Assembly (NCBI GenBank): GCA_035498035.1
Contig: DATKAN010000025.1
Coordinates: 81,190-145,189 of the forward strand
Origin: Nitrospiria bacterium
Lineage (GTDB): Bacteria > Nitrospirota > Nitrospiria > JACQBZ01
Direction: 5' to 3'
DNA length: 64,000 nucleotides
Shown here: one piece after another, positions 1-64,000 of the stretch
How positions within the stretch are numbered: position 1 is the first letter of the stretch
Layout: every line of letters starts with the position of its first letter
Notes under the pieces: model-generated
What the model saw: only the letters and a program-made list of their open reading frames with translations
The model's database searches: none
Told to the model about the DNA's origin: nothing
Made by a program: the position numbers and the translations under genes

Positions 1-857
1 CCCGTCACCAAGTTTTCCTGGCCGCTGTAATAATCACCTTGCAGAGTGAGGTTATTGTTCGGAGAAGACTCGGAATCGATGCGGAACCCGCTCTGTCCCA
101 TCAGCCACGAGTCCGAGGCATTATCCCCATTGGCAAAGACTTCATCGCCCCGATTGAAATACTTGCCATAAACTCGATAATACACATCGGGAGCCAGCGT
201 GCCGCCGTAACGCACGCCGGTAAAGCCCTCCAGCTGCGTTCCCCCGCCGGCTTCCAGGTAGGCCCCCTGCGTGTCTTTGGAGCTCTTGGTGGTAATGTTA
301 ATCACGCCATTGACCGCGTTGGCCCCCCAAAGCGTTCCCCCGGGACCGCTGATGACTTCGATGCGATCGATGTCTTCGAGCAAATAATCCTGACGGTCCC
401 AGAAAACGCCGGAAAAAAGCGGCGTATACACGGTTCGCCCGTCCATCATGACCAGCAGTTTGTTGGCCAGATCGGTGTTGAATCCGCGCGCGCTGATGCC
501 CCAGTCGTGGGAATTTTTCTGCGCCACTTCCAAATTGTCGGCCAACCGCAGCGCTTCCGGAATGCTCGACGCGCCGGAGCGGCGAATGTCCCAGTCCGTA
601 ATCACTTCCACCGATGCGGCTGCGCTGCTCAGGGGCTCCGGGCGTTTTGAGACCGAAGTGATCTCGATATTGGCCAGTTCTTCAAGGGTCATGTTGGAAA
701 GGTCCCCAGAAGACACCGGCTCGCTCGCGGCGTCCTCCGCCCCGGCCGCGGAAACATCGATCGCGATCGATAGGACGAGGGCGCAACAAAGAAAAACGGC
801 GGTCCCCCAATTCGCACCGGCGGCTGCCTCCCGGATGATTACGGAATTTTTTATCAT
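1..857 (-). CDS. TonB-dependent outer-membrane receptor, N-terminal part (cut by window edge)
   Basis: About 285 codons of an outer-membrane receptor are present; the barrel lies outside the window. The start is the ATG of an ATGA overlap with the upstream REC-GGDEF-EAL gene (854-857). Hand translation shows a hydrophobic N-terminal stretch near residues 20-35 (signal sequence), then a plug domain with motifs such as LANIEITSVSKRPE, GFNTDLANKLLVMMDGRT and RIEVISGPGGTLWGANAVNG, which are typical of TonB-dependent receptor plugs of the DLSLEEL type. It is the last gene seen of a five-gene signalling operon (YfiR, kinase, regulator, GGDEF-EAL). The substrate cannot be told. Such receptors are often paired with YfiR-like and c-di-GMP genes, so a regulatory link is inferred. 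Confidence 0.88.
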   Translation of the reverse strand, partial: MIKNSVIIREAAAGANWGTAVFLCCALVLSIAIDVSAAGAEDAASEPVSSGDLSNMTLEELANIEITSVSKRPEPLSSAAASVEVITDWDIRRSGASSIPEALRLADNLEVAQKNSHDWGISARGFNTDLANKLLVMMDGRTVYTPLFSGVFWDRQDYLLEDIDRIEVISGPGGTLWGANAVNGVINITTKSSKDTQGAYLEAGGGTQLEGFTGVRYGGTLAPDVYYRVYGKYFNRGDEVFANGDNASDSWLMGQSGFRIDSESSPNNNLTLQGDYYSGQENLVT

Positions 858-2584
858 CCGACCTCTCCAGACGCGGTCGGGCGTAAACCCCACGGCGACT
901 CCCGCAACCATCGGGTGCAATCATCGGCGGGGATCGGCTTGGCCATGTAATAACCCTGCGCGGCGTCACAGCCCAGGGCCGCCAGTCGATCCCAGAGCTC
1001 TTTGTTCTCCACGCCCTCCGCAATTACCTGAAGACCCAGATTGTGGGCCAGGTCGATCGTGGATCGAACGATGACCGCATCGTTCTGATTTTCGATCATG
1101 TTGATGACAAACGATTTGTCGATCTTGATCGCGTCCACCGGCAATCGTTTGAGATAGGCCAGGGAGGAATAGCCGATTCCAAAATCGTCAATCGCAAACC
1201 GGATGCCCATCGTCCGAAGCCTCGTGATCGCTTCCAGCGCACGGGCCGGGTCGTTCATGATGGCGCTTTCGGTGATCTCCAATTCCAGCCGGTCCGCCTT
1301 CCCGCGCGTGGGCTGAAGGATCTCGGAGATCTGGTCGGGAAAGTGAGGATCATGAAGGTTGCGAGTCGATAAGTTCACCGACATCAAGAGGTTAATCCCG
1401 TCACGCTCCCAGGCCGCCTGCTGGCGTTGCGCCGTATTGAAGATCCACAGCGTCAGCGGCTTGATCAGCCCGGTCCGCTCCGCCGGCTCGATGAATTGAT
1501 CCGGCGGGATGAACCCATGCTCGGGGTGCCGCCAGCGCACCAACGCCTCGACTCCGGTGACCCGGCGGGTCCTCAGGTCGATCTTCGGTTGGTAGTGCAG
1601 AAAAAGCTGGTCCCGATCGATGGCTTGACGCAATTCGCCGATGAGCGATAGTCGACGGGGGCTGTGCCGATCGTGTTGGGTGTCATAAAGAATGTAGCCG
1701 CTGCCGGCCGCCTTGGCCGCGTACATCGCCACATCGGCCCGCTGCATCAGGATGTTCGGATCCGCCCCGTGATCGGGGCAGAGCGCGATCCCGATGCCGG
1801 CTTCAACCGCGACGGGCAAATCTTCAATCACAAAGGGCGGCTCCAACACGTTCAGGATTTTTTGGGCCACCTGGGCCGCATGCTGGGAGGCCGCCAACGG
1901 CAGCATCACCGCGAACTCATCCCCTCCGAGGCGTGCGACGAGATCGGACGGCCTCAACGCGGCCTGCAGTCGTGACCCGACCTGCTGCAATAGAATATCG
2001 CCGCGATGATGCCCCAGGGTGTCGTTCACCTCTTTGAAGTGGTCCAGATCCATCAGGAGGAGGGCGACCGGATTTTTTGAGGCCGACCCTTCCGTGATCG
2101 TGCGCTGCAGCCGGTCGAGAAGCGAGGTCCGATTGGGAAGGCCGGTGAGGGGATCGTAATAGGCCAGGTAGCGGATCGTTTCTTCGGCCTGCCGATGCTC
2201 ACGCCGCACCGCCGCCTCCTTCAGCTCCCGGTCGACCGCCGGAAGCAGCCGCTTGAGATTGCCCTTGATCACGTAGTCGTTTGCGCCGGCCTTCATCGAG
2301 GCCACCGCAGTATCTTCACCAATCGTCCCCGACACAAAAATGAAAGGCAAATCAAGCCCCCTCTCCCTCAATAACTTCAAGGCCGCCACGCCGTTGAAGT
2401 GCGGCATGGAGTAATCTCCGAAGACGATATCCCACACCTGTCGGTCGAGCGCAGCGCTCATGGTTTCGGGTGTCTCCACGCGTTCATAGGCCGGTTCGTA
2501 ACCCCCGCGTCGCAGTTCCCGAACCAGCAACTCGGTATCGTTCACCGAATCCTCGACGATCAAAACACGTAGCGGAATGGCCAT
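854..2584 (-). CDS. REC-GGDEF-EAL cyclic-di-GMP signalling protein
   Basis: 576 aa, cytoplasmic. Three domains are readable: a receiver domain (residues 1-125, phosphoacceptor Asp57 in FGDYSMP), a diguanylate cyclase domain with an intact GGDEF signature (220-224) and an upstream RxxD inhibitory site (211-214, five residues before GGDEF), and an EAL phosphodiesterase domain with EAL at 346-348 and DDFG at 466-469. Both catalytic signatures are intact, so it could make or degrade c-di-GMP; which one dominates cannot be decided from sequence. It lies 6 bp after a single-domain response regulator and overlaps the TonB receptor gene by 4 bp, so phosphorylation by the kinase of the same operon is likely. 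Start: ATG preceded by AAGGTAA. Confidence 0.93.
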   Translation of the reverse strand: MAIPLRVLIVEDSVNDTELLVRELRRGGYEPAYERVETPETMSAALDRQVWDIVFGDYSMPHFNGVAALKLLRERGLDLPFIFVSGTIGEDTAVASMKAGANDYVIKGNLKRLLPAVDRELKEAAVRREHRQAEETIRYLAYYDPLTGLPNRTSLLDRLQRTITEGSASKNPVALLLMDLDHFKEVNDTLGHHRGDILLQQVGSRLQAALRPSDLVARLGGDEFAVMLPLAASQHAAQVAQKILNVLEPPFVIEDLPVAVEAGIGIALCPDHGADPNILMQRADVAMYAAKAAGSGYILYDTQHDRHSPRRLSLIGELRQAIDRDQLFLHYQPKIDLRTRRVTGVEALVRWRHPEHGFIPPDQFIEPAERTGLIKPLTLWIFNTAQRQQAAWERDGINLLMSVNLSTRNLHDPHFPDQISEILQPTRGKADRLELEITESAIMNDPARALEAITRLRTMGIRFAIDDFGIGYSSLAYLKRLPVDAIKIDKSFVINMIENQNDAVIVRSTIDLAHNLGLQVIAEGVENKELWDRLAALGCDAAQGYYMAKPIPADDCTRWLRESPWGLRPTASGEVG

Positions 2585-2590
2585 GGCCGG

Positions 2591-3034
2591 TTACCTTTCC
2601 TGCGGCGGAACTTCATTCAGGACGAGCCAGTACAACCCCAACTGCCGCACCGCTTCGATGAACTGAGCAAAATCCACCGGCTTGCGGATGTAACTGTTGG
2701 CGCCCCGACTGTAGCTCTGGAGCATGTCCTGTTCTTCCTTGGAGGAAGTCAAAACGACGATCGGCAACAGTTTCGTCTTCGGGTTTTCGCGAAGCTTTTT
2801 CAAAACCTCCAGTCCGTCCACTTTCGGCAGTTTCAGGTCGAGCAGAACCACGGAGACAATCTGGCCGTCGTCCTGGCCGACATGGGATTCCTGGCCCAGC
2901 AGAAGGTCGAGGGCTTCGGCGCCGTCGCGAGCCACCACCACTTCGTTCGCGATATTGTTTTTCTTCAGGGCCCGGAGCGTCAGGGCCTCGTCGTTTGGGT
3001 TGTCCTCGACCAGCATGATGACTTTTTTCTGCAT
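2591..3034 (-). CDS. Single-domain response regulator (Rcp1-like)
   Basis: 147 aa, a receiver domain only, no output domain. The acidic pair is at residues 10-11, the phosphoacceptor is Asp66 (VVLLDLKLP) and the conserved Thr/Ser-Lys region follows (VVLTSS, then the YIRKPVDF motif). The long loop before strand 3 and the C-terminal YWLVLNE-type ending are features of the Rcp1/CheY-like regulators that partner PAS-containing phytochrome-type kinases. It sits between the kinase gene (37 bp upstream) and the REC-GGDEF-EAL gene (6 bp downstream), so it is probably a phosphorelay or sink partner of that kinase. Confidence 0.92.
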   Translation of the reverse strand: MQKKVIMLVEDNPNDEALTLRALKKNNIANEVVVARDGAEALDLLLGQESHVGQDDGQIVSVVLLDLKLPKVDGLEVLKKLRENPKTKLLPIVVLTSSKEEQDMLQSYSRGANSYIRKPVDFAQFIEAVRQLGLYWLVLNEVPPQER

Positions 3035-3071
3035 TCTTCACCCCCCTGATGGATTTGCCGGAGAATACCGG

Positions 3072-5324
3072 CTACAACGTAAAGTAAAACGTCGCGCCTT
3101 TTTCAACCGCGCCCTCGGCCCAGATCTGCCCCCCGTGCCGATGGACAATTCGTTGCACCGTTGCCAGCCCTATCCCCGTTCCCGGAAATTCCGACACTGA
3201 ATGCAAGCGCTGGAATGCCCCGAACAGCTTGTGCACATAGGCCATGTCAAAACCCGCCCCGTTGTCACGGACAAAATAGGCCGCCTTCCCGTTTTGCGAC
3301 GTCCGGCCAAACTCGATACGGGCCTGCGGCTGTTTCCCCGTGTATTTCCAGGCATTGCCTATGAGGTTGTCCAATGCCACCCGAAGAAGCCGCTCATCTC
3401 CATCGGTCACAAGCCCTTTCGCGATCGAAATTTCGACTTCCCGAGCCGGGTGCCCTTTTCGCAGCATCTCGGTCACCGCCTCGGCCATCCGGCTCAAATC
3501 GACCGTCTCCCGGCGCATCTCGGACCGGGTGACGCGGGACAGGTTCAACAGATCGTCAATCAACTGCGCCATCTGCTGGCTGGCCCCCCGCACCTGCCGA
3601 AGGAATGTCCGCCCCCCCTCGTCCAATTTATCGGTGTAATCCTCGAGCAGGATCTGGCTGAAGCCGTCGATGTGGCGAAGGGGGGCGCGGAGGTCATGCG
3701 AAACGGAATAACTGAAGGCCTCCAGCTCTTTGTTGGCCGCTTCAAGCCGCATACTGAGTTTTGCTTTTTCTTCCTCGGCCCGCTTGCGCTCGGTGATGTC
3801 TCGGATCGCGCTGATCGCCACCGTGCCGTTCTCCGTCTCCAAGGGACTGAGACTGATCTCGACCGGGAACTCGCTGCCGTCTTTTCGCAATCCGGACAGC
3901 TCCAGTCCCATGGCCCGCACCCGGGGATCGGTAAAATACCCGGCCCGATGACCGACATGGGCTTTACGGAAGCGTTCAGGAACCAATATCTCGATGGACT
4001 GATTGAGCAACTCCTCCCTCTTATAACCGAACAGATCTTCGGTCCGATTATTTACGAGGACAACCCGGCCTTCGCGATCGGCAATCACGATCGCATCCGG
4101 CGCCGCTTCCAATAATCTCCGAAACTTGGTCTCGGCGAGTTTTCGCTCCGTGATATCCTCTGAGATGCCCAATAGAAAGAGCGGTTTCCCCGCCGCATCG
4201 GAGACCGGGATCTTCTTGGTATGCAGGGTTCGCGTGCCGTGGTAACGGGTTTGGATCGGCTCTTCCGGAATATCGACTAGCTTTCCGCCTTCAAGCACCT
4301 GCCGGTCCTTTTCCACAAAAAAATCGGCCTGCTCTTTCGGGAAAAAATCATAGTCGTTCTTCCCCATCAGGTCGGCGCGGGGAAAACCCAGGAGATCTTC
4401 GCCCGCCCGGTTAAATCGCATGAATCGGAGATCCTTCGCCTCCTTGACGAAGATCATGTTGGGAATGTTTTCGATGATGGAGCTCAGGAAATCCTCGGCG
4501 CGCCTCAACTCCTCTTCCCCCCGCTTCCGCTCGATAATTTCCTGTTGCAATTCCCGCGTCCGCTCATTCACTTTTTGTTCTAATTGACCGTGCGCCTTCT
4601 GCAATGCATCCTCCCGCACCTGGATTTGGGTGAGCATTTCATTAAACGTTTCAACCAGCCGGCCGACTTCATCCCGGCCGTCCGCAACGGCGCGAACGGA
4701 ATAATTTTTTTCCTCGGAAACGGCCCGGGCCGTTCGGGCCAGTTGAAGGATGGGTTCCGAGATTCTCCTTTGAAGCCTGGACGAGATCCAATAAGCCGTC
4801 AACAGGGAAATCGCCAATACGCCGGCGACAATGGCCGCGTAACGCTTCAAACGATCCTCCATCTCTTTGAGATCCGATTGAATATAGACCGCGCCGATTT
4901 TCTGACCGTCCGATATGATCGGCTGCAATACAAACAAGGAACCCCCTTGGAATCGGTGACTCGCCTCCTGCTCGGTTATCCGTTCCGGGAGCCGAAAAAC
5001 CGTCACGCCATCGCTCGGAACATATCGGGCGAACAATGTGCCTTCAGCCGTGTAAATTGCGGCGGACACGATTCGGGATCTTACCCGGAGCGCGGTCATG
5101 GTTTCCGTCGCGGCCTTCGGATCATTAAAGAGCAACGCAGAGACGGTATTGATGCCGATAATCTCCGCCTGGGATGAGAGGTTCTGGACCATGCCGTTCC
5201 GATAGGTTACGAATTCATACGTGATGAAACCCAGACTGGCCAACATCAGCGCGCACGTGCTGACCAGCATGCTGATCCGCATCATTTTATGACGGATAGG
5301 AAGATCTCGAAACGCGGTGAACAA
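3072..5324 (-). CDS. Membrane sensor histidine kinase (CHASE-like, HAMP, two PAS, HisKA, HATPase)
   Basis: 750 aa. Order: TM1 about residues 16-38, a periplasmic sensor resembling the CHASE8 domain (40-160), TM2 about 163-182, HAMP (183-236), coiled coil (236-280), PAS 1 (275-395), PAS 2 (400-515), HisKA with phosphoacceptor His543 ([12 protein letters not shown]), and HATPase_c (645-750; N box [12 protein letters not shown]1 DNGAGFD, G2 GTGIGL). CHASE8 kinases are commonly neighbours of YfiR-like proteins, and a YfiR-like gene lies 16 bp upstream. The start is a TTG, supported by AGGAG five bases before it. It probably phosphorylates the response regulator and the REC-GGDEF-EAL protein encoded next. 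Confidence 0.92.
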
Positions 5325-5340
5325 GATTACTCCTTCATCC

Positions 5341-5958
5341 TTACGGACTCGTTACGATTCGGGCCAATTTCAACAGTTGAGAACTCGGCTTCAAGCCCGC
5401 CTTGTCGGTCGCGGTTCGGTTGACCGCAAATCGAACCCGGTTCCGATCAACGATCAATTGAATCATGCCGCCCTGTTCTGCAAACTGTCCGATATCGCTG
5501 ACGGTCAGGACCGGCAGATGGTCGAGGCGTTCGATGATCTTGGCCATATTGTCTTTCTCCGAGTCGCTGATAAATAGAACGTTGCATGCCAGTGCGTCTT
5601 CGATTTTCGAATACCGCCTAACCGCGATCCTCTTTTCCTGAACGGTCTTCCCCGAAACGGTCTCATCCAGCGCTTTATCGAAAGGATCCCGCCCGAGTAC
5701 CCCGATGACAAAAGGCTTATCACCCTCCGATGTTTCCGTCGGCCACTCCACAAATTTTGAGAAATTGTAGATGAAAGCCGCCTTCACCTGGTACTCGGTC
5801 GAGGTCAAGGTCTCGGCCCGAACGGACGCGATGCCGATGCCGAGGATTATCGACAACACGACGATCCACCTAAAACCGACCCGCGGGCCGGAAGACCACC
5901 CGCATTTAACTTGCTCAGGCGAGAGGTATGGGTGAATGAATCGACCTAAAATGGCCAT
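5341..5958 (-). CDS. YfiR-like periplasmic protein (DUF4154)
   Basis: 205 aa. An N-terminal hydrophobic segment (about residues 28-47, ending near VRAE) is a signal peptide or anchor, followed by the DUF4154 core: [18 protein letters not shown] is the family hallmark, with later FVIGVLG and the ending [12 protein letters not shown]. The founding member YfiR of Pseudomonas is a periplasmic repressor of the diguanylate cyclase YfiN. Here the partner is likely the CHASE-type sensor kinase encoded 16 bp downstream. It is the first gene of the minus-strand signalling operon. The peptide before the signal sequence is long (about 27 residues), so a later start is possible. Confidence 0.88.
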
Positions 5959-6247
5959 GCGACCTTTCCATGAACGCTACGCGGAATTTCCAACGCACCG
6001 AATTCTGGATGCTGATTGTCCTAAAGATCCCGGCCCGCGAGCGAAATGTCGATCGGGTTGAGCTGCCCCGCAAGTCGCACGTCAGATGTAAAGTTAGCCG
6101 GAACACGCGTAGTGCGTTTGTGGCGGGCAGCACGTCCACGCGGCGCGCGACGGCGTCGAATTGAAAATGCTCGGGCAACTCCATCATGGAGAGAAATTTT
6201 TAAAAGAGGACTCTGCCATAAACCCATCCCCAAGCCGGAAATATACA

Positions 6248-6267
6248 TACAAATACTTACAAATACT
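6248..6267 (-). repeat. Tandem 10-bp direct repeat, possible operator of the signalling operon
   Basis: Two exact back-to-back copies of TACAAATACT (6248-6257 and 6258-6267) with a partial, related sequence to their left. A 10-bp period puts both copies on the same DNA face, as in binding sites of dimeric response regulators. It lies about 290 bp upstream of the YfiR-like gene, in the only AT-rich part of the region. Function is inferred. Confidence 0.35.
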
Positions 6268-6422
6268 CTAATGAGGCCGCGCTAATTTAATACAACGCTG
6301 TGGATGGTGGCAGGACATTATTAAGTGTAACAAAGATTTATCGTCTGTCAAGGCGGGCGGAACCCCCTATCCTCCAGCGGGCGGTTTGAAGAACTCAAAA
6401 AAAATTAAAGTCTTGGGCGTGT

Positions 6423-6452
6423 TTGACCCCGGCGACACGGCACTGGTATAGT
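6423..6452 (+). promoter_or_regulatory. Promoter of pntAA (leaderless type)
   Basis: TTGACC (6423-6428), 18-bp spacer, TATAGT (6447-6452). The expected transcription start is at 6459-6460, only 2-3 nt before the ATG at 6462. No Shine-Dalgarno sequence could fit, so a leaderless or nearly leaderless mRNA is predicted. Confidence 0.65.
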
Positions 6453-6461
6453 AATCCCTCG

Positions 6462-7634
6462 ATGATCGTCGGAGTTCCCAAAGAAACCTTTCCGGGCGAG
6501 CGGCGTGTCGCACTCGTTCCGGCTGTCGTTCCCGTTCTCGTCCAAGTCGGATTCCAGGTCTTGATCGAAGCCGGGGCCGGCGAGGCGGCCGGTTTTTCGG
6601 ACGGGACTTACCAAGAAAAAGGTGCGCGGATCGCCGCGAGCCGCGACGACCTGTTCCGCTCGGCCGATATCATCCTCCAGGTCCTCGGCCTCGGGGCCAA
6701 CCCGGAGGCCGGCCGGGCCGACCTTAACCGGGTGCGCCCCGATCAGATCCTGGTAGGATTGCAGGATCCGCTTTCCTCCCCCCGGGCCGTAAAAGATCTG
6801 GCCGAACGGCGCGCCGTCGTGTTCGCTCTGGAACTCCTTCCACGAACCACCCGGGCGCAGAGCATGGACGTTTTGAGTTCGATGGCGACCATCGCCGGAT
6901 ACAAAGCGGTGCTTCTAGCGGCCGAGACGCTGCCCCGAATATTTCCGATGATGATGACGGCCGCCGGAACCGTCAATCCGGCCCGCGTCTTCGTGATCGG
7001 AGCGGGGGTGGCGGGACTGCAGGCGATCGCGACCGCACGCCGGCTGGGCGCGGTTGTGCAGGCCTACGATGTCCGCCCCGCCGTCAAAGAGCAGGTTCAG
7101 AGCGTGGGAGGGAAGTTCGTGGATTTGCCCCTGGACACCTCCGGCGCGGAGTCCGGGGGCGGCTACGCCAGGGTCATGGACGAATCGTTTTACCGCCGGC
7201 AGCGCGAGACCATGGCCCGCGTCGTGGCCGGAAGCGACGTCGTCCTCTGCACCGCGGCGATTCCCGGAAAACCCGCGCCGGTGCTGGTCACGGGGGAAAT
7301 GGTTTCCGGCATGGCCGCCGGCTCGGTGATCGTCGATCTGGCCGCCGAGAACGGCGGCAATTGCGAACTGACGCAGCCCGGCCGGACCCTGACGGCCCAC
7401 CGCGTGACGATTATCGGACCGGTCCGCCTGGCCGCGACGGTTCCCTATCATGCCAGCCAGTTGTACGCTAAAAACATCTCGACGTTTCTGACCCACATCG
7501 TAAAGGAAGGAAAGCTTCGCCCCGATCCCCAGGATGCCATCGTTTCCGAGACTCTGGTGGCCCGGGACGGAACGATCGTGCACCCGCGAATCCGGGAACT
7601 ATTGGGACCGACGGCCGCATCGCCTCGGGGATAG
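6462..7634 (+). CDS. pntAA: NAD(P) transhydrogenase subunit alpha 1
   Basis: 390 aa. NAD(H)-binding domain I of the proton-translocating transhydrogenase, which moves hydride between NADH and NADP+ using the proton-motive force. The N terminus MIVGVPKE is the family start, the RAQSMDVLSSMATIAGYKA loop is at about 131-149, and the dinucleotide motif GAGVAG is at 180-185. A longer reading frame starts upstream with a TTG at 6423, but that codon is part of the -35 box, so the ATG at 6462 is chosen. The alpha subunit is split into pntAA and pntAB, as in many bacteria with the three-gene form. A repeat element separates it from pntAB. Confidence 0.95.
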   Translation: MIVGVPKETFPGERRVALVPAVVPVLVQVGFQVLIEAGAGEAAGFSDGTYQEKGARIAASRDDLFRSADIILQVLGLGANPEAGRADLNRVRPDQILVGLQDPLSSPRAVKDLAERRAVVFALELLPRTTRAQSMDVLSSMATIAGYKAVLLAAETLPRIFPMMMTAAGTVNPARVFVIGAGVAGLQAIATARRLGAVVQAYDVRPAVKEQVQSVGGKFVDLPLDTSGAESGGGYARVMDESFYRRQRETMARVVAGSDVVLCTAAIPGKPAPVLVTGEMVSGMAAGSVIVDLAAENGGNCELTQPGRTLTAHRVTIIGPVRLAATVPYHASQLYAKNISTFLTHIVKEGKLRPDPQDAIVSETLVARDGTIVHPRIRELLGPTAASPRG

Positions 7635-7637
7635 TTA

Positions 7638-7713
7638 CCCAGCGAGCAACGCGAGCGAGAGGGGGAGGTTCCATTCTGCCTTAGGCGGATGGAGGGGGCG
7701 ACGCAAGCCCCTA
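7638..7713 (+). repeat. Operon-internal hairpin repeat, copy A
   Basis: Contains GCGAGCGAGAGGGGGAGG, then a variable centre, then GGATGGAGGGGGCGACG followed by AAGCCCCTAA. The right part folds as GGGGC-loop-GCCCC. Related copies lie at 17626-17752 and 18882-18955 on the minus strand. In all three the repeat has the same orientation as transcription and sits just before a gene start (here pntAB). The following AATAGAAAGG that carries the ribosome binding site is shared with copy B. Confidence 0.7.
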
Positions 7714-7732
7714 ATAATAGAAAGGATACCTG

Positions 7733-8023
7733 ATGGATATTTCGATCGCATTGCTCACGATCTTCATGCTGGCCGCTTTTGTGGGCTATTTAGTGATATC
7801 GCGGGTCCCTCCGCTGCTTCACACGCCGCTCATGTCCGCCACCAACGCCATCTCGGCGATCTCGGTGGTGGGCGCGCTGGTCACGGCGGGGGGCGATTAC
7901 GGCGCCGTGAGCACCGTCCTGGGATTCGTCGCCGTGGTCTCGGCCATGACCAATGTCGTGGGAGGATTTCTCATCACCGACCGGATGCTGAAGATGTTCA
8001 AGAAGGATAAAAAACGGCCATGA
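7733..8023 (+). CDS. pntAB: NAD(P) transhydrogenase subunit alpha 2
   Basis: 96 aa. Small integral membrane subunit with three hydrophobic segments (about residues 3-22, 38-56 and 60-82); LHTPLMSATNAISAI is the conserved first-helix-to-loop motif. It is part of the proton channel domain II. ATG preceded by AAAGGA at suitable distance. Overlaps pntB by 4 bp (ATGA), consistent with translational coupling. Confidence 0.95.
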   Translation: MDISIALLTIFMLAAFVGYLVISRVPPLLHTPLMSATNAISAISVVGALVTAGGDYGAVSTVLGFVAVVSAMTNVVGGFLITDRMLKMFKKDKKRP

Positions 8024-9402
8024 CCGAAGGCGGCTTCATCCAATGGGCCTATCTGGTCGCTTCGGTCCTCTTCATCCTGGGGCTAAAGGATCTGAATTCC
8101 GCGAGGACCGCCCGTCGCGGGATGTTCCTGGCCGAGCTCGGCATGGCCCTGGCGATCGTGGGAACGCTCTTCCATCACGAAATCATCAGCTTCCGGTGGA
8201 TCGTCGCCGGAATGGCGATCGGTTCCGTAATCGGGATCGGAATCGCGCTCTGGACGCCGATGACCGCCATGCCGCAGCGAACCGCACTGTCCCATGCCTT
8301 CGGGGCCTTGGCCGTGACCCTCGTCGGTATCTCCGAGTATTACCGTCACGGATCGGAACTCGGCTCGATCAAGATGACCGCGATCGGTTTTGAAGTGATG
8401 ATGGGGGCCCTGACGGTCACCGGGAGCCTGATGGCCTTTGCGAAGCTTCAGGAACTGATCGTCGCGCAGATCTCTTTCAGGGGTCAAAATATATCGAACG
8501 TCGCGCTGTTCGGCCTCCTGGCGGCGCTCTGGTTCTTCCTCATCGCGGTCCCGGCCGCCACGCCCCTGTTCTATCTCTTGGTGGGTCTGGCCCTCGTGTT
8601 CGGAATCCTCCTGGTCCTTCCGATCGGCGCGGCGGACATGCCGGTGGTGATCTCTCTGCTGAATTCCTACGCCGGACTGGCGGCCGCGGCCACCGGCTTT
8701 GTCATCTCGAACGCCATTCTCATCATCGCCGGCACGCTGGACGGGGCCTCCGGTTTCGTGCTGTCGATATTAATGTGCAAGGCGATGAACCGCTCGCTCA
8801 CCAACGTTCTTTTCGGCGGAGTGGGAATCGCGCCGGCGGCGGGTCCGACGGCCGACCAGGTTTACGGCGGCAAGGTGAAGGCGGCCACGGCCGAGGAGAT
8901 CGCCATGTTGCTGGACACCGCCCGTCGCGTGGTGATCGTTCCGGGATACGGGATGGCCGTCTCCCAGGCCCAGCATGCCGTCCGTGACCTCGCCAACCTG
9001 CTGGAGAGTCGCGGCGCGGAGGTGGCGTTCGCGATCCATCCGGTCGCGGGACGGATGCCGGGCCATATGAACGTGCTGCTGGCCGAGGCCGACATCCCCT
9101 ACGACAAGCTCAAGGAGATGGACGAGATCAATCCCGCGTTCGAGCAGACCGACGTCGCCCTGGTGATCGGCGCCAATGACGTGGTCAACCCGGTCGCGCG
9201 GACCGATCCGTCGAGCCCGATCGCCGGCATGCCGATCCTGAACGTGGACAAGGCGCGGACCGTGGTCGTGATCAAACGCAGCCTGAGCCCCGGTTTCGCC
9301 GGGATTCCCAATCCCCTGTTCGCCGCCGACAACACCCTGATGTACTTTGCCGATGGGAAGAAGGCGATTCTCGATCTGATCGCCGCGCTGAAGGCGGCAT
9401 AA
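8020..9402 (+). CDS. pntB: NAD(P) transhydrogenase subunit beta
   Basis: 460 aa. N-terminal half has eight to nine hydrophobic helices completing the proton channel; the C-terminal half (from about residue 290) is the NADP(H)-binding domain III, with VVIVPGYGMAVSQAQHAV, HPVAGRMPGHMNVLLAEA and the GANDVVNPVA motif, all family hallmarks. Together with PntAA and PntAB it supplies NADPH from NADH. Starts in the ATGA overlap with pntAB. Confidence 0.96.
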   Translation: MTEGGFIQWAYLVASVLFILGLKDLNSARTARRGMFLAELGMALAIVGTLFHHEIISFRWIVAGMAIGSVIGIGIALWTPMTAMPQRTALSHAFGALAVTLVGISEYYRHGSELGSIKMTAIGFEVMMGALTVTGSLMAFAKLQELIVAQISFRGQNISNVALFGLLAALWFFLIAVPAATPLFYLLVGLALVFGILLVLPIGAADMPVVISLLNSYAGLAAAATGFVISNAILIIAGTLDGASGFVLSILMCKAMNRSLTNVLFGGVGIAPAAGPTADQVYGGKVKAATAEEIAMLLDTARRVVIVPGYGMAVSQAQHAVRDLANLLESRGAEVAFAIHPVAGRMPGHMNVLLAEADIPYDKLKEMDEINPAFEQTDVALVIGANDVVNPVARTDPSSPIAGMPILNVDKARTVVVIKRSLSPGFAGIPNPLFAADNTLMYFADGKKAILDLIAALKAA

Positions 9403-9405
9403 GGG

Positions 9406-9984
9406 ATGTCGAAAACCATTCCGCCCGAACTGCTTGAAGAAGCCTACCGCCAAGGCATCTTTCCGATGGCGGATGAGGGCGGGCGGATCCGCTGGTACTC
9501 CCCCGATCCGCGTACGATCATCGATCTGGACCGGTTTCATATTTCTCGCCGACTGGCCCGGACGATCCGAAGCAAAAAGTTTGAGATCACGGTCGATCGC
9601 GATTTTGAACGCGTTATGCGAAGCTGTGCGAATCGAGAGGAGACCTGGATCAGCGACGAGATCGTGGCGGCCTACTCGGCCTTGCACCGCTTAGGAAAGG
9701 CCCATTCGATCGAGGCCTATTATGAAGGGAAACTGGCGGGGGGAATTTACGGCGTGAGTCTGGGCGGGGCGTTCATGGGGGAATCGATGTTCACGATCGT
9801 GCGCGACGCCTCGAAAGTCTCCCTCGCGTTCCTGGTCGGGCGCTTGAAGGAGCGGGGCTATGCGTTATTCGATGTCCAGTTCACGACGCCGCACCTAAAA
9901 CGCTTCGGCGCGGTCGAGATTCCCCGTCGGGAATACCTCCGTCGGCTTGAAAAAGCGCTCGCCCTTCCCTGCCGGTTTGATTAA
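9406..9984 (+). CDS. aat: Leucyl/phenylalanyl-tRNA-protein transferase
   Basis: 192 aa, slightly short for the family (usually 200-240) because the N terminus is trimmed. Transfers Leu or Phe from charged tRNA to proteins with N-terminal Arg or Lys, creating substrates for ClpS-ClpAP (N-end rule). Conserved motifs: YRQGIFPMA, RWYSPDPR, HSIEAYYEGKLAGGIYGVSLGGAFMGESMF region (about 104-131, with the GESMF core) and FDVQFTTPHLKRFGAVEI. Only 3 bp after pntB, so co-transcribed. Its stop shares a TTAA with the stop of the convergent ihf gene. Confidence 0.95.
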   Translation: MSKTIPPELLEEAYRQGIFPMADEGGRIRWYSPDPRTIIDLDRFHISRRLARTIRSKKFEITVDRDFERVMRSCANREETWISDEIVAAYSALHRLGKAHSIEAYYEGKLAGGIYGVSLGGAFMGESMFTIVRDASKVSLAFLVGRLKERGYALFDVQFTTPHLKRFGAVEIPRREYLRRLEKALALPCRFD

Positions 9985-10259
9985 CTGTTCACGATCTCTT
10001 TTAATTCTTTTCCGGCCTTGAAGAACGGCACCCGCTTGGCCGGGACGTGGACCTGCGTGCCGGTCTTGGGATTTCGCCCTTCCCGCATGCGCCGCTGTCG
10101 GAGTTTGAAGCTCCCGAAACCGCGGATCTCGATTTTATCCCCGTTGGCCAGCGACTGCCGGATGCTGTTGAAGATCGTGTTGACGATCATCTCGGTCTGA
10201 CGTTTCGTGAGGTGGGTCACTTTCTGGGACATCGTTTCGATCAACTGGGCTTTGGTCAT
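9981..10259 (-). CDS. HU/IHF family DNA-bending protein (integration host factor-like)
   Basis: 92 aa. Architectural DNA-binding protein. MTKAQLIETMSQ start, GDKIEIRGFGSFKLRQRR and RNPKTG...VPAKRVPFFKAGKELK are the HU/IHF hallmarks; the arm reads NPKTGTQVHVPAKR. Start chosen at the ATG with GAGGAGAGGAGAA just upstream; the open frame extends 13 codons further but without support. Last gene of the pheA-rpsA operon, 38 bp after sppA; the order rpsA-sppA-ihf is common and usually labelled ihfB or hip. Convergent with aat, sharing the stop-codon bases. Confidence 0.93.
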   Translation of the reverse strand: MTKAQLIETMSQKVTHLTKRQTEMIVNTIFNSIRQSLANGDKIEIRGFGSFKLRQRRMREGRNPKTGTQVHVPAKRVPFFKAGKELKEIVNS

Positions 10260-10297
10260 TTCTCCTCTCCTCGTGAGTGGAATTGGACAAGGATCCA

Positions 10298-11179
10298 TTA
10301 AAACGCCATCAGGTATTTCAACGATACGCCGGTTTGGGGCAGTTGCATGCTGGGCAAGCGGCCCAGGAACTGGTCCCGGAACAGATCCAATAACGAGGTT
10401 CGTTTTCGGGATTCCACAATCCGGGGCTCCCCTTTGATTCCGACCAGATCGGCCGTAAGCCGGATCGTGTCCTGAAGATCGCCGATGTCGTCCACCAGCC
10501 CGAGCTGCTTGGCCTCCCGTCCGGTGAAGACGCGCCCGTCGGCCATCCGGCGAACCCGATCCTCCTCCAGCCCCCTCCCTTCGGCCACCGCTTGGATGAA
10601 CTGGTCGTGGACATCGTCCATCAAACTTTGCAGGATCGCCCGCTCCTCCGGCTGCATCTTGCGGAAGGGAGAGCCGATGTCCTTGTTCCGGCCGCTCTTG
10701 ATCACGACGCTCTCAACGCCGATCTTCTTGAACAAGCCCTCCACGTTGGCCAGCTCCATGATCACGCCGATGCTCCCGGTCAGCGTACCCGGACTGGCCA
10801 CGATCCGGTTGGAGGCGCTGGCGATGTAATAACCGCCGGAGGCGGCCACCGTCCCCATCGAGACCACCACTTTCTTTTGACCCTCCTCGCGGATTTTTTT
10901 CACTTCTTCGTAGATTTCCTGGGAGGGAACGACCCCGCCCCCGGGACTGTCGATCCGGAGGATGATGGCCTTGATTCCGGAATTTTGATCGTAGCGATGG
11001 AGTTCTTCAATCGTGTCGGAGGAATCGAGGATGACGCCTTCGATTTTGATCAGGGCGATCCGGTCCCCGAGGAGGCCGCCGCCGGCCTGCATGACGGCGG
11101 CGGAATAGGTCATGATAAAGAAGAGGGCGGCCAGGACGGCCAACAGGATCAGGCCGACCATCAGCGGATGCTTTTTCAT
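10298..11179 (-). CDS. sppA: Signal peptide peptidase SppA (S49 family, short form)
   Basis: 293 aa. Membrane-anchored serine protease that clears cleaved signal peptides. One N-terminal TM (about residues 6-27), then the S49 domain. Catalytic Ser114 in TVAASGGYY and Lys166 in SGRNKDIG are 52 residues apart, as in the Ser-Lys dyad of the short SppA forms; RIDSPGGG (75-82) is the oxyanion-hole region. Located between rpsA (14 bp) and ihf. Confidence 0.95.
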   Translation of the reverse strand: MKKHPLMVGLILLAVLAALFFIMTYSAAVMQAGGGLLGDRIALIKIEGVILDSSDTIEELHRYDQNSGIKAIILRIDSPGGGVVPSQEIYEEVKKIREEGQKKVVVSMGTVAASGGYYIASASNRIVASPGTLTGSIGVIMELANVEGLFKKIGVESVVIKSGRNKDIGSPFRKMQPEERAILQSLMDDVHDQFIQAVAEGRGLEEDRVRRMADGRVFTGREAKQLGLVDDIGDLQDTIRLTADLVGIKGEPRIVESRKRTSLLDLFRDQFLGRLPSMQLPQTGVSLKYLMAF

Positions 11180-11193
11180 TTTCCAGCCCCGTC

Positions 11194-11997
11194 TTATTTC
11201 TTATCTTTTTTCTGGGCGCGTTCCTGCTCGCTCTTGTAGGCCTTGACGCTCAAGGCGATCTTGCGTTCCGGAATGTCCATCTTGATGATCTGGGCGCGAA
11301 TGACATCGTTTACCTGCATGGCATCCCCGATCCGGGAGGACGGCTCGATGCCCGTTTCACTGACATGGATCAGCCCTTCCACCCCGTCCTCCAATTCGAC
11401 GAAGACGCCGAAATCCGTCACCTTGACGACCCGGCACTTCACCACGTCGCCGACCCGGTATTTCTCGGCGATCCCGGTTTCCCACGGATCGGATTGAAGC
11501 TGCTTGTAGCCGAGGGAGAGGCGTTCCTTTTCCTTGTCCACTTTGAGAACCACCGCCTCGACCGCCTGGCCTTTCTTAAACAACTCGGAGGGATGGGTCA
11601 GGCGCTTGGTCCAAGACATGTCCGAAATATGGATCAGACCGTCGATCCCTTCTTCCAGTCCCACAAACGCCCCGAAGTCGGTCAGCCCCTTGATCTTGCC
11701 GGTGATCCGGCTCCCGACCGGATATTTGCCTTCGACCGCGCTCCACGGATTCGGCGTCACCTGCTTCATGCCCAGCGAGATCTTGCGATTCTCGCGGTCC
11801 ACCATCAGGACGACCACCTCCACATGATCTCCGACCGAAACCAGTTTGGAGGGATGGCGAACCTCGTGGCTCCAGGACATCTCCGAGATATGAACCAGGC
11901 CCTCGATGCCGGCCTCGAGCTCCACGAAGGCGCCGTAATCCGTGATGCTCACGATTTTCCCTTTGAGCCGGGTCCCGACGGGGTATTTCTCCTCCAC
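11194..11997 (-). CDS. rpsA: Ribosomal protein S1, C-terminal half (domains 4-6), separated from the first half by an amber codon
   Basis: Three S1 RNA-binding domains (roughly residues 5-75, 92-162 and 178-250 of this part), followed by a basic tail. It is in the same frame as the upstream half and only 7 sense codons lie between the TAG at 12019-12021 and the GTG used here. Together the two parts make a six-domain S1 of about 551 codons, the usual length in Gram-negative bacteria. If translated alone, it would start at the GTG at 11997, with only a weak GGGGA before it. Either an assembly error, a true nonsense mutation, or readthrough would explain it; see the finding. Confidence 0.75.
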   Translation of the reverse strand: MEEKYPVGTRLKGKIVSITDYGAFVELEAGIEGLVHISEMSWSHEVRHPSKLVSVGDHVEVVVLMVDRENRKISLGMKQVTPNPWSAVEGKYPVGSRITGKIKGLTDFGAFVGLEEGIDGLIHISDMSWTKRLTHPSELFKKGQAVEAVVLKVDKEKERLSLGYKQLQSDPWETGIAEKYRVGDVVKCRVVKVTDFGVFVELEDGVEGLIHVSETGIEPSSRIGDAMQVNDVIRAQIIKMDIPERKIALSVKAYKSEQERAQKKDKK

Positions 11998-12018
11998 CCG
12001 TCCCCAGGGATCGGGCGT

Positions 12019-12849
12019 CTATTGCTTGAGTCCGAGGGAAACGCGGCCGGTTTCTTTGTCATATTTCAGGACGACCACGCCGATCCGGTCGCCCACCGAC
12101 AGGATCTCGGAAGGATGGTTCACCCGCCCCCAGGACATATCCGTGATGTGGAGCAGACCGTCGATCCCGCCCAGATCGATGAAGGCCCCGTACTCCGTAA
12201 TGTTCTTGACCATTCCATCGATGAGCTGCCCGTCCTCCAGCGTCGCCATGGCGGCGCGGCGTTTCTTGTCCCGCGACTCCTCCAACAGCACGCGACGGGA
12301 GACGACGATGTTTCCCCGGCGGTGGTTCATCTTGATAATCTTCATCGGAAAGGTTTTGCCGACCAGGGCGTCCAGGTCGCGCACCGGATGCAGGTCGATC
12401 TGCGAGCCCGGCAGAAAGGCCTTGACCCCGATGTCCACCATCATCCCGCCCTTGACTTTTGAGACCATCTTGCCATCGACGACCTCTCCTTTCTCGAAGG
12501 ACTTCTCCAAGACTTCCCAAACCTTCATCTTGGCCGCCTTCTCCTTGGAAAGGATGAGGTTCCCCTCGTTGTCCTCGCGCTCTTCCAGATAAACCTGGAT
12601 CCGTTCCCCGACCTTCAGGGCCGCGATCTCGGCCGAGCTGAATTCACCGGCGGGGATCAGCCCTTCGGATTTGTAGCCGATATCCACCACCACGCCGGCC
12701 TGTTGAACGGCCACCACCGTCCCCTCGACGACCCCTCCTTCCTTTAAATTTTTAAACGATTCCTCATAGAGGGCGTGCATATTCATCGGGAGCTCTTCGT
12801 TCGGCGCCCCTGCGGTCTTGGTGGTCGGTGCTTCTTCCGAAAACGTCAT
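12019..12849 (-). CDS. rpsA: Ribosomal protein S1, N-terminal half (domains 1-3), ending at an in-frame TAG
   Basis: 276 aa. S1 domains at about residues 36-104, 122-188 and 206-276. Domains 1 and 2 are the ribosome-anchoring pair, domain 3 begins the mRNA-binding series. Ends GRVSLGLKQ then TAG, where a normal S1 continues (compare the domain 4-5 junction of the same protein, GMKQVTPNPW, with GLKQ-stop-TPDPW here). Start ATG is supported by the MTFSEEA.. leader and an AAGGGGAT box. A promoter lies just upstream, inside the end of plsC. Confidence 0.85.
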   Translation of the reverse strand: MTFSEEAPTTKTAGAPNEELPMNMHALYEESFKNLKEGGVVEGTVVAVQQAGVVVDIGYKSEGLIPAGEFSSAEIAALKVGERIQVYLEEREDNEGNLILSKEKAAKMKVWEVLEKSFEKGEVVDGKMVSKVKGGMMVDIGVKAFLPGSQIDLHPVRDLDALVGKTFPMKIIKMNHRRGNIVVSRRVLLEESRDKKRRAAMATLEDGQLIDGMVKNITEYGAFIDLGGIDGLLHITDMSWGRVNHPSEILSVGDRIGVVVLKYDKETGRVSLGLKQ

Positions 12850-12914
12850 GCTGTCTTCATCCCCTTTCCGTTCGATTGGATTGTAATTAATTTCCTAACA
12901 AAAACTGAAAGCGC

Positions 12915-12944
12915 ATTGTACTATACTTCTTCATGATTTGTCAC
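12915..12944 (-). promoter_or_regulatory. Internal promoter of rpsA
   Basis: On the minus strand GTGACA (12939-12944), 18 bp, TACAAT (12915-12920). It lies in the 99-bp gap between plsC and rpsA and would give rpsA-sppA-ihf their own transcript within the aromatic operon. Confidence 0.5.
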
Positions 12945-12948
12945 TATT

Positions 12949-13623
12949 TTAATTATTTTCACCCTTCACGGTCGCATCCGGCACGGAATCGATTTTCGGT
13001 ATCGGTTCACCCATGGCCTGAGCCTCCAATTTCACGATCTGCTCCATCACGGTCCGGCTGATCTGAAGATAAAGTTCCTTTCCGTCCCCCTTCCGGATTT
13101 GCTCCGTGAAATCAATCGGTTCACCGATGAACACCGTCACCGGATGGAGTCGAACCATCCAGGCGCCCACGGGGAGCGCCTTGTCGGTTCCGGCCACATA
13201 GACCGGAATCACCTTCGCACCGCTCTTGGCCACGATCATCCCGATCCCCGGCATCGGTTTCTGGAGGCGTCCACCGATACTCCGGCCGCCCTCCGGATAC
13301 ATCACCACGCAATGGCCCTGCTTAAGCCGTCGAACGGCTTCCATCAGTCCGATGCGGGAGCGATGCCCCTTTTCGATCGGGAAACCGTTCAGTTTCCGAT
13401 ACAGCCTTCCAACGAAGCGGCCGCGAAACAGGCTGGACTTCCCCATGAAATGAAGCGGACGGTCGATCATGGCGCCGAGAAGCGGGATATCCAGATAGCT
13501 GACATGATTCGGCGCGAACAGGACCGGTCCGGTCTGGGGGACGTGCTCCGCGCCGACCACACGCAGTCGCAACAGGAGCCGGCCCATGGTTTTCACGATC
13601 GCATGGGAGACCGCGTACAGCAT
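12949..13623 (-). CDS. plsC: 1-acyl-sn-glycerol-3-phosphate acyltransferase
   Basis: 224 aa. Makes phosphatidic acid from lysophosphatidic acid at the inner membrane. Motif I NHVSYLD gives the catalytic His40-x4-Asp45; motif II FRGRFVGRLYRKLNGFPIEK (residues 67-86) and motif III YPEGGRS with Glu111 are present; motif IV VIPVYVAGT. Starts 1 bp after the end of cmk (13625). Its placement between cmk and rpsA makes it part of the same transcript, linking lipid synthesis with translation and DNA precursor genes. Confidence 0.93.
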   Translation of the reverse strand: MLYAVSHAIVKTMGRLLLRLRVVGAEHVPQTGPVLFAPNHVSYLDIPLLGAMIDRPLHFMGKSSLFRGRFVGRLYRKLNGFPIEKGHRSRIGLMEAVRRLKQGHCVVMYPEGGRSIGGRLQKPMPGIGMIVAKSGAKVIPVYVAGTDKALPVGAWMVRLHPVTVFIGEPIDFTEQIRKGDGKELYLQISRTVMEQIVKLEAQAMGEPIPKIDSVPDATVKGENN

Positions 13624-13624
13624 C

Positions 13625-14374
13625 TCACCGGTCCACCGGACCGCGGGAGATCCTCACGGGCAAGCCCGTTTTCTGCTGTATCGCCTCCGCCATCGTCGAA
13701 ACCACGTCTTCCAGTGTCTGGCCGGTCGAGTCGATACGGATCGCGTCTTCCGCCACCTTGAGCGGCGCGAGCTCCCGGCTGGAGTCTTTCAGATCCCGAG
13801 TGTCGATCTCCTGCCGGGTTTGGGTCAGATCGACCGTCATTCCCTGCTGACGGAGTTCCTCATACCGGCGCTTCACGCGGACCTCCGGAGAAGCGTTCAA
13901 GAAGAATTTCACCGTCGCTTCCGGAAACACCACCGTTCCGATATCGCGCCCCTCCACCACAATCCCGCCGCGCGCGCCAACTTCGCTCCCCATCCGACGC
14001 TGGATACCCAGCAAGCGACGGCGAACCGCCGCCACGACCGCCACGGCTGCGGCGGCCCGGCTCACGTCCGGGGTTCGGATCTCGCCCGTGATGTCGCGTC
14101 CGTCCAGATAAACCCTCATCCCTTCGCCGTCGGGCCGGACCGTCAATTCCAGCCGGGAGCATAACGATTCGAGGGCCTCTTCGTCCTGAACGCTCACCCC
14201 TTCCTTCAACGCCTTCCATCCCACCGCCCGGTAGAGGGCGCCCGTGTCCAGATAAAGGTAACCCAGCGTCTTTGCCAGTAATCGGGCGGCGCTGCTCTTG
14301 CCCGAGCCGGCCGGACCGTCGATCGCAATGATTAGGGGGGTTGTCGCGCGGGCCGCCATCCGCCTCCCCGTCAT
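13625..14374 (-). CDS. cmk: Cytidylate kinase
   Basis: 249 aa from the ATG at 14374, which overlaps the aroA stop (ATGA); an internal ATG at 14359 with GGGGAGG close by would give 244 aa and is equally possible. Phosphorylates CMP and dCMP. P-loop GPAGSGKSS, YLDTGALYRA, the LDGRDITGEIRTPDV segment, VEGRDIGTVVFP and the LID RDLKDSSRELAPLK are classical. The open frame extends far upstream inside aroA in another frame, which is spurious. Confidence 0.94.
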   Translation of the reverse strand: MTGRRMAARATTPLIIAIDGPAGSGKSSAARLLAKTLGYLYLDTGALYRAVGWKALKEGVSVQDEEALESLCSRLELTVRPDGEGMRVYLDGRDITGEIRTPDVSRAAAAVAVVAAVRRRLLGIQRRMGSEVGARGGIVVEGRDIGTVVFPEATVKFFLNASPEVRVKRRYEELRQQGMTVDLTQTRQEIDTRDLKDSSRELAPLKVAEDAIRIDSTGQTLEDVVSTMAEAIQQKTGLPVRISRGPVDR

Positions 14375-15666
14375 CCCGTCACGGATTTCAGGAGGGACGG
14401 GAAACCGGGAAAGGAGGTCTCGATCCATTCGGCCCCTTCCACCACGGTCTCGCCCTCGGCGACCAGACCGGCGATGGCCAGGGCCATCGCGATGCGGTGA
14501 TCGTCCTCGCTCCGACACCGGGCCCCCGATAGCTTTCGGCCCCCGCGGATCACCAGCCCATCCGGCCGTTCCTTCAGGTCGACCCCCAGTTTGGAAAGCT
14601 CGCGGGCGATGGTCCGGATCCGGTCCGATTCCTTCACCCGAAGCTCCTCCGCCCCCTGCACGACGGTCTCGCCCTCCGCCACGGCCGCGGCGACGCACAG
14701 GATCGGGAATTCATCGATCGTCTTCGGCACGCTTTCGGGCCGAATCGAAATCCCCTTGAGCGGACGCGAACGCACCGCCAGATCCGCGACGGGTTCATGA
14801 TTGACCTCGCGAAGGTTCTCGAGACGGATCTCGGCTCCCATTTCCGAGAGCAGTTCCAAAAGACCCGTGCGGGTCGGGTTGACGCCCACATGGCGGATCA
14901 TGAGCTCCGAATCCTTCACGATCGTGGCCGCCACGATAAAAAAAGCGGCGGAAGAGAAATCCCCCGGAACCTCGATTTCACGGCCCGAGAATTCGGACGG
15001 CGGTTTCAGCGAAATCTCCAGGCCCTCGACCTCGACGGAAATCCCGAGCCCGCGGAACATCCGCTCGGTATGGTCGCGAGAGGGCAGGGGTTCGGCCAGG
15101 ACGGTTCGGCCCTCGGCCAGCAATCCGGCCAGAAGCAGCGCGGACTTGACCTGCGCGCTGGCCACCGGCAACGCATAAGCGATGCCCTGCAGGCGCCTTC
15201 CACGGACGGCCAAGGGCGCCATGTTCCCGCCTTCGCGACCGTCGATTTCGGCCCCCATCCGCCGGAGCGGATCGACCACCCGCCGCATGGGTCGACGCCG
15301 CAACGATTCGTCCCCGGTCAGGACCGAAAAAAAATCCTGGCCGGCCAGGACGCCGGCCAAAAGCCTCAGCCCCGTGCCGGAATTTCCCAAATCCAACACC
15401 CCCGACGGTTCGGATAGGCCGCGAAGCCCTTTCCCCTCGATCCGCAAGGGGCCGCTGGCCGTTCGGCCTTCCTGGATGGAAACACCCATCGAACGGAAGG
15501 CCGAAGCGGTATGCAGACAGTCGTCGGAAGGCAGGTAGCCCTTGACCACCGTCGTCCCGCGAGCGAGGGAACCCAGGATGATCGCCCGGTGGGTGATCGA
15601 TTTATCCCCGGGCACCGTGATCGTCCCATGAATCCCCCGGCTTTTCCTGACCGCGATCGATTTCAT
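14371..15666 (-). CDS. aroA: 3-phosphoshikimate 1-carboxyvinyltransferase (EPSP synthase)
   Basis: 431 aa. Sixth step of the shikimate pathway: transfers the enolpyruvyl group of PEP to shikimate 3-phosphate. N-terminal GDKSITHRAIILGSLA binds substrate, DLGNSGTGLRLLAG binds PEP, SAQVKSALLLAGL and RVKESDRI are conserved. Start ATG 1 bp after tyrA stop region; ends overlapping cmk. The C-terminal ending EWIETSFPGFPSLL is typical. Confidence 0.96.
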   Translation of the reverse strand: MKSIAVRKSRGIHGTITVPGDKSITHRAIILGSLARGTTVVKGYLPSDDCLHTASAFRSMGVSIQEGRTASGPLRIEGKGLRGLSEPSGVLDLGNSGTGLRLLAGVLAGQDFFSVLTGDESLRRRPMRRVVDPLRRMGAEIDGREGGNMAPLAVRGRRLQGIAYALPVASAQVKSALLLAGLLAEGRTVLAEPLPSRDHTERMFRGLGISVEVEGLEISLKPPSEFSGREIEVPGDFSSAAFFIVAATIVKDSELMIRHVGVNPTRTGLLELLSEMGAEIRLENLREVNHEPVADLAVRSRPLKGISIRPESVPKTIDEFPILCVAAAVAEGETVVQGAEELRVKESDRIRTIARELSKLGVDLKERPDGLVIRGGRKLSGARCRSEDDHRIAMALAIAGLVAEGETVVEGAEWIETSFPGFPSLLKSVTG

Positions 15667-15667
15667 T

Positions 15668-16612
15668 TCAATTTAATTTTTCCTTGGCCGTTCGGGCCCG
15701 TTCGAATTCGCGCTGCAGTCCTTCCGCGTGGCCTTCCACCAGGAGCCGCTTGAACCGGTCCAGGGTTTTCTCGTAGGCCTCGATGACGGCCAAAAGATTT
15801 TCCCGGTTGGCCATGCAGATGTCCCGCCACATCTCGGGGGAACTGGAGGCCACCCGGGTGAAATCCCGGAACCCGCCCGCCGAATAGGACAGAAGATCGC
15901 CGCTCTTGGACTGAAGCTCGAGCGCGGTGTTGACGAGTGCGTATGCGATCAGATGCGGCAGATGGCTCACAACGGCCAGGATCCGATCGTGCGTGTCGGG
16001 ATCCATCGAAACGGTCCTGACCCCGATCGCCTCCCAGAACCGTTGAACTTTTTTGAAGGCCTCGGGAGAGGTTCGGTCGGTCGGCGTCAGGATGCAAAGG
16101 GCCCCCGTGAACAGGTTCGCCGAGGCCGCCTCGATCCCGGATCGCTCACGACCGGCGATCGGATGCCCCCCCACGAAGGAGGTCCGATTCGACGGACCGC
16201 TGGAAAACAACTCTTCCAGATGACGGACCAGGTAGCCTTTGACGCTTCCCACATCCGTGACGACGGTCCCTTCCGAGAGGCAGGGGGCCAACTCGCGGGA
16301 CACGGCCTTCAGTTGTCCCACCGGAGCGGCCAGGATCACCAGATCCGCTCTATGAACCGCCTTTTCAATATTCCGGAAATCCGCTTCGTAGCGGTCGACC
16401 GCCTTCCGCGCGACCGCCCGTCTCAGCTCGTCGGCGCGGGGTCCCACGCCGATGATCGTATCCGCCAGTCGTTTTTTGCGGGCGGCCATCCCGAGGGACC
16501 CGCCGATCAAACCGACCCCAACGATGACGATCTTTCGGAACAGGCGTTTTTGAGCCTGGATCGCGGGGGCACGACGTGCCGTGCCCTTCCTAGACTTCGC
16601 GGCCAATCGCAT
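15668..16612 (-). CDS. tyrA: Prephenate dehydrogenase
   Basis: 314 aa from the ATG at 16612 (GGAAG 7 nt before); it overlaps aroF by 23 bp. NAD(P)-dependent oxidative decarboxylation of prephenate to 4-hydroxyphenylpyruvate in tyrosine synthesis. The nucleotide-binding motif VGVGLIGGSLG is at about 31-41; VTDVGSVK, GGHPIAGRERSG and SHLPHLIAYALV are family signatures. There is a basic 26-residue extension before the Rossmann fold. No ACT domain, so feedback control by tyrosine is not evident. Confidence 0.94.
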   Translation of the reverse strand: MRLAAKSRKGTARRAPAIQAQKRLFRKIVIVGVGLIGGSLGMAARKKRLADTIIGVGPRADELRRAVARKAVDRYEADFRNIEKAVHRADLVILAAPVGQLKAVSRELAPCLSEGTVVTDVGSVKGYLVRHLEELFSSGPSNRTSFVGGHPIAGRERSGIEAASANLFTGALCILTPTDRTSPEAFKKVQRFWEAIGVRTVSMDPDTHDRILAVVSHLPHLIAYALVNTALELQSKSGDLLSYSAGGFRDFTRVASSSPEMWRDICMANRENLLAVIEAYEKTLDRFKRLLVEGHAEGLQREFERARTAKEKLN

Positions 16613-17606
16613 CGGCAATCTTCCGGATCTCGCTCATCATGGTCTTGAACTTGTTCGGCTTGATCGACTCCTCGCCGTCGCAGAGGGCCTCTTCCGGGTT
16701 TTGATGGACCTCCACCATGATGCCGTCCGCGCCGGCCGCCACCGCGGCCCGCGCGAGGGGAACGACCAGCTCCCAGCGGCCGGTCGCATGGCTGGGGTCC
16801 ACGATGATCGGCAGGTGGCTCATGCCCTTGATGACCGGGACGGCCGACAGGTCGAGCGTGTTTCGGGTGGCGGTCTCAAACGTCCGTATTCCCCGTTCGC
16901 ATAGGATCACCTTATGATTCCCCCGCGCCATGACGTACTCGGCCGAGAGCAGGAACTCCTTGATCGTGGCCGATAGGCCCCGCTTCAAAAGGACCGGCTT
17001 GTCGTAGGCCCCCACCTCCGTCAGCAGCCGGAAGTTCTGCATGTTTCGCGCGCCGATCTGGAGGATGTCGGCATGCTCGGCCACCAGCGCCACGTCGCGG
17101 GGGTCCACTACCTCCGTAACGATCGGCAGCCCGGTCTTTTTCTTGGCCTCCACGAGAAACTCCAGCCCTTTTTCCTCGAGTCCCTGAAAGCTGTACGGGG
17201 AGGTCCGCGGCTTGAAGGCGCCGCCGCGGAGGATCGTCGCCCCGGCCTCCTTCACCGCCTGGGCGATATGGACCAGCAGATCCTGCTTTTCGACGGCGCA
17301 GGGCCCGGCCATCACATGAACCTTTTTACCGCCGATCTTGACGCCCTTCGCCACCTCCACTATGGAATCGGTTTTTTTAAATTCGCGGCTGACCAGCTTG
17401 TAAGGGGACAGGATCGGCATCACCTTCTCGACGCCCGGGAAGATGGACAGCGGCTGACTGGCCAACTGGCGCTCATCTCCGATCGCCCCGATGATCACGC
17501 GCTCCTCGCCTCGGGAGACGTGGGGCTTGAGTCCGTACTCTTTCAGTTTATCGATGATATGGTTGATTTCTTTTTCGGTGACGTCCGGTTTCAAGACAAT
17601 AATCAT
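16590..17606 (-). CDS. aroF: 3-deoxy-7-phosphoheptulonate synthase (DAHP synthase) 1
   Basis: 338 aa. First committed step of aromatic synthesis: condenses PEP and erythrose 4-phosphate. N-terminal ferredoxin-like regulatory domain (1-70) followed by the type I-beta TIM barrel with [38 protein letters not shown] and IVDPSHATG. ATG preceded by AAAGGG. A second, clearly homologous copy is at 31072-32085; this one is in the pheA-hisC-tyrA-aroA operon and is likely the biosynthetic enzyme for Phe/Tyr. Confidence 0.95.
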   Translation of the reverse strand: MIIVLKPDVTEKEINHIIDKLKEYGLKPHVSRGEERVIIGAIGDERQLASQPLSIFPGVEKVMPILSPYKLVSREFKKTDSIVEVAKGVKIGGKKVHVMAGPCAVEKQDLLVHIAQAVKEAGATILRGGAFKPRTSPYSFQGLEEKGLEFLVEAKKKTGLPIVTEVVDPRDVALVAEHADILQIGARNMQNFRLLTEVGAYDKPVLLKRGLSATIKEFLLSAEYVMARGNHKVILCERGIRTFETATRNTLDLSAVPVIKGMSHLPIIVDPSHATGRWELVVPLARAAVAAGADGIMVEVHQNPEEALCDGEESIKPNKFKTMMSEIRKIADAIGREV

Positions 17607-17625
17607 GCAGCACCCTTTCTATTTG

Positions 17626-17752
17626 TTGGGGGCCCGCTTCGCCCCCTCCACACATCGGCTGCAAACTGCCGAGTGCAGGCCGGCCGAGCCGGATAAAGCG
17701 GCTCGACTGAGCTCGCCGAAGTCTTCCCCCTCCCGCTCGCGTTGTTCGCCGG
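17626..17752 (-). repeat. Operon-internal hairpin repeat, copy B
   Basis: On the minus strand: AACGCGAGCGGGAGGGGGAAG at the left end, a longer variable centre (about 65 bp, with a CGAGCC/GGCTCG hairpin), then TGGAGGGGGCGAAGCGG and GCCCCCAAC. The terminal hairpin is kept with changed loop and longer stem (GGGGGC/GCCCCC), which is compensatory variation. Located between hisC and aroF, in the direction of transcription, with aroF SD right after it. Confidence 0.68.
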
Positions 17753-17798
17753 GAAAGTAATTTAATCGGATGGGCCAGGCCCGATCCTCGCTGGCTGT

Positions 17799-18878
17799 TT
17801 ACTTCCTTTTCAAGACTTCCATAAGCGCTTTTACAAAGCGCCGGTTTTCCCCGGGCCGGCCGATCGAAACCCGCAACCACGACCCTTGGATATGGCGAAC
17901 GATCACGCCTTTTCTCAGGAGCCTTTCATACACGGTCCCGCCGTCCCGGCCGGTATCGACATAGACAAAGTTGGCCTGACTCGGCAAATATCTCAGATCA
18001 AGGGCCTTGAACGATTCGGAGAGATAACGCCTCCCCTCGCGGTTGACCCGAAGGCTTCGAGCGACGTGGGTCTCGTCCGATAAAGCCGCCAGGGCCGCCG
18101 ACTGGGCCAGGCTGTTGGTATTGAACGGAAGCCGGACGCGATTCATAGCCCCGATCACCTCCGGCGTCGAAAGACCGTACCCGATCCGCAAACCGGCCAG
18201 GCCGTACATCTTGGAGAAGGTGCGGAGAACCAGGACCGGCGCGCCCCGTCTCACGTCCTCGACCGTGTTCGGAAATTCCGGGTCGTCGGCATACTCGGCA
18301 TAGGCCTCGTCCATGATCACAAGCACATTCGGGGGAAGGTGGTTCAACAAGCGATCCAACCCCCGCCGGCTGACCATGGTCCCGGTCGGGTTGTTCGGGT
18401 TGCAGATGAAGACCAGGCGGGTGAGGGGCGTCAAGCGGCGCGCCATCGCCTCCAGGTCGTAGGTGCCGTCCCGGAGCGGAACCCGCACACTGATCCCGTG
18501 ATGGGCCGTCACGCTGATGTGATAGATCGCGAATGTCAGATCACCGAGAATCGCTTCATCCCCCGGCTCCAAAAAAGTCTTGGCCGCCAGATCCATGATC
18601 TCGTCCGAGCCGTTCCCGAGGATCACTTGCCCGGGCTTGAGCTTGTGTTTCTGGGCGATCGCCTCCCGCAGTCGCCGCCCGCTTCCTTCCGGATAACGGT
18701 GAAGAACGGCGGATCCTCGTTTCAAAACCGCCAGGGCCTTCTTGGACGGGCCGAGCGGGTTTTCATTCGAGGCCAGCTTGATCGCAGCCTTGATTCCGAG
18801 TTCGCGTTCCAGTTCCTCCAGCGGCTTGCCCGGCTTGTAGGGCTCGATCCCTTCGATATGTTTTCCGATTTCAATCAT
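17799..18878 (-). CDS. hisC: Histidinol-phosphate / aromatic aminotransferase
   Basis: 359 aa. PLP-dependent class I/II aminotransferase of the HisC subfamily: KLASNENPLGPS, HRYPEGSG, GNGSDEIMD, NPNNPTGT, VIMDEAYAEYA and the PLP-binding Lys223 in TFSKMYGLAGLRIGY. In this cluster, between pheA and aroF-tyrA, it most likely aminates phenylpyruvate and 4-hydroxyphenylpyruvate, though histidinol phosphate is the named substrate of the family. The start codon has no ribosome binding site of its own; copy C of the repeat ends 5 nt before the ATG. Confidence 0.9.
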   Translation of the reverse strand: MIEIGKHIEGIEPYKPGKPLEELERELGIKAAIKLASNENPLGPSKKALAVLKRGSAVLHRYPEGSGRRLREAIAQKHKLKPGQVILGNGSDEIMDLAAKTFLEPGDEAILGDLTFAIYHISVTAHHGISVRVPLRDGTYDLEAMARRLTPLTRLVFICNPNNPTGTMVSRRGLDRLLNHLPPNVLVIMDEAYAEYADDPEFPNTVEDVRRGAPVLVLRTFSKMYGLAGLRIGYGLSTPEVIGAMNRVRLPFNTNSLAQSAALAALSDETHVARSLRVNREGRRYLSESFKALDLRYLPSQANFVYVDTGRDGGTVYERLLRKGVIVRHIQGSWLRVSIGRPGENRRFVKALMEVLKRK

Positions 18879-18881
18879 TTT

Positions 18882-18955
18882 TTAGGGGCTCACGTCGCCC
18901 CCTCCATCGGCAAAGCCTCTGGAGCCTCCCCCTCTCGCTCGCTTTGCGAGCTGGG
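18882..18955 (-). repeat. Operon-internal hairpin repeat, copy C
   Basis: On the minus strand CTCGCAAAGCGAGCGAGAGG begins the element (with the small hairpin CTCGC-AAA-GCGAG), then GGGGGAGGCTCCAG and a variable centre, then GATGGAGGGGGCGACG and GAGCCCCTAA. The terminal hairpin GGGGC/GCCCC stops right before the hisC ATG at 18878, so its 5-prime arm (GGAGG) is the only possible ribosome binding site. Between pheA and hisC. Confidence 0.7.
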
Positions 18956-18966
18956 CTTTGTTATTT

Positions 18967-20073
18967 TTATTCATTCCCTTTTTCTTTGGCCGCAGGATAA
19001 GACCCCAATACTTTTAAGAAAAGACACTGCTCGTTGAGCTGCTCCAGCGCCCGTCTCACCCGCTCGTCGTCCTGGTGTCCTTCGAGATCCACAAAAAAAA
19101 TATATTCCCAGGCCTTTTTTCTCGACGGGCGGGATTCGATTTTGGTCAGATTGATCCCGTGCTGCGAGAAAGGCTGTAGCATATCGTGCAGCGCGCCGAC
19201 CCGGTCCCGGATGGTGAACATGATCGAGGTCTTGTCGCGGCCGGTCCGGCCGAGGCCCTTGGACGAGACCACCAGAAAACGCGTAAAGTTGTTGATGTTG
19301 TCCTCGATCCGCCGTTGAATGATCTGGAGACCGTAGAGCTGGGCCGCCAGCTCCGAGGCGATCGCCGCGGCGGAGGCGTTTTCGTTGCAGAGCTCGGCCG
19401 CCCGGGCGGTGCTGTAGACCTCCGTCGTGGGGATATGGGGCAGGTGATTTTCCAGCCATACCCGGCATTGGGCGAAGGGCTGTGGATGGGAATAGATATG
19501 CTTCACATCCTCCATCTGGCCGCTCTTGTTCATCAGATGGAGGGACACCTCCTGCATCACCTCGCCCACGATCTTCAACGGCGAGTCGACGAACATATCC
19601 AGCGTGTGATTCACCACCCCCTCGGTCGAGTTCTCGATGGGGACGACGCCGTAATCGGCCCTGCCCCGTTCCACCTCGCTGAAGACATCCTTGATACTGT
19701 TCACCGGAACATACGAGGCCGAGAAGCCGAACTGTCGCTGGCTGGCGAGATGGGTGAAGGTCGCCTTCGGGCCGAGATAGGCGACTTTGAGCGGGCCTTC
19801 AAGGGACAGGGAGGCCGAGATGATCTCGCGATAGACGGCGCGGAGGGCCTCCTTCGGAAACGGGCCCTTGTTCAAACGCGAAAGCCGTTCGTAAATTTCC
19901 ATCTCGCGCGCGGGGGCATGAAGATCGGACAAATTGACTTTCTTGAGCTGGCCGATCTGCATGACGATCTTGGCCCGCTTATTCAGAAGGGTGAGAATCT
20001 GCTCATCCAGCGCATCGATCAGCCGGCGCAGTTGTGCGATGCCTTTATGGTCCGTCCTATCTTTCTTGCGCAT
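18967..20073 (-). CDS. pheA: Bifunctional chorismate mutase / prephenate dehydratase
   Basis: 368 aa. Converts chorismate to prephenate and then phenylpyruvate. Chorismate mutase AroQ domain at about 10-90, prephenate dehydratase at 95-270 (PIENSTEGVV 145-154; catalytic TRF at 264-266) and a C-terminal ACT domain at about 282-365 with the Phe-sensing ESRP motif at 313-316, so feedback inhibition by phenylalanine is expected. First gene of the aromatic operon. Confidence 0.96.
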   Translation of the reverse strand: MRKKDRTDHKGIAQLRRLIDALDEQILTLLNKRAKIVMQIGQLKKVNLSDLHAPAREMEIYERLSRLNKGPFPKEALRAVYREIISASLSLEGPLKVAYLGPKATFTHLASQRQFGFSASYVPVNSIKDVFSEVERGRADYGVVPIENSTEGVVNHTLDMFVDSPLKIVGEVMQEVSLHLMNKSGQMEDVKHIYSHPQPFAQCRVWLENHLPHIPTTEVYSTARAAELCNENASAAAIASELAAQLYGLQIIQRRIEDNINNFTRFLVVSSKGLGRTGRDKTSIMFTIRDRVGALHDMLQPFSQHGINLTKIESRPSRKKAWEYIFFVDLEGHQDDERVRRALEQLNEQCLFLKVLGSYPAAKEKGNE

Positions 20074-20085
20074 TCTCGTCTTTCG

Positions 20086-20184
20086 TGTTCATGTCAAATC
20101 TTAGTATTCACGGCAATGAACATAACGATTTTGCCTTTAGAATTGAAGACCTATCATCCTAAACGATTTTGGCATTCTTTGCAA
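20086..20184 (-). promoter_or_regulatory. Probable promoter and leader of the aromatic operon
   Basis: Minus strand TTGCAA (20179-20184), 17 bp, TAGGAT (20156-20161), giving a leader of about 75 nt before pheA. The leader contains an inverted repeat TGTTCAT/ATGAACA (20116-20122 and 20086-20092) whose stem ends just upstream of the start codon. No leader peptide rich in Phe or Tyr and no T-run were seen, so classical attenuation is not supported. Confidence 0.4.
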
Positions 20185-20220
20185 GCGGTTTATTGAGGAC
20201 GCTTCGGGAGCGGCTTGAAG

Positions 20221-20610
20221 CTACTCTTGTGGTTTCGGACCCGCGGGCTCTTGAAGGGAGGATCGGAGATGGGTCATGAGGAAAGCTTCGAAATCAGAGG
20301 AGGGCTTCTGACGGACCCAGATATAAATTTCAGGGGTGTTCATGCAGAAACCCATCTTGAAATACCCGGGGATGTCGACCACGGGATAGCTTGGAATGGC
20401 CTTTACAATTTTTCCTAACCTCCGGAAATAATCGACCATTCCCGGATTCACAACGCTGTTTTTGAGTGTGACGTGAATGACCCGTGGGTTCTTGTAACAG
20501 TCTTTTCGGACCTCCAGCGCCGCCGTCTCGAACCTTAAGGAGCTCGAGACCGGCGGCGCGGAAGTTTCAAGAGATTCGACCTCGCTATTATCTTTCGGCA
20601 ACGATTTCAC
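20221..20610 (-). CDS. Uncharacterised protein of the V4R operon
   Basis: 129 aa, no recognised family. The first 25 residues are Ser/Pro/Glu-rich and probably disordered. The rest reads as a compact alpha/beta domain (VRKDCYKNPRVIHVTLKN, then VVDIPGYFKMGFCMNTPEIYIWVRQ region), with no membrane segment or signal. GTG start with AAGGAG 9 nt upstream, overlapping the V4R gene by 23 bp, which suggests translational coupling and a joint function. A weak hairpin GCTTC/GAAGC follows the stop. Confidence 0.75.
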   Translation of the reverse strand: MKSLPKDNSEVESLETSAPPVSSSLRFETAALEVRKDCYKNPRVIHVTLKNSVVNPGMVDYFRRLGKIVKAIPSYPVVDIPGYFKMGFCMNTPEIYIWVRQKPSSDFEAFLMTHLRSSLQEPAGPKPQE

Positions 20611-21829
20611 AGAAGGGATCTCCTTTTCCGCGGCACTTGACCTCCTTGGCGGTAAAGGTCTTCAGGTTGCGGAAGAGCTTTTTGTAATAGGCCTCATTTA
20701 ACTCGGGTTTGAGAGTGATATCTCCGGTGTAAAGCAGATTGGCCAACCCGGCCGTTGCACCCGTGGCCAGGTAGCAGATTCCATGATCGCTTTTAGGGTA
20801 TTTCATGGCCAAATAACCGTTCGACTCGTACGAGTTGAACACCCGTGCGACCAGGCGCTCGTTGGGGATCAGCTCCGCGACCCTCCAGACCCCCCATCCC
20901 AGGGCGTTCATGACCGCAAAAATCCCGTGCATCCAGTCTTCCCGGGACTTCAGCGACGGATAAATGAGTTGATACCACTCCGGCGACTTCATGATTCCCC
21001 CAAGCGTGTTAAAGGCGCAAATATGCCCCGCCTCCACCAGAAGAGGCAGGATCACCGGGTCGATCTCGTTCCCCCGAACCTTCCGGGTCCGCATTTCAAA
21101 TTCGTAGGAGATCCGGTTATAGTAATTGGCGAAGTGTCGTGTGAGATAAACGCCGAAAGCGGGAATGTACCCTTCTTCGTTTCCGACCAATTCCATTCCG
21201 GAAACCGCCGTGATGATCCCCTCTTCATCGACTTGGTTGGTCGATTTCCGGGGCGCGACCTTGGCATCGCAAACTCCCGTTCCGACCGACGTTGGGATGA
21301 CCCTCCTTTTGGAGTCGACCGTCAAATCGAAACGGCAGGCATTCGCCCCCTGGGCGATGCATTCCTTTTCGATACACCGGTAGGTACCCAAAGGCTTGTC
21401 AAAGGCTGCAGCGGCCGCAGCCTCGATAAATCCGCAGTTGAAGTAGCACGCGGGAGATTCCTGCCGGCCCCATTTCGTCAAAAAACCAAAACCGTAATGT
21501 GAAAAGGGGGCTATGATCTTTCCACCTTTTTCGGTGATTTGATTTAATTCCAAGACTCCGAACCCCAGCACTCTGAAAATATCCGCGAATTCCGAAAGCC
21601 TCTGAGTGGCCGGCTCCCCTTTTTTCACCATCTTTTGAAGCTGGCCAAACACCACCTCCGCAGCCGCGTCGACCAGAACCGGCTTCATCTGGATATCGGC
21701 AGGATCCAAAAGGGTCCTCTGTAAAGTACAATTATAGTGATGACAGTGGAACACCAGCGGTTCCCCACCAAGGACCGCCTGATTGATCTCCCGGTGAAAT
21801 ACGATCGGTTGTGTCGTAAGCGTTTTCAT
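20588..21829 (-). CDS. Tandem V4R-like domain protein
   Basis: 413 aa. Two segments end in the Cys-rich signature of V4R (4-vinyl reductase / XylR-N type) small-molecule-binding domains: ECIAQGANACRFDL at about 153-166 and KCRGKGDPFCEIVAE at about 397-411. The N terminus also carries HCHHYNC (residues 28-34), as in V4R proteins with metal-binding Cys and His residues. No catalytic, DNA-binding or membrane domain is evident. It probably senses or binds a ligand. It is the middle gene of a three-gene unit with two orphan proteins. Assignment is by motif only. Confidence 0.65.
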   Translation of the reverse strand: MKTLTTQPIVFHREINQAVLGGEPLVFHCHHYNCTLQRTLLDPADIQMKPVLVDAAAEVVFGQLQKMVKKGEPATQRLSEFADIFRVLGFGVLELNQITEKGGKIIAPFSHYGFGFLTKWGRQESPACYFNCGFIEAAAAAAFDKPLGTYRCIEKECIAQGANACRFDLTVDSKRRVIPTSVGTGVCDAKVAPRKSTNQVDEEGIITAVSGMELVGNEEGYIPAFGVYLTRHFANYYNRISYEFEMRTRKVRGNEIDPVILPLLVEAGHICAFNTLGGIMKSPEWYQLIYPSLKSREDWMHGIFAVMNALGWGVWRVAELIPNERLVARVFNSYESNGYLAMKYPKSDHGICYLATGATAGLANLLYTGDITLKPELNEAYYKKLFRNLKTFTAKEVKCRGKGDPFCEIVAER

Positions 21830-21855
21830 TTTCTATTGTCCTCCCAGGATGGATT

Positions 21856-22074
21856 TTAGAAAGGGCTTTTTAACCCCGTCATTTCTTCGATGATGGCTTT
21901 TACCTGTTCAAATAGTTTCGGATCGGTCGAGTTCTTCTCGAGCAGAGAGGGGACCGTATACCCCGTCTTGAGAATGATCCGGGCGCTCGCGAGTTTTTTC
22001 AAAGTACTGTCCGACTGCTCGTTAAACCATCCGATCAGCTTTGTCATGTTCGTTGTCTCTGTCGTCTGTGCCAT
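21856..22074 (-). CDS. Small uncharacterised protein, first gene of the V4R operon
   Basis: 72 aa, soluble, predicted mostly helical (TKLIGWFNEQSDSTLKKLAS, then KLFEQVKAIIEEMTGLK). No family recognised. ATG with AGGAGGG 3-4 nt upstream, and a promoter (TTGACA-16-TACACT) at 22116-22143. The spacing of 26 bp to the V4R gene and tight coupling indicate an operon. Confidence 0.75.
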   Translation of the reverse strand: MAQTTETTNMTKLIGWFNEQSDSTLKKLASARIILKTGYTVPSLLEKNSTDPKLFEQVKAIIEEMTGLKSPF

Positions 22075-22115
22075 GGTCCCTCCTGAAGGAAATGACGGAA
22101 GTATTAATCAATAGA

Positions 22116-22143
22116 AGTGTATCCGAGATTACCGGGGTGTCAA
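22116..22143 (-). promoter_or_regulatory. Promoter of the V4R operon
   Basis: Minus strand TTGACA (22138-22143), 16 bp, TACACT (22116-22121). Divergent from the MEKHLA gene promoter, with the two -35 boxes 26 bp apart, so a shared regulator would be possible. Confidence 0.55.
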
Positions 22144-22169
22144 GACGGAGGGGCGGTTGCGGTCGACAC

Positions 22170-22199
22170 TTGACATCCCTGCCCAAAAAGGCGTAGGTT
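22170..22199 (+). promoter_or_regulatory. Promoter of the MEKHLA-domain gene
   Basis: TTGACA (22170-22175), 18 bp, TAGGTT (22194-22199). Predicted start near 22206, 23 nt before the chosen ATG. The -10 box is weak. Confidence 0.45.
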
Positions 22200-22228
22200 T
22201 TTTAGGCGGTTACCACTGGGGTCTTGCG

Positions 22229-22738
22229 ATGCTTTACTCAAAACTCGAACGGCCCGGGCGGGGAAGCGCCCGAGGGCAGCGCAGGGAGCTCTCCGAGGCC
22301 GTGGTCCGTCAGGCCGTCGTAATCCTTTCCAGTTACCGTCGCTGGATTGGATCGGACCTTCTTCCTCCTCAGAAATCTCCGGACGCGCTCGCGCAAAGTC
22401 TTTTCGATGCGCCGTTTGTCGTCATCTCGCATGGAACGGAAGAGGATCCCGTTCTGAATTACGGCAATCGGACGGCGCTAACTCTTTGGGAACTGTCGTG
22501 GGAGGAATTCACAAAGATGCCCTCGCGCTCGACCGCCGAGCCGATGGAGCAGGCGGAACGGGCAAGGCTTCTGGACGAGGTCTCGAGGAAGGGTTTTATG
22601 GAGGGTTACCAAGGGGTACGAATTTCAAAAACGGGCCGCCGCTTCCGGGTGGAAAAGGCCGTCGTCTGGAACCTGGTAGACGGGCAGGATCGCTGCCGAG
22701 GCCAGGCCGCGACCTTCAGCCGATGGACCTATCTATAA
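22229..22738 (+). CDS. MEKHLA domain protein
   Basis: 169 aa from the ATG at 22229; the open frame extends 24 codons upstream across the promoter, so the later start is preferred. Matches the MEKHLA family (PAS-related ligand-binding domain, also at the C terminus of plant HD-ZIP III factors): SSYRRWIGSDLLP, LFDAPFVVISHGTEEDPVLNYGN (about 68-90) and ALTLWELSWEEF are diagnostic. Ligand unknown. Convergent with a methyltransferase gene, overlapping by 6 bp. Confidence 0.8.
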   Translation: MLYSKLERPGRGSARGQRRELSEAVVRQAVVILSSYRRWIGSDLLPPQKSPDALAQSLFDAPFVVISHGTEEDPVLNYGNRTALTLWELSWEEFTKMPSRSTAEPMEQAERARLLDEVSRKGFMEGYQGVRISKTGRRFRVEKAVVWNLVDGQDRCRGQAATFSRWTYL

Positions 22739-23590
22739 CGATTTAATTCCTGAGACCGCAAGGGCCACGCCGGGGATTCGGACCTCTCCACCGCGACGGA
22801 AGCGCTCCGCCCCCTGAACCATCTTCTCTTCGACCTCGGTGCGTTTCTCCCGCGGGACCTTTTCGAACAGCCCCTGAAGCGGTGCGGCCATTTCCTTCAG
22901 ACAGTCCAGATATTCCCGTCCCGAGGAGAATACGCCTTCGATCGGGATCTCTTCTTCTCGCAGCTCCGTAAAACCGGCGGCCTTCATCCGCCCGAGCAGA
23001 TCACCCGGCCGCTCCAGATAAAAGATGCCCGGAACGGCGGGATCCACCGGCGGTATCTCGATATATTCCCTGAGAACGCCCATCGGAATTGTGATATAGG
23101 GATTTTTTTCCCGTGCGGCCCAAACGGCCGCCGCGACGGCTCCTCCCGGCTTCAGCACACGGTGCACTTCTCGAAGGGTTTTGTCCAGACGCGGGAGAAA
23201 CATCAGACAGAATCGCGAAGTGACTGCATCGAAACGGCCCGCTTCAAAAGACAGCGATGCGACGTCCGATTGTCGAAAGGTTATCTGTTTTAGCCCCAGC
23301 TTTTCGGCCTTCCGTCGCGCAACCTCAAGCATCTCCTCCGCCAGATCGATGCCGGTGACGTGTCCCTTCGGACCCACCCGTTGAGCCGCCGGAATGCCAG
23401 GGTATCCGGTTCCGCTTCCCAGATCCAGGACATGATGGCCTGGCCCCAGTCGAGCCCGATCCACCAGATGCCGGTTGCAGGATTCAAATCCGACATCAAA
23501 CCAGGCATCCCATTTTTCCCATGCGGACGAAACCCGGTTCCAGTCCTGGCGTTGCCCTTCGACAAATTGATTCGGATCAAAATCGGCCAT
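22733..23590 (-). CDS. Class I SAM-dependent methyltransferase (UbiE/type 11-like)
   Basis: 285 aa. Motif I VLDLGSGTGYPGIPAA (about 54-69), post-I GIDLAEEML, motif II FDAVTSRFCLMFLP and motif III LKPGGAVAAAVWA are clear. The N terminus (WNRVSSAWEKWDAWFD) resembles the enzymes that methylate small molecules or quinone-like substrates. Substrate cannot be deduced from neighbours. SD GGGAGG before the ATG. Confidence 0.85.
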   Translation of the reverse strand: MADFDPNQFVEGQRQDWNRVSSAWEKWDAWFDVGFESCNRHLVDRARLGPGHHVLDLGSGTGYPGIPAAQRVGPKGHVTGIDLAEEMLEVARRKAEKLGLKQITFRQSDVASLSFEAGRFDAVTSRFCLMFLPRLDKTLREVHRVLKPGGAVAAAVWAAREKNPYITIPMGVLREYIEIPPVDPAVPGIFYLERPGDLLGRMKAAGFTELREEEIPIEGVFSSGREYLDCLKEMAAPLQGLFEKVPREKRTEVEEKMVQGAERFRRGGEVRIPGVALAVSGIKSL

Positions 23591-23685
23591 CTTGCCTCCC
23601 CTCCATGAAAATGATTTTATTTTAATTGTGGGGGATCGCCTCTGTCAATGAGGCTCTTGAATTCCTTGAAGGTCGAGAGGATCGT

Positions 23686-24717
23686 TCAGAGCAACTTGGG
23701 CTGCTCGGGTTTCTGGGCGCTGAGGGGAACCGCCTTGCCGAAGTGAAGATAGGCCAGGGGCGTGGCCTGGCGGCCGCGCGGGGTACGGTCGACATACCCG
23801 CCCTGGATCAGGAAGGGCTCGTAGACGTCCTCTATCGTGTCCTTTTCCTCGCTCACGGCGGCGGCCAGCGTTTCGACGCCCACCGGTCCGCCGGAAAATT
23901 TTTCGATGATCGTGAGCAGCAGTTTCCGGTCCATGAAATCGAACCCCTGCTCGTCGATCTCCATCCGCCCGAGGGCCTCGCGGGCCACGTCCAAGGTGAT
24001 CCGTCCGTCCGCCTTGACCTGGGCGAAATCGCGGACGCGCTTGAGCAGCCGGTTGGCGATCCGCGGCGTCCCCCGGGCTCGGCGCGCGACTTCCTTGGAC
24101 CCGGCGGCGTCGGCCTCGATTCCCAAAATCCGCGCCGAACGGTTCACGATCTCCTCCAGCTCGGAGAGCTGGTAGAAATCGAGCCGGTTGATCACGCCGA
24201 ACCGCTCCCGCAACGGGGAGGTGAGAAGGCCCGCGCGCGTCGTGGCCCCGATCAGCGTGAACCGGGGCAGGGCCAGCTTCACGCTTCGAGCCGAGGGTCC
24301 CTGCCCGATCACGAGGTCGAGCTCAAAATCTTCCATGGCCGGATAGAGAATCTCCTCCACGGCCGGGTGGAGCCGGTGGATTTCGTCGATGAAAAAGACG
24401 TCCCGCTCCGAGAGATTGCTCAAAATAGCGGCCAGATCGCCCGGATGCTCCAACGCCGGTCCGGAGGTGGCCTTGATGTTGACGCCCAGCTCCCGCGCGA
24501 TGATATGGGCCAGCGTCGTCTTGCCCAGACCGGGCGGTCCGTAGAAAATCACGTGATCCAGGACATCGCCCCGGTCGCGGGCCGCCTGGATATAAATCGT
24601 CAGGTTCTCTTTGAGCTTCGTCTGGCCGATGTATTCGGAGAGCGAGGTCGGACGGAGCGAGGCCTCGTAGGTTTTCTCCTCCTCGTTCATCTGGGTGGTC
24701 AGGATCCGTTCGGGCAT
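23686..24717 (-). CDS. ruvB: Holliday junction branch migration ATPase RuvB
   Basis: 343 aa. AAA+ motor driving branch migration with Ruv[13 protein letters not shown], Walker [10 protein letters not shown] (about 61-69), Walker B FIDEIHRL, sensor 1 GATTRAG and the C-terminal winged helix ending [12 protein letters not shown]. Starts directly after ruvA (24718), same transcript as yebC-ruvC-ruvA. Confidence 0.97.
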
Positions 24718-25338
24718 TTAGGTCCTCGATAATACTTTCAAGGATTCCTTGATCAGATCCTCGATCCCCATCGCTCGGGCGGGACCGCCGTTTCCGGTCC
24801 CCAGCACCTTCTTGACCGCGTCCTTGGCCAGGGGGGATTTATATCCCAAATTGACCAGCGCCGACACGGCGTCCTCGATTTCCTGCCTATCCTTCCCTTC
24901 GGGCGGGCCGGCCTTCGTCGAATCCGCGACCTCAACGCCCACCATCTTTTCCTTCAGCTCCAGCGCCAAACGCGCCGCCGTTTTCGGACCGATTCCCGGG
25001 ATCGAACTCAGTTGGGCGACGTCCCCTCTCTTGACGGCCGCGATCAGCTCGGCGAGGGGAAGACCGGAAAGGATATTGATCGCCAATTTCGGCCCGATTC
25101 CGGAGACCCCCAGGAGGAGGAGAAAGACGTTTTTTTCCTCGCGGCTAGAAAACCCGTAGAGCTGAAGGGCGTCCTCCCGCACGTGGGTGTGGGTCCAGAA
25201 GCGGACCGTTTCGTTCTCGGACGGCAGCCGATAGAAGGTCGTCAACGGCGTCACCACCTCATAACCGACCCCGTGGACGTCCACAATGACCGACTGGGGC
25301 GTCTTCTGTACCAAGATTCCGGTCAGCGAGGCGATCAT
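24718..25338 (-). CDS. ruvA: Holliday junction branch migration protein RuvA
   Basis: 206 aa. Start is the ATG overlapping the ruvC stop (ATGA at 25335-25338), not the longer frame that runs into ruvC. OB-fold MIASLTGILVQ with VGYEV (N-terminal), two helix-hairpin-helix motifs (LLGVSGIGPKLA and LSSIPGIGPKTA) and a C-terminal RuvB-contact domain (EIEDAVSALVNLGY). Binds and flattens the Holliday junction. Confidence 0.96.
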   Translation of the reverse strand: MIASLTGILVQKTPQSVIVDVHGVGYEVVTPLTTFYRLPSENETVRFWTHTHVREDALQLYGFSSREEKNVFLLLLGVSGIGPKLAINILSGLPLAELIAAVKRGDVAQLSSIPGIGPKTAARLALELKEKMVGVEVADSTKAGPPEGKDRQEIEDAVSALVNLGYKSPLAKDAVKKVLGTGNGGPARAMGIEDLIKESLKVLSRT

Positions 25339-25871
25339 AACGGGAAAGACCGGCGCGCCGGTAAGCCGCGGTCGGCCGCGGGCCGGTTTGTCAAAGCCCG
25401 GATCTTGGCCGAGTGCAGATAGCAGATCGCTACCGCCAGCGCATCCGCCGCATGGTGGGAATCGGGCGGGGTCTTGAGGTTCAGCAGGCGGCCGACCATG
25501 CTCTCGACCTGGTCCTTTCGGGCCGCCCCGTACCCCACCACGGCCAGCTTCACCTCGGTCGGCATGCACTCATAAACGGGAAGCCCGCAGGTCTCGGCCG
25601 CCAGGAGGGCGACGCCGTGGGCCTGGCCCAGTTTCAACGCGCTTTGATAATTTTTGGAAACGAAGGTGTTCTCGACCACGACGGCCGTCGGATTCTGGGT
25701 CCGAATCAGGGCCACCAGTTCATCATAAATCTTCTTGAGCCGTTTCGGGAGCGATTGTCGTGCGACGGTTGTGATCGAACCGGAGGCGACGTACGAAAGC
25801 CGACGGTCCTCTTCATCCACCACCCCGTAGCCCGTCGTCACGGTTCCCGGATCAACTCCGATCACGCGCAT
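25335..25871 (-). CDS. ruvC: Holliday junction resolvase RuvC
   Basis: 178 aa. Endonuclease that cuts Holliday junctions. IGVDPGTVTTGYG carries the first catalytic Asp (residue 7 region), VVVENTFVSKNYQSALKLGQAHG the Glu, and DSHHAADALAVAICYLH the C-terminal acidic residues. Between yebC (16 bp) and ruvA (4-bp overlap), the usual order. Confidence 0.96.
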   Translation of the reverse strand: MRVIGVDPGTVTTGYGVVDEEDRRLSYVASGSITTVARQSLPKRLKKIYDELVALIRTQNPTAVVVENTFVSKNYQSALKLGQAHGVALLAAETCGLPVYECMPTEVKLAVVGYGAARKDQVESMVGRLLNLKTPPDSHHAADALAVAICYLHSAKIRALTNRPAADRGLPARRSFPL

Positions 25872-25887
25872 GCAGGCTTCATCCTTG

Positions 25888-26640
25888 TTATTTCGCGGCC
25901 ACCTTTTCCATCACGTCCTGGGGAATATCAAAATTCGCATGGACGTTCTGAACATCGTCGTGATCCTCGAGCACTTCCATCAGCTTGAGCATCTGCTCGG
26001 CGTCTTTTCCCTGGAGACTCACATAATTTTGGGGAACGGAGGCCACCTCGGCCGAGATCATCTCGATCCTCTGGTCCTCTAGGACTTTTCGTACCTTTTC
26101 AAAATCGTGCGGCGAGGTGATCACCTCGAAGCTGTCGTCCTCCGTTCGGAGATCCTCCGCCCCGGCCTCCAGAACGAGGTTCATCAGCTTCTCCTCGTCC
26201 GACTTGGATTTATCCACGATGATCCGGCCCTTGCGATGAAACATCCAGGCCACGCTGCCGGCCTCGCCCATCCGGCCGCCGTTTTTCTCCAACAGGTTGC
26301 GGATTTCGGAAACCGACCGGTTTTTATTGTCCGAGGTGGTCTCGATCAGCATCGCGACCCCGCCCGGTCCGTATCCCTCATAGACCGCCTCCTCGTAATG
26401 CACGCCCGGCAGCTCACCCGTGCCCCGCTGGATCGCCTTCTTAATGTTGTCGGCCGGCATGTTGACGTCCTTGGCCTTCACGATCGCCAGTCGAAGACGC
26501 GGGTTGCCGTTCGGGTCGCCGCCTCCGACGCGGGCCGCGGTCGTGATCTCGCGGATGATCTTGGTAAAGACCTTCCCCCGCTTCGCGTCCTCGGCGCCCT
26601 TTTTCCGTTTGATTGTGGACCAGTGCGAGTGCCCGCCCAT
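25888..26640 (-). CDS. yebC: YebC/PmpR family transcriptional or translational regulator
   Basis: 250 aa. [20 protein letters not shown] start and the [33 protein letters not shown] and [13 protein letters not shown] motifs are the family hallmarks. Members are described as DNA-binding regulators and, in some species, factors that relieve ribosome stalling. First gene of yebC-ruvCAB; SD AAGGA 9 nt before the ATG. The transcript has a long leader with an 83-nt hairpin. Confidence 0.95.
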
Positions 26641-26660
26641 GACGCATAATCCTTATTCAT

Positions 26661-26743
26661 TCTCCGTTCACCTTTCGTAGGGGTGGTGGCCCGCGGCCGC
26701 GCAAGGCAGACACATCGACCTATCCCTACCAGGTGAACGGAGA
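26661..26743 (-). promoter_or_regulatory. Long hairpin in the yebC leader
   Basis: Perfect 13-bp inverted repeat TCTCCGTTCACCT (26731-26743, minus strand) and AGGTGAACGGAGA (26661-26673), with inner GTAGGG/CCCTAC pairing. It starts about 25 nt after the predicted transcript start and ends 21 nt before the yebC ATG. No match to a riboswitch or SRP consensus that I know. Could be a leader regulator or a short insert of a repeat element. Confidence 0.55.
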
Positions 26744-26775
26744 CTTGAGTAACCTGAGATTGTCCGAATGCGCTA

Positions 26776-26804
26776 TTTTTAACACAAACGACGGCGAGAG
26801 TCAA
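26776..26804 (-). promoter_or_regulatory. Promoter of yebC-ruvCAB
   Basis: Minus strand TTGACT (26799-26804), 17 bp, TAAAAA (26776-26781). Gives a leader of about 128 nt. Confidence 0.45.
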
Positions 26805-26823
26805 TGAACCGCACGAACCGGCC

Positions 26824-26851
26824 TTGACAGAGAAAGCGAGCGAGGTATATT
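26824..26851 (+). promoter_or_regulatory. Promoter upstream of the secreted orphan gene
   Basis: TTGACA (26824-26829), 16 bp, TATATT (26846-26851), or TATTTA with 18 bp. About 20 bp from the divergent yebC promoter. The next long gene starts 170 bp downstream at 27023; a short signal-peptide-like frame lies between. Confidence 0.5.
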
Positions 26852-26931
26852 TAAACCATATTGATTTTTATTGTCGATCCCCTGAACGATCCGGTGAGCC
26901 GCGGTGGCCCGCAATAAAAAGGAGACTTGGA

Positions 26932-27012
26932 ATAACGAAAAAGGCTCTATTGGCAGCCGGAATTTTTAGCGCGTTTGCGTTGATGTCACCGGCCCATCCG
27001 GACAAAAGGTGA
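26932..27012 (+). pseudogene. Signal-peptide-like short frame without a standard start codon
   Basis: 26 codons beginning at an ATA placed 7 nt after AAGGAG (26919-26924), the position where a start codon belongs. The peptide (TKKALLAAGIFSAFALMSP) has the n-, h- and c-region of a signal sequence and ends 10 nt before the next gene. It may be a remnant of a secreted protein gene whose ATG mutated to ATA, or a real peptide with an AUA start. No family recognised. Confidence 0.3.
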
Positions 27013-27022
27013 TTATAAAATC

Positions 27023-27460
27023 ATGCCCAAGCCGATGCGAACTCTTTCTGCCTTGGTGGTCATCCTCCTTATTTTGGCTTTTAGCCAGGACCTTAGAGCC
27101 AAGCAGCCGCCTAAACCTGAATTCACGATCGAAACCCTTCCCGCCGATAATGGACCCGTCGAGTCTCGGATTTGGAGCCTAGGCGATTCGATTAGAATCT
27201 TGGAGGCCATGTCTCTTCCGAATACCTGCGATACGGTAGTGGGAGAGGTGAAGTTCCAAGACGACAATACGGAGGTTTTTGTGAAACTCAAACCCGAGAG
27301 TCAGAATCCTCCCGGGGGAACAGATTGCCATCCGAATGATGTCCCGGTTATGGTATCGGTCACCATCCCCAACATGCCATTCGTCGTGGGTTGCCACCAT
27401 AATATTACGCTCGAAACACCCCAAGGGATAAAAACCCGCGGCGTCAGGATCGTTTGGTAA
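27023..27460 (+). CDS. Secreted protein of unknown function
   Basis: 145 aa. N-terminal signal peptide (about residues 1-26: MRTLSALVVILLILAFSQDL core, ending near RAKQ), then a beta-rich domain with three cysteines (SLPNTCDTVVG, GTDCHPND, VGCHHN). No membrane segment after the signal, so periplasmic or extracellular. No family recognised. Single gene, plus strand, converging on mgsA; SD-like AAGGTGA lies 11 nt before the ATG. Confidence 0.7.
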   Translation: MPKPMRTLSALVVILLILAFSQDLRAKQPPKPEFTIETLPADNGPVESRIWSLGDSIRILEAMSLPNTCDTVVGEVKFQDDNTEVFVKLKPESQNPPGGTDCHPNDVPVMVSVTIPNMPFVVGCHHNITLETPQGIKTRGVRIVW

Positions 27461-27561
27461 TTCTTGATCAAGTCCTTTTTGACCCTCCTGAATGAACCTC
27501 ATATGCTGTTAAAAAACCCTGTCAGAGATGCTTCAAGAGGTAAAGTAGAATTATATTAAGA

Positions 27562-27604
27562 TTGGCCAAAATCTATTGAAAATCAATATTCCGATTTTTG
27601 AAAT
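27562..27604 (+). repeat. Diverged 43-bp direct repeat, left copy
   Basis: 34 of 43 positions agree with 30302-30344 by eye. Core shared words are GGCC, AAAATCAA and TTTTGAAA. It contains ATTGA-AAA-TCAAT. The two copies bracket mgsA and nadE. Confidence 0.45.
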
Positions 27605-27675
27605 GAGAAGAGACCGTAGGGGTGGAAAAATGGCCTCAAATTTTTCCCGCAATCGGACGATCCCTCATCGCATGG

Positions 27676-28149
27676 CTACGATGATTTCTCCTCTTCGATC
27701 TTTCGGGTTCGGTACGTGTCATAATCCGGCACAAGACGATCATAATTGCTGTCCATCAGGGGAGAGGAGATCATGAAATCGGCGGTGGAGCGATTGCAGG
27801 CGACGGGAATGTTCCAGACCACCGCCATGCGCAGGAGCGCCTTGACGTCCGGGTCGTGCGGCTGCGGTTCGAGCGGGTCCCAGAAGAAAATGAGGAAATC
27901 GATCTCCCGGTCGGCGATCTTGGCGCCGATCTGCTGATCGCCGCCCAAGGGCCCGCTCTGAAGCTTGTTGATTTTGAAACCGAGTTCCTGCTCCAGGATT
28001 CCCCCGGTCGTCCCGGTCGCATAGATCTTGTGATGCGCCAGGAGCGTTTGGTTGTATTTGGCCCATTCGACCAGATCGCGCTTCTTGTTGTCGTGAGCGA
28101 CCAGCGCGATTTTCTTATCGTGTTCCATGACGATTTTTTTGTGCGTCAT
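27676..28149 (-). CDS. mgsA: Methylglyoxal synthase
   Basis: 157 aa from the second ATG (28149), which is better spaced from GGGAGAGGAG than the first (28155). Converts dihydroxyacetone phosphate to methylglyoxal and phosphate, a bypass of lower glycolysis under phosphate stress. [53 protein letters not shown] and CNRSTADF are diagnostic; the catalytic Asp and His residues of these motifs are present. 20 bp after nadE, so co-transcribed. Confidence 0.95.
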
Positions 28150-28169
28150 TTTCATTCATCTCCTCTCCC

Positions 28170-30239
28170 TTAATCCGTTTCTTCGTTCGGGACGGCCTCG
28201 AGCTGTGCCAGCCAGGCGTCGGCCTCGCTGTCACTCGGCGCCCGATAGTCCCCGCGGGGCGAGAGCGATCCCCCCGACCCGACTTTCGGGGCGTTCGGCA
28301 ACGCGCTTCGCTTGAACTGGCTGGTCTGAAAGAATCGTTTGAGAAAAACCCCCAACCACCGCTTGATCTCTCCGATGGAAAATTCACGGCGCTGGTCTTC
28401 CGGAATATCCGGCCATTGGCCCTCCGCCTTGTCATGCCAGGCGCAGTAGGCGAGAAAGGCGATCGTCGGAGGCGAGTATCCGAAGCGGAGGGTGTAATAG
28501 AGATGGAAATCCTGTAAGGCAAATGGACCCACGATCTCTTCCGAGCGCTGACCGGGCTGCTCTCTGGAGACGCCGGGTACGAGTTCGGGGCTGATTTCGG
28601 TCGAGAGAATCTCTTCGAGCACCGGACGCAGATCGGGACCGAGCGCCCGGCTCTCGGCGACCCAGCGAACCAGGTACTGGATGAGCGTTTTCGGCACGCT
28701 CGCATTCAGATCGTAGTGAGCCATCTGGTCGCCCACGCCGTACGTACACCAGCCCAGTGCGAGCTCGCTCAAGTCGCTCGTCCCCACGACGATGGCCCCT
28801 TCTTTGTTGGCCACGCGAAACAGAAGACTCGTCCGCTCGCCCGCCTGGACATTCTCAAACGTGGTGTCGTACACGGGCTGGCCATCGGCATAGGGATGGC
28901 CGATGTCCTTGAGCATCTGCTCGCAGCCCGGACGGATATCGATTTCGTGGGCCGTGCAACCCACCGCCTTCATCAATCGCCCGGCCTGGTCGCGCGTGCG
29001 GGGGCCGGTGGCAAACCCGGGGAGTGTATAGGCCAGAATGTTTTCGCGGGATTGTCCCATCACGTCCATCGCCTTCGCACAAACCAAGAGGGCCTGGGTG
29101 GAATCCAGCCCCCCGGAAACCCCGATGACCACTTTATCCACTTTGGCCGCCTGCAGACGCTTGACCAAGCCCTGCACTTGGATTTCGTAGACTTCACGGC
29201 ACCGTTCATCCCGTCGTTGCGGGTCGCTGGGGACGTAAGGATATCGATCATACCGGCGATCCAACAGCAGGCGCGCCGTGTCGGGAAGCTTTGCGGCCAC
29301 GCGAACGAGACGAAAGTCCCCGAGATCTTCCCGGTGACGACGGACCGCCTGCGCGAAACTATTCTGTCGCATGCGATCCTGAGCGAGGCGCTCCAGATCA
29401 AGGTCCCCCGTAATAAATTGAGGGCCGTAGGTGAATCGCGGGGTCTCCGCCACGGGAGTCCCGTTCTCGTAGATCATCCCGTGACCGTCCCAGGCGAGGT
29501 CGGTCGTGGACTCGCCAAATCCGGCGGCCGAATAGACGTAGGCCGCGAGGCACCGGGCGGACTGGTTGCCGACCAGTTGACGCCGGTAGTCTTCTTTTCC
29601 CACGGTGATGTTGGAGGCGGAAAGATTGAAAAGGATCGTGGCGCCGGCCAGCGCGGCCATCGAAGAGGGCGGGACGGGAACCCATAAATCCTCGCAGATC
29701 TCAACGTAAAAAGTATAGGCGGGTTGGTCCTCGATTCGAAACAAAAGCCGGTTGCCAAAAGGAATATCATGTTGACCCAGAAGGTCGATTGTGTGACGGA
29801 GGGCGCAGTCGGCCGGAACGAACTGGCGTAATTCATAGAACTCGCGGTAATTGGGAAGGTAGGTCTTCGGGACCACTCCGAGCAGCCCTCCGCGATACAG
29901 CACCACGGCGCAGTTGAATAGCAAACTGTCGACCTGCAGCGGCAGACCGACGACGGCGATCACCGGGATTTTTTTAGATGCGTTCAGAACCTCGCCGAGC
30001 GCCTCGGTGCAGCGGTCGAGGAGGGCCTTTTGATGGAACAAATCCTCGCAGGAATAGGCGGACAACCCCAGCTCCGGAAACAGGACGTGAAGGACGCTCC
30101 GCTCCACGGCCCGCTCCATGAGCGCGATCGTCTGTCGGGCGTTATAGGCGGGATCGGCCACCCGGACCTCGGGGATGGCCACCGCCACGCGCACGAACGC
30201 ATGATTGTAAAGGTTGAAGAATGATCCCTCTTTACCCAC
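28170..30239 (-). CDS. nadE: Glutamine-dependent NAD+ synthetase
   Basis: 689 aa, two-domain form. N-terminal nitrilase-type glutaminase with triad Glu56 (FPELGLS), Lys125 (VPKTYLPNY) and Cys182 (EICEDLW), then the ATP-pyrophosphatase synthetase with SGGLDST at 375-381 and later GTSDLSELALGW. Makes NAD+ from nicotinate adenine dinucleotide using glutamine. GTG start with GGAGG just upstream. A minus-strand promoter TTGATT-17-TATTCT (30297-30325) lies in the flanking repeat. Confidence 0.95.
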   Translation of the reverse strand: MGKEGSFFNLYNHAFVRVAVAIPEVRVADPAYNARQTIALMERAVERSVLHVLFPELGLSAYSCEDLFHQKALLDRCTEALGEVLNASKKIPVIAVVGLPLQVDSLLFNCAVVLYRGGLLGVVPKTYLPNYREFYELRQFVPADCALRHTIDLLGQHDIPFGNRLLFRIEDQPAYTFYVEICEDLWVPVPPSSMAALAGATILFNLSASNITVGKEDYRRQLVGNQSARCLAAYVYSAAGFGESTTDLAWDGHGMIYENGTPVAETPRFTYGPQFITGDLDLERLAQDRMRQNSFAQAVRRHREDLGDFRLVRVAAKLPDTARLLLDRRYDRYPYVPSDPQRRDERCREVYEIQVQGLVKRLQAAKVDKVVIGVSGGLDSTQALLVCAKAMDVMGQSRENILAYTLPGFATGPRTRDQAGRLMKAVGCTAHEIDIRPGCEQMLKDIGHPYADGQPVYDTTFENVQAGERTSLLFRVANKEGAIVVGTSDLSELALGWCTYGVGDQMAHYDLNASVPKTLIQYLVRWVAESRALGPDLRPVLEEILSTEISPELVPGVSREQPGQRSEEIVGPFALQDFHLYYTLRFGYSPPTIAFLAYCAWHDKAEGQWPDIPEDQRREFSIGEIKRWLGVFLKRFFQTSQFKRSALPNAPKVGSGGSLSPRGDYRAPSDSEADAWLAQLEAVPNEETD

Positions 30240-30301
30240 GGGCCTCCGTCTATGCCGTCACGTTTCCCAACAGGGGCCTTGCTTCAACTCCCGAACAAGA
30301 A

Positions 30302-30344
30302 TAGGCCTAAACCGATTAAAAATCAACATGCCGACTTTTGAAAA
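30302..30344 (+). repeat. Diverged 43-bp direct repeat, right copy
   Basis: About 79% identical to 27562-27604. On the minus strand it carries TTGATT, which with TATTCT 17 bp further could serve as a nadE promoter; the left copy keeps TTGATT but has AATCTT at the -10 position. Confidence 0.45.
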
Positions 30345-30385
30345 TCCGAGAGGGTTTTGAAGCCGGCCGTGATCGCGGAACCGGA

Positions 30386-31033
30386 TTATTTCAGGTTCTC
30401 GCGCGCGCCCTCGGGCCTGGCGGTTAGGCGCATAACGACGATGTAAAGGACGGTCAGTATCAGGATGAGGGCCACGAACCAGTGGAACCGATCAGTAAGA
30501 ACCCGGATCATCTGTTGCGGATCGTTGAGCAGTTCGGGCCGGTCGCCGATCACCTCGGACCCGAACCAGGCCAGCACGGAGCACCAGACCGCCGAGCCGG
30601 TGATCGTCATCAGGCTGTAGGTTTTAAATTCCATCCGGACGATTCCGGCCGGGATGCCGATCAGGTGCCGCACAACCGGCAGGAGCCGCGCAAAGAAAAC
30701 CCCTCCGGCTTCATATCGCGCCAGCCAGCGCTCGGCGCGGAGCAGTTTCGATTCGGGAATGAAAACATAGTTCCCGTAACGGACGACGAGCGGCCGGCCG
30801 ATCCATCGGGACACCCAGTACATGACGGCCGCGCCGAGATAGCTTCCGATTGTTCCGGCCAGGATCACGCCCCAAAAATTGTAGCGACCCTGCGCCGCCC
30901 AATAGGCCGCGGGAGGTATCACCACCTCGCTCGGCAGAGGGAGGACGGAGCTTTCCATCGCCATCAATAAGATGATCCCCGGGTAACCCCAGTCCCGAAC
31001 CAGGTTGAACCATAACACGATCCATGCGTGCAT
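30386..31033 (-). CDS. DedA family membrane protein
   Basis: 215 aa. VTT/DedA family, linked to undecaprenyl-phosphate or phospholipid flipping. MESSVLPLPSEVVIPPAAYWAAQG (about 26-49) with the E-x-P-P-x-P-x-E type loop, GTIGSYLGAAVMYW and the F-x-RLLPVVRHLIGIPAG motif with conserved Arg. Four to five hydrophobic helices. Short spacing (38 bp) to the DAHP synthase upstream suggests a shared transcript. Confidence 0.9.
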   Translation of the reverse strand: MHAWIVLWFNLVRDWGYPGIILLMAMESSVLPLPSEVVIPPAAYWAAQGRYNFWGVILAGTIGSYLGAAVMYWVSRWIGRPLVVRYGNYVFIPESKLLRAERWLARYEAGGVFFARLLPVVRHLIGIPAGIVRMEFKTYSLMTITGSAVWCSVLAWFGSEVIGDRPELLNDPQQMIRVLTDRFHWFVALILILTVLYIVVMRLTARPEGARENLK

Positions 31034-31071
31034 TTCCGGACCCCGTTTGCTCGATCATCAAGACATGGGCA

Positions 31072-32085
31072 TTAAATGCGTCGGCCGATGGAGGAGGCCA
31101 CGAGCCGGATCTGCCGCATGAGTTCCTGAAACATGGGGAGGGTCAGGGATTGGGGACCGTCGGACAGGGCATGTTCCGGCTCGGGATGGATCTCCACGAT
31201 CAATCCGTCGGCGCCCACCGCCACGCCCGCGCGCGCCAGGGGAATGACGCCGTAACGCAAACCGAATCCGTGGGAAGGATCCACGATCACCGGCAGATGG
31301 GAGAGCTGTTTGAGCACGATGACCGCGCCCAGATCCAGTGTGTTGCGGGTCATCGTCTCAAAAGTCCGGATGCCCCGCTCGCACAGCACGATCTCGTAAT
31401 TGCCGCGCGAGGCGATGTACTCGGCGGCCATCAGGAGCTCCTTGATCGTCGCGCTCAGACCCCGTTTCAACAGGACCGGTCGCTTGGCGTCGCCGACCTC
31501 TTCCAGGAGCGGAAAGTTCTGCATATTGCGGGCCCCGATCTGAAGGACATCCGCGTAGCGCGCCACCATGTCCACCGTTCCCGGGCTCATCACTTCGGTC
31601 ACCACCTTCAGACCGGTCTCCTCGCGAGCGAGCGCCAAGAGTTTGAGCCCGTCCTCTTTGAGCCCCTGAAAATCGTAAGGGCTTGTACGCGGCTTGAACG
31701 CACCGCCTCGGAGGAACTGCGCCCCCGCGGCCTTGGCCGCCCGCGCGCAGGCCATCAGCTGGGACTCGCTTTCCACCGAACAGGGGCCCGCCATCACGGC
31801 CAACGATTCGCCGCCGATGGTGGCCCCGTTCACATTCACCACGGTTCGTTCGGGCTTGACCTCGGAGGACACCAACTTAAAGGGCTGACTGACCGGGATC
31901 GCCTGGGCGACCCCCGGAAGTAACTCGAAGAGGTCCGGTTCCACGGGACCATGGTTGCCCGTGATCCCGATCGCCGTTCGCTCACTGCCGGGAATGGCGT
32001 GGGGCTTGAAACCCAATTCCTTGATCTTTTCAACCACCGCTTGGATCTGCTCCGCGGTGGCATCCTGTCGCATGACGATCAGCAT
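31072..32085 (-). CDS. aroF: 3-deoxy-7-phosphoheptulonate synthase (DAHP synthase) 2
   Basis: 337 aa, same architecture as the copy at 16590-17606 (N-terminal ferredoxin-like domain, type I-beta barrel); identical motifs [34 protein letters not shown] and [10 protein letters not shown]. The N-terminal domains differ most, which suggests different feedback control. Not in the aromatic operon; next to dedA. Either could supply the pathway. Confidence 0.94.
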
Positions 32086-32181
32086 CCTCGCCTCCCATAC
32101 AACGAAAGTATAGTTGAACTCCGGCGGAATTACAAGCCGGCGGGGACGGGTTTCACGATGGGCAAAGGAGGAACGCGGGCG

Positions 32182-34239
32182 TTACCTCGGAAACGCCTCG
32201 CGGACGCCGCCGTCCACGGGCAGGATCGCGCCGGTGGTTTTGGAGGAACGGTCGGACGCGAAATAAAGGACGGCCTCGGCGACGTCGCCGGGATAGATCT
32301 TGGTCTTGAGAAGATTACGCCTGGCGTAAAAATCTTCGAGTTGTTCGATCGGAATGCCGTGGGCCTTCGCGCGCTCCTCCCGGATCTCTTTGGACCAGAG
32401 TCCGGACTCCTGAAACACGCCGTCCGGGTTCACCATGTTCACGCGGATACGATCCTCCGCGCCCTCGATCGCGAGAATGCGGGACAGTTGGGCCTGGGCC
32501 GCCTTGGAGGCCGAGTAGGCCCCGAAATCTTTTCCGGGCGCGAGGACATTCTTTGTGGCGACGACCACGATATTCCCGCCGAGGCCCTGCTCTTTAAAAA
32601 TGCGAAGCGCTTCCCGACAGACCAGAAAGTGGCCGGTGGCGTTGACCGCCATCGAGCGATCCCAGTCCGAAAGCGACAGTCGGTCGACCGGCGAGGATTT
32701 CGCGATGCCCGCGTTTGAGACGATGATGTCCAGTCCCCCGTAGGCCAGAACCGCGCTCTCAAAGGCCTTTTGAACGGAGGATTCGCTCGTTACGTCCATT
32801 TTTACGGCGGTGGCGTTCGCCTCGCCCGCCTTTTGATTGATCGCCTCGGCCACGGTGCGGGTCTTCTCAAGATCGATGTCGGTCAATACGACCATCGCCC
32901 CTTCGACGGCCAGCCGCTCGGCCAGCGCCTTCCCGATTCCCCCGGCCGCGCCGGTCACCAGCGCGACCCGCCGGGACATTTCCTTCTCGGGCGGTAGAAG
33001 CGTCAGCTTGAAATTCTCCATCGGCCAGTACTCGAAATCGCAAAGCTCGCGAGGCGAAAGCGAAACGTAGGATGAAATCGCAGCACTGTCTTGAATCACG
33101 CCGAGTGTGTGCCGGTAAATATCCCGCGCGATGCGGCTCGCCCGACGGTCTTTTCCGGTCGTGAACATCCCGACGCCCGGGATCAGGATCACGCGAGGGT
33201 TGGGGTCGAGCATCGTGACACCCGGCGTCTTGTGCCGCTCGAAATAACGGACATAGCGCTCCCGATACTGCGCGAGCGATATTGGAAGCGTCGCCGCGAT
33301 CGTTTCGGGATCGGGCCGGCCTGAACCCTTCGTTTCCAAAAACAAGGGCCAGGGTTTCGTATGCATCAGATGATCCGGCGTGAACGGCCCGATTTGGGAC
33401 AGCGCTTTGGCCTTGGGGCGATTGACGAATTGAAGGACGGCCGGGTCGTCGTCATAGAACAGGACCATCCGTTTCCCGCTACCGATTCCGCCGCGAAGCG
33501 CCGGCGCGACCGCGGCCGCGATCGCGCGACGGGCCCGTTTGGAAACGGCCGGACCGGCCGGCCGCGCGCGGGGCCGCCTTCGCCGTGCGATATACCGCTC
33601 GGCAAGGGTGATCATCCGGATCGTCTCGAGGTAGGCCTCCTTGGCGGATGCGCCCCAGGTGATCAGCCCGTGCTTGTCCAGAATTATCGCGCGAAGCCCG
33701 GGGTTTTTCGCGTACGCCTCTCCCGTCTTTTTGGATAGAAGGAACCCGGGACGAAGATACGGGATAAGCGCGACATTCGCGCCATATAATTCTTCGATGA
33801 TCTCATCGCCGTTCGGCGTGTCGGTCAAGGCACAGATCGCGTCGGCATGGGTGTGGTAAATATGGGTCGTCGGAAGAAAGGCGTGGAGCAGCGTCTCGAT
33901 CGAGGGCTTCGGCGCGCCCGGTTCCAGAACGGATTTCGACTGATAGGCCACCATCTCGTCATCGGTCATCGCCTCCCGCTTCATTAACGGGAGGAGGTCG
34001 TCCAAGCGCAGCGGCGTGAACTGCCCGGGGGTGATCGTCCTCATGTCCGACCCGGAGCCCTTCATCCAGAGGACCCGTATCGGCCGGCCGGTGTGATCCA
34101 AGCCATTTATCTTGAGGGACGAATTCCCCCCGCCCCAAAGTACGAGGCCTGGGTCCATCCCGATCAGACGGGAGGTGTGGACCAGGATGCTCAGCCCCTC
34201 CAGCCCTCGCGCCTCATTATCCGACCAGCGGCTCTTCAT
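32182..34239 (-). CDS. Class II aldolase / short-chain dehydrogenase fusion
   Basis: 685 aa. N-terminal class II aldolase/adducin domain (about 20-420; metal-binding HIYHTHADA, GGGNSSLK near residue 38) and a C-terminal SDR domain (about 430-685; TGAAGGIGKALA nucleotide site, SNAGIAKSS, catalytic YSASKAA). Similar fusions are annotated as rhamnulose-phosphate aldolase/lactaldehyde dehydrogenase-type enzymes; in species without rhamnose genes the role is unclear, and no sugar genes are nearby here. Starts directly after the uvrA stop codon (34240), so it is co-transcribed with uvrA. Confidence 0.88.
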   Translation of the reverse strand: MKSRWSDNEARGLEGLSILVHTSRLIGMDPGLVLWGGGNSSLKINGLDHTGRPIRVLWMKGSGSDMRTITPGQFTPLRLDDLLPLMKREAMTDDEMVAYQSKSVLEPGAPKPSIETLLHAFLPTTHIYHTHADAICALTDTPNGDEIIEELYGANVALIPYLRPGFLLSKKTGEAYAKNPGLRAIILDKHGLITWGASAKEAYLETIRMITLAERYIARRRRPRARPAGPAVSKRARRAIAAAVAPALRGGIGSGKRMVLFYDDDPAVLQFVNRPKAKALSQIGPFTPDHLMHTKPWPLFLETKGSGRPDPETIAATLPISLAQYRERYVRYFERHKTPGVTMLDPNPRVILIPGVGMFTTGKDRRASRIARDIYRHTLGVIQDSAAISSYVSLSPRELCDFEYWPMENFKLTLLPPEKEMSRRVALVTGAAGGIGKALAERLAVEGAMVVLTDIDLEKTRTVAEAINQKAGEANATAVKMDVTSESSVQKAFESAVLAYGGLDIIVSNAGIAKSSPVDRLSLSDWDRSMAVNATGHFLVCREALRIFKEQGLGGNIVVVATKNVLAPGKDFGAYSASKAAQAQLSRILAIEGAEDRIRVNMVNPDGVFQESGLWSKEIREERAKAHGIPIEQLEDFYARRNLLKTKIYPGDVAEAVLYFASDRSSKTTGAILPVDGGVREAFPR

Positions 34240-37083
<2,844 letters not shown>

Positions 37084-37091
37084 CGGGTCCC

Positions 37092-37107
37092 TCAAACGGC
37101 CGTTTGA
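37092..37107. promoter_or_regulatory. Perfect 16-bp palindrome at the uvrA start site, possible operator
   Basis: TCAAACGGCCGTTTGA, symmetric in every base, located between the uvrA -10 box and the ATG and covering the expected transcription start. Position and symmetry fit a repressor site; LexA control of uvrA is common, and the AAAC...GTTT half-sites recall, but do not equal, the GAAC-N4-GTTC type. Confidence 0.45.
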
Positions 37108-37114
37108 ATTTTGT

Positions 37115-37144
37115 AGTATACCATGTCCGGGTTTCCGCCGTCCA
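37115..37144 (-). promoter_or_regulatory. Promoter of uvrA
   Basis: Minus strand TGGACG (37139-37144), 18 bp, TATACT (37115-37120). Its -35 box is 4 bp from the -35 box of the divergent ubiE promoter. Confidence 0.5.
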
Positions 37145-37148
37145 CCCA

Positions 37149-37177
37149 TTGACAACGGCCTCCAATGGTGTTACCAA
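37149..37177 (+). promoter_or_regulatory. Promoter of the ubiE-like gene (leaderless type)
   Basis: TTGACA (37149-37154), 17 bp, TACCAA (37172-37177). The expected start coincides with the ATG at 37184. No Shine-Dalgarno is present. Confidence 0.5.
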
Positions 37178-37183
37178 TACCCG

Positions 37184-37924
37184 ATGCAGCCGGTTGCCTC
37201 CTTGCCCACCGCACCCCAAAAAGAACGGGCCGTGCAAAAAATGTTTACCGCGATCGCCCACCGCTACGACCTCAACAACACCCTTCTCTCGCTCGGTCTT
37301 CACCATGCCTGGAAGCGGGAAGCGGTCCGGATCAGCGGGGCGGCCGGGGGCGACACCGTCCTCGATCTTTGCACCGGCACGGGGGATCTGGCCGTTTTGC
37401 TGGCCCGACAGGTCGGACCCGAGGGACAGGTGATCGGACTGGACTTGAATGAACGGATGCTTCAATATGGTCGGCGGAAGATCGAACGGCTGAGGCCAAA
37501 CGGAAATGTCACGCTGCTCCGGGGAAACGCCGAATCGATTCAGTTCTGCGACCGGACCTTTCAGGTCGTCACCGTGGCGTTTGGAATACGCAATGTGGCC
37601 GATATCCCGGCGGCGTTGGGCGAAATGTTTCGCGTCTTAAAACCGGGCGGACGGGCCGTCTGCCTGGAATTTTCCCGTCCCACCAGCGCACCTTTGCGAA
37701 AAATGTATGACCTCTACTCGTTCACCATCCTTCCCCGGATCGGAAGGCTGGTCTCGCACGATCACACCGGAATCTACGACTATCTCCCGGCTTCGATTCG
37801 GGCCTTTCCGGATCAAGAACGGCTTAAGACTTTATTCTCGGAGACGGGTTTTTCCCCTGTATCGTATCGAAACCTCACCGGCGGAATCGTGGCGATTCAT
37901 ATCGGAGTCAAACCGGCCCTGTAG
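37184..37924 (+). CDS. ubiE: Demethylmenaquinone / ubiquinone C-methyltransferase
   Basis: 246 aa. Methylates the ring carbon of demethylmenaquinone or the ubiquinone precursor. [29 protein letters not shown] (residues about 17-45), motif [41 protein letters not shown] and [17 protein letters not shown] are diagnostic for UbiE/MenG. The open frame runs back into uvrA in another frame; the start is set at the ATG next to the promoter. Its TAG stop is inside a 30-bp palindrome. Confidence 0.92.
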
Positions 37925-37949
37925 GGGCGACGCATGCGTCGCCCCTACA
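37920..37949. repeat. Perfect 30-bp palindrome spanning both convergent stop codons
   Basis: The half site is TGTAGGGGCGACGCA followed by its exact reverse complement. It covers the TAG of ubiE (37922-37924) and the TAG of the DUF4279 gene (37945-37947) and would fold into a stem without any loop to spare, probably a bidirectional terminator or a mobile palindromic repeat. It shares GGGGCGACGC with operon repeat copy A. Confidence 0.85.
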
Positions 37950-38358
37950 TCGGTTTTTCAAATACGACTGCCACATCAAGGCCGATCCCGAGCTCCACAA
38001 GCCACGCCAGAGCCTCCGGTGAGAGACTGAAGCCTCCCTGGCCGTGATTGGATCGAAATTCGCAAAACAGGTCGACCGATAACGCGGTCTTGATGTCTCG
38101 AAGGACGGACCCTCGGGGAACCAGCCGGGACTTCAGCCAGGCGAGATGGTCCTCCAGCGGCCGGTCTTTCGTCACCGGCGCCGTCATCTCCCAGAAATCG
38201 AATTCCAGGTGCTCGGATGTCCCTTCAACCGGCTCCCCTCGGCGACGGACCCGCGTCGGTTCAAGCCCGAGGCGCATCCCGATGACGCTCAGGTCCTCGA
38301 TCTTTCCAAAAATCCGCAACGTGGCGGAGTACCGTTCGTATTTTTCCGTCTGAGTCAT
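37945..38358 (-). CDS. DUF4279 family protein
   Basis: 137 aa from the ATG at 38358, chosen because AGGAG lies 8 nt upstream; the frame extends further but its N terminus is unsupported. YERYSATLRIFG start, then LGLEPTRVRRRGEP and the ending SLSPEALAWLVELGIGLDVAVVF fit DUF4279 (typical motif: ...G..GGFSLSPE...L..LGI.L....). Function unknown; family members sit near toxin or immunity-type genes, but no such neighbour is here. Confidence 0.75.
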   Translation of the reverse strand: MTQTEKYERYSATLRIFGKIEDLSVIGMRLGLEPTRVRRRGEPVEGTSEHLEFDFWEMTAPVTKDRPLEDHLAWLKSRLVPRGSVLRDIKTALSVDLFCEFRSNHGQGGFSLSPEALAWLVELGIGLDVAVVFEKPM

Positions 38359-38739
38359 GAAGAATGCTCCTGTACGCGTTTGATCATCCGGCCCGAGAAC
38401 AGCATATTCAATCGTCGGACAAAATGCCAGAAAAAATGCCACGACTAATACAAACGACAAATTTAGAGTGACATCCGGCGGGTGGCCGCAGGCGGGGCGC
38501 CCCGTCCGGCTCGACTGCACCCTCCCTGCTCCGACGGCTTTTGTTTGACCCGGCTAAGGCTCGGCCGCTAAATTCTGGCAAGGTAAGGCAGCCATAATTT
38601 GCCCGCCTGCGGCGGGCCGCGTCCTTCGCCAAGCCGGGAGCCCAAACAATAGCCGAGTCGCAGTCCGGGCCTCAATCGAACCGGGTATCATCTGCAGTTG
38701 GTTGCATAGCCTGACGGCCTGTGTTATCGTAAATCCGCC
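38359..38739. other. Intergenic region, GC-rich with hairpins, no intact gene
   Basis: About 380 bp. Contains a perfect hairpin GCCCGCC-TGC-GGCGGGC (38601-38617), a GGGGCGCCCC palindrome near 38497, and the promoter of the radical SAM gene at the right end. A minus-strand open frame (38554-38979) overlaps the radical SAM gene and is not credible. No tRNA despite a TTCGATT-like word near 38680. Confidence 0.5.
38702..38730 (+). promoter_or_regulatory. Promoter of the radical SAM gene (leaderless type)
   Basis: TTGCAT (38702-38707), 17 bp, TATCGT (38725-38730), then 9 nt to the ATG at 38740, the same spacing as at pntAA. No Shine-Dalgarno. Confidence 0.5.
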
Positions 38740-40326
38740 ATGACGGACGTTCGTTCCATCCTTTATATCTTTCTCCCCTGCCGGCCGGTCTATCCGCTCG
38801 GGGTAACCTATCTGGCCGACGGGGTCCATCAAAAACACCCCGATATCCGACAGCAAATTCTCGACCTGTCGTTGATCCCGTCGGCTCACCGCCGCAAGAC
38901 CCTTTTGGCGCAGCTCCGTCAACTCGATCCGGACTTGGTCTGTTTTTCCTGGCGGGATATCCAAGTCTTCGCCCCCCATGAAGGCGATCCCTCTTTAAAA
39001 TACGCCTTTAACTTCTATTATTCCACCAACCCCCTCAAGAAGCTCACCGCCTCGATCAAGGGATTGGGATACCTCTGGACGTATTATCGGGGCATCCAGG
39101 AAATCCTGTCCTATTTCTGGTTGATCCACCGACGCTATCCGGGGAAACGGGTTCTCGTCGGCGGCGGGGCCTTCAGCGTGTTCGCCGACCAATTGATCCG
39201 CCGTCTTCCGGAGGGCACGATCGGTCTTCTGGGCGAAGGCGAGGACGCCTTGTTGAAGGTGATCGAAGGGAAAGACCTGTCCGATGAACGATCGATCCTA
39301 CGCAAAGGCGATCAAGTCTTCCGCGGCGTAAAGAACGCGATCACATCCATTCAGGACATGACGATCGATCTGTCTTATCTGACCGCGATTTTCCCTCAAC
39401 ACGTCGCGTACAAAAATGACTGTATCGGCGTCCAGTCAAAACGCGGCTGTCCCTACGATTGCCAGTTCTGCGAATACCCGTATATCGAGGGAAAACGGGT
39501 CCGTTACCGCGCACCCGAGCGAGTGGTTCAAGACATCCTGCAGCACTACCGGCAATGGGGAACGCGAGCCTTCTGGTTCACCGACGCCCAGTTCATCACC
39601 GGGAGCGAAGCCCTGCCCCAATGCAACGAAATCCTGGACCGGATCATCGCCGAGAAGTTGGACCTGACTTGGTCCGGTTACATTCGGACAAGCCTGATCA
39701 CGCCCGACCTGGCCTGTCGGATGGTCCAATCCGGGGTGGGCGATCTGGAAGTGGCGATCACCTCCGGCTCCCAAGTCGTCCTGAATGAACTGCATATGGG
39801 CTTTCGCCTGGACAATCTCTACGACGGCTGCCGCTATCTGAAAGAGGCGGGGTTTACGGGCAATTTGATCCTGAATTATTCACTCAACTCCCCGGGGGAT
39901 ACCGAGACCACATTAATGGAAAGCGTGGCGTCGTACAAAAAAATCGCCGCCATCCTGGGGGAAGACCGCGTCTTCCCCATGCTCTTCTTCCTCGGCGTGC
40001 AGCCCCACACCGGATTCGAGCAGCGCCTCATCCAGGAGGGATACCTCTCGGGCGGATACAATCCCCTTTCGTTGAATCCGGTCGCGGTTAAAAAGATGCT
40101 CTACAATCCCCCGCCCTTAAGCCACCTGATTGCACGGGCCTGCCTTCGGGCCTGGGATAAAACGGCTTGGGAACAGGCCTCTCCGGCTGGCCGATCGGTC
40201 CATGAGCTGTATGCCGACGAGTCTCTGTTCCGCGGGGTCGTTGAAAACGCGGGACGGGATGTGCTGATTAACCTGGAGCAGGATTTATTGGCGCGGGGCG
40301 TCGGACAAAGCCGGAACCGTCCGTAG
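38740..40326 (+). CDS. B12-binding-like radical SAM protein
   Basis: 528 aa. N-terminal cobalamin-binding-like region (GVTYLADGV to VLVGGGAFSVFA, about 20-150, without the classical DxHxxG) and a radical SAM core with Cys237-x3-Cys241-x2-Cys244 (GCPYDCQFCEYP), followed by VLNELHMGF and LNYSLNSPGDTE, typical of the B12-radical SAM superfamily. Substrate is unknown; nothing nearby points to one. Ends 64 bp before the convergent DUF3870 gene. Confidence 0.82.
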   Translation: MTDVRSILYIFLPCRPVYPLGVTYLADGVHQKHPDIRQQILDLSLIPSAHRRKTLLAQLRQLDPDLVCFSWRDIQVFAPHEGDPSLKYAFNFYYSTNPLKKLTASIKGLGYLWTYYRGIQEILSYFWLIHRRYPGKRVLVGGGAFSVFADQLIRRLPEGTIGLLGEGEDALLKVIEGKDLSDERSILRKGDQVFRGVKNAITSIQDMTIDLSYLTAIFPQHVAYKNDCIGVQSKRGCPYDCQFCEYPYIEGKRVRYRAPERVVQDILQHYRQWGTRAFWFTDAQFITGSEALPQCNEILDRIIAEKLDLTWSGYIRTSLITPDLACRMVQSGVGDLEVAITSGSQVVLNELHMGFRLDNLYDGCRYLKEAGFTGNLILNYSLNSPGDTETTLMESVASYKKIAAILGEDRVFPMLFFLGVQPHTGFEQRLIQEGYLSGGYNPLSLNPVAVKKMLYNPPPLSHLIARACLRAWDKTAWEQASPAGRSVHELYADESLFRGVVENAGRDVLINLEQDLLARGVGQSRNRP

Positions 40327-40390
40327 CGTGTTGATAAGATCACCGAGGCCAACCGCCTTGGAAACGCGGAGTCGGTCGGGAAGATGAACG

Positions 40391-40738
40391 TCAGACTTCC
40401 GAGGGGGGATGGGTGGCTTTTGAAGCCCGATACAGAAATTCCCGGTATTCCCGGACTAAGTCTTTAATCGCCGTGATCACGGCCTTTTTGGATTTATGAA
40501 ACAGACGCTGTTCAACCTGAACGAGCAAATCATTGGCGTCGGTTTGAAGCGACATGCCGACCATCATCTGCTTCAGCATCCCGATGATGAGCGGCGGACA
40601 GGGCATGAAATCGACCTCCACCACCTTTCCGGTCGGCACGTCCACGTGGGCAATCACCTGAAACACCTCGACGGCCGAGAGCTCCTTGGGCAGCCGGGCC
40701 TGTCCCCCAAAGATGAACATTCCCCCATCATGATCCAT
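40391..40738 (-). CDS. DUF3870 family protein
   Basis: 115 aa. FIFGGQARLPKELSAVEVFQVIAHVDVPTGKVVEVDF (about 8-45) is the DUF3870 pattern, followed by QVEQRLFHKSKKAVITAIKDLVREYREF. Small cytoplasmic protein, function unknown. ATG with GAGGG 6 nt before. Downstream of the candidate structured RNA. Confidence 0.75.
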   Translation of the reverse strand: MDHDGGMFIFGGQARLPKELSAVEVFQVIAHVDVPTGKVVEVDFMPCPPLIIGMLKQMMVGMSLQTDANDLLVQVEQRLFHKSKKAVITAIKDLVREYREFLYRASKATHPPSEV

Positions 40739-40820
40739 GGATTTTCCCTCTTTCCGTTAAGAGGATACGATCCCCGATTTCCCCAATTCCAGTGTACTCC
40801 CATGAACAGGTTGCCGCCAC

Positions 40821-40980
40821 AAAAAAAAGACCCAAGTATCCGCCTCAGGATTCACAGCAGAATCCAGAGACGAGACAGCTGGGTCAGCTCACTTTCCACG
40901 GTCGGGGTTCGTCCAACCGTCAATGAACAGGACAGCTACCTATGAGATGCGGTTTGTTTTATTGCCTGGGACGATTAAGC
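40821..40980 (-). ncRNA. Candidate structured RNA with its own promoter and terminator
   Basis: About 160 nt, minus strand. Promoter TTGACA-17-TAATAT is directly upstream and the transcript ends in eight Ts (40828-40821). Paired elements by hand: 5-prime GTCCCAGG with 3-prime CTTGGGTC (closing stem), CCGC/GCGG and CTC/GAG next, then hairpins ACGGTTGG/CCGACCGT (40900-40924 region), AGCTG-ACC-CAGCT and GGATTC-TGCTGT-GAATCC. No open frame of note. It does not match a riboswitch, SRP, tmRNA or RNase P consensus that I can recall; 6S-like topology (closed ends) is possible. Confidence 0.6.
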
Positions 40981-40986
40981 GCAAAA

Positions 40987-41015
40987 ATATTATCAAGCGT
41001 CATCGTCATTGTCAA
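40987..41015 (-). promoter_or_regulatory. Promoter of the candidate RNA
   Basis: Minus strand TTGACA (41010-41015), 17 bp, TAATAT (40987-40992). One of the best promoters in the window. Confidence 0.65.
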
Positions 41016-41038
41016 GAGAGAATCGGCATTCTACAGAT

Positions 41039-41917
41039 TTAATCCGGCCCTCCGATGGCTTTGAAGATCTTTATTTCGGTCTCGGCCTTATTTCTTTGCA
41101 GGAAAATCAGCTTCGCCGGATAGTTCTTTCCCAGGAATTTCTGCTCTTCTGCCACGAAGATCAGGTTGGGCGGATTGGAAGGAATGCCCTCTTTGGTCTC
41201 CCCCAATTCGTTCTCGTACCTTATTTGGAAAACCTGAAAGGTCAACGGCTCTTTCTTGAGATGCCTTTTGAAGAAATCGGAAACCTTCGGAAGCGGATCC
41301 TCCGAAACAAAAATCCATTCTCCGCGGGCATTCGGCATAAATTCGGACTTGGGATAACGGGGGATCCCCATCTCCTTTTCGGTGGGGCCCCAGATTGCAT
41401 TGATCCTTTGAATGGCTAGACCGCTCAGACCCCGCACACGCTCGTTGTCGGTCTGGCGCCACAACGCCGTCAATGCCGGCTTTGCGGAAGGGTCCGCAAT
41501 TTCTCCCAGTCCCCGCACGGCGGCGACTTGGATCTCGGGATGTTTCAGACCCTGAATAAGGGCCTCCACCGCCGACCGATCCGCTATCTTCACCAACGCG
41601 TCGATCGCATCAAGCTGTAGGTCCTTGTGGTCCAAAAGATCCGCCAAGACCGGCACCGCCATCGGATCTTTAAGGGCGCCGATCGCCTTGACGGCCGATG
41701 AGCGGACTTCGAAGTCATGTTCTTCCCCTAAAATCTCCATGAGGGCCGGCGTGGCCCGTTTGTCTTTCAAGATTCCCAGCATGAAAATGGCGCCGGACCT
41801 GCTGGAGGCATCGGAAGATTTCAGATCCTTAAGGCAGTCCTCCAATCCGGTGCAGGGCGACTGCGCTAGGGTTAATCCAGCCCAACTCATCCATGCGACG
41901 ATGAAGAAAAAAATCAG
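41039..41917 (-). CDS. Secreted or lipid-anchored HEAT-repeat (PBS-lyase type) protein
   Basis: About 290 aa. N-terminal hydrophobic stretch LIFFFIVAWMSWAGLTLAQS is a signal peptide, so periplasmic. Then HEAT-like repeats (about residues 28-190: LKDKRATPALMEIL, LKDPMAVPVLADLL, IADRSAVEALIQGL, IADPSAKPALTAL), and a C-terminal alpha/beta domain (FMPNARGEWIFVSEDPLPKVSDFF to ETEIKIFKAIGG) of unknown role. No ATG, GTG or TTG precedes the signal peptide in frame; CTG at 41917 is used here, and the ATG at 41890 lies inside the signal. Starts 32 bp after nrdJ. Confidence 0.72.
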   Translation of the reverse strand: MIFFFIVAWMSWAGLTLAQSPCTGLEDCLKDLKSSDASSRSGAIFMLGILKDKRATPALMEILGEEHDFEVRSSAVKAIGALKDPMAVPVLADLLDHKDLQLDAIDALVKIADRSAVEALIQGLKHPEIQVAAVRGLGEIADPSAKPALTALWRQTDNERVRGLSGLAIQRINAIWGPTEKEMGIPRYPKSEFMPNARGEWIFVSEDPLPKVSDFFKRHLKKEPLTFQVFQIRYENELGETKEGIPSNPPNLIFVAEEQKFLGKNYPAKLIFLQRNKAETEIKIFKAIGGPD

Positions 41918-41948
41918 CTGCCGACGGGCAGAAATCTTTAGCCCCCGC

Positions 41949-44312
41949 TCAGCATTCCGAATACCCGCAGGAGTAGCACTTCTGACAGCCTTCCTCCCGG
42001 GCCATCTGGACGCCGCATTTCGGACAGAGGTTTCCGGTGAGGCGGAAACTCCCACTCTTCCCGTGACCGTTGCCGTTGTTCGGAGACTTAATCCAATGTT
42101 CTTCCATCGCACGGGCGATGGCATCCGCCAGTGAGGAGATGCGCGCCTCTCCAAACCCGACCGAACGCGCGCCCCCGATGCCGCGCAGCTGCTCCACTTC
42201 TTCCTGGACTTTTTCATAACGCGAGAGGTAAGAAGGGGTGCGCAGATAGAGCGAAATCGACCGCCCCAATGATTCGGCCATCGCCATGATGTCGCTTCCG
42301 GCCTTTCCGATCGTCATAAACACCTCGGCCGGGCCCTCTTCATCGTCGTTCATCGTGATATGCACTGTCCCCAACGGAGTCTCCTTGCTCAGGGTGACGC
42401 CGACTCGCTTGTAAGGACGGGGTTTGACTTTTTTGACTTCCTCACCGGCGGACGCCGATGGCGCCTTCGGTTTGGCCGACGTGCCGACGTTCAAAACCTG
42501 CTCTTCCAGACAACCGTCCCGGAAAACGGTGATTCCCAGGCAACCGACCTGATACGCCAACTGGTACGCTTTCTTCACATCATCGCGCGCGGCGGAATTG
42601 GGAAGGTTGATCGTCTTAGAGACGGCATTGTCCGTATACTCCTGAAACGCACCCTGCATTCGGATATGCCATTCGGGCGAAATCTGGTGCGAGGCCTGAA
42701 ACACATCCCGCAGGTCGGAGTGCACCTCCTCGATGCCGTCTATGTTTCCCTGCTCGCTGATTTGGTCCATGAGGGCCGGACTGTAGAACCCCCGTTCCTT
42801 GGCGATGGTCTCAAAGACGGGGTCCACGAAGGTCAGTTTTCTTTCTCCGGAAACGTGACGAAAGGCCAGCGCGAAGACCGGCTCAATTCCCGATGAACAG
42901 CCCGCGATAATGCTGATCGTCCCAGTCGGGGCGATGGTGGTTACAGTGGAATTCCGAAGAGGACGACTGTTCCGGTAGATGCTGTCGGCCCAATTGGGAA
43001 AGGGCCCGCGCACCTCGGCCAGGTTTTCGGACTCGTGATGGCCGACTGAATTGATGAATCCCATGATCTTCCGGCCCAGGGCCAAGGCCTCTTCACTGTG
43101 GTAGGGTATTCCTAAACGGAAAAGAAGATGGGCCCATCCCATCACGCCCAGACCGACGCGCCGATTGGCCTTGACGGCGGCATCGATCTCCGGCAACGGA
43201 TAAGGATTGACCTCGATTACGTCGTCCAAAAACCGGACCGTCACTCGGACGGCCTGCTCCAACTCTTCCCAGTCGATCGCCCATTTCCCGGTTTTCTTAT
43301 TGACAAAAGACAGGAGGTTCAAAGACCCCAGATTGCAGGCTTCATTGGGATAGAGCGGTTGTTCCCCGCACGGATTCGTGGCTTCGACAGGACCCATCTT
43401 GGGCACGGGGTTGGACGGCCCCTGATTCATGCGATCGATGAAGACCAGCCCCGGATCGCCGGTCTGCCAAGCCGACTCCACGATCTCCTCGAAAACCTCG
43501 CGGGCATTGAGCCGCCCCACGGCTTTCCCCGTATGGGGGGAGATCACGTTGTATTCTTTTCCCATCGAAACCGCCTGCATGAACTCTTCGGTCACGGCCA
43601 CGGAGATATTAAAATTCGTGATCTGTCGTTTGCGTTTGCTGAGCACAAACTCCATGATGTCGGGATGGTTATAATTGAGAATGGCCATGTTGGCCCCTCG
43701 ACGGGTGCCGCCCTGCTTGATGGAATTCGTGGCCGCGTCGAAAACTTTCAGAAAGCTGACCGGCCCGCTGGCTTCGCCCTGGGTGGTCGAGACCAAGGAC
43801 CCTTTGGCCCGCAATCGAGAGAATGAAAAACCGGTCCCGCCTCCGGACTGGTGAATCACGGCGGCATTCTTGATCGCATCGAAGATTCCCCGGATCGAGT
43901 CTTCGATCGGAAGGACATAACAGGCCGAATACTGAAGCCCGTTTTCCTTTCCGGCGTTCATCAGCGTCGGGCTGTTCGGCATAAACTGCCCACGGATCAT
44001 CCGATCATAAAATTGCGCCGCCACGGCCTCCACCTCCGCGGCGGAGGCCCCCCAAAGGCTCTCGGCTTTTGCAATCGCCAAGGCGACCCGTTTGAACATC
44101 CCTTCGGCGGTTTCCAGAACCTTCCCGTTTTCTTTCCGAAGGTATCGTTCCTCCATCACCTTAATAGCATTGGGGGTCCATTGACCGCGGCTCTCCCATA
44201 TGGTCTGCGGGTCAGGGGATTGTCCATCACGCCGCTCGGTGATGGGAAAGTGTTTGGAGATTCGAGAGAAGCCCTGAGTTTTTGCATGTTCGACGTTCTT
44301 TGCGATCTCCAT
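41949..44312 (-). CDS. nrdJ: Adenosylcobalamin-dependent ribonucleotide reductase (class II)
   Basis: 787 aa from the ATG at 44312 (AAGGAGG 5 nt upstream). Makes deoxyribonucleotides without oxygen dependence. Motifs: LQYSACYVLPIEDS (redox Cys), GGGTGFSFSRLR, TRRGANMAIL, NPCGEQPLYPNEACNLGSLNL (catalytic Asn-x-Cys-x-Glu), APTGTISIIAGCSSGIEP, and a C-terminal zinc-ribbon CPKCG...CQKCYSCGYSEC that re-reduces the active site. Same family as the Thermotoga enzyme. No cobalamin riboswitch was recognised in the leader. Confidence 0.96.
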   Translation of the reverse strand: MEIAKNVEHAKTQGFSRISKHFPITERRDGQSPDPQTIWESRGQWTPNAIKVMEERYLRKENGKVLETAEGMFKRVALAIAKAESLWGASAAEVEAVAAQFYDRMIRGQFMPNSPTLMNAGKENGLQYSACYVLPIEDSIRGIFDAIKNAAVIHQSGGGTGFSFSRLRAKGSLVSTTQGEASGPVSFLKVFDAATNSIKQGGTRRGANMAILNYNHPDIMEFVLSKRKRQITNFNISVAVTEEFMQAVSMGKEYNVISPHTGKAVGRLNAREVFEEIVESAWQTGDPGLVFIDRMNQGPSNPVPKMGPVEATNPCGEQPLYPNEACNLGSLNLLSFVNKKTGKWAIDWEELEQAVRVTVRFLDDVIEVNPYPLPEIDAAVKANRRVGLGVMGWAHLLFRLGIPYHSEEALALGRKIMGFINSVGHHESENLAEVRGPFPNWADSIYRNSRPLRNSTVTTIAPTGTISIIAGCSSGIEPVFALAFRHVSGERKLTFVDPVFETIAKERGFYSPALMDQISEQGNIDGIEEVHSDLRDVFQASHQISPEWHIRMQGAFQEYTDNAVSKTINLPNSAARDDVKKAYQLAYQVGCLGITVFRDGCLEEQVLNVGTSAKPKAPSASAGEEVKKVKPRPYKRVGVTLSKETPLGTVHITMNDDEEGPAEVFMTIGKAGSDIMAMAESLGRSISLYLRTPSYLSRYEKVQEEVEQLRGIGGARSVGFGEARISSLADAIARAMEEHWIKSPNNGNGHGKSGSFRLTGNLCPKCGVQMAREEGCQKCYSCGYSEC

Positions 44313-44374
44313 AGAATCCTCCTTTATACTTTGATCTCCCACCCGACTTGATTCCTCGGTATGATAAGGATCGC

Positions 44375-44632
44375 TTATCGGACCTTTTCCGTTCCTCGCT
44401 CCATTTCGCATGAGGAATCCTGTACCGGAACATTTGACCGAACGGTTTCGACTTGAACCATCACCAGGCGGCCAGCGTCATCCAAGAAGCCCCGAACCCG
44501 TCCGTAGTGATCAAAAATTGCATTATTTTCGCCAAGCCGACCCAGCCATTCGCCCCCGCGCAAAAACACTTCCGCGCCCACGACAAACGCCACCCAAAAC
44601 CCTTCCGCATCGCATATATGCCTGGGAGCCAC
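44375..44632 (-). CDS. Small protein resembling the 4-fold beta flower family, upstream of nrdJ
   Basis: 85 aa. GTG start with AGGAGG 4 nt before, so expression is credible. Repetitive pattern FWVAFVVGAEVFLRGGEWLG, IFDHYGRVRGFLD, which fits the short G-x-x-x-V/A-Y-x repeats of 4-fold beta flower proteins. Function unknown. 62 bp before nrdJ, same strand. Confidence 0.55.
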   Translation of the reverse strand: MAPRHICDAEGFWVAFVVGAEVFLRGGEWLGRLGENNAIFDHYGRVRGFLDDAGRLVMVQVETVRSNVPVQDSSCEMERGTEKVR

Positions 44633-44640
44633 CTAACCTC

Positions 44641-44757
44641 CTAGTTGGACGCAGAACAGACACTCCGGCCATAAATTGGTTTAATACGAAACGTCCCTGT
44701 CCCAAACCACAATTTGCAACCGGGACAATGGCCGCCAATGAAGGTGATACGTTGCAT
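44641..44757 (-). CDS. Possible 38-aa CxxC peptide in the nrdJ operon leader
   Basis: Frame MQRITFIGGHCPGCKLWFG, ending with Cys near residue 33 and a TAG whose last bases lead into the SD of the next gene. Two Cys pairs could bind zinc. No clear ribosome binding site, so expression is unproven. Confidence 0.28.
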   Translation of the reverse strand: MQRITFIGGHCPGCKLWFGTGTFRIKPIYGRSVCSASN

Positions 44758-45019
44758 GTATTTAACCCGAACTGGACGTCTTGAGAATTGCAGAACCCGC
44801 CTGAAATGTGTTTACTACGTTAGGTACAATGTTGGTTCAACAACGTTGTAGAAAATGTGTCATGTGATATATCATTTGTCCAAATGCATGTCAAGAAAAA
44901 AATACCATATAAAGTGTCTAAATCCATCAAAACCACCCATATATTGTGGATTGTCTGGGGGAAGGTTGTGAATTGGAGGTGAGTGATTTTGAAGACTTCG
45001 GAGCTGCATCGACGATTCA
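44758..45019. other. Divergent intergenic region between the nrdJ operon and the DsrE-like genes
   Basis: About 260 bp (423 bp counting the small leader frame). Holds the minus-strand promoter at 44866-44894, a hairpin ACAACGTTG-TTGAAC-CAACATTGT (44826-44850, one mismatch) at the 5-prime end of the nrdJ leader, and a TGATATATCA palindrome near 44865. Otherwise AT-rich, no gene seen. Confidence 0.5.
44866..44894 (-). promoter_or_regulatory. Promoter of the nrdJ operon
   Basis: Minus strand TTGACA (44889-44894), 17 bp, TATATC (44866-44871). Predicted leader of about 225 nt. Confidence 0.6.
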
Positions 45020-45048
45020 TTGACAAATCGAAGAAGCGGGTGTTAGAG
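45020..45048 (+). promoter_or_regulatory. Promoter of the DsrE-like operon
   Basis: TTGACA (45020-45025), 17 bp, TTAGAG (45043-45048), or TAGAGT with 18 bp. The predicted start is at or next to the GTG at 45056. Confidence 0.5.
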
Positions 45049-45055
45049 TAGGGCG

Positions 45056-45376
45056 GTGTTGAATCATGAAAAAAAGAAACTCGGGCTTCTTCTGTCGACA
45101 CCCCCGCAGCACCCCAACCTTGATACCGTGGTTCGCCTGACCGAAACCGCCCTGGCCGCGAAGTGCCAGGTTTATTTATATCTGATTGATCAAGGAACAC
45201 TGGCCATGGATCATCCACGCTTGAACGCGTTAGCCGAGCAAGGGCTGAGATTGTTCGTTTGCGCTTACGGGGCCGAGCACCACCATGTCTCACTGAGCGG
45301 TAAAGCCGTCCCGTGCGGCCTGGTCGTTTTATCCGATCTAGTCAAGGGCTGTGACCAATTTATTTCCTTTAACTGA
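45056..45376 (+). CDS. DsrE/DsrF-like sulfur relay protein 1
   Basis: 106 aa from a GTG. KLGLLLSTPPQHPNLDTVVRLTETALA, then VYLYLIDQGTLA, GLRLFVCAYGAEHH with a Cys, and CGLVVLSDLVKGCDQFISF match the DsrE superfamily (alpha/beta, carries persulfide on conserved Cys). First of three such genes. A GTG start coincident with the promoter end suggests a leaderless message. Confidence 0.78.
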   Translation: MLNHEKKKLGLLLSTPPQHPNLDTVVRLTETALAAKCQVYLYLIDQGTLAMDHPRLNALAEQGLRLFVCAYGAEHHHVSLSGKAVPCGLVVLSDLVKGCDQFISFN

Positions 45377-45384
45377 TCCCTTCC

Positions 45385-45732
45385 ATGGCCGATACCATTC
45401 TCGTCCTGATTAAAAGCAACCCGCTTGAAAGCCATCGACCGGTCGAGGCCATCCGCATCGCTCTGGGCTTGGTCAGCGGCGAGCATCCCGTGTCGATCGT
45501 CCTTCTCAACCGGTCTCCGCTCCTGCTGTCCGATGATACCGAAGATCTCGTCGACGGCGACATCCTCCAAAAATATCTCCCTGCCTTCGAAGAGCTGGGC
45601 CAGACCTTCATGGTCGAAGAAAACGCATTACAGGCCCATTTGCCGGAAGGCTCGGAATATGCCATCCAGGCCGTTTCGTTTGATAAGATTGCCGATTTGG
45701 TTCAAGGGGCCGGCCGATTTTTCATTTTTTGA
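45385..45732 (+). CDS. DsrF/TusC-like sulfur relay protein 2
   Basis: 115 aa. DTILVLIKSNPLESHRPVEAIRIALGLVSGEHPVSIVLLNRSP (1-45) is the TusC/DsrF-like start; ILQKYLPAFEELGQ in the middle. No cysteine, so it is probably a structural partner. 8 bp after the first gene. Confidence 0.75.
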   Translation: MADTILVLIKSNPLESHRPVEAIRIALGLVSGEHPVSIVLLNRSPLLLSDDTEDLVDGDILQKYLPAFEELGQTFMVEENALQAHLPEGSEYAIQAVSFDKIADLVQGAGRFFIF

Positions 45733-45744
45733 TCGAGGCGAGGG

Positions 45745-46008
45745 ATGGCTCGAATTCTTCACGTGCTAAAAGATGTCAACCCCGCGGAAGCCTTGACGGT
45801 CATTTCAAAAGAAGCCAAAGGCTCCGGTCAATACCTGTCCGTCCTTCTGATCCAAGAGGCGGTTCGTTTACAACCGGACCTGCCGGTCAAGATATATGTG
45901 CTGGAAGAAGATGCTCAAAAGAGAGGAATGGCTTCAAAATTTGAATCGATCCAATACGATAAAATGCTCGATCTCATTTTGACTTCTGATTCTGTGATTG
46001 TTTGGTGA
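45745..46008 (+). CDS. DsrH/TusB-like sulfur relay protein 3
   Basis: 87 aa, the usual TusB/DsrH length. ILHVLKDVNPAEALTVISKEA and SVLLIQEAVRL with a final LTSDSVIVW. The three genes would form a hexameric DsrEFH/TusBCD-like complex. Convergent with iscX, 7 bp apart, near the isc operon, which supports a sulfur role. Confidence 0.75.
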   Translation: MARILHVLKDVNPAEALTVISKEAKGSGQYLSVLLIQEAVRLQPDLPVKIYVLEEDAQKRGMASKFESIQYDKMLDLILTSDSVIVW

Positions 46009-46015
46009 CCCTCGG

Positions 46016-46228
46016 TTATTCGTGGGCCGCTTTGTATTCTTCGTACCAGGCCATTTGAATCGACTCCAGTATTTTTTCATTGGAGGCTTTGGGATCACCT
46101 TTAAACTCGGATAATTCCGTCACCCACTGGTGCAACTCTGTAAATCGGACCGTCAAAGGGTCAAGTTCCGGATAGCGGTCAAATAACCGCAAGGCGATCT
46201 CTTCCGCATCCTGCCAGCTTAATTCCAT
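46016..46228 (-). CDS. iscX: Fe-S cluster assembly protein IscX
   Basis: 70 aa. MELSWQDAEEIALRLFDRYPELDPLTVRFTELHQWV and the FKGDPKASNEKILESIQMAWYEE ending are diagnostic. Small acidic protein that modulates IscS as iron donor or inhibitor. The frame extends upstream into fdx, but the ATG at 46228 with AAGGGGG before it is the family start. Last gene of the isc operon. Confidence 0.92.
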   Translation of the reverse strand: MELSWQDAEEIALRLFDRYPELDPLTVRFTELHQWVTELSEFKGDPKASNEKILESIQMAWYEEYKAAHE

Positions 46229-46248
46229 AAGGAACCCCCTTCGGAGGG

Positions 46249-46653
46249 TTAATGACCGCCCTCGCCTTCGTCCATGATTTCCACGATAATATCGCCCCTG
46301 ACCACTGCCTGGCAGCCCAACCGCGAGGAAAGGGTCAAACCTTCGGCCATATCCAGACGGTCCTCTTCGTCCTGTTGCATGGGAGAAAGATTCTCCATGC
46401 CCTGTTTCACTACAACATGACAGGTGGTACAGGCACAGTTCCCACCACAATTGTGACCCATGGTTATCCCGTGGGCCAAGGCGATATCCAGCAGGGAACC
46501 CGGTTTTCCGTCATGTTGGAGAGGGAACTGGGTTTCATCCACTTCCACCGTCTTATTCGCCGGCAGAAATGTCACCCTGTATTTCCTCTTGACGCCGTTC
46601 CCTTCCATCACGGGCTGGGTGTTCTGTAATACCTCCCCGAGTTTAGTTTCCAT
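46249..46653 (-). CDS. fdx: [2Fe-2S] ferredoxin of the isc system
   Basis: 134 aa, with an extra 22-residue N terminus compared with E. coli Fdx. Ligands Cys69, Cys75, Cys78 (GGNCACTTCH) and Cys114 give C-x5-C-x2-C...C. Supplies electrons for cluster assembly. ATG start; a later start is possible. Confidence 0.92.
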   Translation of the reverse strand: METKLGEVLQNTQPVMEGNGVKRKYRVTFLPANKTVEVDETQFPLQHDGKPGSLLDIALAHGITMGHNCGGNCACTTCHVVVKQGMENLSPMQQDEEDRLDMAEGLTLSSRLGCQAVVRGDIIVEIMDEGEGGH

Positions 46654-46681
46654 GGAAAACCTTTCCCGATCTCCGATAGTT

Positions 46682-48505
46682 TCAAGGCAGGTCCGAAAGT
46701 TTTTTGTCTTTCAAACCGTTCTGCAAGGTCGAATCCATTAAACGTTCTGCCAGATGAACCGTGCTCTTATCTAGTTGTTCGATTCGTTCCCGGATGAGCC
46801 GGTGGTCGTTTTCCTCCATTGACCTCTTCAGGTCGATGATCCGGTCTTGAATCCGCCCCCGCTCTTCCGGCGCGACCAGGTGCTCCGCTCGTCGCAGCGC
46901 GCGTTCGGTATGAGCCAGAATCGTGGCGGCTTCGTTCCGAGCCTCGATTAATAAACGGGCCTCCATATCGCTTTTGGCAAACGTGAAGGACTCCTCGATC
47001 ATCCTCAACACGTCGTCATCGCTGAGACCGTAGGAGGGTTTCACCTCAACGGAATGCTCTCGGCCGCCGCGCAGATCTTTCGCGCTCACGTGAAGAATCC
47101 CATTGGCATCGATCGTAAAATTGACTTCGATCCGCGGCATGCCCGCCGGCAAAGGATCGAGATCTTTGAGCTGGAATCGCGCGAGGCTGCGATTATCCTT
47201 GACCAGTTCCCGTTCCCCCTGATAAACGTGGATGTCCACGGAACGCTGACCATCGACGAACGTTGTGAAAAGTTCTTTTGCGTTGGTTGGGATCGTGCTG
47301 TTTCGCGGAATCAGAACGCTCATCACGCCGCCCATGGTTTCAATCCCGAGCGACAGGGGCGTCACGTCCAGCAAGAGCATGTTCTGGATGCCGCCCGCCA
47401 GGATATCGGCCTGGACCGCTGCACCCATGGCGACCACTTCATCCGGATTCAATTCGGAGTGGGGCGTCTTTTGAAAAAATTCCTGAACCAATTGGCTCAC
47501 CAATGGCATGCGCGTCGCACCGCCGACTAAAACAACCTCGTCGATCTCTTTCAACGACAAATGCGCGTCCTCCATGGCCTGTCGACACGGGCCGATGGTT
47601 AAATCGATCAGATCTCTGACCTTCGACTCGAGCTCACTTCGTTTCAGCGGGCGGCGGTAAACAACCCCCTGCTTTAGGGATATGACAATTTCGGTCACTT
47701 CTTCGGTCGATAGTTGCCGCTTGGCTTTTTCCACCCCCAAGCGAATTTGCTGAATCGATTCCACATCCTCTTGGAGATTCTGCCCGAATTCAACCCGGAT
47801 TTCTTGCAGAACCAGCTCCATAAGTCGCTGATCAAGGTCATCCCCGCCTAAATGAGTATTTCCATTGGTGGCCAGAACTTCAAAGATCCCGTCCTTGACT
47901 TTCAGGATGGAGATATCAAAGGTTCCGCCCCCGAGATCGTAAACCGCGATCACACCCTGCTTTTTCTTCTGGAGGCCGTAGGCCAGGCAAGCCGCCGTGG
48001 GTTCGTTCACAATACGTAAGACATCCAACCCGGCGATCCGTCCCGCATCCTTGGTCGCTTGTCGCTGGCTATCATTGAAGTAGGCCGGCACCGTGATGAC
48101 GGCCTGTGTAACCTTCGTCCTTAGAAATTCCTCCGCCCGGTGTTTAACTTCCTTAAGAATGAGGGCCGACAGCTCGGGCGGGGTCAACCGGTATGGGCCC
48201 AATTCGACTTGAATGATTCCGGGTTGCTTCTCGGTCAGAGAGACGGGAAAGTACTTGCGCTCTTCCTGAACATCGGTTAGCCCCTTCCCCATTAAACGCT
48301 TGACCGAATAAATCGTCGATTGCGGATGGGTCATCAATCGTTGTTGGGCCCGTTCCCCGACCATCCAACCTTGCTCATCGACCGAGATCACGGACGGGAC
48401 GAGCGTCCGTCCCTCGCGATCCGCAATGACTTTCGGCTCTTTGCCGTTCATAATCGCGACGAGGCTATTGGTCGTGCCCAAGTCAATTCCCACAATCCTT
48501 GACAT
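46682..48505 (-). CDS. hscA: Fe-S cluster chaperone HscA (Hsp70 type)
   Basis: 607 aa. Hsp70 family: [49 protein letters not shown] and [13 protein letters not shown], then a substrate-binding domain. Shorter C terminus than DnaK, as in HscA. Transfers clusters from IscU, contacting the LPPVK motif. Located after hscB and before fdx in the standard isc order. Confidence 0.95.
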
Positions 48506-48527
48506 GCTTTTGAGTCCTTTTAATTCA

Positions 48528-49253
48528 CTAACGATCCCGAAGTCCCTCGTCCAGATCCTGGAGGACGGTTCTCAAGTAGGCCCGGGCCGAGAGCAAATCC
48601 TTCATTCTCCGTAACAACGACTTCCGATGCTCTTCTGGACCATCGGCATAGTCCGGGCGCTGGTCCTGAAACCGGTCCCATTCTTGAAAAAGACTCAAAA
48701 GGTCCTTTTCCAGAATATCTTTACGGGCCCCCAGTCGATCTCGCTTGGCCATTAAGGTTTCTTTGAGTCTCGCGCCTTCACCCGAAGGCGTCCTCCGAAG
48801 TTGCTTAAATTCCTCGAGGGCTTCCTGAAGCTCCATGATTTCTTCCAACAAGTCGGGCGGGGCCTTCGCCGGAATATCTTTGACCGCTCCTTCTTCCACG
48901 TTTATGAGGTACTCCACCCGAAGAATCGGATCACGCAGGGTGCGGTAGGCCGTATTCAGGATGGCCGCATTTTGAAGACTGATCGCCTTTTCCCTCTCCG
49001 ATCTTTGTTGGAAGAGATCCGGATGAATTTTACGGCTTAAATCGTGAAACCGCCGCTCCAAATCCTGAAGATCGATGGTTAAATGACGGGGAAGGCCCAA
49101 GCGTTGAAAAAAATCGACATCGGAGGGAGCCGGCTGAATCTTGATGCAGTGGTCGCAGAAATACTCCCCTCCCACTTCGGATTGACAATTCCAACACAGG
49201 CTTCTGGCCAGCGAATCTTTTTCACCCGACACAGCTCGTCCCTGCTGATGCAA
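48528..49253 (-). CDS. hscB: Fe-S co-chaperone HscB (J-protein) with zinc-binding N terminus
   Basis: 241 aa. N-terminal CxxC pairs (LCWNCQSE and FCDHCIK, about residues 19-37), as in eukaryotic-type HSC20, then a J-domain with HPD (KIHPDLF) and a C-terminal three-helix bundle that binds IscU. Start uncertain: a TTG at 49253 or a GTG at 49232 with AGGGACGA before it. Stimulates HscA ATPase. Confidence 0.92.
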
Positions 49254-49274
49254 AGGTTGATAGTCCGACGATGG

Positions 49275-49598
49275 TTAGGCCGAGAAAGAGCTTCCGCACC
49301 CGCAGCTTCGGGTGGCATTCGGGTTGATAAACTTAAAGCCCGTTCCTTCGAGGCCGTTCACGAAATCCAGCGTGGTCCCCTCTAGATAGAGGAGACTTTT
49401 GGGATCCACAACGACCTTCACACCATGGACGTCGAATACTTGATCCTGGTCACGGGTTTCCGATTCGAAGTTCAACGTGTAAGACATCCCCGAACATCCG
49501 CCGCCCTTCACACCCATTCTCAGATTGACGTCGGTCAGATTCTGTGCCTGCATTAATCGTTTCACTTCATTAGCTGCATTTTCCGTAAGCGTAATCAT
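49275..49598 (-). CDS. iscA: A-type Fe-S carrier IscA
   Basis: 107 aa from the ATG at 49598 with GGAGG 9 nt upstream. MITLTENAANEVKRL start, GGGCSGMSY and the C-terminal SCGCGSSF give the three conserved Cys. Passes clusters to target proteins. Confidence 0.94.
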   Translation of the reverse strand: MITLTENAANEVKRLMQAQNLTDVNLRMGVKGGGCSGMSYTLNFESETRDQDQVFDVHGVKVVVDPKSLLYLEGTTLDFVNGLEGTGFKFINPNATRSCGCGSSFSA

Positions 49599-49623
49599 CT
49601 GTAATTTCCTCCTCTCTTTTTGG

Positions 49624-50016
49624 TTAAACAGAACCGTTGCCTTCGGTTTTTTTACGATAATCCGCGATGGCCGCCTTAATGGCATCCTCTGCGAGCACGG
49701 AGCAATGAATTTTCACCGGCGGTAATGACAGCTCCTGGACGATCTCGGTGTTTTTAATTTTTTCTGCCTCGTCCAAGGTCTTTCCCTTCATCCATTCGGT
49801 TGCCAGGCTGGAGCTGGCAATCGCGCTACCGCAGCCGAAGGTTTTAAATTTCGCATCGATGATACGTCCCGACTCCACCTTGATCTGAAGTTTCATCACG
49901 TCTCCGCATTCGGGAGCACCTACAATACCGGTCCCGACTTCTTTTTCTTCCTTGGGAAAACTTCCCATATTTCGGGGATTGTTGTAATGATCGATCACTT
50001 TATTACTGTATGCCAT
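49624..50016 (-). CDS. iscU: Fe-S cluster scaffold IscU
   Basis: 130 aa. Scaffold on which clusters are built. Conserved Cys37 (APECGDV, with Asp39), Cys62 (TFGCGSAIASS) and Cys105 (KIHCSVLAEDA), plus the HscA-binding LPPVK at 98-102. 21 bp after iscS. Confidence 0.97.
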   Translation of the reverse strand: MAYSNKVIDHYNNPRNMGSFPKEEKEVGTGIVGAPECGDVMKLQIKVESGRIIDAKFKTFGCGSAIASSSLATEWMKGKTLDEAEKIKNTEIVQELSLPPVKIHCSVLAEDAIKAAIADYRKKTEGNGSV

Positions 50017-50037
50017 GGAATTAACCTCCTCTTTACC

Positions 50038-51252
50038 TTAATCTCTCGCCCATTGTACCGATTTAAGATCGACTCCCTCCTTGGCCATTTCATAAAGCGG
50101 AGACATTTCGCGAAGCTTTTGAATGGTCTCGACCACCCGCTTAATGACATAATCCACTTCTTCCTGGGTATTAAATCGACCCAGCCCGAACCGAATCGAT
50201 GAATGCGCAAGGTCCGAACCGACACCCAATGCCCGAATCACGTAAGAAGGCTCCAGCGTGGCCGAGGTACAGGCAGACCCTGAGGAAACGGCAATCTCTT
50301 TTAACCCCATTAAGACCGATTCGCCCTCGACATAAGCAAAACTCAAGTTCAAATTATTCGGAAGACGCTTCGTAGGATGTCCATTAAGATAAACCTCGTC
50401 CAAACTCTTGAGAATTCCTTCCTTCAGCCTTTCTCTAAGATCACTCAAGCGTTTGGATTCTTCCGGCATCTCCTGCATGCAGATCTGACAGGCCTTTCCA
50501 AAACCCACAATCAGCGGAACCGGCAAGGTACCCGAACGCATGCCCCGCTCGTGTCCCCCTCCGTCAAGGATCGGAGCCAGTCGGACCCGTGGATTCTTGC
50601 GACGGACATAAAGCGCACCCACCCCTTTCGGTCCGTAAATCTTATGGGCTGAAAACGACATCAGGTCGATCCCCATCGCTTCGACATCCACCGGAATCTT
50701 ACCGACGCCTTGCGTGGCGTCACAATGGAACAATACGCCCCTCGATTTTGCGATCCGACCGATCTCGGCGATCGGGTTAACCGTCCCGATCTCATTATTG
50801 GCCATCATGATCGAGATCAGGATCGTTTTATCTGTGATCGCCTTACTCACCTCGTCGGGATTCACAAACCCATCTTTATCGACGGGAAGATAGGTCACCT
50901 GCATGCCCTGCTTCTCCAACCGCTTGGCCGTATCGAGTATCGCCCGGTGTTCCGTTACCGAGGTTACAATATGGTTGCCTTTTTCTCGATACATCTCTAC
51001 CACACCCTTCAAAGCCAGGTTATCCGATTCCGTCGCGCCGGAGGTGAATATGATCTCCTTTGGATCCGCATGAATGAGCATTGCAATCTGACGCCGTGCA
51101 TCGTCCACCGCCTTTTCCGCTTCCCATCCGAAAGAATGATTACGACTGGCGGCGTTTCCAAATTTCTCGGTAAAATACGGCATCATAGAATCCAGGACCC
51201 GCGGGTCCATGGGGGTCGTTGCGTGATTGTCCATATAAATTGGTAGCTTCAT
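50038..51252 (-). CDS. iscS: Cysteine desulfurase IscS
   Basis: 404 aa from the ATG at 51252; the frame extends to a TTG without support. PLP Lys204 ([12 protein letters not shown]) and the active-site Cys328 in [13 protein letters not shown] match the E. coli positions closely. Takes sulfur from cysteine as a persulfide for IscU and for sulfur carriers such as the neighbouring DsrE-like proteins (inferred). Confidence 0.97.
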
Positions 51253-51273
51253 GATCAACTCCTCTCAAGGTGG

Positions 51274-51687
51274 TTAAGGCGACCGCGTAATTTCCTCAAT
51301 CGTGATACTATCCAATAACCGGGCAATGCTATCCTGTATTCTCCGGATGGGCTTTCTCACACTGCATTTTGAAAGTTGCTGGCAATCGGCCTCATCGGCT
51401 CGGTAGCAATGAACCAACTCGATGGGTCCCTCAATGGCATTGACCACTTGCCCCACTGTAATATCTCGAGGAGGTCTTGCCAAAACATATCCCCCTTTTG
51501 GACCGTTCAAACTTGTGATTAATCCACCTTTGGCCATCTTTTGCAGTATCTTCGCGAGCAATTCAACCGGGATACTGTACTCCTCAGCGATTCGCTTGGT
51601 GTTGACGATCTTCCGGTCATCCTCGCAATAGGCAATGTGACTGATCGCCATCAACCCATAATCTACTTTTTTACTTAGTTTCAGCAT
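51274..51687 (-). CDS. iscR: Fe-S sensing Rrf2 regulator IscR
   Basis: 137 aa. Winged-helix DNA-binding domain (LSKKVDYGLMAISHIAY; LITSLNGPKGGYVLARPP) and three Cys at 94, 102 and 108 that fit the [2Fe-2S] ligands of IscR (C-x7-C-x5-C here). Start at the ATG at 51687; a TTG upstream is possible. First gene of the operon; a palindromic operator fills the gap between its promoter boxes. Confidence 0.94.
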   Translation of the reverse strand: MLKLSKKVDYGLMAISHIAYCEDDRKIVNTKRIAEEYSIPVELLAKILQKMAKGGLITSLNGPKGGYVLARPPRDITVGQVVNAIEGPIELVHCYRADEADCQQLSKCSVRKPIRRIQDSIARLLDSITIEEITRSP

Positions 51688-51738
51688 GGCCACACTCAAT
51701 CACGACTGTTTTAATCTGCGACTCTTTTAGTCGGACAT

Positions 51739-51768
51739 AATTTATCACATGTTTTAACATGTTGTCAA
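51739..51768 (-). promoter_or_regulatory. iscR promoter with a palindromic operator in the spacer
   Basis: Minus strand TTGACA (51763-51768), 18-bp spacer, TAAATT (51739-51744). The spacer holds ACATGTT-AA-AACATGT (51747-51762), a two-fold symmetric site, exactly placed for autorepression by IscR. Confidence 0.65.
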
Positions 51769-51804
51769 GTGAAAATCCATGCAATTAGGAATTTAATGCG
51801 GGGA

Positions 51805-53289
51805 TTATAAAAAGTATCGGCTTACGTCAACTTTATACTTCGTGGAATCAATGACCTTTAATATGTTCGCACTGTAACGACCCGTCTTTTCATTGAGTTT
51901 AGCCAGGTCGATCACATCTCCGTCAACTTCCATGCCAGTGGGATCCGCGATTACCTTGACCTTGGGCCTATCCATTCGATCCGGTGTAGAACTGGTCTGC
52001 ACCACAACGCCCAGTTCATTGGTGTCTAGGAGAACCAAGGTTCCGATTGGGAAAATACCGATGCTATTGACAAAGACCTTCATTAAGATGGGATCAAACG
52101 CTCGTCCACTTTTGTTTAGCATAAATTTCAACGCCCTGTCTGGTGGATAAGGAACACGATTGTAAACTCTGGAAGAGGTCAGGGCATCATAGCAATCTAC
52201 GAGGCTGATAATTCTTCCCAGAAGACTGAGTTCCCACTTCGTTTCCAATTTCGGGTAGCCGGATGAGTCATAATTTAAGTGGTGTTCGAATATGCCGGTA
52301 ACCATCCGAATGGTCATTTCATTGACGCCCTTTAGCTTGATAACGTATTTCACTCCAAGAATGGGGTGTCGACGCATAATCTGCCACTCTTCTTCTGTGA
52401 AGTCCGTCGGCTTGTTCAAGATCTCGGGAGAAATGCTGGCCTTGCCCATATCATGAAACAAGGCTGCAATACCGAGCTCGGTCAACTCTTTTTTGGCGTA
52501 TCCCAGGCGCTGCCCCATGGTCAGCGATAAAATGCAAACATTCACGGAATGGTGATGGGTATACTCGTCATGACTCCGGAGAGTGGTTAGGCCTAATAGG
52601 GTCGACTCTTCCTGCAACAACAAGTCCACCATGCCTTGAACCACTCGCTTGGCCCGCTTCACGCTCACGGCCTGACCCAGTTTGATATTGTCCATCACCT
52701 CCGCGACGGCCGTCATGGTCCTGAAATAGGTGCTTTTGGCCATCTCTTTTGAATCTTGGAGAATGTCATCGAAGCTATCCTTTTTTTCCTCAAAGGGATC
52801 AACTTCGACGTTGACAATCCCCATCGTTTTGATCCGTTGCGTGACTCCCTCATATGACGCCTCGATATTTGGATCTGTCTGCACGAGAACATAAACGAAC
52901 CGCTTCAACTCATCTACGGTAGAGCCCTTCTTAAAAAGGATGCCACCGATCTGCAGTTGCTTCAGGGCGTCGATCAGAGAAGTAAAGCTGGTAAATCCAT
53001 CGATGTCCATCTTGAGCTTGAGTTCATCCAAGAATAGGTAATCCCCTTCCAAGCGAAGGTAGGCGTCGTCCCTCCATTGCCAAATACCCCGCAGCGTCCG
53101 TAATATATTTTCGATGGGTGCCTCCATCGCCACATTCGTTGGTTCATGGATCTGCGCTGTCTTCATAAGGATATAAAACTGATTAACCAGTTCTTTGCCC
53201 TTTTTCGCCATTTCTTCATCAAAGCCCCGGGAAGATAATAGCTGCCGGTTGGACCGCGGCCCTTCCTGTTGGTTAGGATTATGAACCAT
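51805..53289 (-). CDS. HD-GYP domain protein
   Basis: 494 aa. C-terminal HD-GYP domain: HHHSVNVC, HD at 279-280 (ALFHDMGK), HHLNYDSSGYP with GYP at 344-346, and the later SLVDCYDALTS. Family members degrade c-di-GMP to GMP. The long N-terminal part (about residues 35-165) has no catalytic motif and resembles the N terminus of the gene just upstream. Overlaps that HEAT-repeat gene by 11 bp, so they are translationally coupled. Confidence 0.9.
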   Translation of the reverse strand: MVHNPNQQEGPRSNRQLLSSRGFDEEMAKKGKELVNQFYILMKTAQIHEPTNVAMEAPIENILRTLRGIWQWRDDAYLRLEGDYLFLDELKLKMDIDGFTSFTSLIDALKQLQIGGILFKKGSTVDELKRFVYVLVQTDPNIEASYEGVTQRIKTMGIVNVEVDPFEEKKDSFDDILQDSKEMAKSTYFRTMTAVAEVMDNIKLGQAVSVKRAKRVVQGMVDLLLQEESTLLGLTTLRSHDEYTHHHSVNVCILSLTMGQRLGYAKKELTELGIAALFHDMGKASISPEILNKPTDFTEEEWQIMRRHPILGVKYVIKLKGVNEMTIRMVTGIFEHHLNYDSSGYPKLETKWELSLLGRIISLVDCYDALTSSRVYNRVPYPPDRALKFMLNKSGRAFDPILMKVFVNSIGIFPIGTLVLLDTNELGVVVQTSSTPDRMDRPKVKVIADPTGMEVDGDVIDLAKLNEKTGRYSANILKVIDSTKYKVDVSRYFL

Positions 53290-55033
53290 GCGATCTTCCG
53301 ATCTCGTTCAGGGCCTTTGCACACGCTTCCCGAATGACCTTGCTGGACAGATTTTGTCCTTCTTTCAATACGGCCATGGCATCTTCAGTGCCAATACGTT
53401 TTAACGTGAGGACTGCACAAAGTCCCATTTCTTCTTTGATGGCTTTCTTAAACCAGGCTGCCCCCCCTTGGCGGACAAGTTTTCGCATCTTGGGCACCAT
53501 CGATGAGCCGCCCATTTTTCCCAAGGCCTCAAAGATTTCTTTCTTTTCGTACAAATCCCGGAAAGCAAAATCCCGTCCTTCAATCAATTCCTTTAAGGGC
53601 TCCAGGGCCCCTAGATAATTGTGGCTTGTCAAACTGCGAAGGGCCAAAATACGAAGTGAACTTTCAGGGTCGTTGAGAAAACGCACCAGCAGTTCCTTCG
53701 CACGATGATCCTTCATTCCATCAAGGGTGTGAAGCAATTCCTTACGTACTTTGACTTCCTGATGGTCAATCAACTTTCGGAAATTCTCAAGGACTTTATC
53801 CCGTCCGATCTTGCCCAGGACGTAGACGACATTTCTGACCACAAACCACCGGGGGTCGTCCAGTTTTTGGATGAGCGGTTCAATATCTTCATGTCCCAGA
53901 TGAATGAGGGCTTCGCAAATGACACGGCGCATCTTCATCTGTGTCAATAGGCCCAGAAGCTCGATCAGTGGGAGGAGGGCATTTTTGTTGAGTAACAACC
54001 AGAACTCGTAGACCTGGTCCGTTTCTTTTGCCCCCCATTGATTGAGAACCGGTTCTAAAGCGTGTATTCTCTGCGGATCCCCGGCTCGATCGATCGCTTG
54101 CATTAAACGAAGGCGCTGAATCTCTGGAAGATTTCTTTGCGGTTCCAAGAGCTCACGAAAAAGCTGCAGGATTTTTTTGGAGTGCCAGAAGTCTCCTCGG
54201 AGCATCAGGGTCTCCAAAACACTATCGAGAATCTCCACCATTTCGGAAAACGCCGCATCGTCTTTTTCGATCCGAAGGATGGTCGCCAAGATCCCCACGA
54301 GAGTCGAAATTGGATTGGCGAATTTTTCCACCTTTATTTGCTGTTTAATGGAGGCAATTTCCTCCTCTGATAATACAAAAATCTCGGATGATTGATCGGC
54401 CAATTTGGGACCCAGGTATTCTTGGATCGTTGTTTGGGCGGCCGCCACCGGATTCATTGTCGGCTTTTCCTTTTCAACAAGTTTCTCAAACGTTGCCGCC
54501 TCCTGTGGCCTAATCGGCATGATGGCTTCCTGTATGAAATCGTCGGCCACTAAATAATTGATATGAGTAAAATGTCTCTCCCACAAAAGCGTTACCATAT
54601 CGTCATCAGGGTTGCTGGGATCGTATTCACGGCCGATGATTTCCAATAAGCTAGTTATCTCGTCTTTATCAATCCCCTCAAAGAACGTTACCTCTCGGAC
54701 GCCATCCACGGAGAGCTTAAATGCGAGGCTTTCTAGGCGATTGGTGTTCTCATAGACAGGTTGCCCTTTATAGTAAATGGCATACTGTTTTATTTTAAGG
54801 CGTAACGTCTCATGTGCACGGAGATGAGAATCGAACCGGATTTGAAGTTCTTGAAGGAATCTTTGGTAAATCGGATTATTGGGCAGGTAGATTTTAAGGG
54901 TTTTGGCCGTTTTGGTCAGTTGGAGAAGAACTTCTTTGACCGATTTGAGTTCTTCTTTATCAATCTCGACATCCGTATCGACTTTAGAATCGGGATCTGA
55001 ACTTTTGATCGGTTCGGGAAGCTTCGCATCCAT
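53279..55033 (-). CDS. HEAT-repeat protein coupled to the HD-GYP gene
   Basis: 584 aa, cytoplasmic. N-terminal domain (about 35-165), a middle helical part, and HEAT-like repeats from about residue 370 (LIQKLDDPRWFVVRNVVYVLGKIG, LIDHQEVKVRKELLHTLDGM, FLNDPESSLRILALRSLTSH). No enzyme motif. Likely a scaffold acting with the HD-GYP protein. Driven by a consensus promoter TTGACA-17-TATAAT. Confidence 0.85.
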   Translation of the reverse strand: MDAKLPEPIKSSDPDSKVDTDVEIDKEELKSVKEVLLQLTKTAKTLKIYLPNNPIYQRFLQELQIRFDSHLRAHETLRLKIKQYAIYYKGQPVYENTNRLESLAFKLSVDGVREVTFFEGIDKDEITSLLEIIGREYDPSNPDDDMVTLLWERHFTHINYLVADDFIQEAIMPIRPQEAATFEKLVEKEKPTMNPVAAAQTTIQEYLGPKLADQSSEIFVLSEEEIASIKQQIKVEKFANPISTLVGILATILRIEKDDAAFSEMVEILDSVLETLMLRGDFWHSKKILQLFRELLEPQRNLPEIQRLRLMQAIDRAGDPQRIHALEPVLNQWGAKETDQVYEFWLLLNKNALLPLIELLGLLTQMKMRRVICEALIHLGHEDIEPLIQKLDDPRWFVVRNVVYVLGKIGRDKVLENFRKLIDHQEVKVRKELLHTLDGMKDHRAKELLVRFLNDPESSLRILALRSLTSHNYLGALEPLKELIEGRDFAFRDLYEKKEIFEALGKMGGSSMVPKMRKLVRQGGAAWFKKAIKEEMGLCAVLTLKRIGTEDAMAVLKEGQNLSSKVIREACAKALNEIGRSHGS

Positions 55034-55057
55034 CTCTATAACCTGTGTTTGTGATTA

Positions 55058-55086
55058 ATTATAGATGCCGACCCATGGATTGTCAA
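55058..55086 (-). promoter_or_regulatory. Consensus promoter of the HEAT / HD-GYP operon
   Basis: Minus strand TTGACA (55081-55086), 17 bp, TATAAT (55058-55063): perfect match to the sigma-70 consensus, with a leader of about 18 nt. Confidence 0.75.
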
Positions 55087-55119
55087 AAACGCTTTTCAGG
55101 GAAGTTTCCGCGCAACAGC

Positions 55120-55147
55120 TTGACAATTCGATTGTTTAAGGTATCAT
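55120..55147 (+). promoter_or_regulatory. Promoter of the TrpE/PabB gene
   Basis: TTGACA (55120-55125), 16 bp, TATCAT (55142-55147). Leader about 54 nt, no attenuator or Trp-rich peptide seen. Confidence 0.5.
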
Positions 55148-55207
55148 GAAGCGCGCTTTGAAACGACATATAGGCTTGGATTCCAATTAGAAAAGAAACC
55201 CATTGCA

Positions 55208-56668
55208 ATGGATTTTCAGACCAAAGAACGATTTCTTAAGAGCCCGCATCCCGGTTCGCTGGTCAAGAAGTTACCCTGGAACACAACAACCCCAGTGGCA
55301 GCCTATGAGCGCATCGCAGCCGGTCCTTATAGTTTCCTGTTGGAAAGTGTGAAAGGATCGAAAGCAACCGCACGCTATTCATTTGTGGGAACAGAGCCTT
55401 TCCTTGTTTTGAAAACGAAAGGTTGTCGGGCCGAGATCCATCGGCACGGTTATCACCAAGTTATCCAGGAACAACCCATAATTACTCTGAATCGCCACCT
55501 CAACGAGTATTTGGTGCCCAAATCGGAAGGGTTACCCGCTTTTGCAGGCGGAGCCGTCGGTTTTTTTAGTTACGACATCGTCCGCTTTTTCGAAAAACTC
55601 CCCCGTTTTGGCGTGGACGATCTGGGTTGCCCAGATCTATTATTCATGTTTACAGATACTGTCATAGCCTTCGATCATGAGCAAAAAACTATCCAGATCA
55701 TATATACCCCTCCGAAGAGTCACATTCTGAACACGGACCGCAAGGAGCTTTATGAAAAGGGTCTATTTCAGATTGCACGAATTGAAGAAAAACTGACCGG
55801 TACAATTCAAAAACGTCTCCCCAGATACGATTCAACTCAAATTGCTCGTCCAGCTTCCAATTTTACGAAGGACCAATACATCAAAATGGTCCTGCGGTGT
55901 AAAGAATACATTGCGGCCGGCGACATTTATCAAGCCAATCTTTCCCAACGCTTTTCGGTTCCATTTGACCAGGACCCTTGGTTGCTGTACAAGGTACTTC
56001 GCAAAATCAACCCGTCTCCATTCGCCGGTTTTCTACGGATGGATGATATTTATCTGGTCAGTGCCTCTCCCGAACGCCTTATCCGTCAGCAGGGCGGCGT
56101 TCTTGAAACCCGACCGATCGCAGGAACTCGACCCCGCGGGAGAACTCGCCCCGAGGACCGGGAAATGCGCATGGAACTTTTCTCCAACGAAAAAGAACGG
56201 GCGGAACACCTCATGCTGGTGGATCTGGAGCGGAATGACCTGGGCAAAGTCTGCCGTTACGGAAGCGTCCGAGTCGATAAGTTCATGGTGACGGAGCGTT
56301 ATTCTCACGTGATGCATTTGGTTTCCAATATCCGAGGCATACTTTCACCCGGCCTGCATTCCCTTGACATCATTCGAGCCGTTTTTCCAAGTGGAACCAT
56401 TACCGGCGTTCCCAAAGTCCGCTGCATGGAAATCATCGAGGAGCTGGAGCCGGTGGTTCGGGGTCCTTATGCGGGCTCTTTTGGATACATCAGCTTTGCG
56501 GACGAACTGGACCTAAACTTGATTATTCGGACCTTTGTGATTAAAAATGGCCGGGCCTATATCCAGGTCGGGGGTGGCATCGTAGCGGACTCGGAACCCG
56601 AGCGTGAATATAAAGAAACCTTGTACAAGGCCGAGGCCCTGCTTCGTGCTTTGAGTGGGTTGAGTTAG
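55208..56668 (+). CDS. Anthranilate synthase component I / aminodeoxychorismate synthase component I family enzyme
   Basis: 486 aa. Chorismate-binding enzyme: YIAAGDIYQANLSQRF, FLRMDDIYLVSASPER, PIAGTRPRG at 303-311, and GVPKVRCMEIIEELEP. LLES (44-47) followed by ARYSFVG matches the tryptophan feedback site of TrpE. Ala in PIAGT is the TrpE-type residue (PabB enzymes have a Lys there), but the next gene is a PabC-like aminotransferase, which points to folate synthesis. The product (anthranilate or 4-amino-4-deoxychorismate) is therefore open; no glutaminase subunit is nearby. Confidence 0.85.
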   Translation: MDFQTKERFLKSPHPGSLVKKLPWNTTTPVAAYERIAAGPYSFLLESVKGSKATARYSFVGTEPFLVLKTKGCRAEIHRHGYHQVIQEQPIITLNRHLNEYLVPKSEGLPAFAGGAVGFFSYDIVRFFEKLPRFGVDDLGCPDLLFMFTDTVIAFDHEQKTIQIIYTPPKSHILNTDRKELYEKGLFQIARIEEKLTGTIQKRLPRYDSTQIARPASNFTKDQYIKMVLRCKEYIAAGDIYQANLSQRFSVPFDQDPWLLYKVLRKINPSPFAGFLRMDDIYLVSASPERLIRQQGGVLETRPIAGTRPRGRTRPEDREMRMELFSNEKERAEHLMLVDLERNDLGKVCRYGSVRVDKFMVTERYSHVMHLVSNIRGILSPGLHSLDIIRAVFPSGTITGVPKVRCMEIIEELEPVVRGPYAGSFGYISFADELDLNLIIRTFVIKNGRAYIQVGGGIVADSEPEREYKETLYKAEALLRALSGLS

Positions 56669-56674
56669 GCGAAG

Positions 56675-57538
56675 ATGCGCATTTATCTGAACAACAGGTT
56701 TGTCAGCGAACAGAGAGCCGTCGTCTCGGTTTTCGACCATGGGTTTCTGTATGGAGACGGCGTGTTCGAAACGCTCCGGGCCTACCAAGGTAGGATCTTT
56801 CGCCTCGATGAACACCTGAAACGGCTACAAGTATCAGCCCATGGGCTTGAAATTTCTATCCCACGCACCCTCCCTGTATTTCGTCGACTGCTGCATGAAA
56901 CTCTGCTGGTCAACCATCTGAAAAATGCACTGCTTCGAATTTGCATTTCCCGCGGGCATGGGCCGATCGGTTTGGATCCGTCCCTCTGCCGAACACCAAC
57001 GATCGCCATCATCCCCCGTGTCTTCAACGGTTACAATCCCCGTCAATACCACAATGGATTGAAAATTGCCATTGTTTCCGTACGCAGAACTCCGCGGTCG
57101 GTTTTGAATCCCCAGATTAAATCGGCCAATTTTCTCAACAACATCTTGGCGAAACTCCAGGCCAAGCGAAAACGTGCGGATGAAGGACTGATGCTCGACG
57201 TCAACGGCTATTTAACAGAAGGAAGCATCAGTAATGTTTTTATCGTAAGGCGGGGACGGCTTTACACTCCAACGGTTGATCTGGGCATTTTAGCGGGCAT
57301 CACACGTCGCCTCGTCATCGATTTGGCTAGGCACGCCGACATCCCCGTTAAAGAAACTCGCCTCCGAGTCCCGGACCTTTACAATGCGGATGAGTGCTTT
57401 TTGACCAACACGTCAATGGAGATCATGCCTGTTGCGATGGCGAATGGAGTCAGGATGGGAAATGGGAAGCCAGGTCCCATCACCCGCCTTTTACACGAAG
57501 CCTATCAAGAACAGGTACGGCTTGAGTGCAGAATTTGA
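56675..57538 (+). CDS. Class IV aminotransferase (PabC/IlvE-like)
   Basis: 287 aa. PLP enzyme of fold type IV: SVFDHGFLYGDGVFETLRAY, Lys in LNPQIKSANFLNNILAK, LTEGSISNVFIV, ITRRLVIDLA, DECFLTNTSMEIMPV. The location 6 bp after the TrpE/PabB gene favours 4-amino-4-deoxychorismate lyase (PabC); branched-chain or D-amino-acid aminotransferase is also possible. Convergent with the CNNM gene. Confidence 0.85.
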   Translation: MRIYLNNRFVSEQRAVVSVFDHGFLYGDGVFETLRAYQGRIFRLDEHLKRLQVSAHGLEISIPRTLPVFRRLLHETLLVNHLKNALLRICISRGHGPIGLDPSLCRTPTIAIIPRVFNGYNPRQYHNGLKIAIVSVRRTPRSVLNPQIKSANFLNNILAKLQAKRKRADEGLMLDVNGYLTEGSISNVFIVRRGRLYTPTVDLGILAGITRRLVIDLARHADIPVKETRLRVPDLYNADECFLTNTSMEIMPVAMANGVRMGNGKPGPITRLLHEAYQEQVRLECRI

Positions 57539-57561
57539 ACCTTTATTTTTGAGACGGCGAC

Positions 57562-58875
57562 CTAAGAAGATACCTTCTCGGGAATTTTCTCGATCTTGAC
57601 CTTAGCGATTCGACGATCAGCCATATCCACAACGGTAAACTTAAATTTACCGTGTTGAATGATCTCCCCCCCGCGGGGGATGCTCTGGATCTGCGAAAGA
57701 AAAAACCCTCCCAGTGTTTCATATTCCGACGACTCTGGCAAAGACAAGCCATAATCATCATGGAGATCACGAATAGACATCGAGGCGTCCACAACCATGG
57801 ACCCGTCCTTCAACCGTTCGACAGGTCGTTCGCCGCGATCCATTTCATCCTGAATTTCCCCAACAATTTCTTCAACAAGATCTTCCAGTGTGACCAGCCC
57901 TTCAACGCTTCCATATTCATTCACGACGACGGCCATTTGAATCCGGCGGCGCTGAAGTTCCTTTAAGAGATGGCTCACCTTCATTGTCTCCGGGACAAAA
58001 TATACGGGCCGGATGAGAGTTTTTAAGTCAATCGGTTCCTGATTGACTAACTGGGTCATAAGGTCCTTGTAATACAGGATCCCAATTATTTCATTAATCC
58101 CTCTACGATAAACCGGATAACGGGAGAATTTATGGGTGGTTACAAATTTCAATAGCTCGTCAGGGGGCATATCGATCTGCAGGGCGTGCATCTTCGGACG
58201 AGGGATCATCACCTCCTTCACCGAAATATCCGTGAACTCAAACACACTGTGGATCAAGTCTTGCTCCGTCTGATCGAAGATCCCTTTTTCACGCCCTTCA
58301 CGGATCAGGATCTTTATTTCTTCCTCCGAGATAAAGGTTTTCTCTTGCGAGACCGACCCCTTAAAAAAACGAAGTAGAAGGCCGCTGGAAATCGTCAGGA
58401 CCCTGATAAACCTTGATGTGAGCTTTGACATCCAAACGATTGGGAGAGCTACTTGTAGGGCGATGGGCTCCGAATATTTCAGCGCGAGAGATTTTGGAAC
58501 CAGTTCGCCCATAATGAGTGTCAGGTAGGAAATTACGATTACGACACTTCCCACCGCCAGGGCTTCACTGATACTTTGAACCGTTTCATTTGGAATTTTT
58601 TGAATAACGGGCTTGAGTGTCTCCACGGCAAAGGCACCGCCCACGGCCGCAGCCAGGGAACTAATGACCGTCATGCCGATCTGAATCGTCGCTAAAAACC
58701 TCTCCATGTCTTCCTGGAGTTGATGGACAAACCCAGCTCGGCGATTCCCCTGTTCCAGTAGCTGCTTGATCCGGCTTCGCCGGACCGCGATGATCGCGAT
58801 CTCTGAACAGGCAAAAAGCCCATTCAGCAATATAAGCAAGAAAATTGAAACTAATTCTGCCCAAATATACTGCAA
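57562..58875 (-). CDS. CNNM / CorC-HlyC family membrane protein
   Basis: 437 aa. DUF21 membrane domain with four hydrophobic helices (about residues 5-28, 66-82, 104-127, 135-152), two CBS domains (about 215-335; VFEFTDISVKEVMIPR, IQMAVVVNEYGSVEGLVTLEDLVEEIVGEI) and a CorC/HlyC C-terminal domain. Proposed Mg2+ transporter or efflux family. TTG start. No linked gene. Confidence 0.88.
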   Translation of the reverse strand: MQYIWAELVSIFLLILLNGLFACSEIAIIAVRRSRIKQLLEQGNRRAGFVHQLQEDMERFLATIQIGMTVISSLAAAVGGAFAVETLKPVIQKIPNETVQSISEALAVGSVVIVISYLTLIMGELVPKSLALKYSEPIALQVALPIVWMSKLTSRFIRVLTISSGLLLRFFKGSVSQEKTFISEEEIKILIREGREKGIFDQTEQDLIHSVFEFTDISVKEVMIPRPKMHALQIDMPPDELLKFVTTHKFSRYPVYRRGINEIIGILYYKDLMTQLVNQEPIDLKTLIRPVYFVPETMKVSHLLKELQRRRIQMAVVVNEYGSVEGLVTLEDLVEEIVGEIQDEMDRGERPVERLKDGSMVVDASMSIRDLHDDYGLSLPESSEYETLGGFFLSQIQSIPRGGEIIQHGKFKFTVVDMADRRIAKVKIEKIPEKVSS

Positions 58876-59019
58876 ATTTTCGGCCCTTCAGGTGGTGAAA
58901 ATAGCTCCGAGATTAGCATAAAAAAAGTGAAATTGCAAGGTGGCATCGCTACATGATAATACGAAAACATGCATAACTTATTGTTTTATAATATTATTTA
59001 AAAACTAAAATAATGCCCC

Positions 59020-59048
59020 TTGACATCAGAACACAAATATAATATAAA
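59020..59048 (+). promoter_or_regulatory. Promoter of the Rrf2-TauE-AprAB-Sir unit
   Basis: TTGACA (59020-59025), 17 bp, TATAAA (59043-59048). AT-rich surroundings, with an ATAATATTAT palindrome near 58988-58997. Confidence 0.65.
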
Positions 59049-59079
59049 TTACTATAATTTGATCGGAAAGGTAGGGATT

Positions 59080-59538
59080 ATGTATTTTTCAGCAAAAGGG
59101 GTGTATGGTTTATTGGCCATATTCGAGTTGGCTCAACATGACGAAGAGACACCTCTCCAAGCTAAGACAATCGCAAAGAACCAGCAAATACCCCTTCGGT
59201 TCTTAGAACAGGTATTAAGCGGTCTTCGAAAAGCCGGCTTGATCGAGAGCCTGCGAGGCGCGCAGGGCGGATATGTACTGAGCCGACCTCCCTCCGATAT
59301 TCGGCTCAGCGAAGTTCTGGAAGCGATTGAGGGTCCGATCAATCCATCCAACCGTGTTTCGGGAAACAATGATCGGCACCACCCATATGAAATCCAACCC
59401 GGTTTAGATATAATAAGACCGATCTGGGAAGAAGTCAGAGCGGCCGTAATGAAGATTCTGGAGTCCATTACGATCAAAGATCTTTGTGACCGAAAGAAAG
59501 AAAAAGATCAACAAAAGGTCTTGATGTACCATATATGA
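59080..59538 (+). CDS. Rrf2 family regulator, CymR-like
   Basis: 152 aa from the ATG at 59080 (AGGG 5 nt upstream); the frame runs back to the promoter. MYFSAKGVYGLLAIFELA and LRGAQGGYVLSRPP are Rrf2 hallmarks. Unlike IscR it lacks the three-Cys cluster, so it is not an Fe-S sensor and resembles CymR, the sulfur-metabolism regulator. Likely controls the downstream sulfate-reduction genes. Confidence 0.85.
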   Translation: MYFSAKGVYGLLAIFELAQHDEETPLQAKTIAKNQQIPLRFLEQVLSGLRKAGLIESLRGAQGGYVLSRPPSDIRLSEVLEAIEGPINPSNRVSGNNDRHHPYEIQPGLDIIRPIWEEVRAAVMKILESITIKDLCDRKKEKDQQKVLMYHI

Positions 59539-59551
59539 AAATCGAGAAGAT

Positions 59552-60421
59552 ATGAGTACCGAAACGGATTTAATCATCCTGATCTCCATTACGCTCTTCG
59601 CGGCGGTCGTCAACGGAGGACTGGGTCATGGTTTTTCATCCATCACCGTCCCGGTGGCGCTTCTGTTCTACACCAATCGAATCTTGAACCCCGCCCTGGT
59701 GCTGGTCGAGATTTTTATCAACAGTTACATCTTGTTGATCAACCGGAAAGGGGTGCCGAAAGTTTGGAAACGTGTCATTCCCATTTTGTTCGGAATGGTT
59801 CCCGGTATTGTTTTTGGAGGCTATGTCTTATCATCCGTCCACCCCGGCTGGATTAAATTCACGACCTTTGCCGTTCTGCTCCCTCTGATTCTCCTCCAAG
59901 CGGCCGGCGTACGCAAACCTATCCATTCCGAGCGGGCCGTGGGCGTTCCTTTCGGTACGGGCGTCGGCTTCCTCTATGCTGTCACTACCGTATCGGGCCC
60001 ACCACTGGCACTCATGTTTAACAATCAGGGATTTGTGAAAGAGGAGTTCCGTGCGGCTTTGGGCCTGATCCGCGTAACGGAAGCCCTATTAACCGCCAGC
60101 ACTTATTACTTGCTTGGGTTGTATACTGTCCAAAGCGGCGCAATCTTTGCGTCAATCGCACCCAGCGTTCTGGTCGGAGTTCCATTGGGCGCCTACGTGA
60201 TCCACCGCCTCAATCCGGAAACCTTTCGGAGGGTTTGCATGAGCTTCGACGCATGGGTCGTCGGATTCGGACTGTCACGGGTCCTGATCGATCTCGATCT
60301 GGTGGCCAGTCCAACGGCGTATCTGCTCTGGTTGTCCGTCATCGGGATTGATACCTATCTCCTCTACCAATTTTTCACAAAGGTCAAACTCTATCAATCG
60401 CAGAAAGTAAAAACCGTTTAG
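59552..60421 (+). CDS. TauE/SafE family sulfite or sulfonate exporter
   Basis: 289 aa. Eight hydrophobic segments. N-terminal AAVVNGGLGHGFSSITVPVALLF and YAVTTVSGPPLALMF motifs fit the two-repeat TauE family. Between an Rrf2 regulator and AprA it most likely exports excess sulfite or imports sulfate. 13 bp after the regulator. Confidence 0.85.
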   Translation: MSTETDLIILISITLFAAVVNGGLGHGFSSITVPVALLFYTNRILNPALVLVEIFINSYILLINRKGVPKVWKRVIPILFGMVPGIVFGGYVLSSVHPGWIKFTTFAVLLPLILLQAAGVRKPIHSERAVGVPFGTGVGFLYAVTTVSGPPLALMFNNQGFVKEEFRAALGLIRVTEALLTASTYYLLGLYTVQSGAIFASIAPSVLVGVPLGAYVIHRLNPETFRRVCMSFDAWVVGFGLSRVLIDLDLVASPTAYLLWLSVIGIDTYLLYQFFTKVKLYQSQKVKTV

Positions 60422-60435
60422 CACAGGGTGATCGA

Positions 60436-62199
60436 ATGAAAAGAGAGCCGCCTTCCTCATCAAAGGTCAGCATGGGCCATACCGTCAGTCGGCAGACGGT
60501 GGAGACCGATATCTTAATCCTCGGTGGCGGAACGGCCGGTTGCCTCGCCGCAACCGAACTGCGTGAACGTTATCCTCATCTTAAAGTGACGATTATGGAA
60601 AAAGCCCATATCGACCGAAGCGGCTGTCTGGCCGGTGGAATGAATGCCATCAATGCTTATCTGAACCCTGGGGAGACGCCGGAGAGTTTTGTAAAGTATG
60701 TCCGATTTGATTCGTGCGGCCTGATTCGCGAGGACTTGGTAAAAAGCCAGTCGGAGTTGTTCGAATATTGCGTCAAGAAAGTCGAGCGGTGGGGTCTGCC
60801 GATCTTAAGTGATGAAAAAGGCAACTACGTTCCCCGCGGCCGTTGGAACATCAAGATTAATGGCGAATCCTTAAAACCCATTCTGGCCAAGGCCGTCCGG
60901 GATGCTGGCGTTCAGATTTTAAACTGGACGATTGCAACCAATTTTTTGACCCGGGATCAACGCGTCATTGGCGCAACCGGTTTCAGCATTCGCAACGGTA
61001 AATTCTACGTTGTAAAGGCCAAGGCCCTGATTGTGGCCACCGGAGGCGCGGCGGGACTTTACCGTCCCAATAATACCCATGATGCTCAGCACAAGACCTG
61101 GTACTCTCCCTACAACACCGGCGCCGGATATGCCATGGGAATTCGAGCCGGGGCCGAGATGACCAGCTTTGAAATGCGTTACATCGCCTTGAGGACGAAA
61201 GACGCCATCGCACCGACCGGAACAATCGCCCTTGGAGTTAACGCGCCTCAGATCAATGGAAAAGGCGAAAAATTCATGGCGAGCCGCTATGCCCAATTAG
61301 GAGGAGACAACGCCCCCACTCCTTATCGAGCGTTTGGACCGATCACCGAGTTAAAAGAGGGACGGGGTCCGGTCTATCTGGATACCCGTCATATCAACTC
61401 CGATCAGGTCAAAAAACTGAAGGCGGCTTTTCTCGATATGTATCCCTCCCAGGTACTTTACTGGCTTTCAAACGATATCGATCCGAGCAAAGAACCGGTT
61501 GAAGTTCAGTTGACGGAACCTTACATCGTGGGGGGACATTGCCAGGCCGGTTATTGGGTCGATATCGATCGACGAACCACCCTGGAAGGACTTTATGCCG
61601 CAGGGGATGTGGCCGGAGGTGCACCGTTCAAATTCGTCAGCGGTTGCTGGGCGGAAGGCGTTATCGCGGCCCGGGCGGCCGGGAAGTACGTCGACCAAAT
61701 TCAGCGGGCCGAACCCGACTCCACATGGATCGACCGGGAACAGGAACGGGTCTTTCACCCGCTGCATCAGCATAGTAGACTATTTGCGGGAATCCGAGCC
61801 GAAGAGGTGGAGTCGCGCCTTCAAAAGATCATGGAGGAGTACGCCGGCGGGGCCTCTCGATATTACGAAATGAATGAGACGCAACTGTTGGTCGCCCGAA
61901 AACATCTGGCCCAATTGCCGAAACAGTTGAATCTCCTGGTGGCGGAGGATCTTCATGATCTGATGAAGGTGCACGAGATCTTGGACCGTATTGACGTGGC
62001 TCAAATTCTGGTGGAACACCTCCTGCACCGACGAGAAACCCGGTGGCCATCATACCAGACGCGAATGGACTATCCGGAACGGGATGACAAAAACTGGTTG
62101 AAGTTTGTCAACTCTCGTCGAGACCCGAATACAGGAACGATTTCAATGCTTGAACGACCCTACGAGCAACTGGTTCCGGGAGACCCGTTCAAACCTTAG
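60436..62199 (+). CDS. aprA: Adenylylsulfate reductase subunit alpha-like flavoprotein
   Basis: 587 aa. FAD-binding start DILILGGGTAGCLAATEL, then MEKAHIDRSGCLAGGMNAINAYL, a PNNTHDAQHKTWYSPYNTGAGYAMG and FEMRYIALRTKDAIAPTG, then YAAGDVAGGAPFKFVSGCW. Closely resembles AprA (APS reductase) within the fumarate-reductase family; shorter than dissimilatory AprA (about 630-660 aa). Followed by AprB-like ferredoxin and a sulfite reductase, so APS reduction to sulfite is very likely. Confidence 0.88.
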   Translation: MKREPPSSSKVSMGHTVSRQTVETDILILGGGTAGCLAATELRERYPHLKVTIMEKAHIDRSGCLAGGMNAINAYLNPGETPESFVKYVRFDSCGLIREDLVKSQSELFEYCVKKVERWGLPILSDEKGNYVPRGRWNIKINGESLKPILAKAVRDAGVQILNWTIATNFLTRDQRVIGATGFSIRNGKFYVVKAKALIVATGGAAGLYRPNNTHDAQHKTWYSPYNTGAGYAMGIRAGAEMTSFEMRYIALRTKDAIAPTGTIALGVNAPQINGKGEKFMASRYAQLGGDNAPTPYRAFGPITELKEGRGPVYLDTRHINSDQVKKLKAAFLDMYPSQVLYWLSNDIDPSKEPVEVQLTEPYIVGGHCQAGYWVDIDRRTTLEGLYAAGDVAGGAPFKFVSGCWAEGVIAARAAGKYVDQIQRAEPDSTWIDREQERVFHPLHQHSRLFAGIRAEEVESRLQKIMEEYAGGASRYYEMNETQLLVARKHLAQLPKQLNLLVAEDLHDLMKVHEILDRIDVAQILVEHLLHRRETRWPSYQTRMDYPERDDKNWLKFVNSRRDPNTGTISMLERPYEQLVPGDPFKP

Positions 62200-62234
62200 C
62201 ATCCAGCTTATAAAATTATAAGAAAGGACATTTT

Positions 62235-62615
62235 ATGCCTGTTATTGTCGATCCAGTAAAATGCGACGGCTGCGGAAATTCCGTTCAGCCGCCCTGCGTT
62301 CGAATGTGTCCGGGTGATCTCATCGTTAAGGACATGGGGACCAATAAGGCCTATCTCAAGTATCAGGATTGCTGGGATTGCCTCGCCTGTGTGAAGGCCT
62401 GCCCGGAGGAGGCCATTTTGTTCCGGCTCTCCTTCCAACTGGGCTTTCCTAATGCGAGTCTTCAGCCGCATGTTCGCTCCTCCCAGAACATGATTGAATG
62501 GGAGGCGGTCGACAGTCACGGCCGAAAAGAGGCCTTTACCATTCCGACCAAGATTCTTCCGGTCGCGCTGGATGAAAAGGTGGAAGGAACAGGACAGCCT
62601 GATTTTTCAATTTAA
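62235..62615 (+). CDS. aprB: Adenylylsulfate reductase subunit beta-like ferredoxin
   Basis: 126 aa. Two [4Fe-4S] sites: Cys10, 13, 21, 25 and Cys46, 49, 52, 56, as in AprB, with the start MPVIVDPVKCDGC and the tail FTIPTKILPVALDEK. Electron input for AprA. 35 bp after aprA. Confidence 0.9.
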   Translation: MPVIVDPVKCDGCGNSVQPPCVRMCPGDLIVKDMGTNKAYLKYQDCWDCLACVKACPEEAILFRLSFQLGFPNASLQPHVRSSQNMIEWEAVDSHGRKEAFTIPTKILPVALDEKVEGTGQPDFSI

Positions 62616-62654
62616 TCCGATCGTCTCTTGGATGCGCGGATGGGAGGAAACACC

Positions 62655-64000
62655 ATGGGAACATTGACCACGCAACAAAAAATACCGGTGGATCTCTCCA
62701 AGATCTCCGCCGAGGTCTTAAAAGAGATCGAGATCTTCGAGGGTGAGGTCGCCCGTCTGAACCGGGGCGAAATCACGGCGGATCAATTCAAGCCCTTCCG
62801 CCTGCAACACGGCGTCTACGGACAGAGACAGCCCGGAGTTCAGATGTTCCGGGTCAAGGTCCCGCAGGGGCGGCTCGATCCGGCACAATTGCGGCGTCTG
62901 GCGGACGTGGCCGAGACCTACGCCTCCGGAGTCTGCCATCTTTCCACCCGCCAGAATATCCAGATGCATTTTGTCAAGCTGGAGCATGTTCCGACAATGA
63001 TGCGATTGATCGCCGAAGTCGGTATGACCACGCGGGAGGCCTGTGCCGACACGGTTCGTAACGTCACGGCCTGCCCAATGGCCGGGATCAGCCCGACGGA
63101 GGTGACGGACGTCACCCCTTACGGCATGGCGATCACGCAACATTTCTTGAGAAATCCGATCTGCCAGAAGCTCCCGCGGAAATTCAAGATTGCCCTCGAG
63201 GGGTGTGCGGATTACGATCATGCCGCCACGGCGATCCATGATATCGGAATCACGGCCCGGAAGCGGGACGGCCGGCTGGGTTTCCGCGTCGTCGTGGGGG
63301 GGGGATTGGGTTCCACGCCGCGGATCGCAAACGTTCTGACCGAATTCGCACCGCCCGAGGATTTGGTCGCGGTCTGCGAAGCCGTCATTCGTGTCTTCGA
63401 CCGGTACGGCCAACGTCAGAATCGGTACAAGGCCCGAATGAAATTCTTGGTCGAAAAGCTGGGGTTTGAAAAATTTTTTCAGCTCTGGAAGATCGAGTTT
63501 GATCTGATTAAATTGCAGAACGGTCATTATACCCTCCCGGTCGCCGAGGAGACACCCTTAAAACAACCGGCCGCTCCCCGTGCCTGGAATCGGGGGCGGG
63601 CCACGGGTGCCTTTTCGGTCTGGCTCAAATACAATGTCTTGCCTCAGAAACAGCCGGGTTTTAACCTCGTCACGATCAAGATTCCGCTTGGAGACATCAA
63701 AAGCGCGGAGGTTCGAGCTGTCGCGGATGTTTGCGAACGGTTTTCGGATGGTTACATTCGGGTCACGGTCCAACAGAATTTCGCGATGCGCTGGGTGCAC
63801 GAGGCCGATCTGCCGGCCGTCTACGAGGCCCTGACCGGGATCGGCCTGGCTGAAGCCGGAGCGGAACGGATCGAAAACGTCGTGGCCTGTCCCGGAACAG
63901 ACACCTGCGGACTTTCGCTCACCTCTTCCAAGGGCCTGGCGCGGGCCCTCGCCGGACTATTTACCCCAGGGGACCCGGCCAACGACGATCTCGCCAATAT
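62655..64000 (+). CDS. Nitrite/sulfite reductase, siroheme type (cut by window edge)
   Basis: About 448 codons present, continues beyond the window. ATG with GGGAGG upstream. N-terminal half: GVCHLSTRQNIQMHFVKLE, CADTVRNVTACPMAGIS, then the second repeat GYIRVTVQQNFAMRW and CPGTDTCGLSLTSS, which begins the [4Fe-4S]-siroheme Cys cluster. Reduces sulfite to sulfide, or nitrite to ammonia; next to AprAB it is probably the sulfite reductase of sulfate assimilation. Confidence 0.88.
   Translation, partial: MGTLTTQQKIPVDLSKISAEVLKEIEIFEGEVARLNRGEITADQFKPFRLQHGVYGQRQPGVQMFRVKVPQGRLDPAQLRRLADVAETYASGVCHLSTRQNIQMHFVKLEHVPTMMRLIAEVGMTTREACADTVRNVTACPMAGISPTEVTDVTPYGMAITQHFLRNPICQKLPRKFKIALEGCADYDHAATAIHDIGITARKRDGRLGFRVVVGGGLGSTPRIANVLTEFAPPEDLVAVCEAVIRVFDRYGQRQNRYKARMKFLVEKLGFEKFFQLWKIEFDLIKLQNGHYTLPVAEETPLKQPAAPRAWNRGRATGAFSVWLKYNVLPQKQPGFNLVTIKIPLGDIKSAEVRAVADVCERFSDGYIRVTVQQNFAMRWVHEADLPAVYEALTGIGLAEAGAERIENVVACPGTDTCGLSLTSSKGLARALAGLFTPGDPANDDLAN

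Follow-up and report, generated by a model that had tools for sequence, protein, structure and literature searches.

The rpsA locus and its internal TAG codon

In the window, i.e., the whole stretch of 64,000 nucleotides that was analysed, the gene rpsA, encoding ribosomal protein S1, was located at 12849..11194 on the minus strand. The position agrees with that given in a preliminary description of this DNA, while the strand had to be corrected to minus. Translation of the minus strand revealed one six-domain frame interrupted by a single TAG at 12021..12019, which confirms the earlier observation of a lone amber codon at the junction of S1 domains 3 and 4. No frameshift and no other stop were found inside the frame. 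The first piece comprises 276 residues with three S1 domains and the C-terminal end ...VSLGLKQ, and the frame continues past the TAG with TPDPWGRVEEKYPVG..., three further S1 domains, and a TAA. The read-through product matched the TIGR00717 rpsA profile over positions 11-516 of 516 with 650.5 bits (cut-off 577) and contained six PF00575 domains, although the frame of this TIGR00717 gene is not uninterrupted, due to the single TAG. The features of the locus are as follows:

11194..12849, minus strand: rpsA for ribosomal protein S1, one frame of six OB-fold S1 domains interrupted by a lone TAG (translation; TIGR00717 and six PF00575 matches on the read-through product)
12022..12849, minus strand: first piece, 276 codons, S1 domains 1-3 (translation, PF00575)
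12019..12021, minus strand: in-frame TAG, with lysine AAG/AAA at the equivalent codon in 75/75 relatives read (translation, comparison)
11995..11997, minus strand: GTG, the earliest possible restart codon past the TAG, eight codons on (sequence)
11194..12018, minus strand: codons past the TAG, S1 domains 4-6, with persisting purifying selection (PF00575, substitution counts)

The break exactly at a domain junction, together with a GTG eight codons past it, would be consistent with a real two-piece S1, in which domains 1-3 and 4-6 are separate proteins and translation of the second restarts at GTG 11997. However, a single coincidence with a domain junction carries little weight, and this GTG is weak and inherited, with plain coding sequence 5' of it (CTGGGGACGG) in which no good ribosome-binding site is recognizable. 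Moreover, a protein of domains 4-6 would be devoid of the N-terminal ribosome-binding domains, the local RNA fold at the stop was no better than those of shuffled sequences, and the promoter and terminator scan uncovered nothing informative at this stop. No sign of adaptation to a divided protein was detected, and a two-piece S1 is considered highly improbable.

Codon identity in relatives and selection on the two halves

The equivalent codon was read in 75 relatives, comprising 74 loci from the genome collection (the junction was missed by the search pattern at 6 of 80 loci) and one further same-genus genome. The closest records were Nitrospirota metagenome-assembled genomes, several of them from groundwater. 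Lysine, encoded by AAG or AAA, occupied the position in all 75, including two same-genus genomes whose S1 proteins were 95-96% identical to the one studied here, indicating that, of all the genomes read, this one alone has the TAG. At this position the window has CAA TAG ACG and the rpsA of its nearest relative CAA AAG ACG, so the two are separated by one base (AAG to TAG). This comparison with the rpsA genes of relatives, which had been proposed earlier, also showed that TTG, the sense codon suggested at the time, was wrong. Apart from the one codon that is TAG here and lysine in the relatives, the gene conforms to the six-domain S1 (TIGR00717) of Nitrospirota in its length, domain order, and single copy.

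Codon changes on this genome's own branch were counted by simple parsimony at sites where both same-genus genomes agree, and the counts are small. Synonymous changes numbered 21 in the half before the TAG and 27 in the half after it, and non-synonymous changes 8 and 4, respectively (Fisher test between halves not significant, p = 0.20). The four past the TAG were V>L, P>A, I>V, and I>V, and no indels occurred there. The half past the TAG is thus constrained as strongly as the half before it, and a decayed pseudogene or relaxed selection beyond the TAG was ruled out by this pattern. As about 90 non-synonymous changes past the TAG would be expected without constraint against the 4 observed, the unconstrained share of the branch can be no larger than about 7-10%, which means that full-length S1 was needed for nearly the whole history of the lineage.

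Reading of TAG in this genome

The decoding of TAG was surveyed in stretches totalling 579 kb, about 22% of the genome. There, 64 of 322 long ORFs (about 20%) terminate at TAG. Release factor 1 was intact (533.7 bits against a cut-off of 423.25) with both its PVT and GGQ motifs. A common TAG stop and a normal release factor 1 rule out global reassignment of TAG, in line with the preliminary description. Insertion of pyrrolysine was likewise rejected, as matches to the pyrrolysyl-tRNA synthetase PylS lay far below the cut-off. Genes ending in TAG differed from their counterparts in relatives by short C-terminal lengths, never exceeding a few dozen codons if the end was readable. A run-on of such genes in relatives was therefore dismissed, and the same short differences accompany TAA and TGA.

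The constraint persisting past the TAG could also be accommodated if the TAG were real but tolerated, a suppressor tRNA or natural readthrough inserting an amino acid and thereby providing enough full-length S1. A tRNA with a CUA anticodon was found among neither the 42 tRNAs nor the 16 pattern matches, but the recovered set was incomplete, so its absence is unproven and a suppressor may have gone unassembled. Specifically, tRNAs for Tyr and several species for Thr, Gly, Ala, and Ile were missing from the recovered set, a gap that probably reflects unassembled repeat-rich clusters. Several lines of evidence nevertheless speak against tolerance, namely the PylS result, the normal release factor 1, the frequent use of TAG as a terminator with only short C-terminal differences at TAG-ended genes, the lack of any further gene with an in-frame TAG in the 579 kb, and the lack of a stop at this codon in all 75 relatives read. 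Suppression or readthrough is consequently regarded as improbable, though less so than a two-piece S1. Neither suppression nor a two-piece S1 is supported, as positive evidence was absent for both.

Origin of the TAG codon and assembly setting

Considering that no other sign of a split S1 or of TAG decoding was present in the genome, the TAG would most likely represent a single-base assembly error or, at the most, a mutation of very recent origin. As judged from these sequence comparisons, the organism probably harbors an intact S1 of six domains; the TAG at 12021..12019 would then be a one-base consensus error in a draft assembled genome. The protein made would be of ordinary full length, and we infer a sense codon in the reads, or in the majority of cells in the population. 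Assembly error, two-piece S1, and readthrough had originally been listed with no choice made among them; the first is now favoured, and the other two lost ground, with neither adaptation nor a suppressor tRNA found.

False internal stops have been documented in bacterial assemblies where coverage or read quality was low (PMC11017572). The spurious internal-stop pseudogenes described there resemble the present case in that an isolated single-base stop lies in an otherwise constrained gene. In those assemblies the artefact was tied to read coverage, whereas here it is deduced from comparison, which drew on a single genome of this species and on a stop-codon and frame survey of about 22% of its length. 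The substitution error rate needed is approximately 6e-5 (95% range 1.5e-6 to 3e-4) per base, corresponding to one nonsense change in about 510 kb of coding sequence at an assumed coding density of 88%. Singling out rpsA among many genes is in itself a selection effect.

The next candidate is a real nonsense allele of very recent origin, either fixed or frequent among the cells sampled, for which one base change would suffice. In such cells S1 would consist of domains 1-3 alone and bind the ribosome via its N-terminal domains, and growth would be poor. A stop here would equal a deletion of domains 4-6, and Escherichia coli truncated at this exact junction still grew, albeit extremely slowly, while removal of domain 3 as well was lethal (PMC3858243). 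Furthermore, natural three-domain S1 proteins are present in Cyanobacteria (PMC6705787), showing that a short S1 is possible in principle. In contrast, amber mutations or deletions of rpsA have been reported as lethal in E. coli (PMC8305250, PMC5762825), including the amber mutants of Kitakawa and Isono 1982, to the extent described where that work is cited in PMC8305250. Given the very slow growth of the truncated strain and the reported lethality, a heavy fitness cost is expected, and it is improbable that most cells carry the stop in rpsA. It should be borne in mind that the E. coli alleles were made in the laboratory and checked by experiment, whereas the TAG studied here is the consensus base of an assembled genome. 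The half past the TAG also shows no decay, and neither a compensating second rpsA nor an alternative allele on another contig was found in the genome, where the remaining S1-domain matches belong to different long ORFs. A young allele and the truncated S1 it entails are both rated unlikely, yet a nonsense allele that is very young or confined to a minority of cells ranks second, after a consensus error.

There is only a slight chance, lying between those given to the young allele and to readthrough, that a natural bacterium lives with an amber codon in its sole rpsA, by means of a three-domain S1 in a six-domain lineage or an unassembled suppressor tRNA. If true, a natural population would carry an essential translation gene that is split or suppressed at an amber codon, and the case would bear on the number of S1 domains needed in a six-domain lineage. 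For now, its main value is as an example of why lone stops in essential genes should be checked first against reads and relatives.

With regard to the assembly, the genome is a 2.67 Mb draft of 67 contigs with an estimated completeness of 98.96%. Two features of the site count against a consensus error: the TAG lies in the middle of a contig (93,208-93,210 of the 223,858-base contig C25), and the sequence around it has a clean alignment to the same-genus sister genome that spans the site without a break. A dicodon scan of the 579 kb identified the TAG in rpsA as the sole stop that strong coding sequence crosses without interruption and that has no ATG close by. Gene-by-gene comparison of contig C25 with the same-genus genomes flagged 11 of the 106 comparable ORFs of the genome G001, and position-specific substitution counts indicated that most of these were antisense ORFs or differences in start or end. 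The TAG in rpsA was the sole clear mid-gene nonsense change on the contig, with one ORF of 112 codons ambiguous. Neither the scan nor the comparison of genes supports an assembly that is error-ridden overall, and the lack of a second clear mid-gene nonsense change counts against a consensus error to that extent.

The ambiguous ORF lies outside the window at C25:39698-40030, where TGA replaces Trp at codon 48 of the 112-codon ORF of G001. Its substitution pattern could be that of coding sequence, and it may represent a second disrupted small gene or no gene at all. Within the window, a 325-codon ORF at 36947..37924 on the plus strand has a counterpart in G001 (contig C37, about 47458-48428) that is divided between two frames, suggesting a frameshift in G001.

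Follow-up and report, generated by a model that had tools for sequence, protein, structure and literature searches.

A structured RNA of about 160 nt is encoded on the minus strand of the stretch of Nitrospiria bacterium DNA analysed here (64,000 nucleotides; hereafter, the window). We found that this RNA is genuine, that it is conserved in a single family and that Rfam does not list it; there is good support for both the RNA and its shape. Judged from sequence, its conserved anatomy resembles that of an attenuation leader of the gene that follows, which codes for a 115-aa DUF3870 protein, rather than simply that of a free-standing RNA, and on balance we lean toward reading it as a riboswitch-like, cis-acting 5′ leader that would control DUF3870 by transcription attenuation. 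The RNA is a lineage-restricted example that Rfam-based annotation has overlooked.

An RNA with its own promoter and terminator

A preliminary description of this region, which stated no strand, had proposed a new structured RNA of about 160 nt with a TTGACA-17-TAATAT promoter and eight terminal Ts. Our analysis places the feature on the minus strand, where the promoter (TTGACA-17-TGATAATAT, with a 17-nt spacer), the length and the U-run are all borne out; the promoter additionally carries an extended -10 TG. The 5′ end of the RNA was set from the -10 element and the 3′ end from the U-run. The main features of the locus are:

41039–42217, minus strand: HEAT-repeat open reading frame, upstream; its stop lies 23 nt before the -35 element
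41010–41015, minus strand: -35 element TTGACA, invariant in 5/5 genomes with the RNA
40987–40995, minus strand: extended -10 element TGA-TAATAT (TAATAT at 40992–40987), TGnTAnnAT in 5/5 genomes
40821–40981, minus strand: whole RNA, about 160 nt
40821–40828, minus strand: terminator U-run of eight U (40828–40821), retained in 5/5 genomes
40391–40738, minus strand: DUF3870 gene (115 aa; PF12986, 45.9 bits; synteny in five genomes), the proposed regulated gene

The minimum free energy of the RNA is -61.6 kcal/mol vs. -46.6 ± 3.6 kcal/mol for dinucleotide shuffles (z = -4.15), with none of 200 shuffles as good. Scanning with Rfam 15 gave no match at gathering thresholds anywhere in the window and no credible one at relaxed E-values, in line with the earlier remark that no Rfam-like consensus could be recognised, and ARAGORN reported no tRNA or tmRNA. 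A coding RNA or leader peptide was ruled out by single-base indels inside the RNA among homologues and by the lack of a conserved reading frame, which agrees with the absence of coding potential noted at the outset. We also discarded 6S RNA: although our feature likewise looks stand-alone, is of similar length and has its own promoter, it scores nothing with the 6S model (RF00013) and, at full length, does not form a closed rod bearing a central bubble; the true 6S RNA (114.4 bits) lies elsewhere (G000:C58). Separately, a second 6S-like match was seen at L032 1501–1662 (minus strand; G000:C16:46147–46308), below the gathering threshold (30.3 bits vs. 46.4; E = 0.00026 per genome). Its segments GCACCCACUU and GCAUCGCGG agree with the 6S model, making it a possible 6S paralogue.

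The RNA was found in one family only

Searching 40 related genomes for DNA homologues revealed copies of the RNA in two genomes of the same genus (G001 and G002) and two of the same family (G003 and G005), at 71–84% DNA identity to the window. The RNA and its promoter are thus conserved in 5/7 genomes of the family, in each case with the nrdJ/HEAT genes on one side and the DUF3870 gene on the other; they are missing from G004 (96% complete) and from G006, which is only 69% complete. With a covariance model built on the full-length RNA (R1), the copies in the five genomes scored 149–168 bits. When 270 genomes of the class and 396 of the phylum were scanned with R1, no convincing copy was found beyond these five, and a model of the 72-nt core (R2) recovered, from the same sets, the same five only, once per genome. 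The lesser matches of both models were rejected: the 22-bit match L053 overlaps the end of a coding gene of low complexity, the 21-bit match L054 is the terminator of an unrelated gene with similar letters, and L047 and L048 are fragments. A pattern scan of 84,980 species genomes hit seven places, none of which scored with R1, and the same kind of scan of viral contigs gave no match. Within the five genomes the 72-nt core is invariant in most of its columns, and the flanking spacer is poorly conserved.

A fixed position between nrdJ-HEAT and DUF3870

In all five genomes the gene order is nrdJ, the HEAT-repeat gene, the RNA, the DUF3870 gene and then an oppositely oriented B12-binding radical SAM gene; G005 carries a response-regulator gene between the last two. 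Promoter, RNA, terminator and DUF3870 follow one another in the same order and with similar spacing in each genome, with the DUF3870 start about 82 nt beyond the U-run in the window and a stretch of 92–103 nt from U-run to start codon across the five genomes. The true start of the HEAT open reading frame is probably near the nrdJ stop, at about 41.93 kb. With 23 nt separating the HEAT stop from the -35 element, there is no room for another terminator, and the hairpin of the RNA therefore probably also ends the nrdJ-HEAT transcript, of which it is the only visible end.

At the G004 locus (L057 1380–1560, G004:C144), neither the HEAT gene nor the RNA is present, so that the two come or go together there, which suggests gain or loss as one block. 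DUF3870 starts about 10–15 nt after the nrdJ stop in this genome and therefore does not need the RNA there; apparently, DUF3870 can be kept without it. A short hairpin (GCCGTGATCACGGC, followed by CTTTTT) was also seen on the plus strand at 40470–40483, toward the 3′ end within the DUF3870 gene; it is a possible terminator of the convergent radical SAM gene, whose end is at 40326.

Anatomy of the RNA

Consensus folding with RNAalifold and counts of pairs across the alignment (A4) concur on a P1 helix, a P2 helix of 8–9 bp with a variable loop and a long terminator hairpin. The elements, together with a third helix (P0) that is described below, are:

40929–40944, minus strand: near-invariant 5′ element CAUA(c/g)GUAGCUGUUCU, alignment columns 25–40
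40933–40939, minus strand: P0 5′ strand GUAGCUG, proposed antiterminator (pair probability 0.81–0.99 in truncated transcripts, all five genomes)
40923–40928, minus strand: P1 5′ strand GUUCAU, with a G-C to A-U double change in G003
40912–40920, minus strand: P2 5′ strand; the loop to its partner strand is variable
40898–40906, minus strand: P2 3′ strand, from RNAalifold and pair counts
40894–40898, minus strand: UGGAA at the P1/P2 internal loop, alignment columns 71–75, invariant
40887–40892, minus strand: P1 3′ strand GUGAGC, from RNAalifold and pair counts
40875–40881, minus strand: P0 3′ strand CAGCUGU/CAGCUAU, within the terminator 5′ arm, from pairing analysis
40860–40885, minus strand: terminator hairpin 5′ arm, beginning GACCCAGCUGUC, from fold and alignment
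40829–40853, minus strand: terminator hairpin 3′ arm, ending GGAUACUUGGGUC, from fold and alignment

Of the hairpins drawn in the preliminary description, the 8-bp one corresponds to P2 and the 6-bp one to the tip of the terminator hairpin; the overall drawing was partly wrong. In particular, its closing stem (5′ CCCAGG with 3′ CUUGGG) is missing from the minimum free energy structure, its 5′ half is unconserved and its 3′ half belongs to the terminator arm. The invariant UGGAA is a candidate binding or tertiary site. We also considered a K-turn in the P1/P2 loop, judged by eye, and dropped it as unsupported because the required G-A pairs vary.

A homologue search followed by covariation analysis had been put forward as the check on this RNA. 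The homologues exist, as described above; the covariation amounts to one double-sided change, in P1 (G-C to A-U, G003), along with many one-sided changes in P2 and the terminator that stay paired. Quantification over the five sequences gave, besides the double-sided change, ten further pair types, with 96% of cells paired, and the pair-keeping signal was above slid-partner controls and not above the shuffle control. The covariation is therefore suggestive only.

Two alternative folds predicted for the RNA

Among the stretches of the RNA left unpaired in the full fold, the most conserved is GUAGCUGU (40939–40932), seven bases of which are complementary to CAGCUGU/CAGCUAU in the terminator 5′ arm. 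In transcripts cut before the terminator 3′ arm, this P0 pairing is predicted to close a rod around P1 and P2 with a probability of 0.81–0.99 in each of the five genomes; for the full transcript its probability is about zero. Growing the transcript stepwise placed the flip at the last few bases of the terminator 3′ arm (model nt 136–139). The terminated state is more stable than the P0 rod state by 3.6–8.3 kcal/mol, a difference that the binding of a ligand could plausibly make up. Each of the seven P0 pairs is intact in every genome; at two of the pairs this involves one-sided changes (G-U to A-U and U-A to U-G), with no double-sided covariation among the five sequences.

We evaluated how unusual such a pairing is in two ways. 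When the 5′ 40 nt were shuffled, between 0 and 20 of the 300 trials per genome matched the observed pairing. The second comparison used 75 arbitrary terminator-like hairpins taken from sequences at hand, of which 12% had at least 0.75 of the arm paired upstream; the RNA copies, at 0.72, fall in about the top sixth. With about one in six control hairpins pairing upstream to that degree, the alternative pairing alone is not rare and constitutes moderate evidence, to which conservation of the P0 pairing adds. Switching between the two folds is thus what we infer from predicted structures.

A possible attenuation leader of DUF3870

At this locus a promoter, a structured domain and an intrinsic terminator lie in line upstream of a gene, and folding predicts mutually exclusive antiterminator and terminator pairings, for which the base rate in arbitrary hairpins is about one in six. 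We propose the following model. RNA polymerase would start at the TTGACA/TAATAT promoter, and the first ~105 nt would fold into the P0-P1-P2 rod, in which GUAGCUG pairs with CAGCUGU, so that the terminator 5′ arm would be held back. By default the terminator 3′ arm, once made, would displace P0, and transcription would stop at the U-run to yield the ~160-nt RNA. If the rod were stabilised, for example through binding of a ligand or a protein to its conserved loops (the internal loops UGGAA and UCU/UGACC), polymerase would read through into DUF3870; the switch would thus be an ON switch.

Transcription of DUF3870 from the promoter of the RNA is likewise a prediction. In the 92–103 nt from U-run to DUF3870 start in the five genomes, no sigma-70-like promoter was found above chance (best 7–8 of 12 positions vs. 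a random mean of 7.8), and the promoter of the RNA is therefore the nearest good one for DUF3870. The proposed arrangement is shared with transcription-attenuation riboswitches and leaders such as SAM-I, purine and T-box: a promoter, a folded domain whose 3′ strand overlaps the terminator 5′ arm, a terminator, and then the gene within about 100 nt. Unlike those, our RNA has no Rfam match, occurs in a single gene context, and its switching is only predicted. Counting against a leader, the R2 scans found a single rod in each genome, in every case ahead of the same gene, so that an independent second context is lacking. The retention of DUF3870 without the RNA in G004 and the second role of the hairpin, as the visible end of the nrdJ-HEAT transcript, also count against it.

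Alternatives to the attenuation leader

The main rival is a free-standing trans-acting sRNA, or a 3′-UTR sRNA that lies at the end of the nrdJ-HEAT operon and has an internal promoter, with the single-stranded, conserved CAUACGUAGCUGUUCUGUUCAU as its seed; we regard this as possible. A strong promoter and a strong terminator of its own fit such an RNA, as does a full-length fold that leaves the most conserved stretch unpaired on the 5′ side, followed by two hairpins, and a HEAT stop so close to the -35 element that the terminator also ends the upstream operon. Hfq-dependent trans sRNAs and 3′-UTR sRNAs with internal promoters share this layout of single-stranded conserved 5′ stretch, hairpin, terminator and site right after an operon, but differ from our case, in which Hfq was detected in none of the seven family genomes searched (control genomes were positive) and target signal is lacking: sites complementary to the 5′ element were fewer than for the reversed control, with no excess. 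Moreover, DUF3870 would then have no visible promoter, and the terminator stem here, being long and interrupted, differs from those of typical sRNAs. CsrA was similarly found in 0/7 family genomes, with control genomes positive; the several GGA triplets recall CsrA-sequestering RNAs of the CsrB/RsmY type, but only two GGA are conserved, one of them inside the terminator stem. Collectively, the spacer, Hfq/CsrA and target results make a cis-acting leader likelier than a classical sRNA and are still compatible with an Hfq-independent sRNA.

Going a step beyond attenuation as such, the ~72-nt P0-P1-P2 rod could be the aptamer of a new riboswitch class, with UGGAA and UCU/UGACC as conserved loops and a metabolite that turns on DUF3870. 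This we regard as rather doubtful. DUF3870 is without known function, and the gene therefore suggests no ligand. In an unlikely sub-case of attenuation, a protein, possibly DUF3870 itself as feedback, would bind the rod and control read-through; a long rod with conserved asymmetric internal loops would suit a protein, whereas the predicted DUF3870 fold weakly resembles IscU and enolase/CODH domains and not an RNA-binding fold. Very improbable is a chance adjacency of a promoter and an operon terminator with functionless RNA between them: terminator arms pair upstream fairly commonly, but the core is mostly invariant against a poorly conserved flanking spacer, changes in P1 and P2 preserve pairs, and the fold stands out from its shuffles.

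What the RNA would mean depends on which of these holds. A ligand-gated attenuator would be an uncatalogued switch class on a gene family whose function is not known, and the ligand would indicate what that family does; a new riboswitch class would provide the first clue to the role of DUF3870. An sRNA only, or an operon terminator with a promoter, would be of modest interest.

The DUF3870 protein

By sequence, DUF3870 has no solved structural relative. We built a structure model from a ten-sequence alignment (mean pLDDT 84, pTM 0.78), in which the order of elements is beta-beta-beta-alpha-alpha-alpha. Foldseek comparison of the model revealed weak resemblance only, with IscU as the best match (E = 0.0019, TM about 0.5) and enolase/CODH domains also weak; the modelled fold does not suggest an RNA-binding protein. 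DUF3870 is present in 7/7 family genomes and in none of the 33 other relatives searched. A DUF3870 paralogue, with no RNA copy nearby, was also observed at L064 1447–1809 (minus strand; G000:C34:43836–44099). It has counterparts in L061, L062 and L063, and at all four loci it adjoins a gene that, judged by eye, is aldolase-like.
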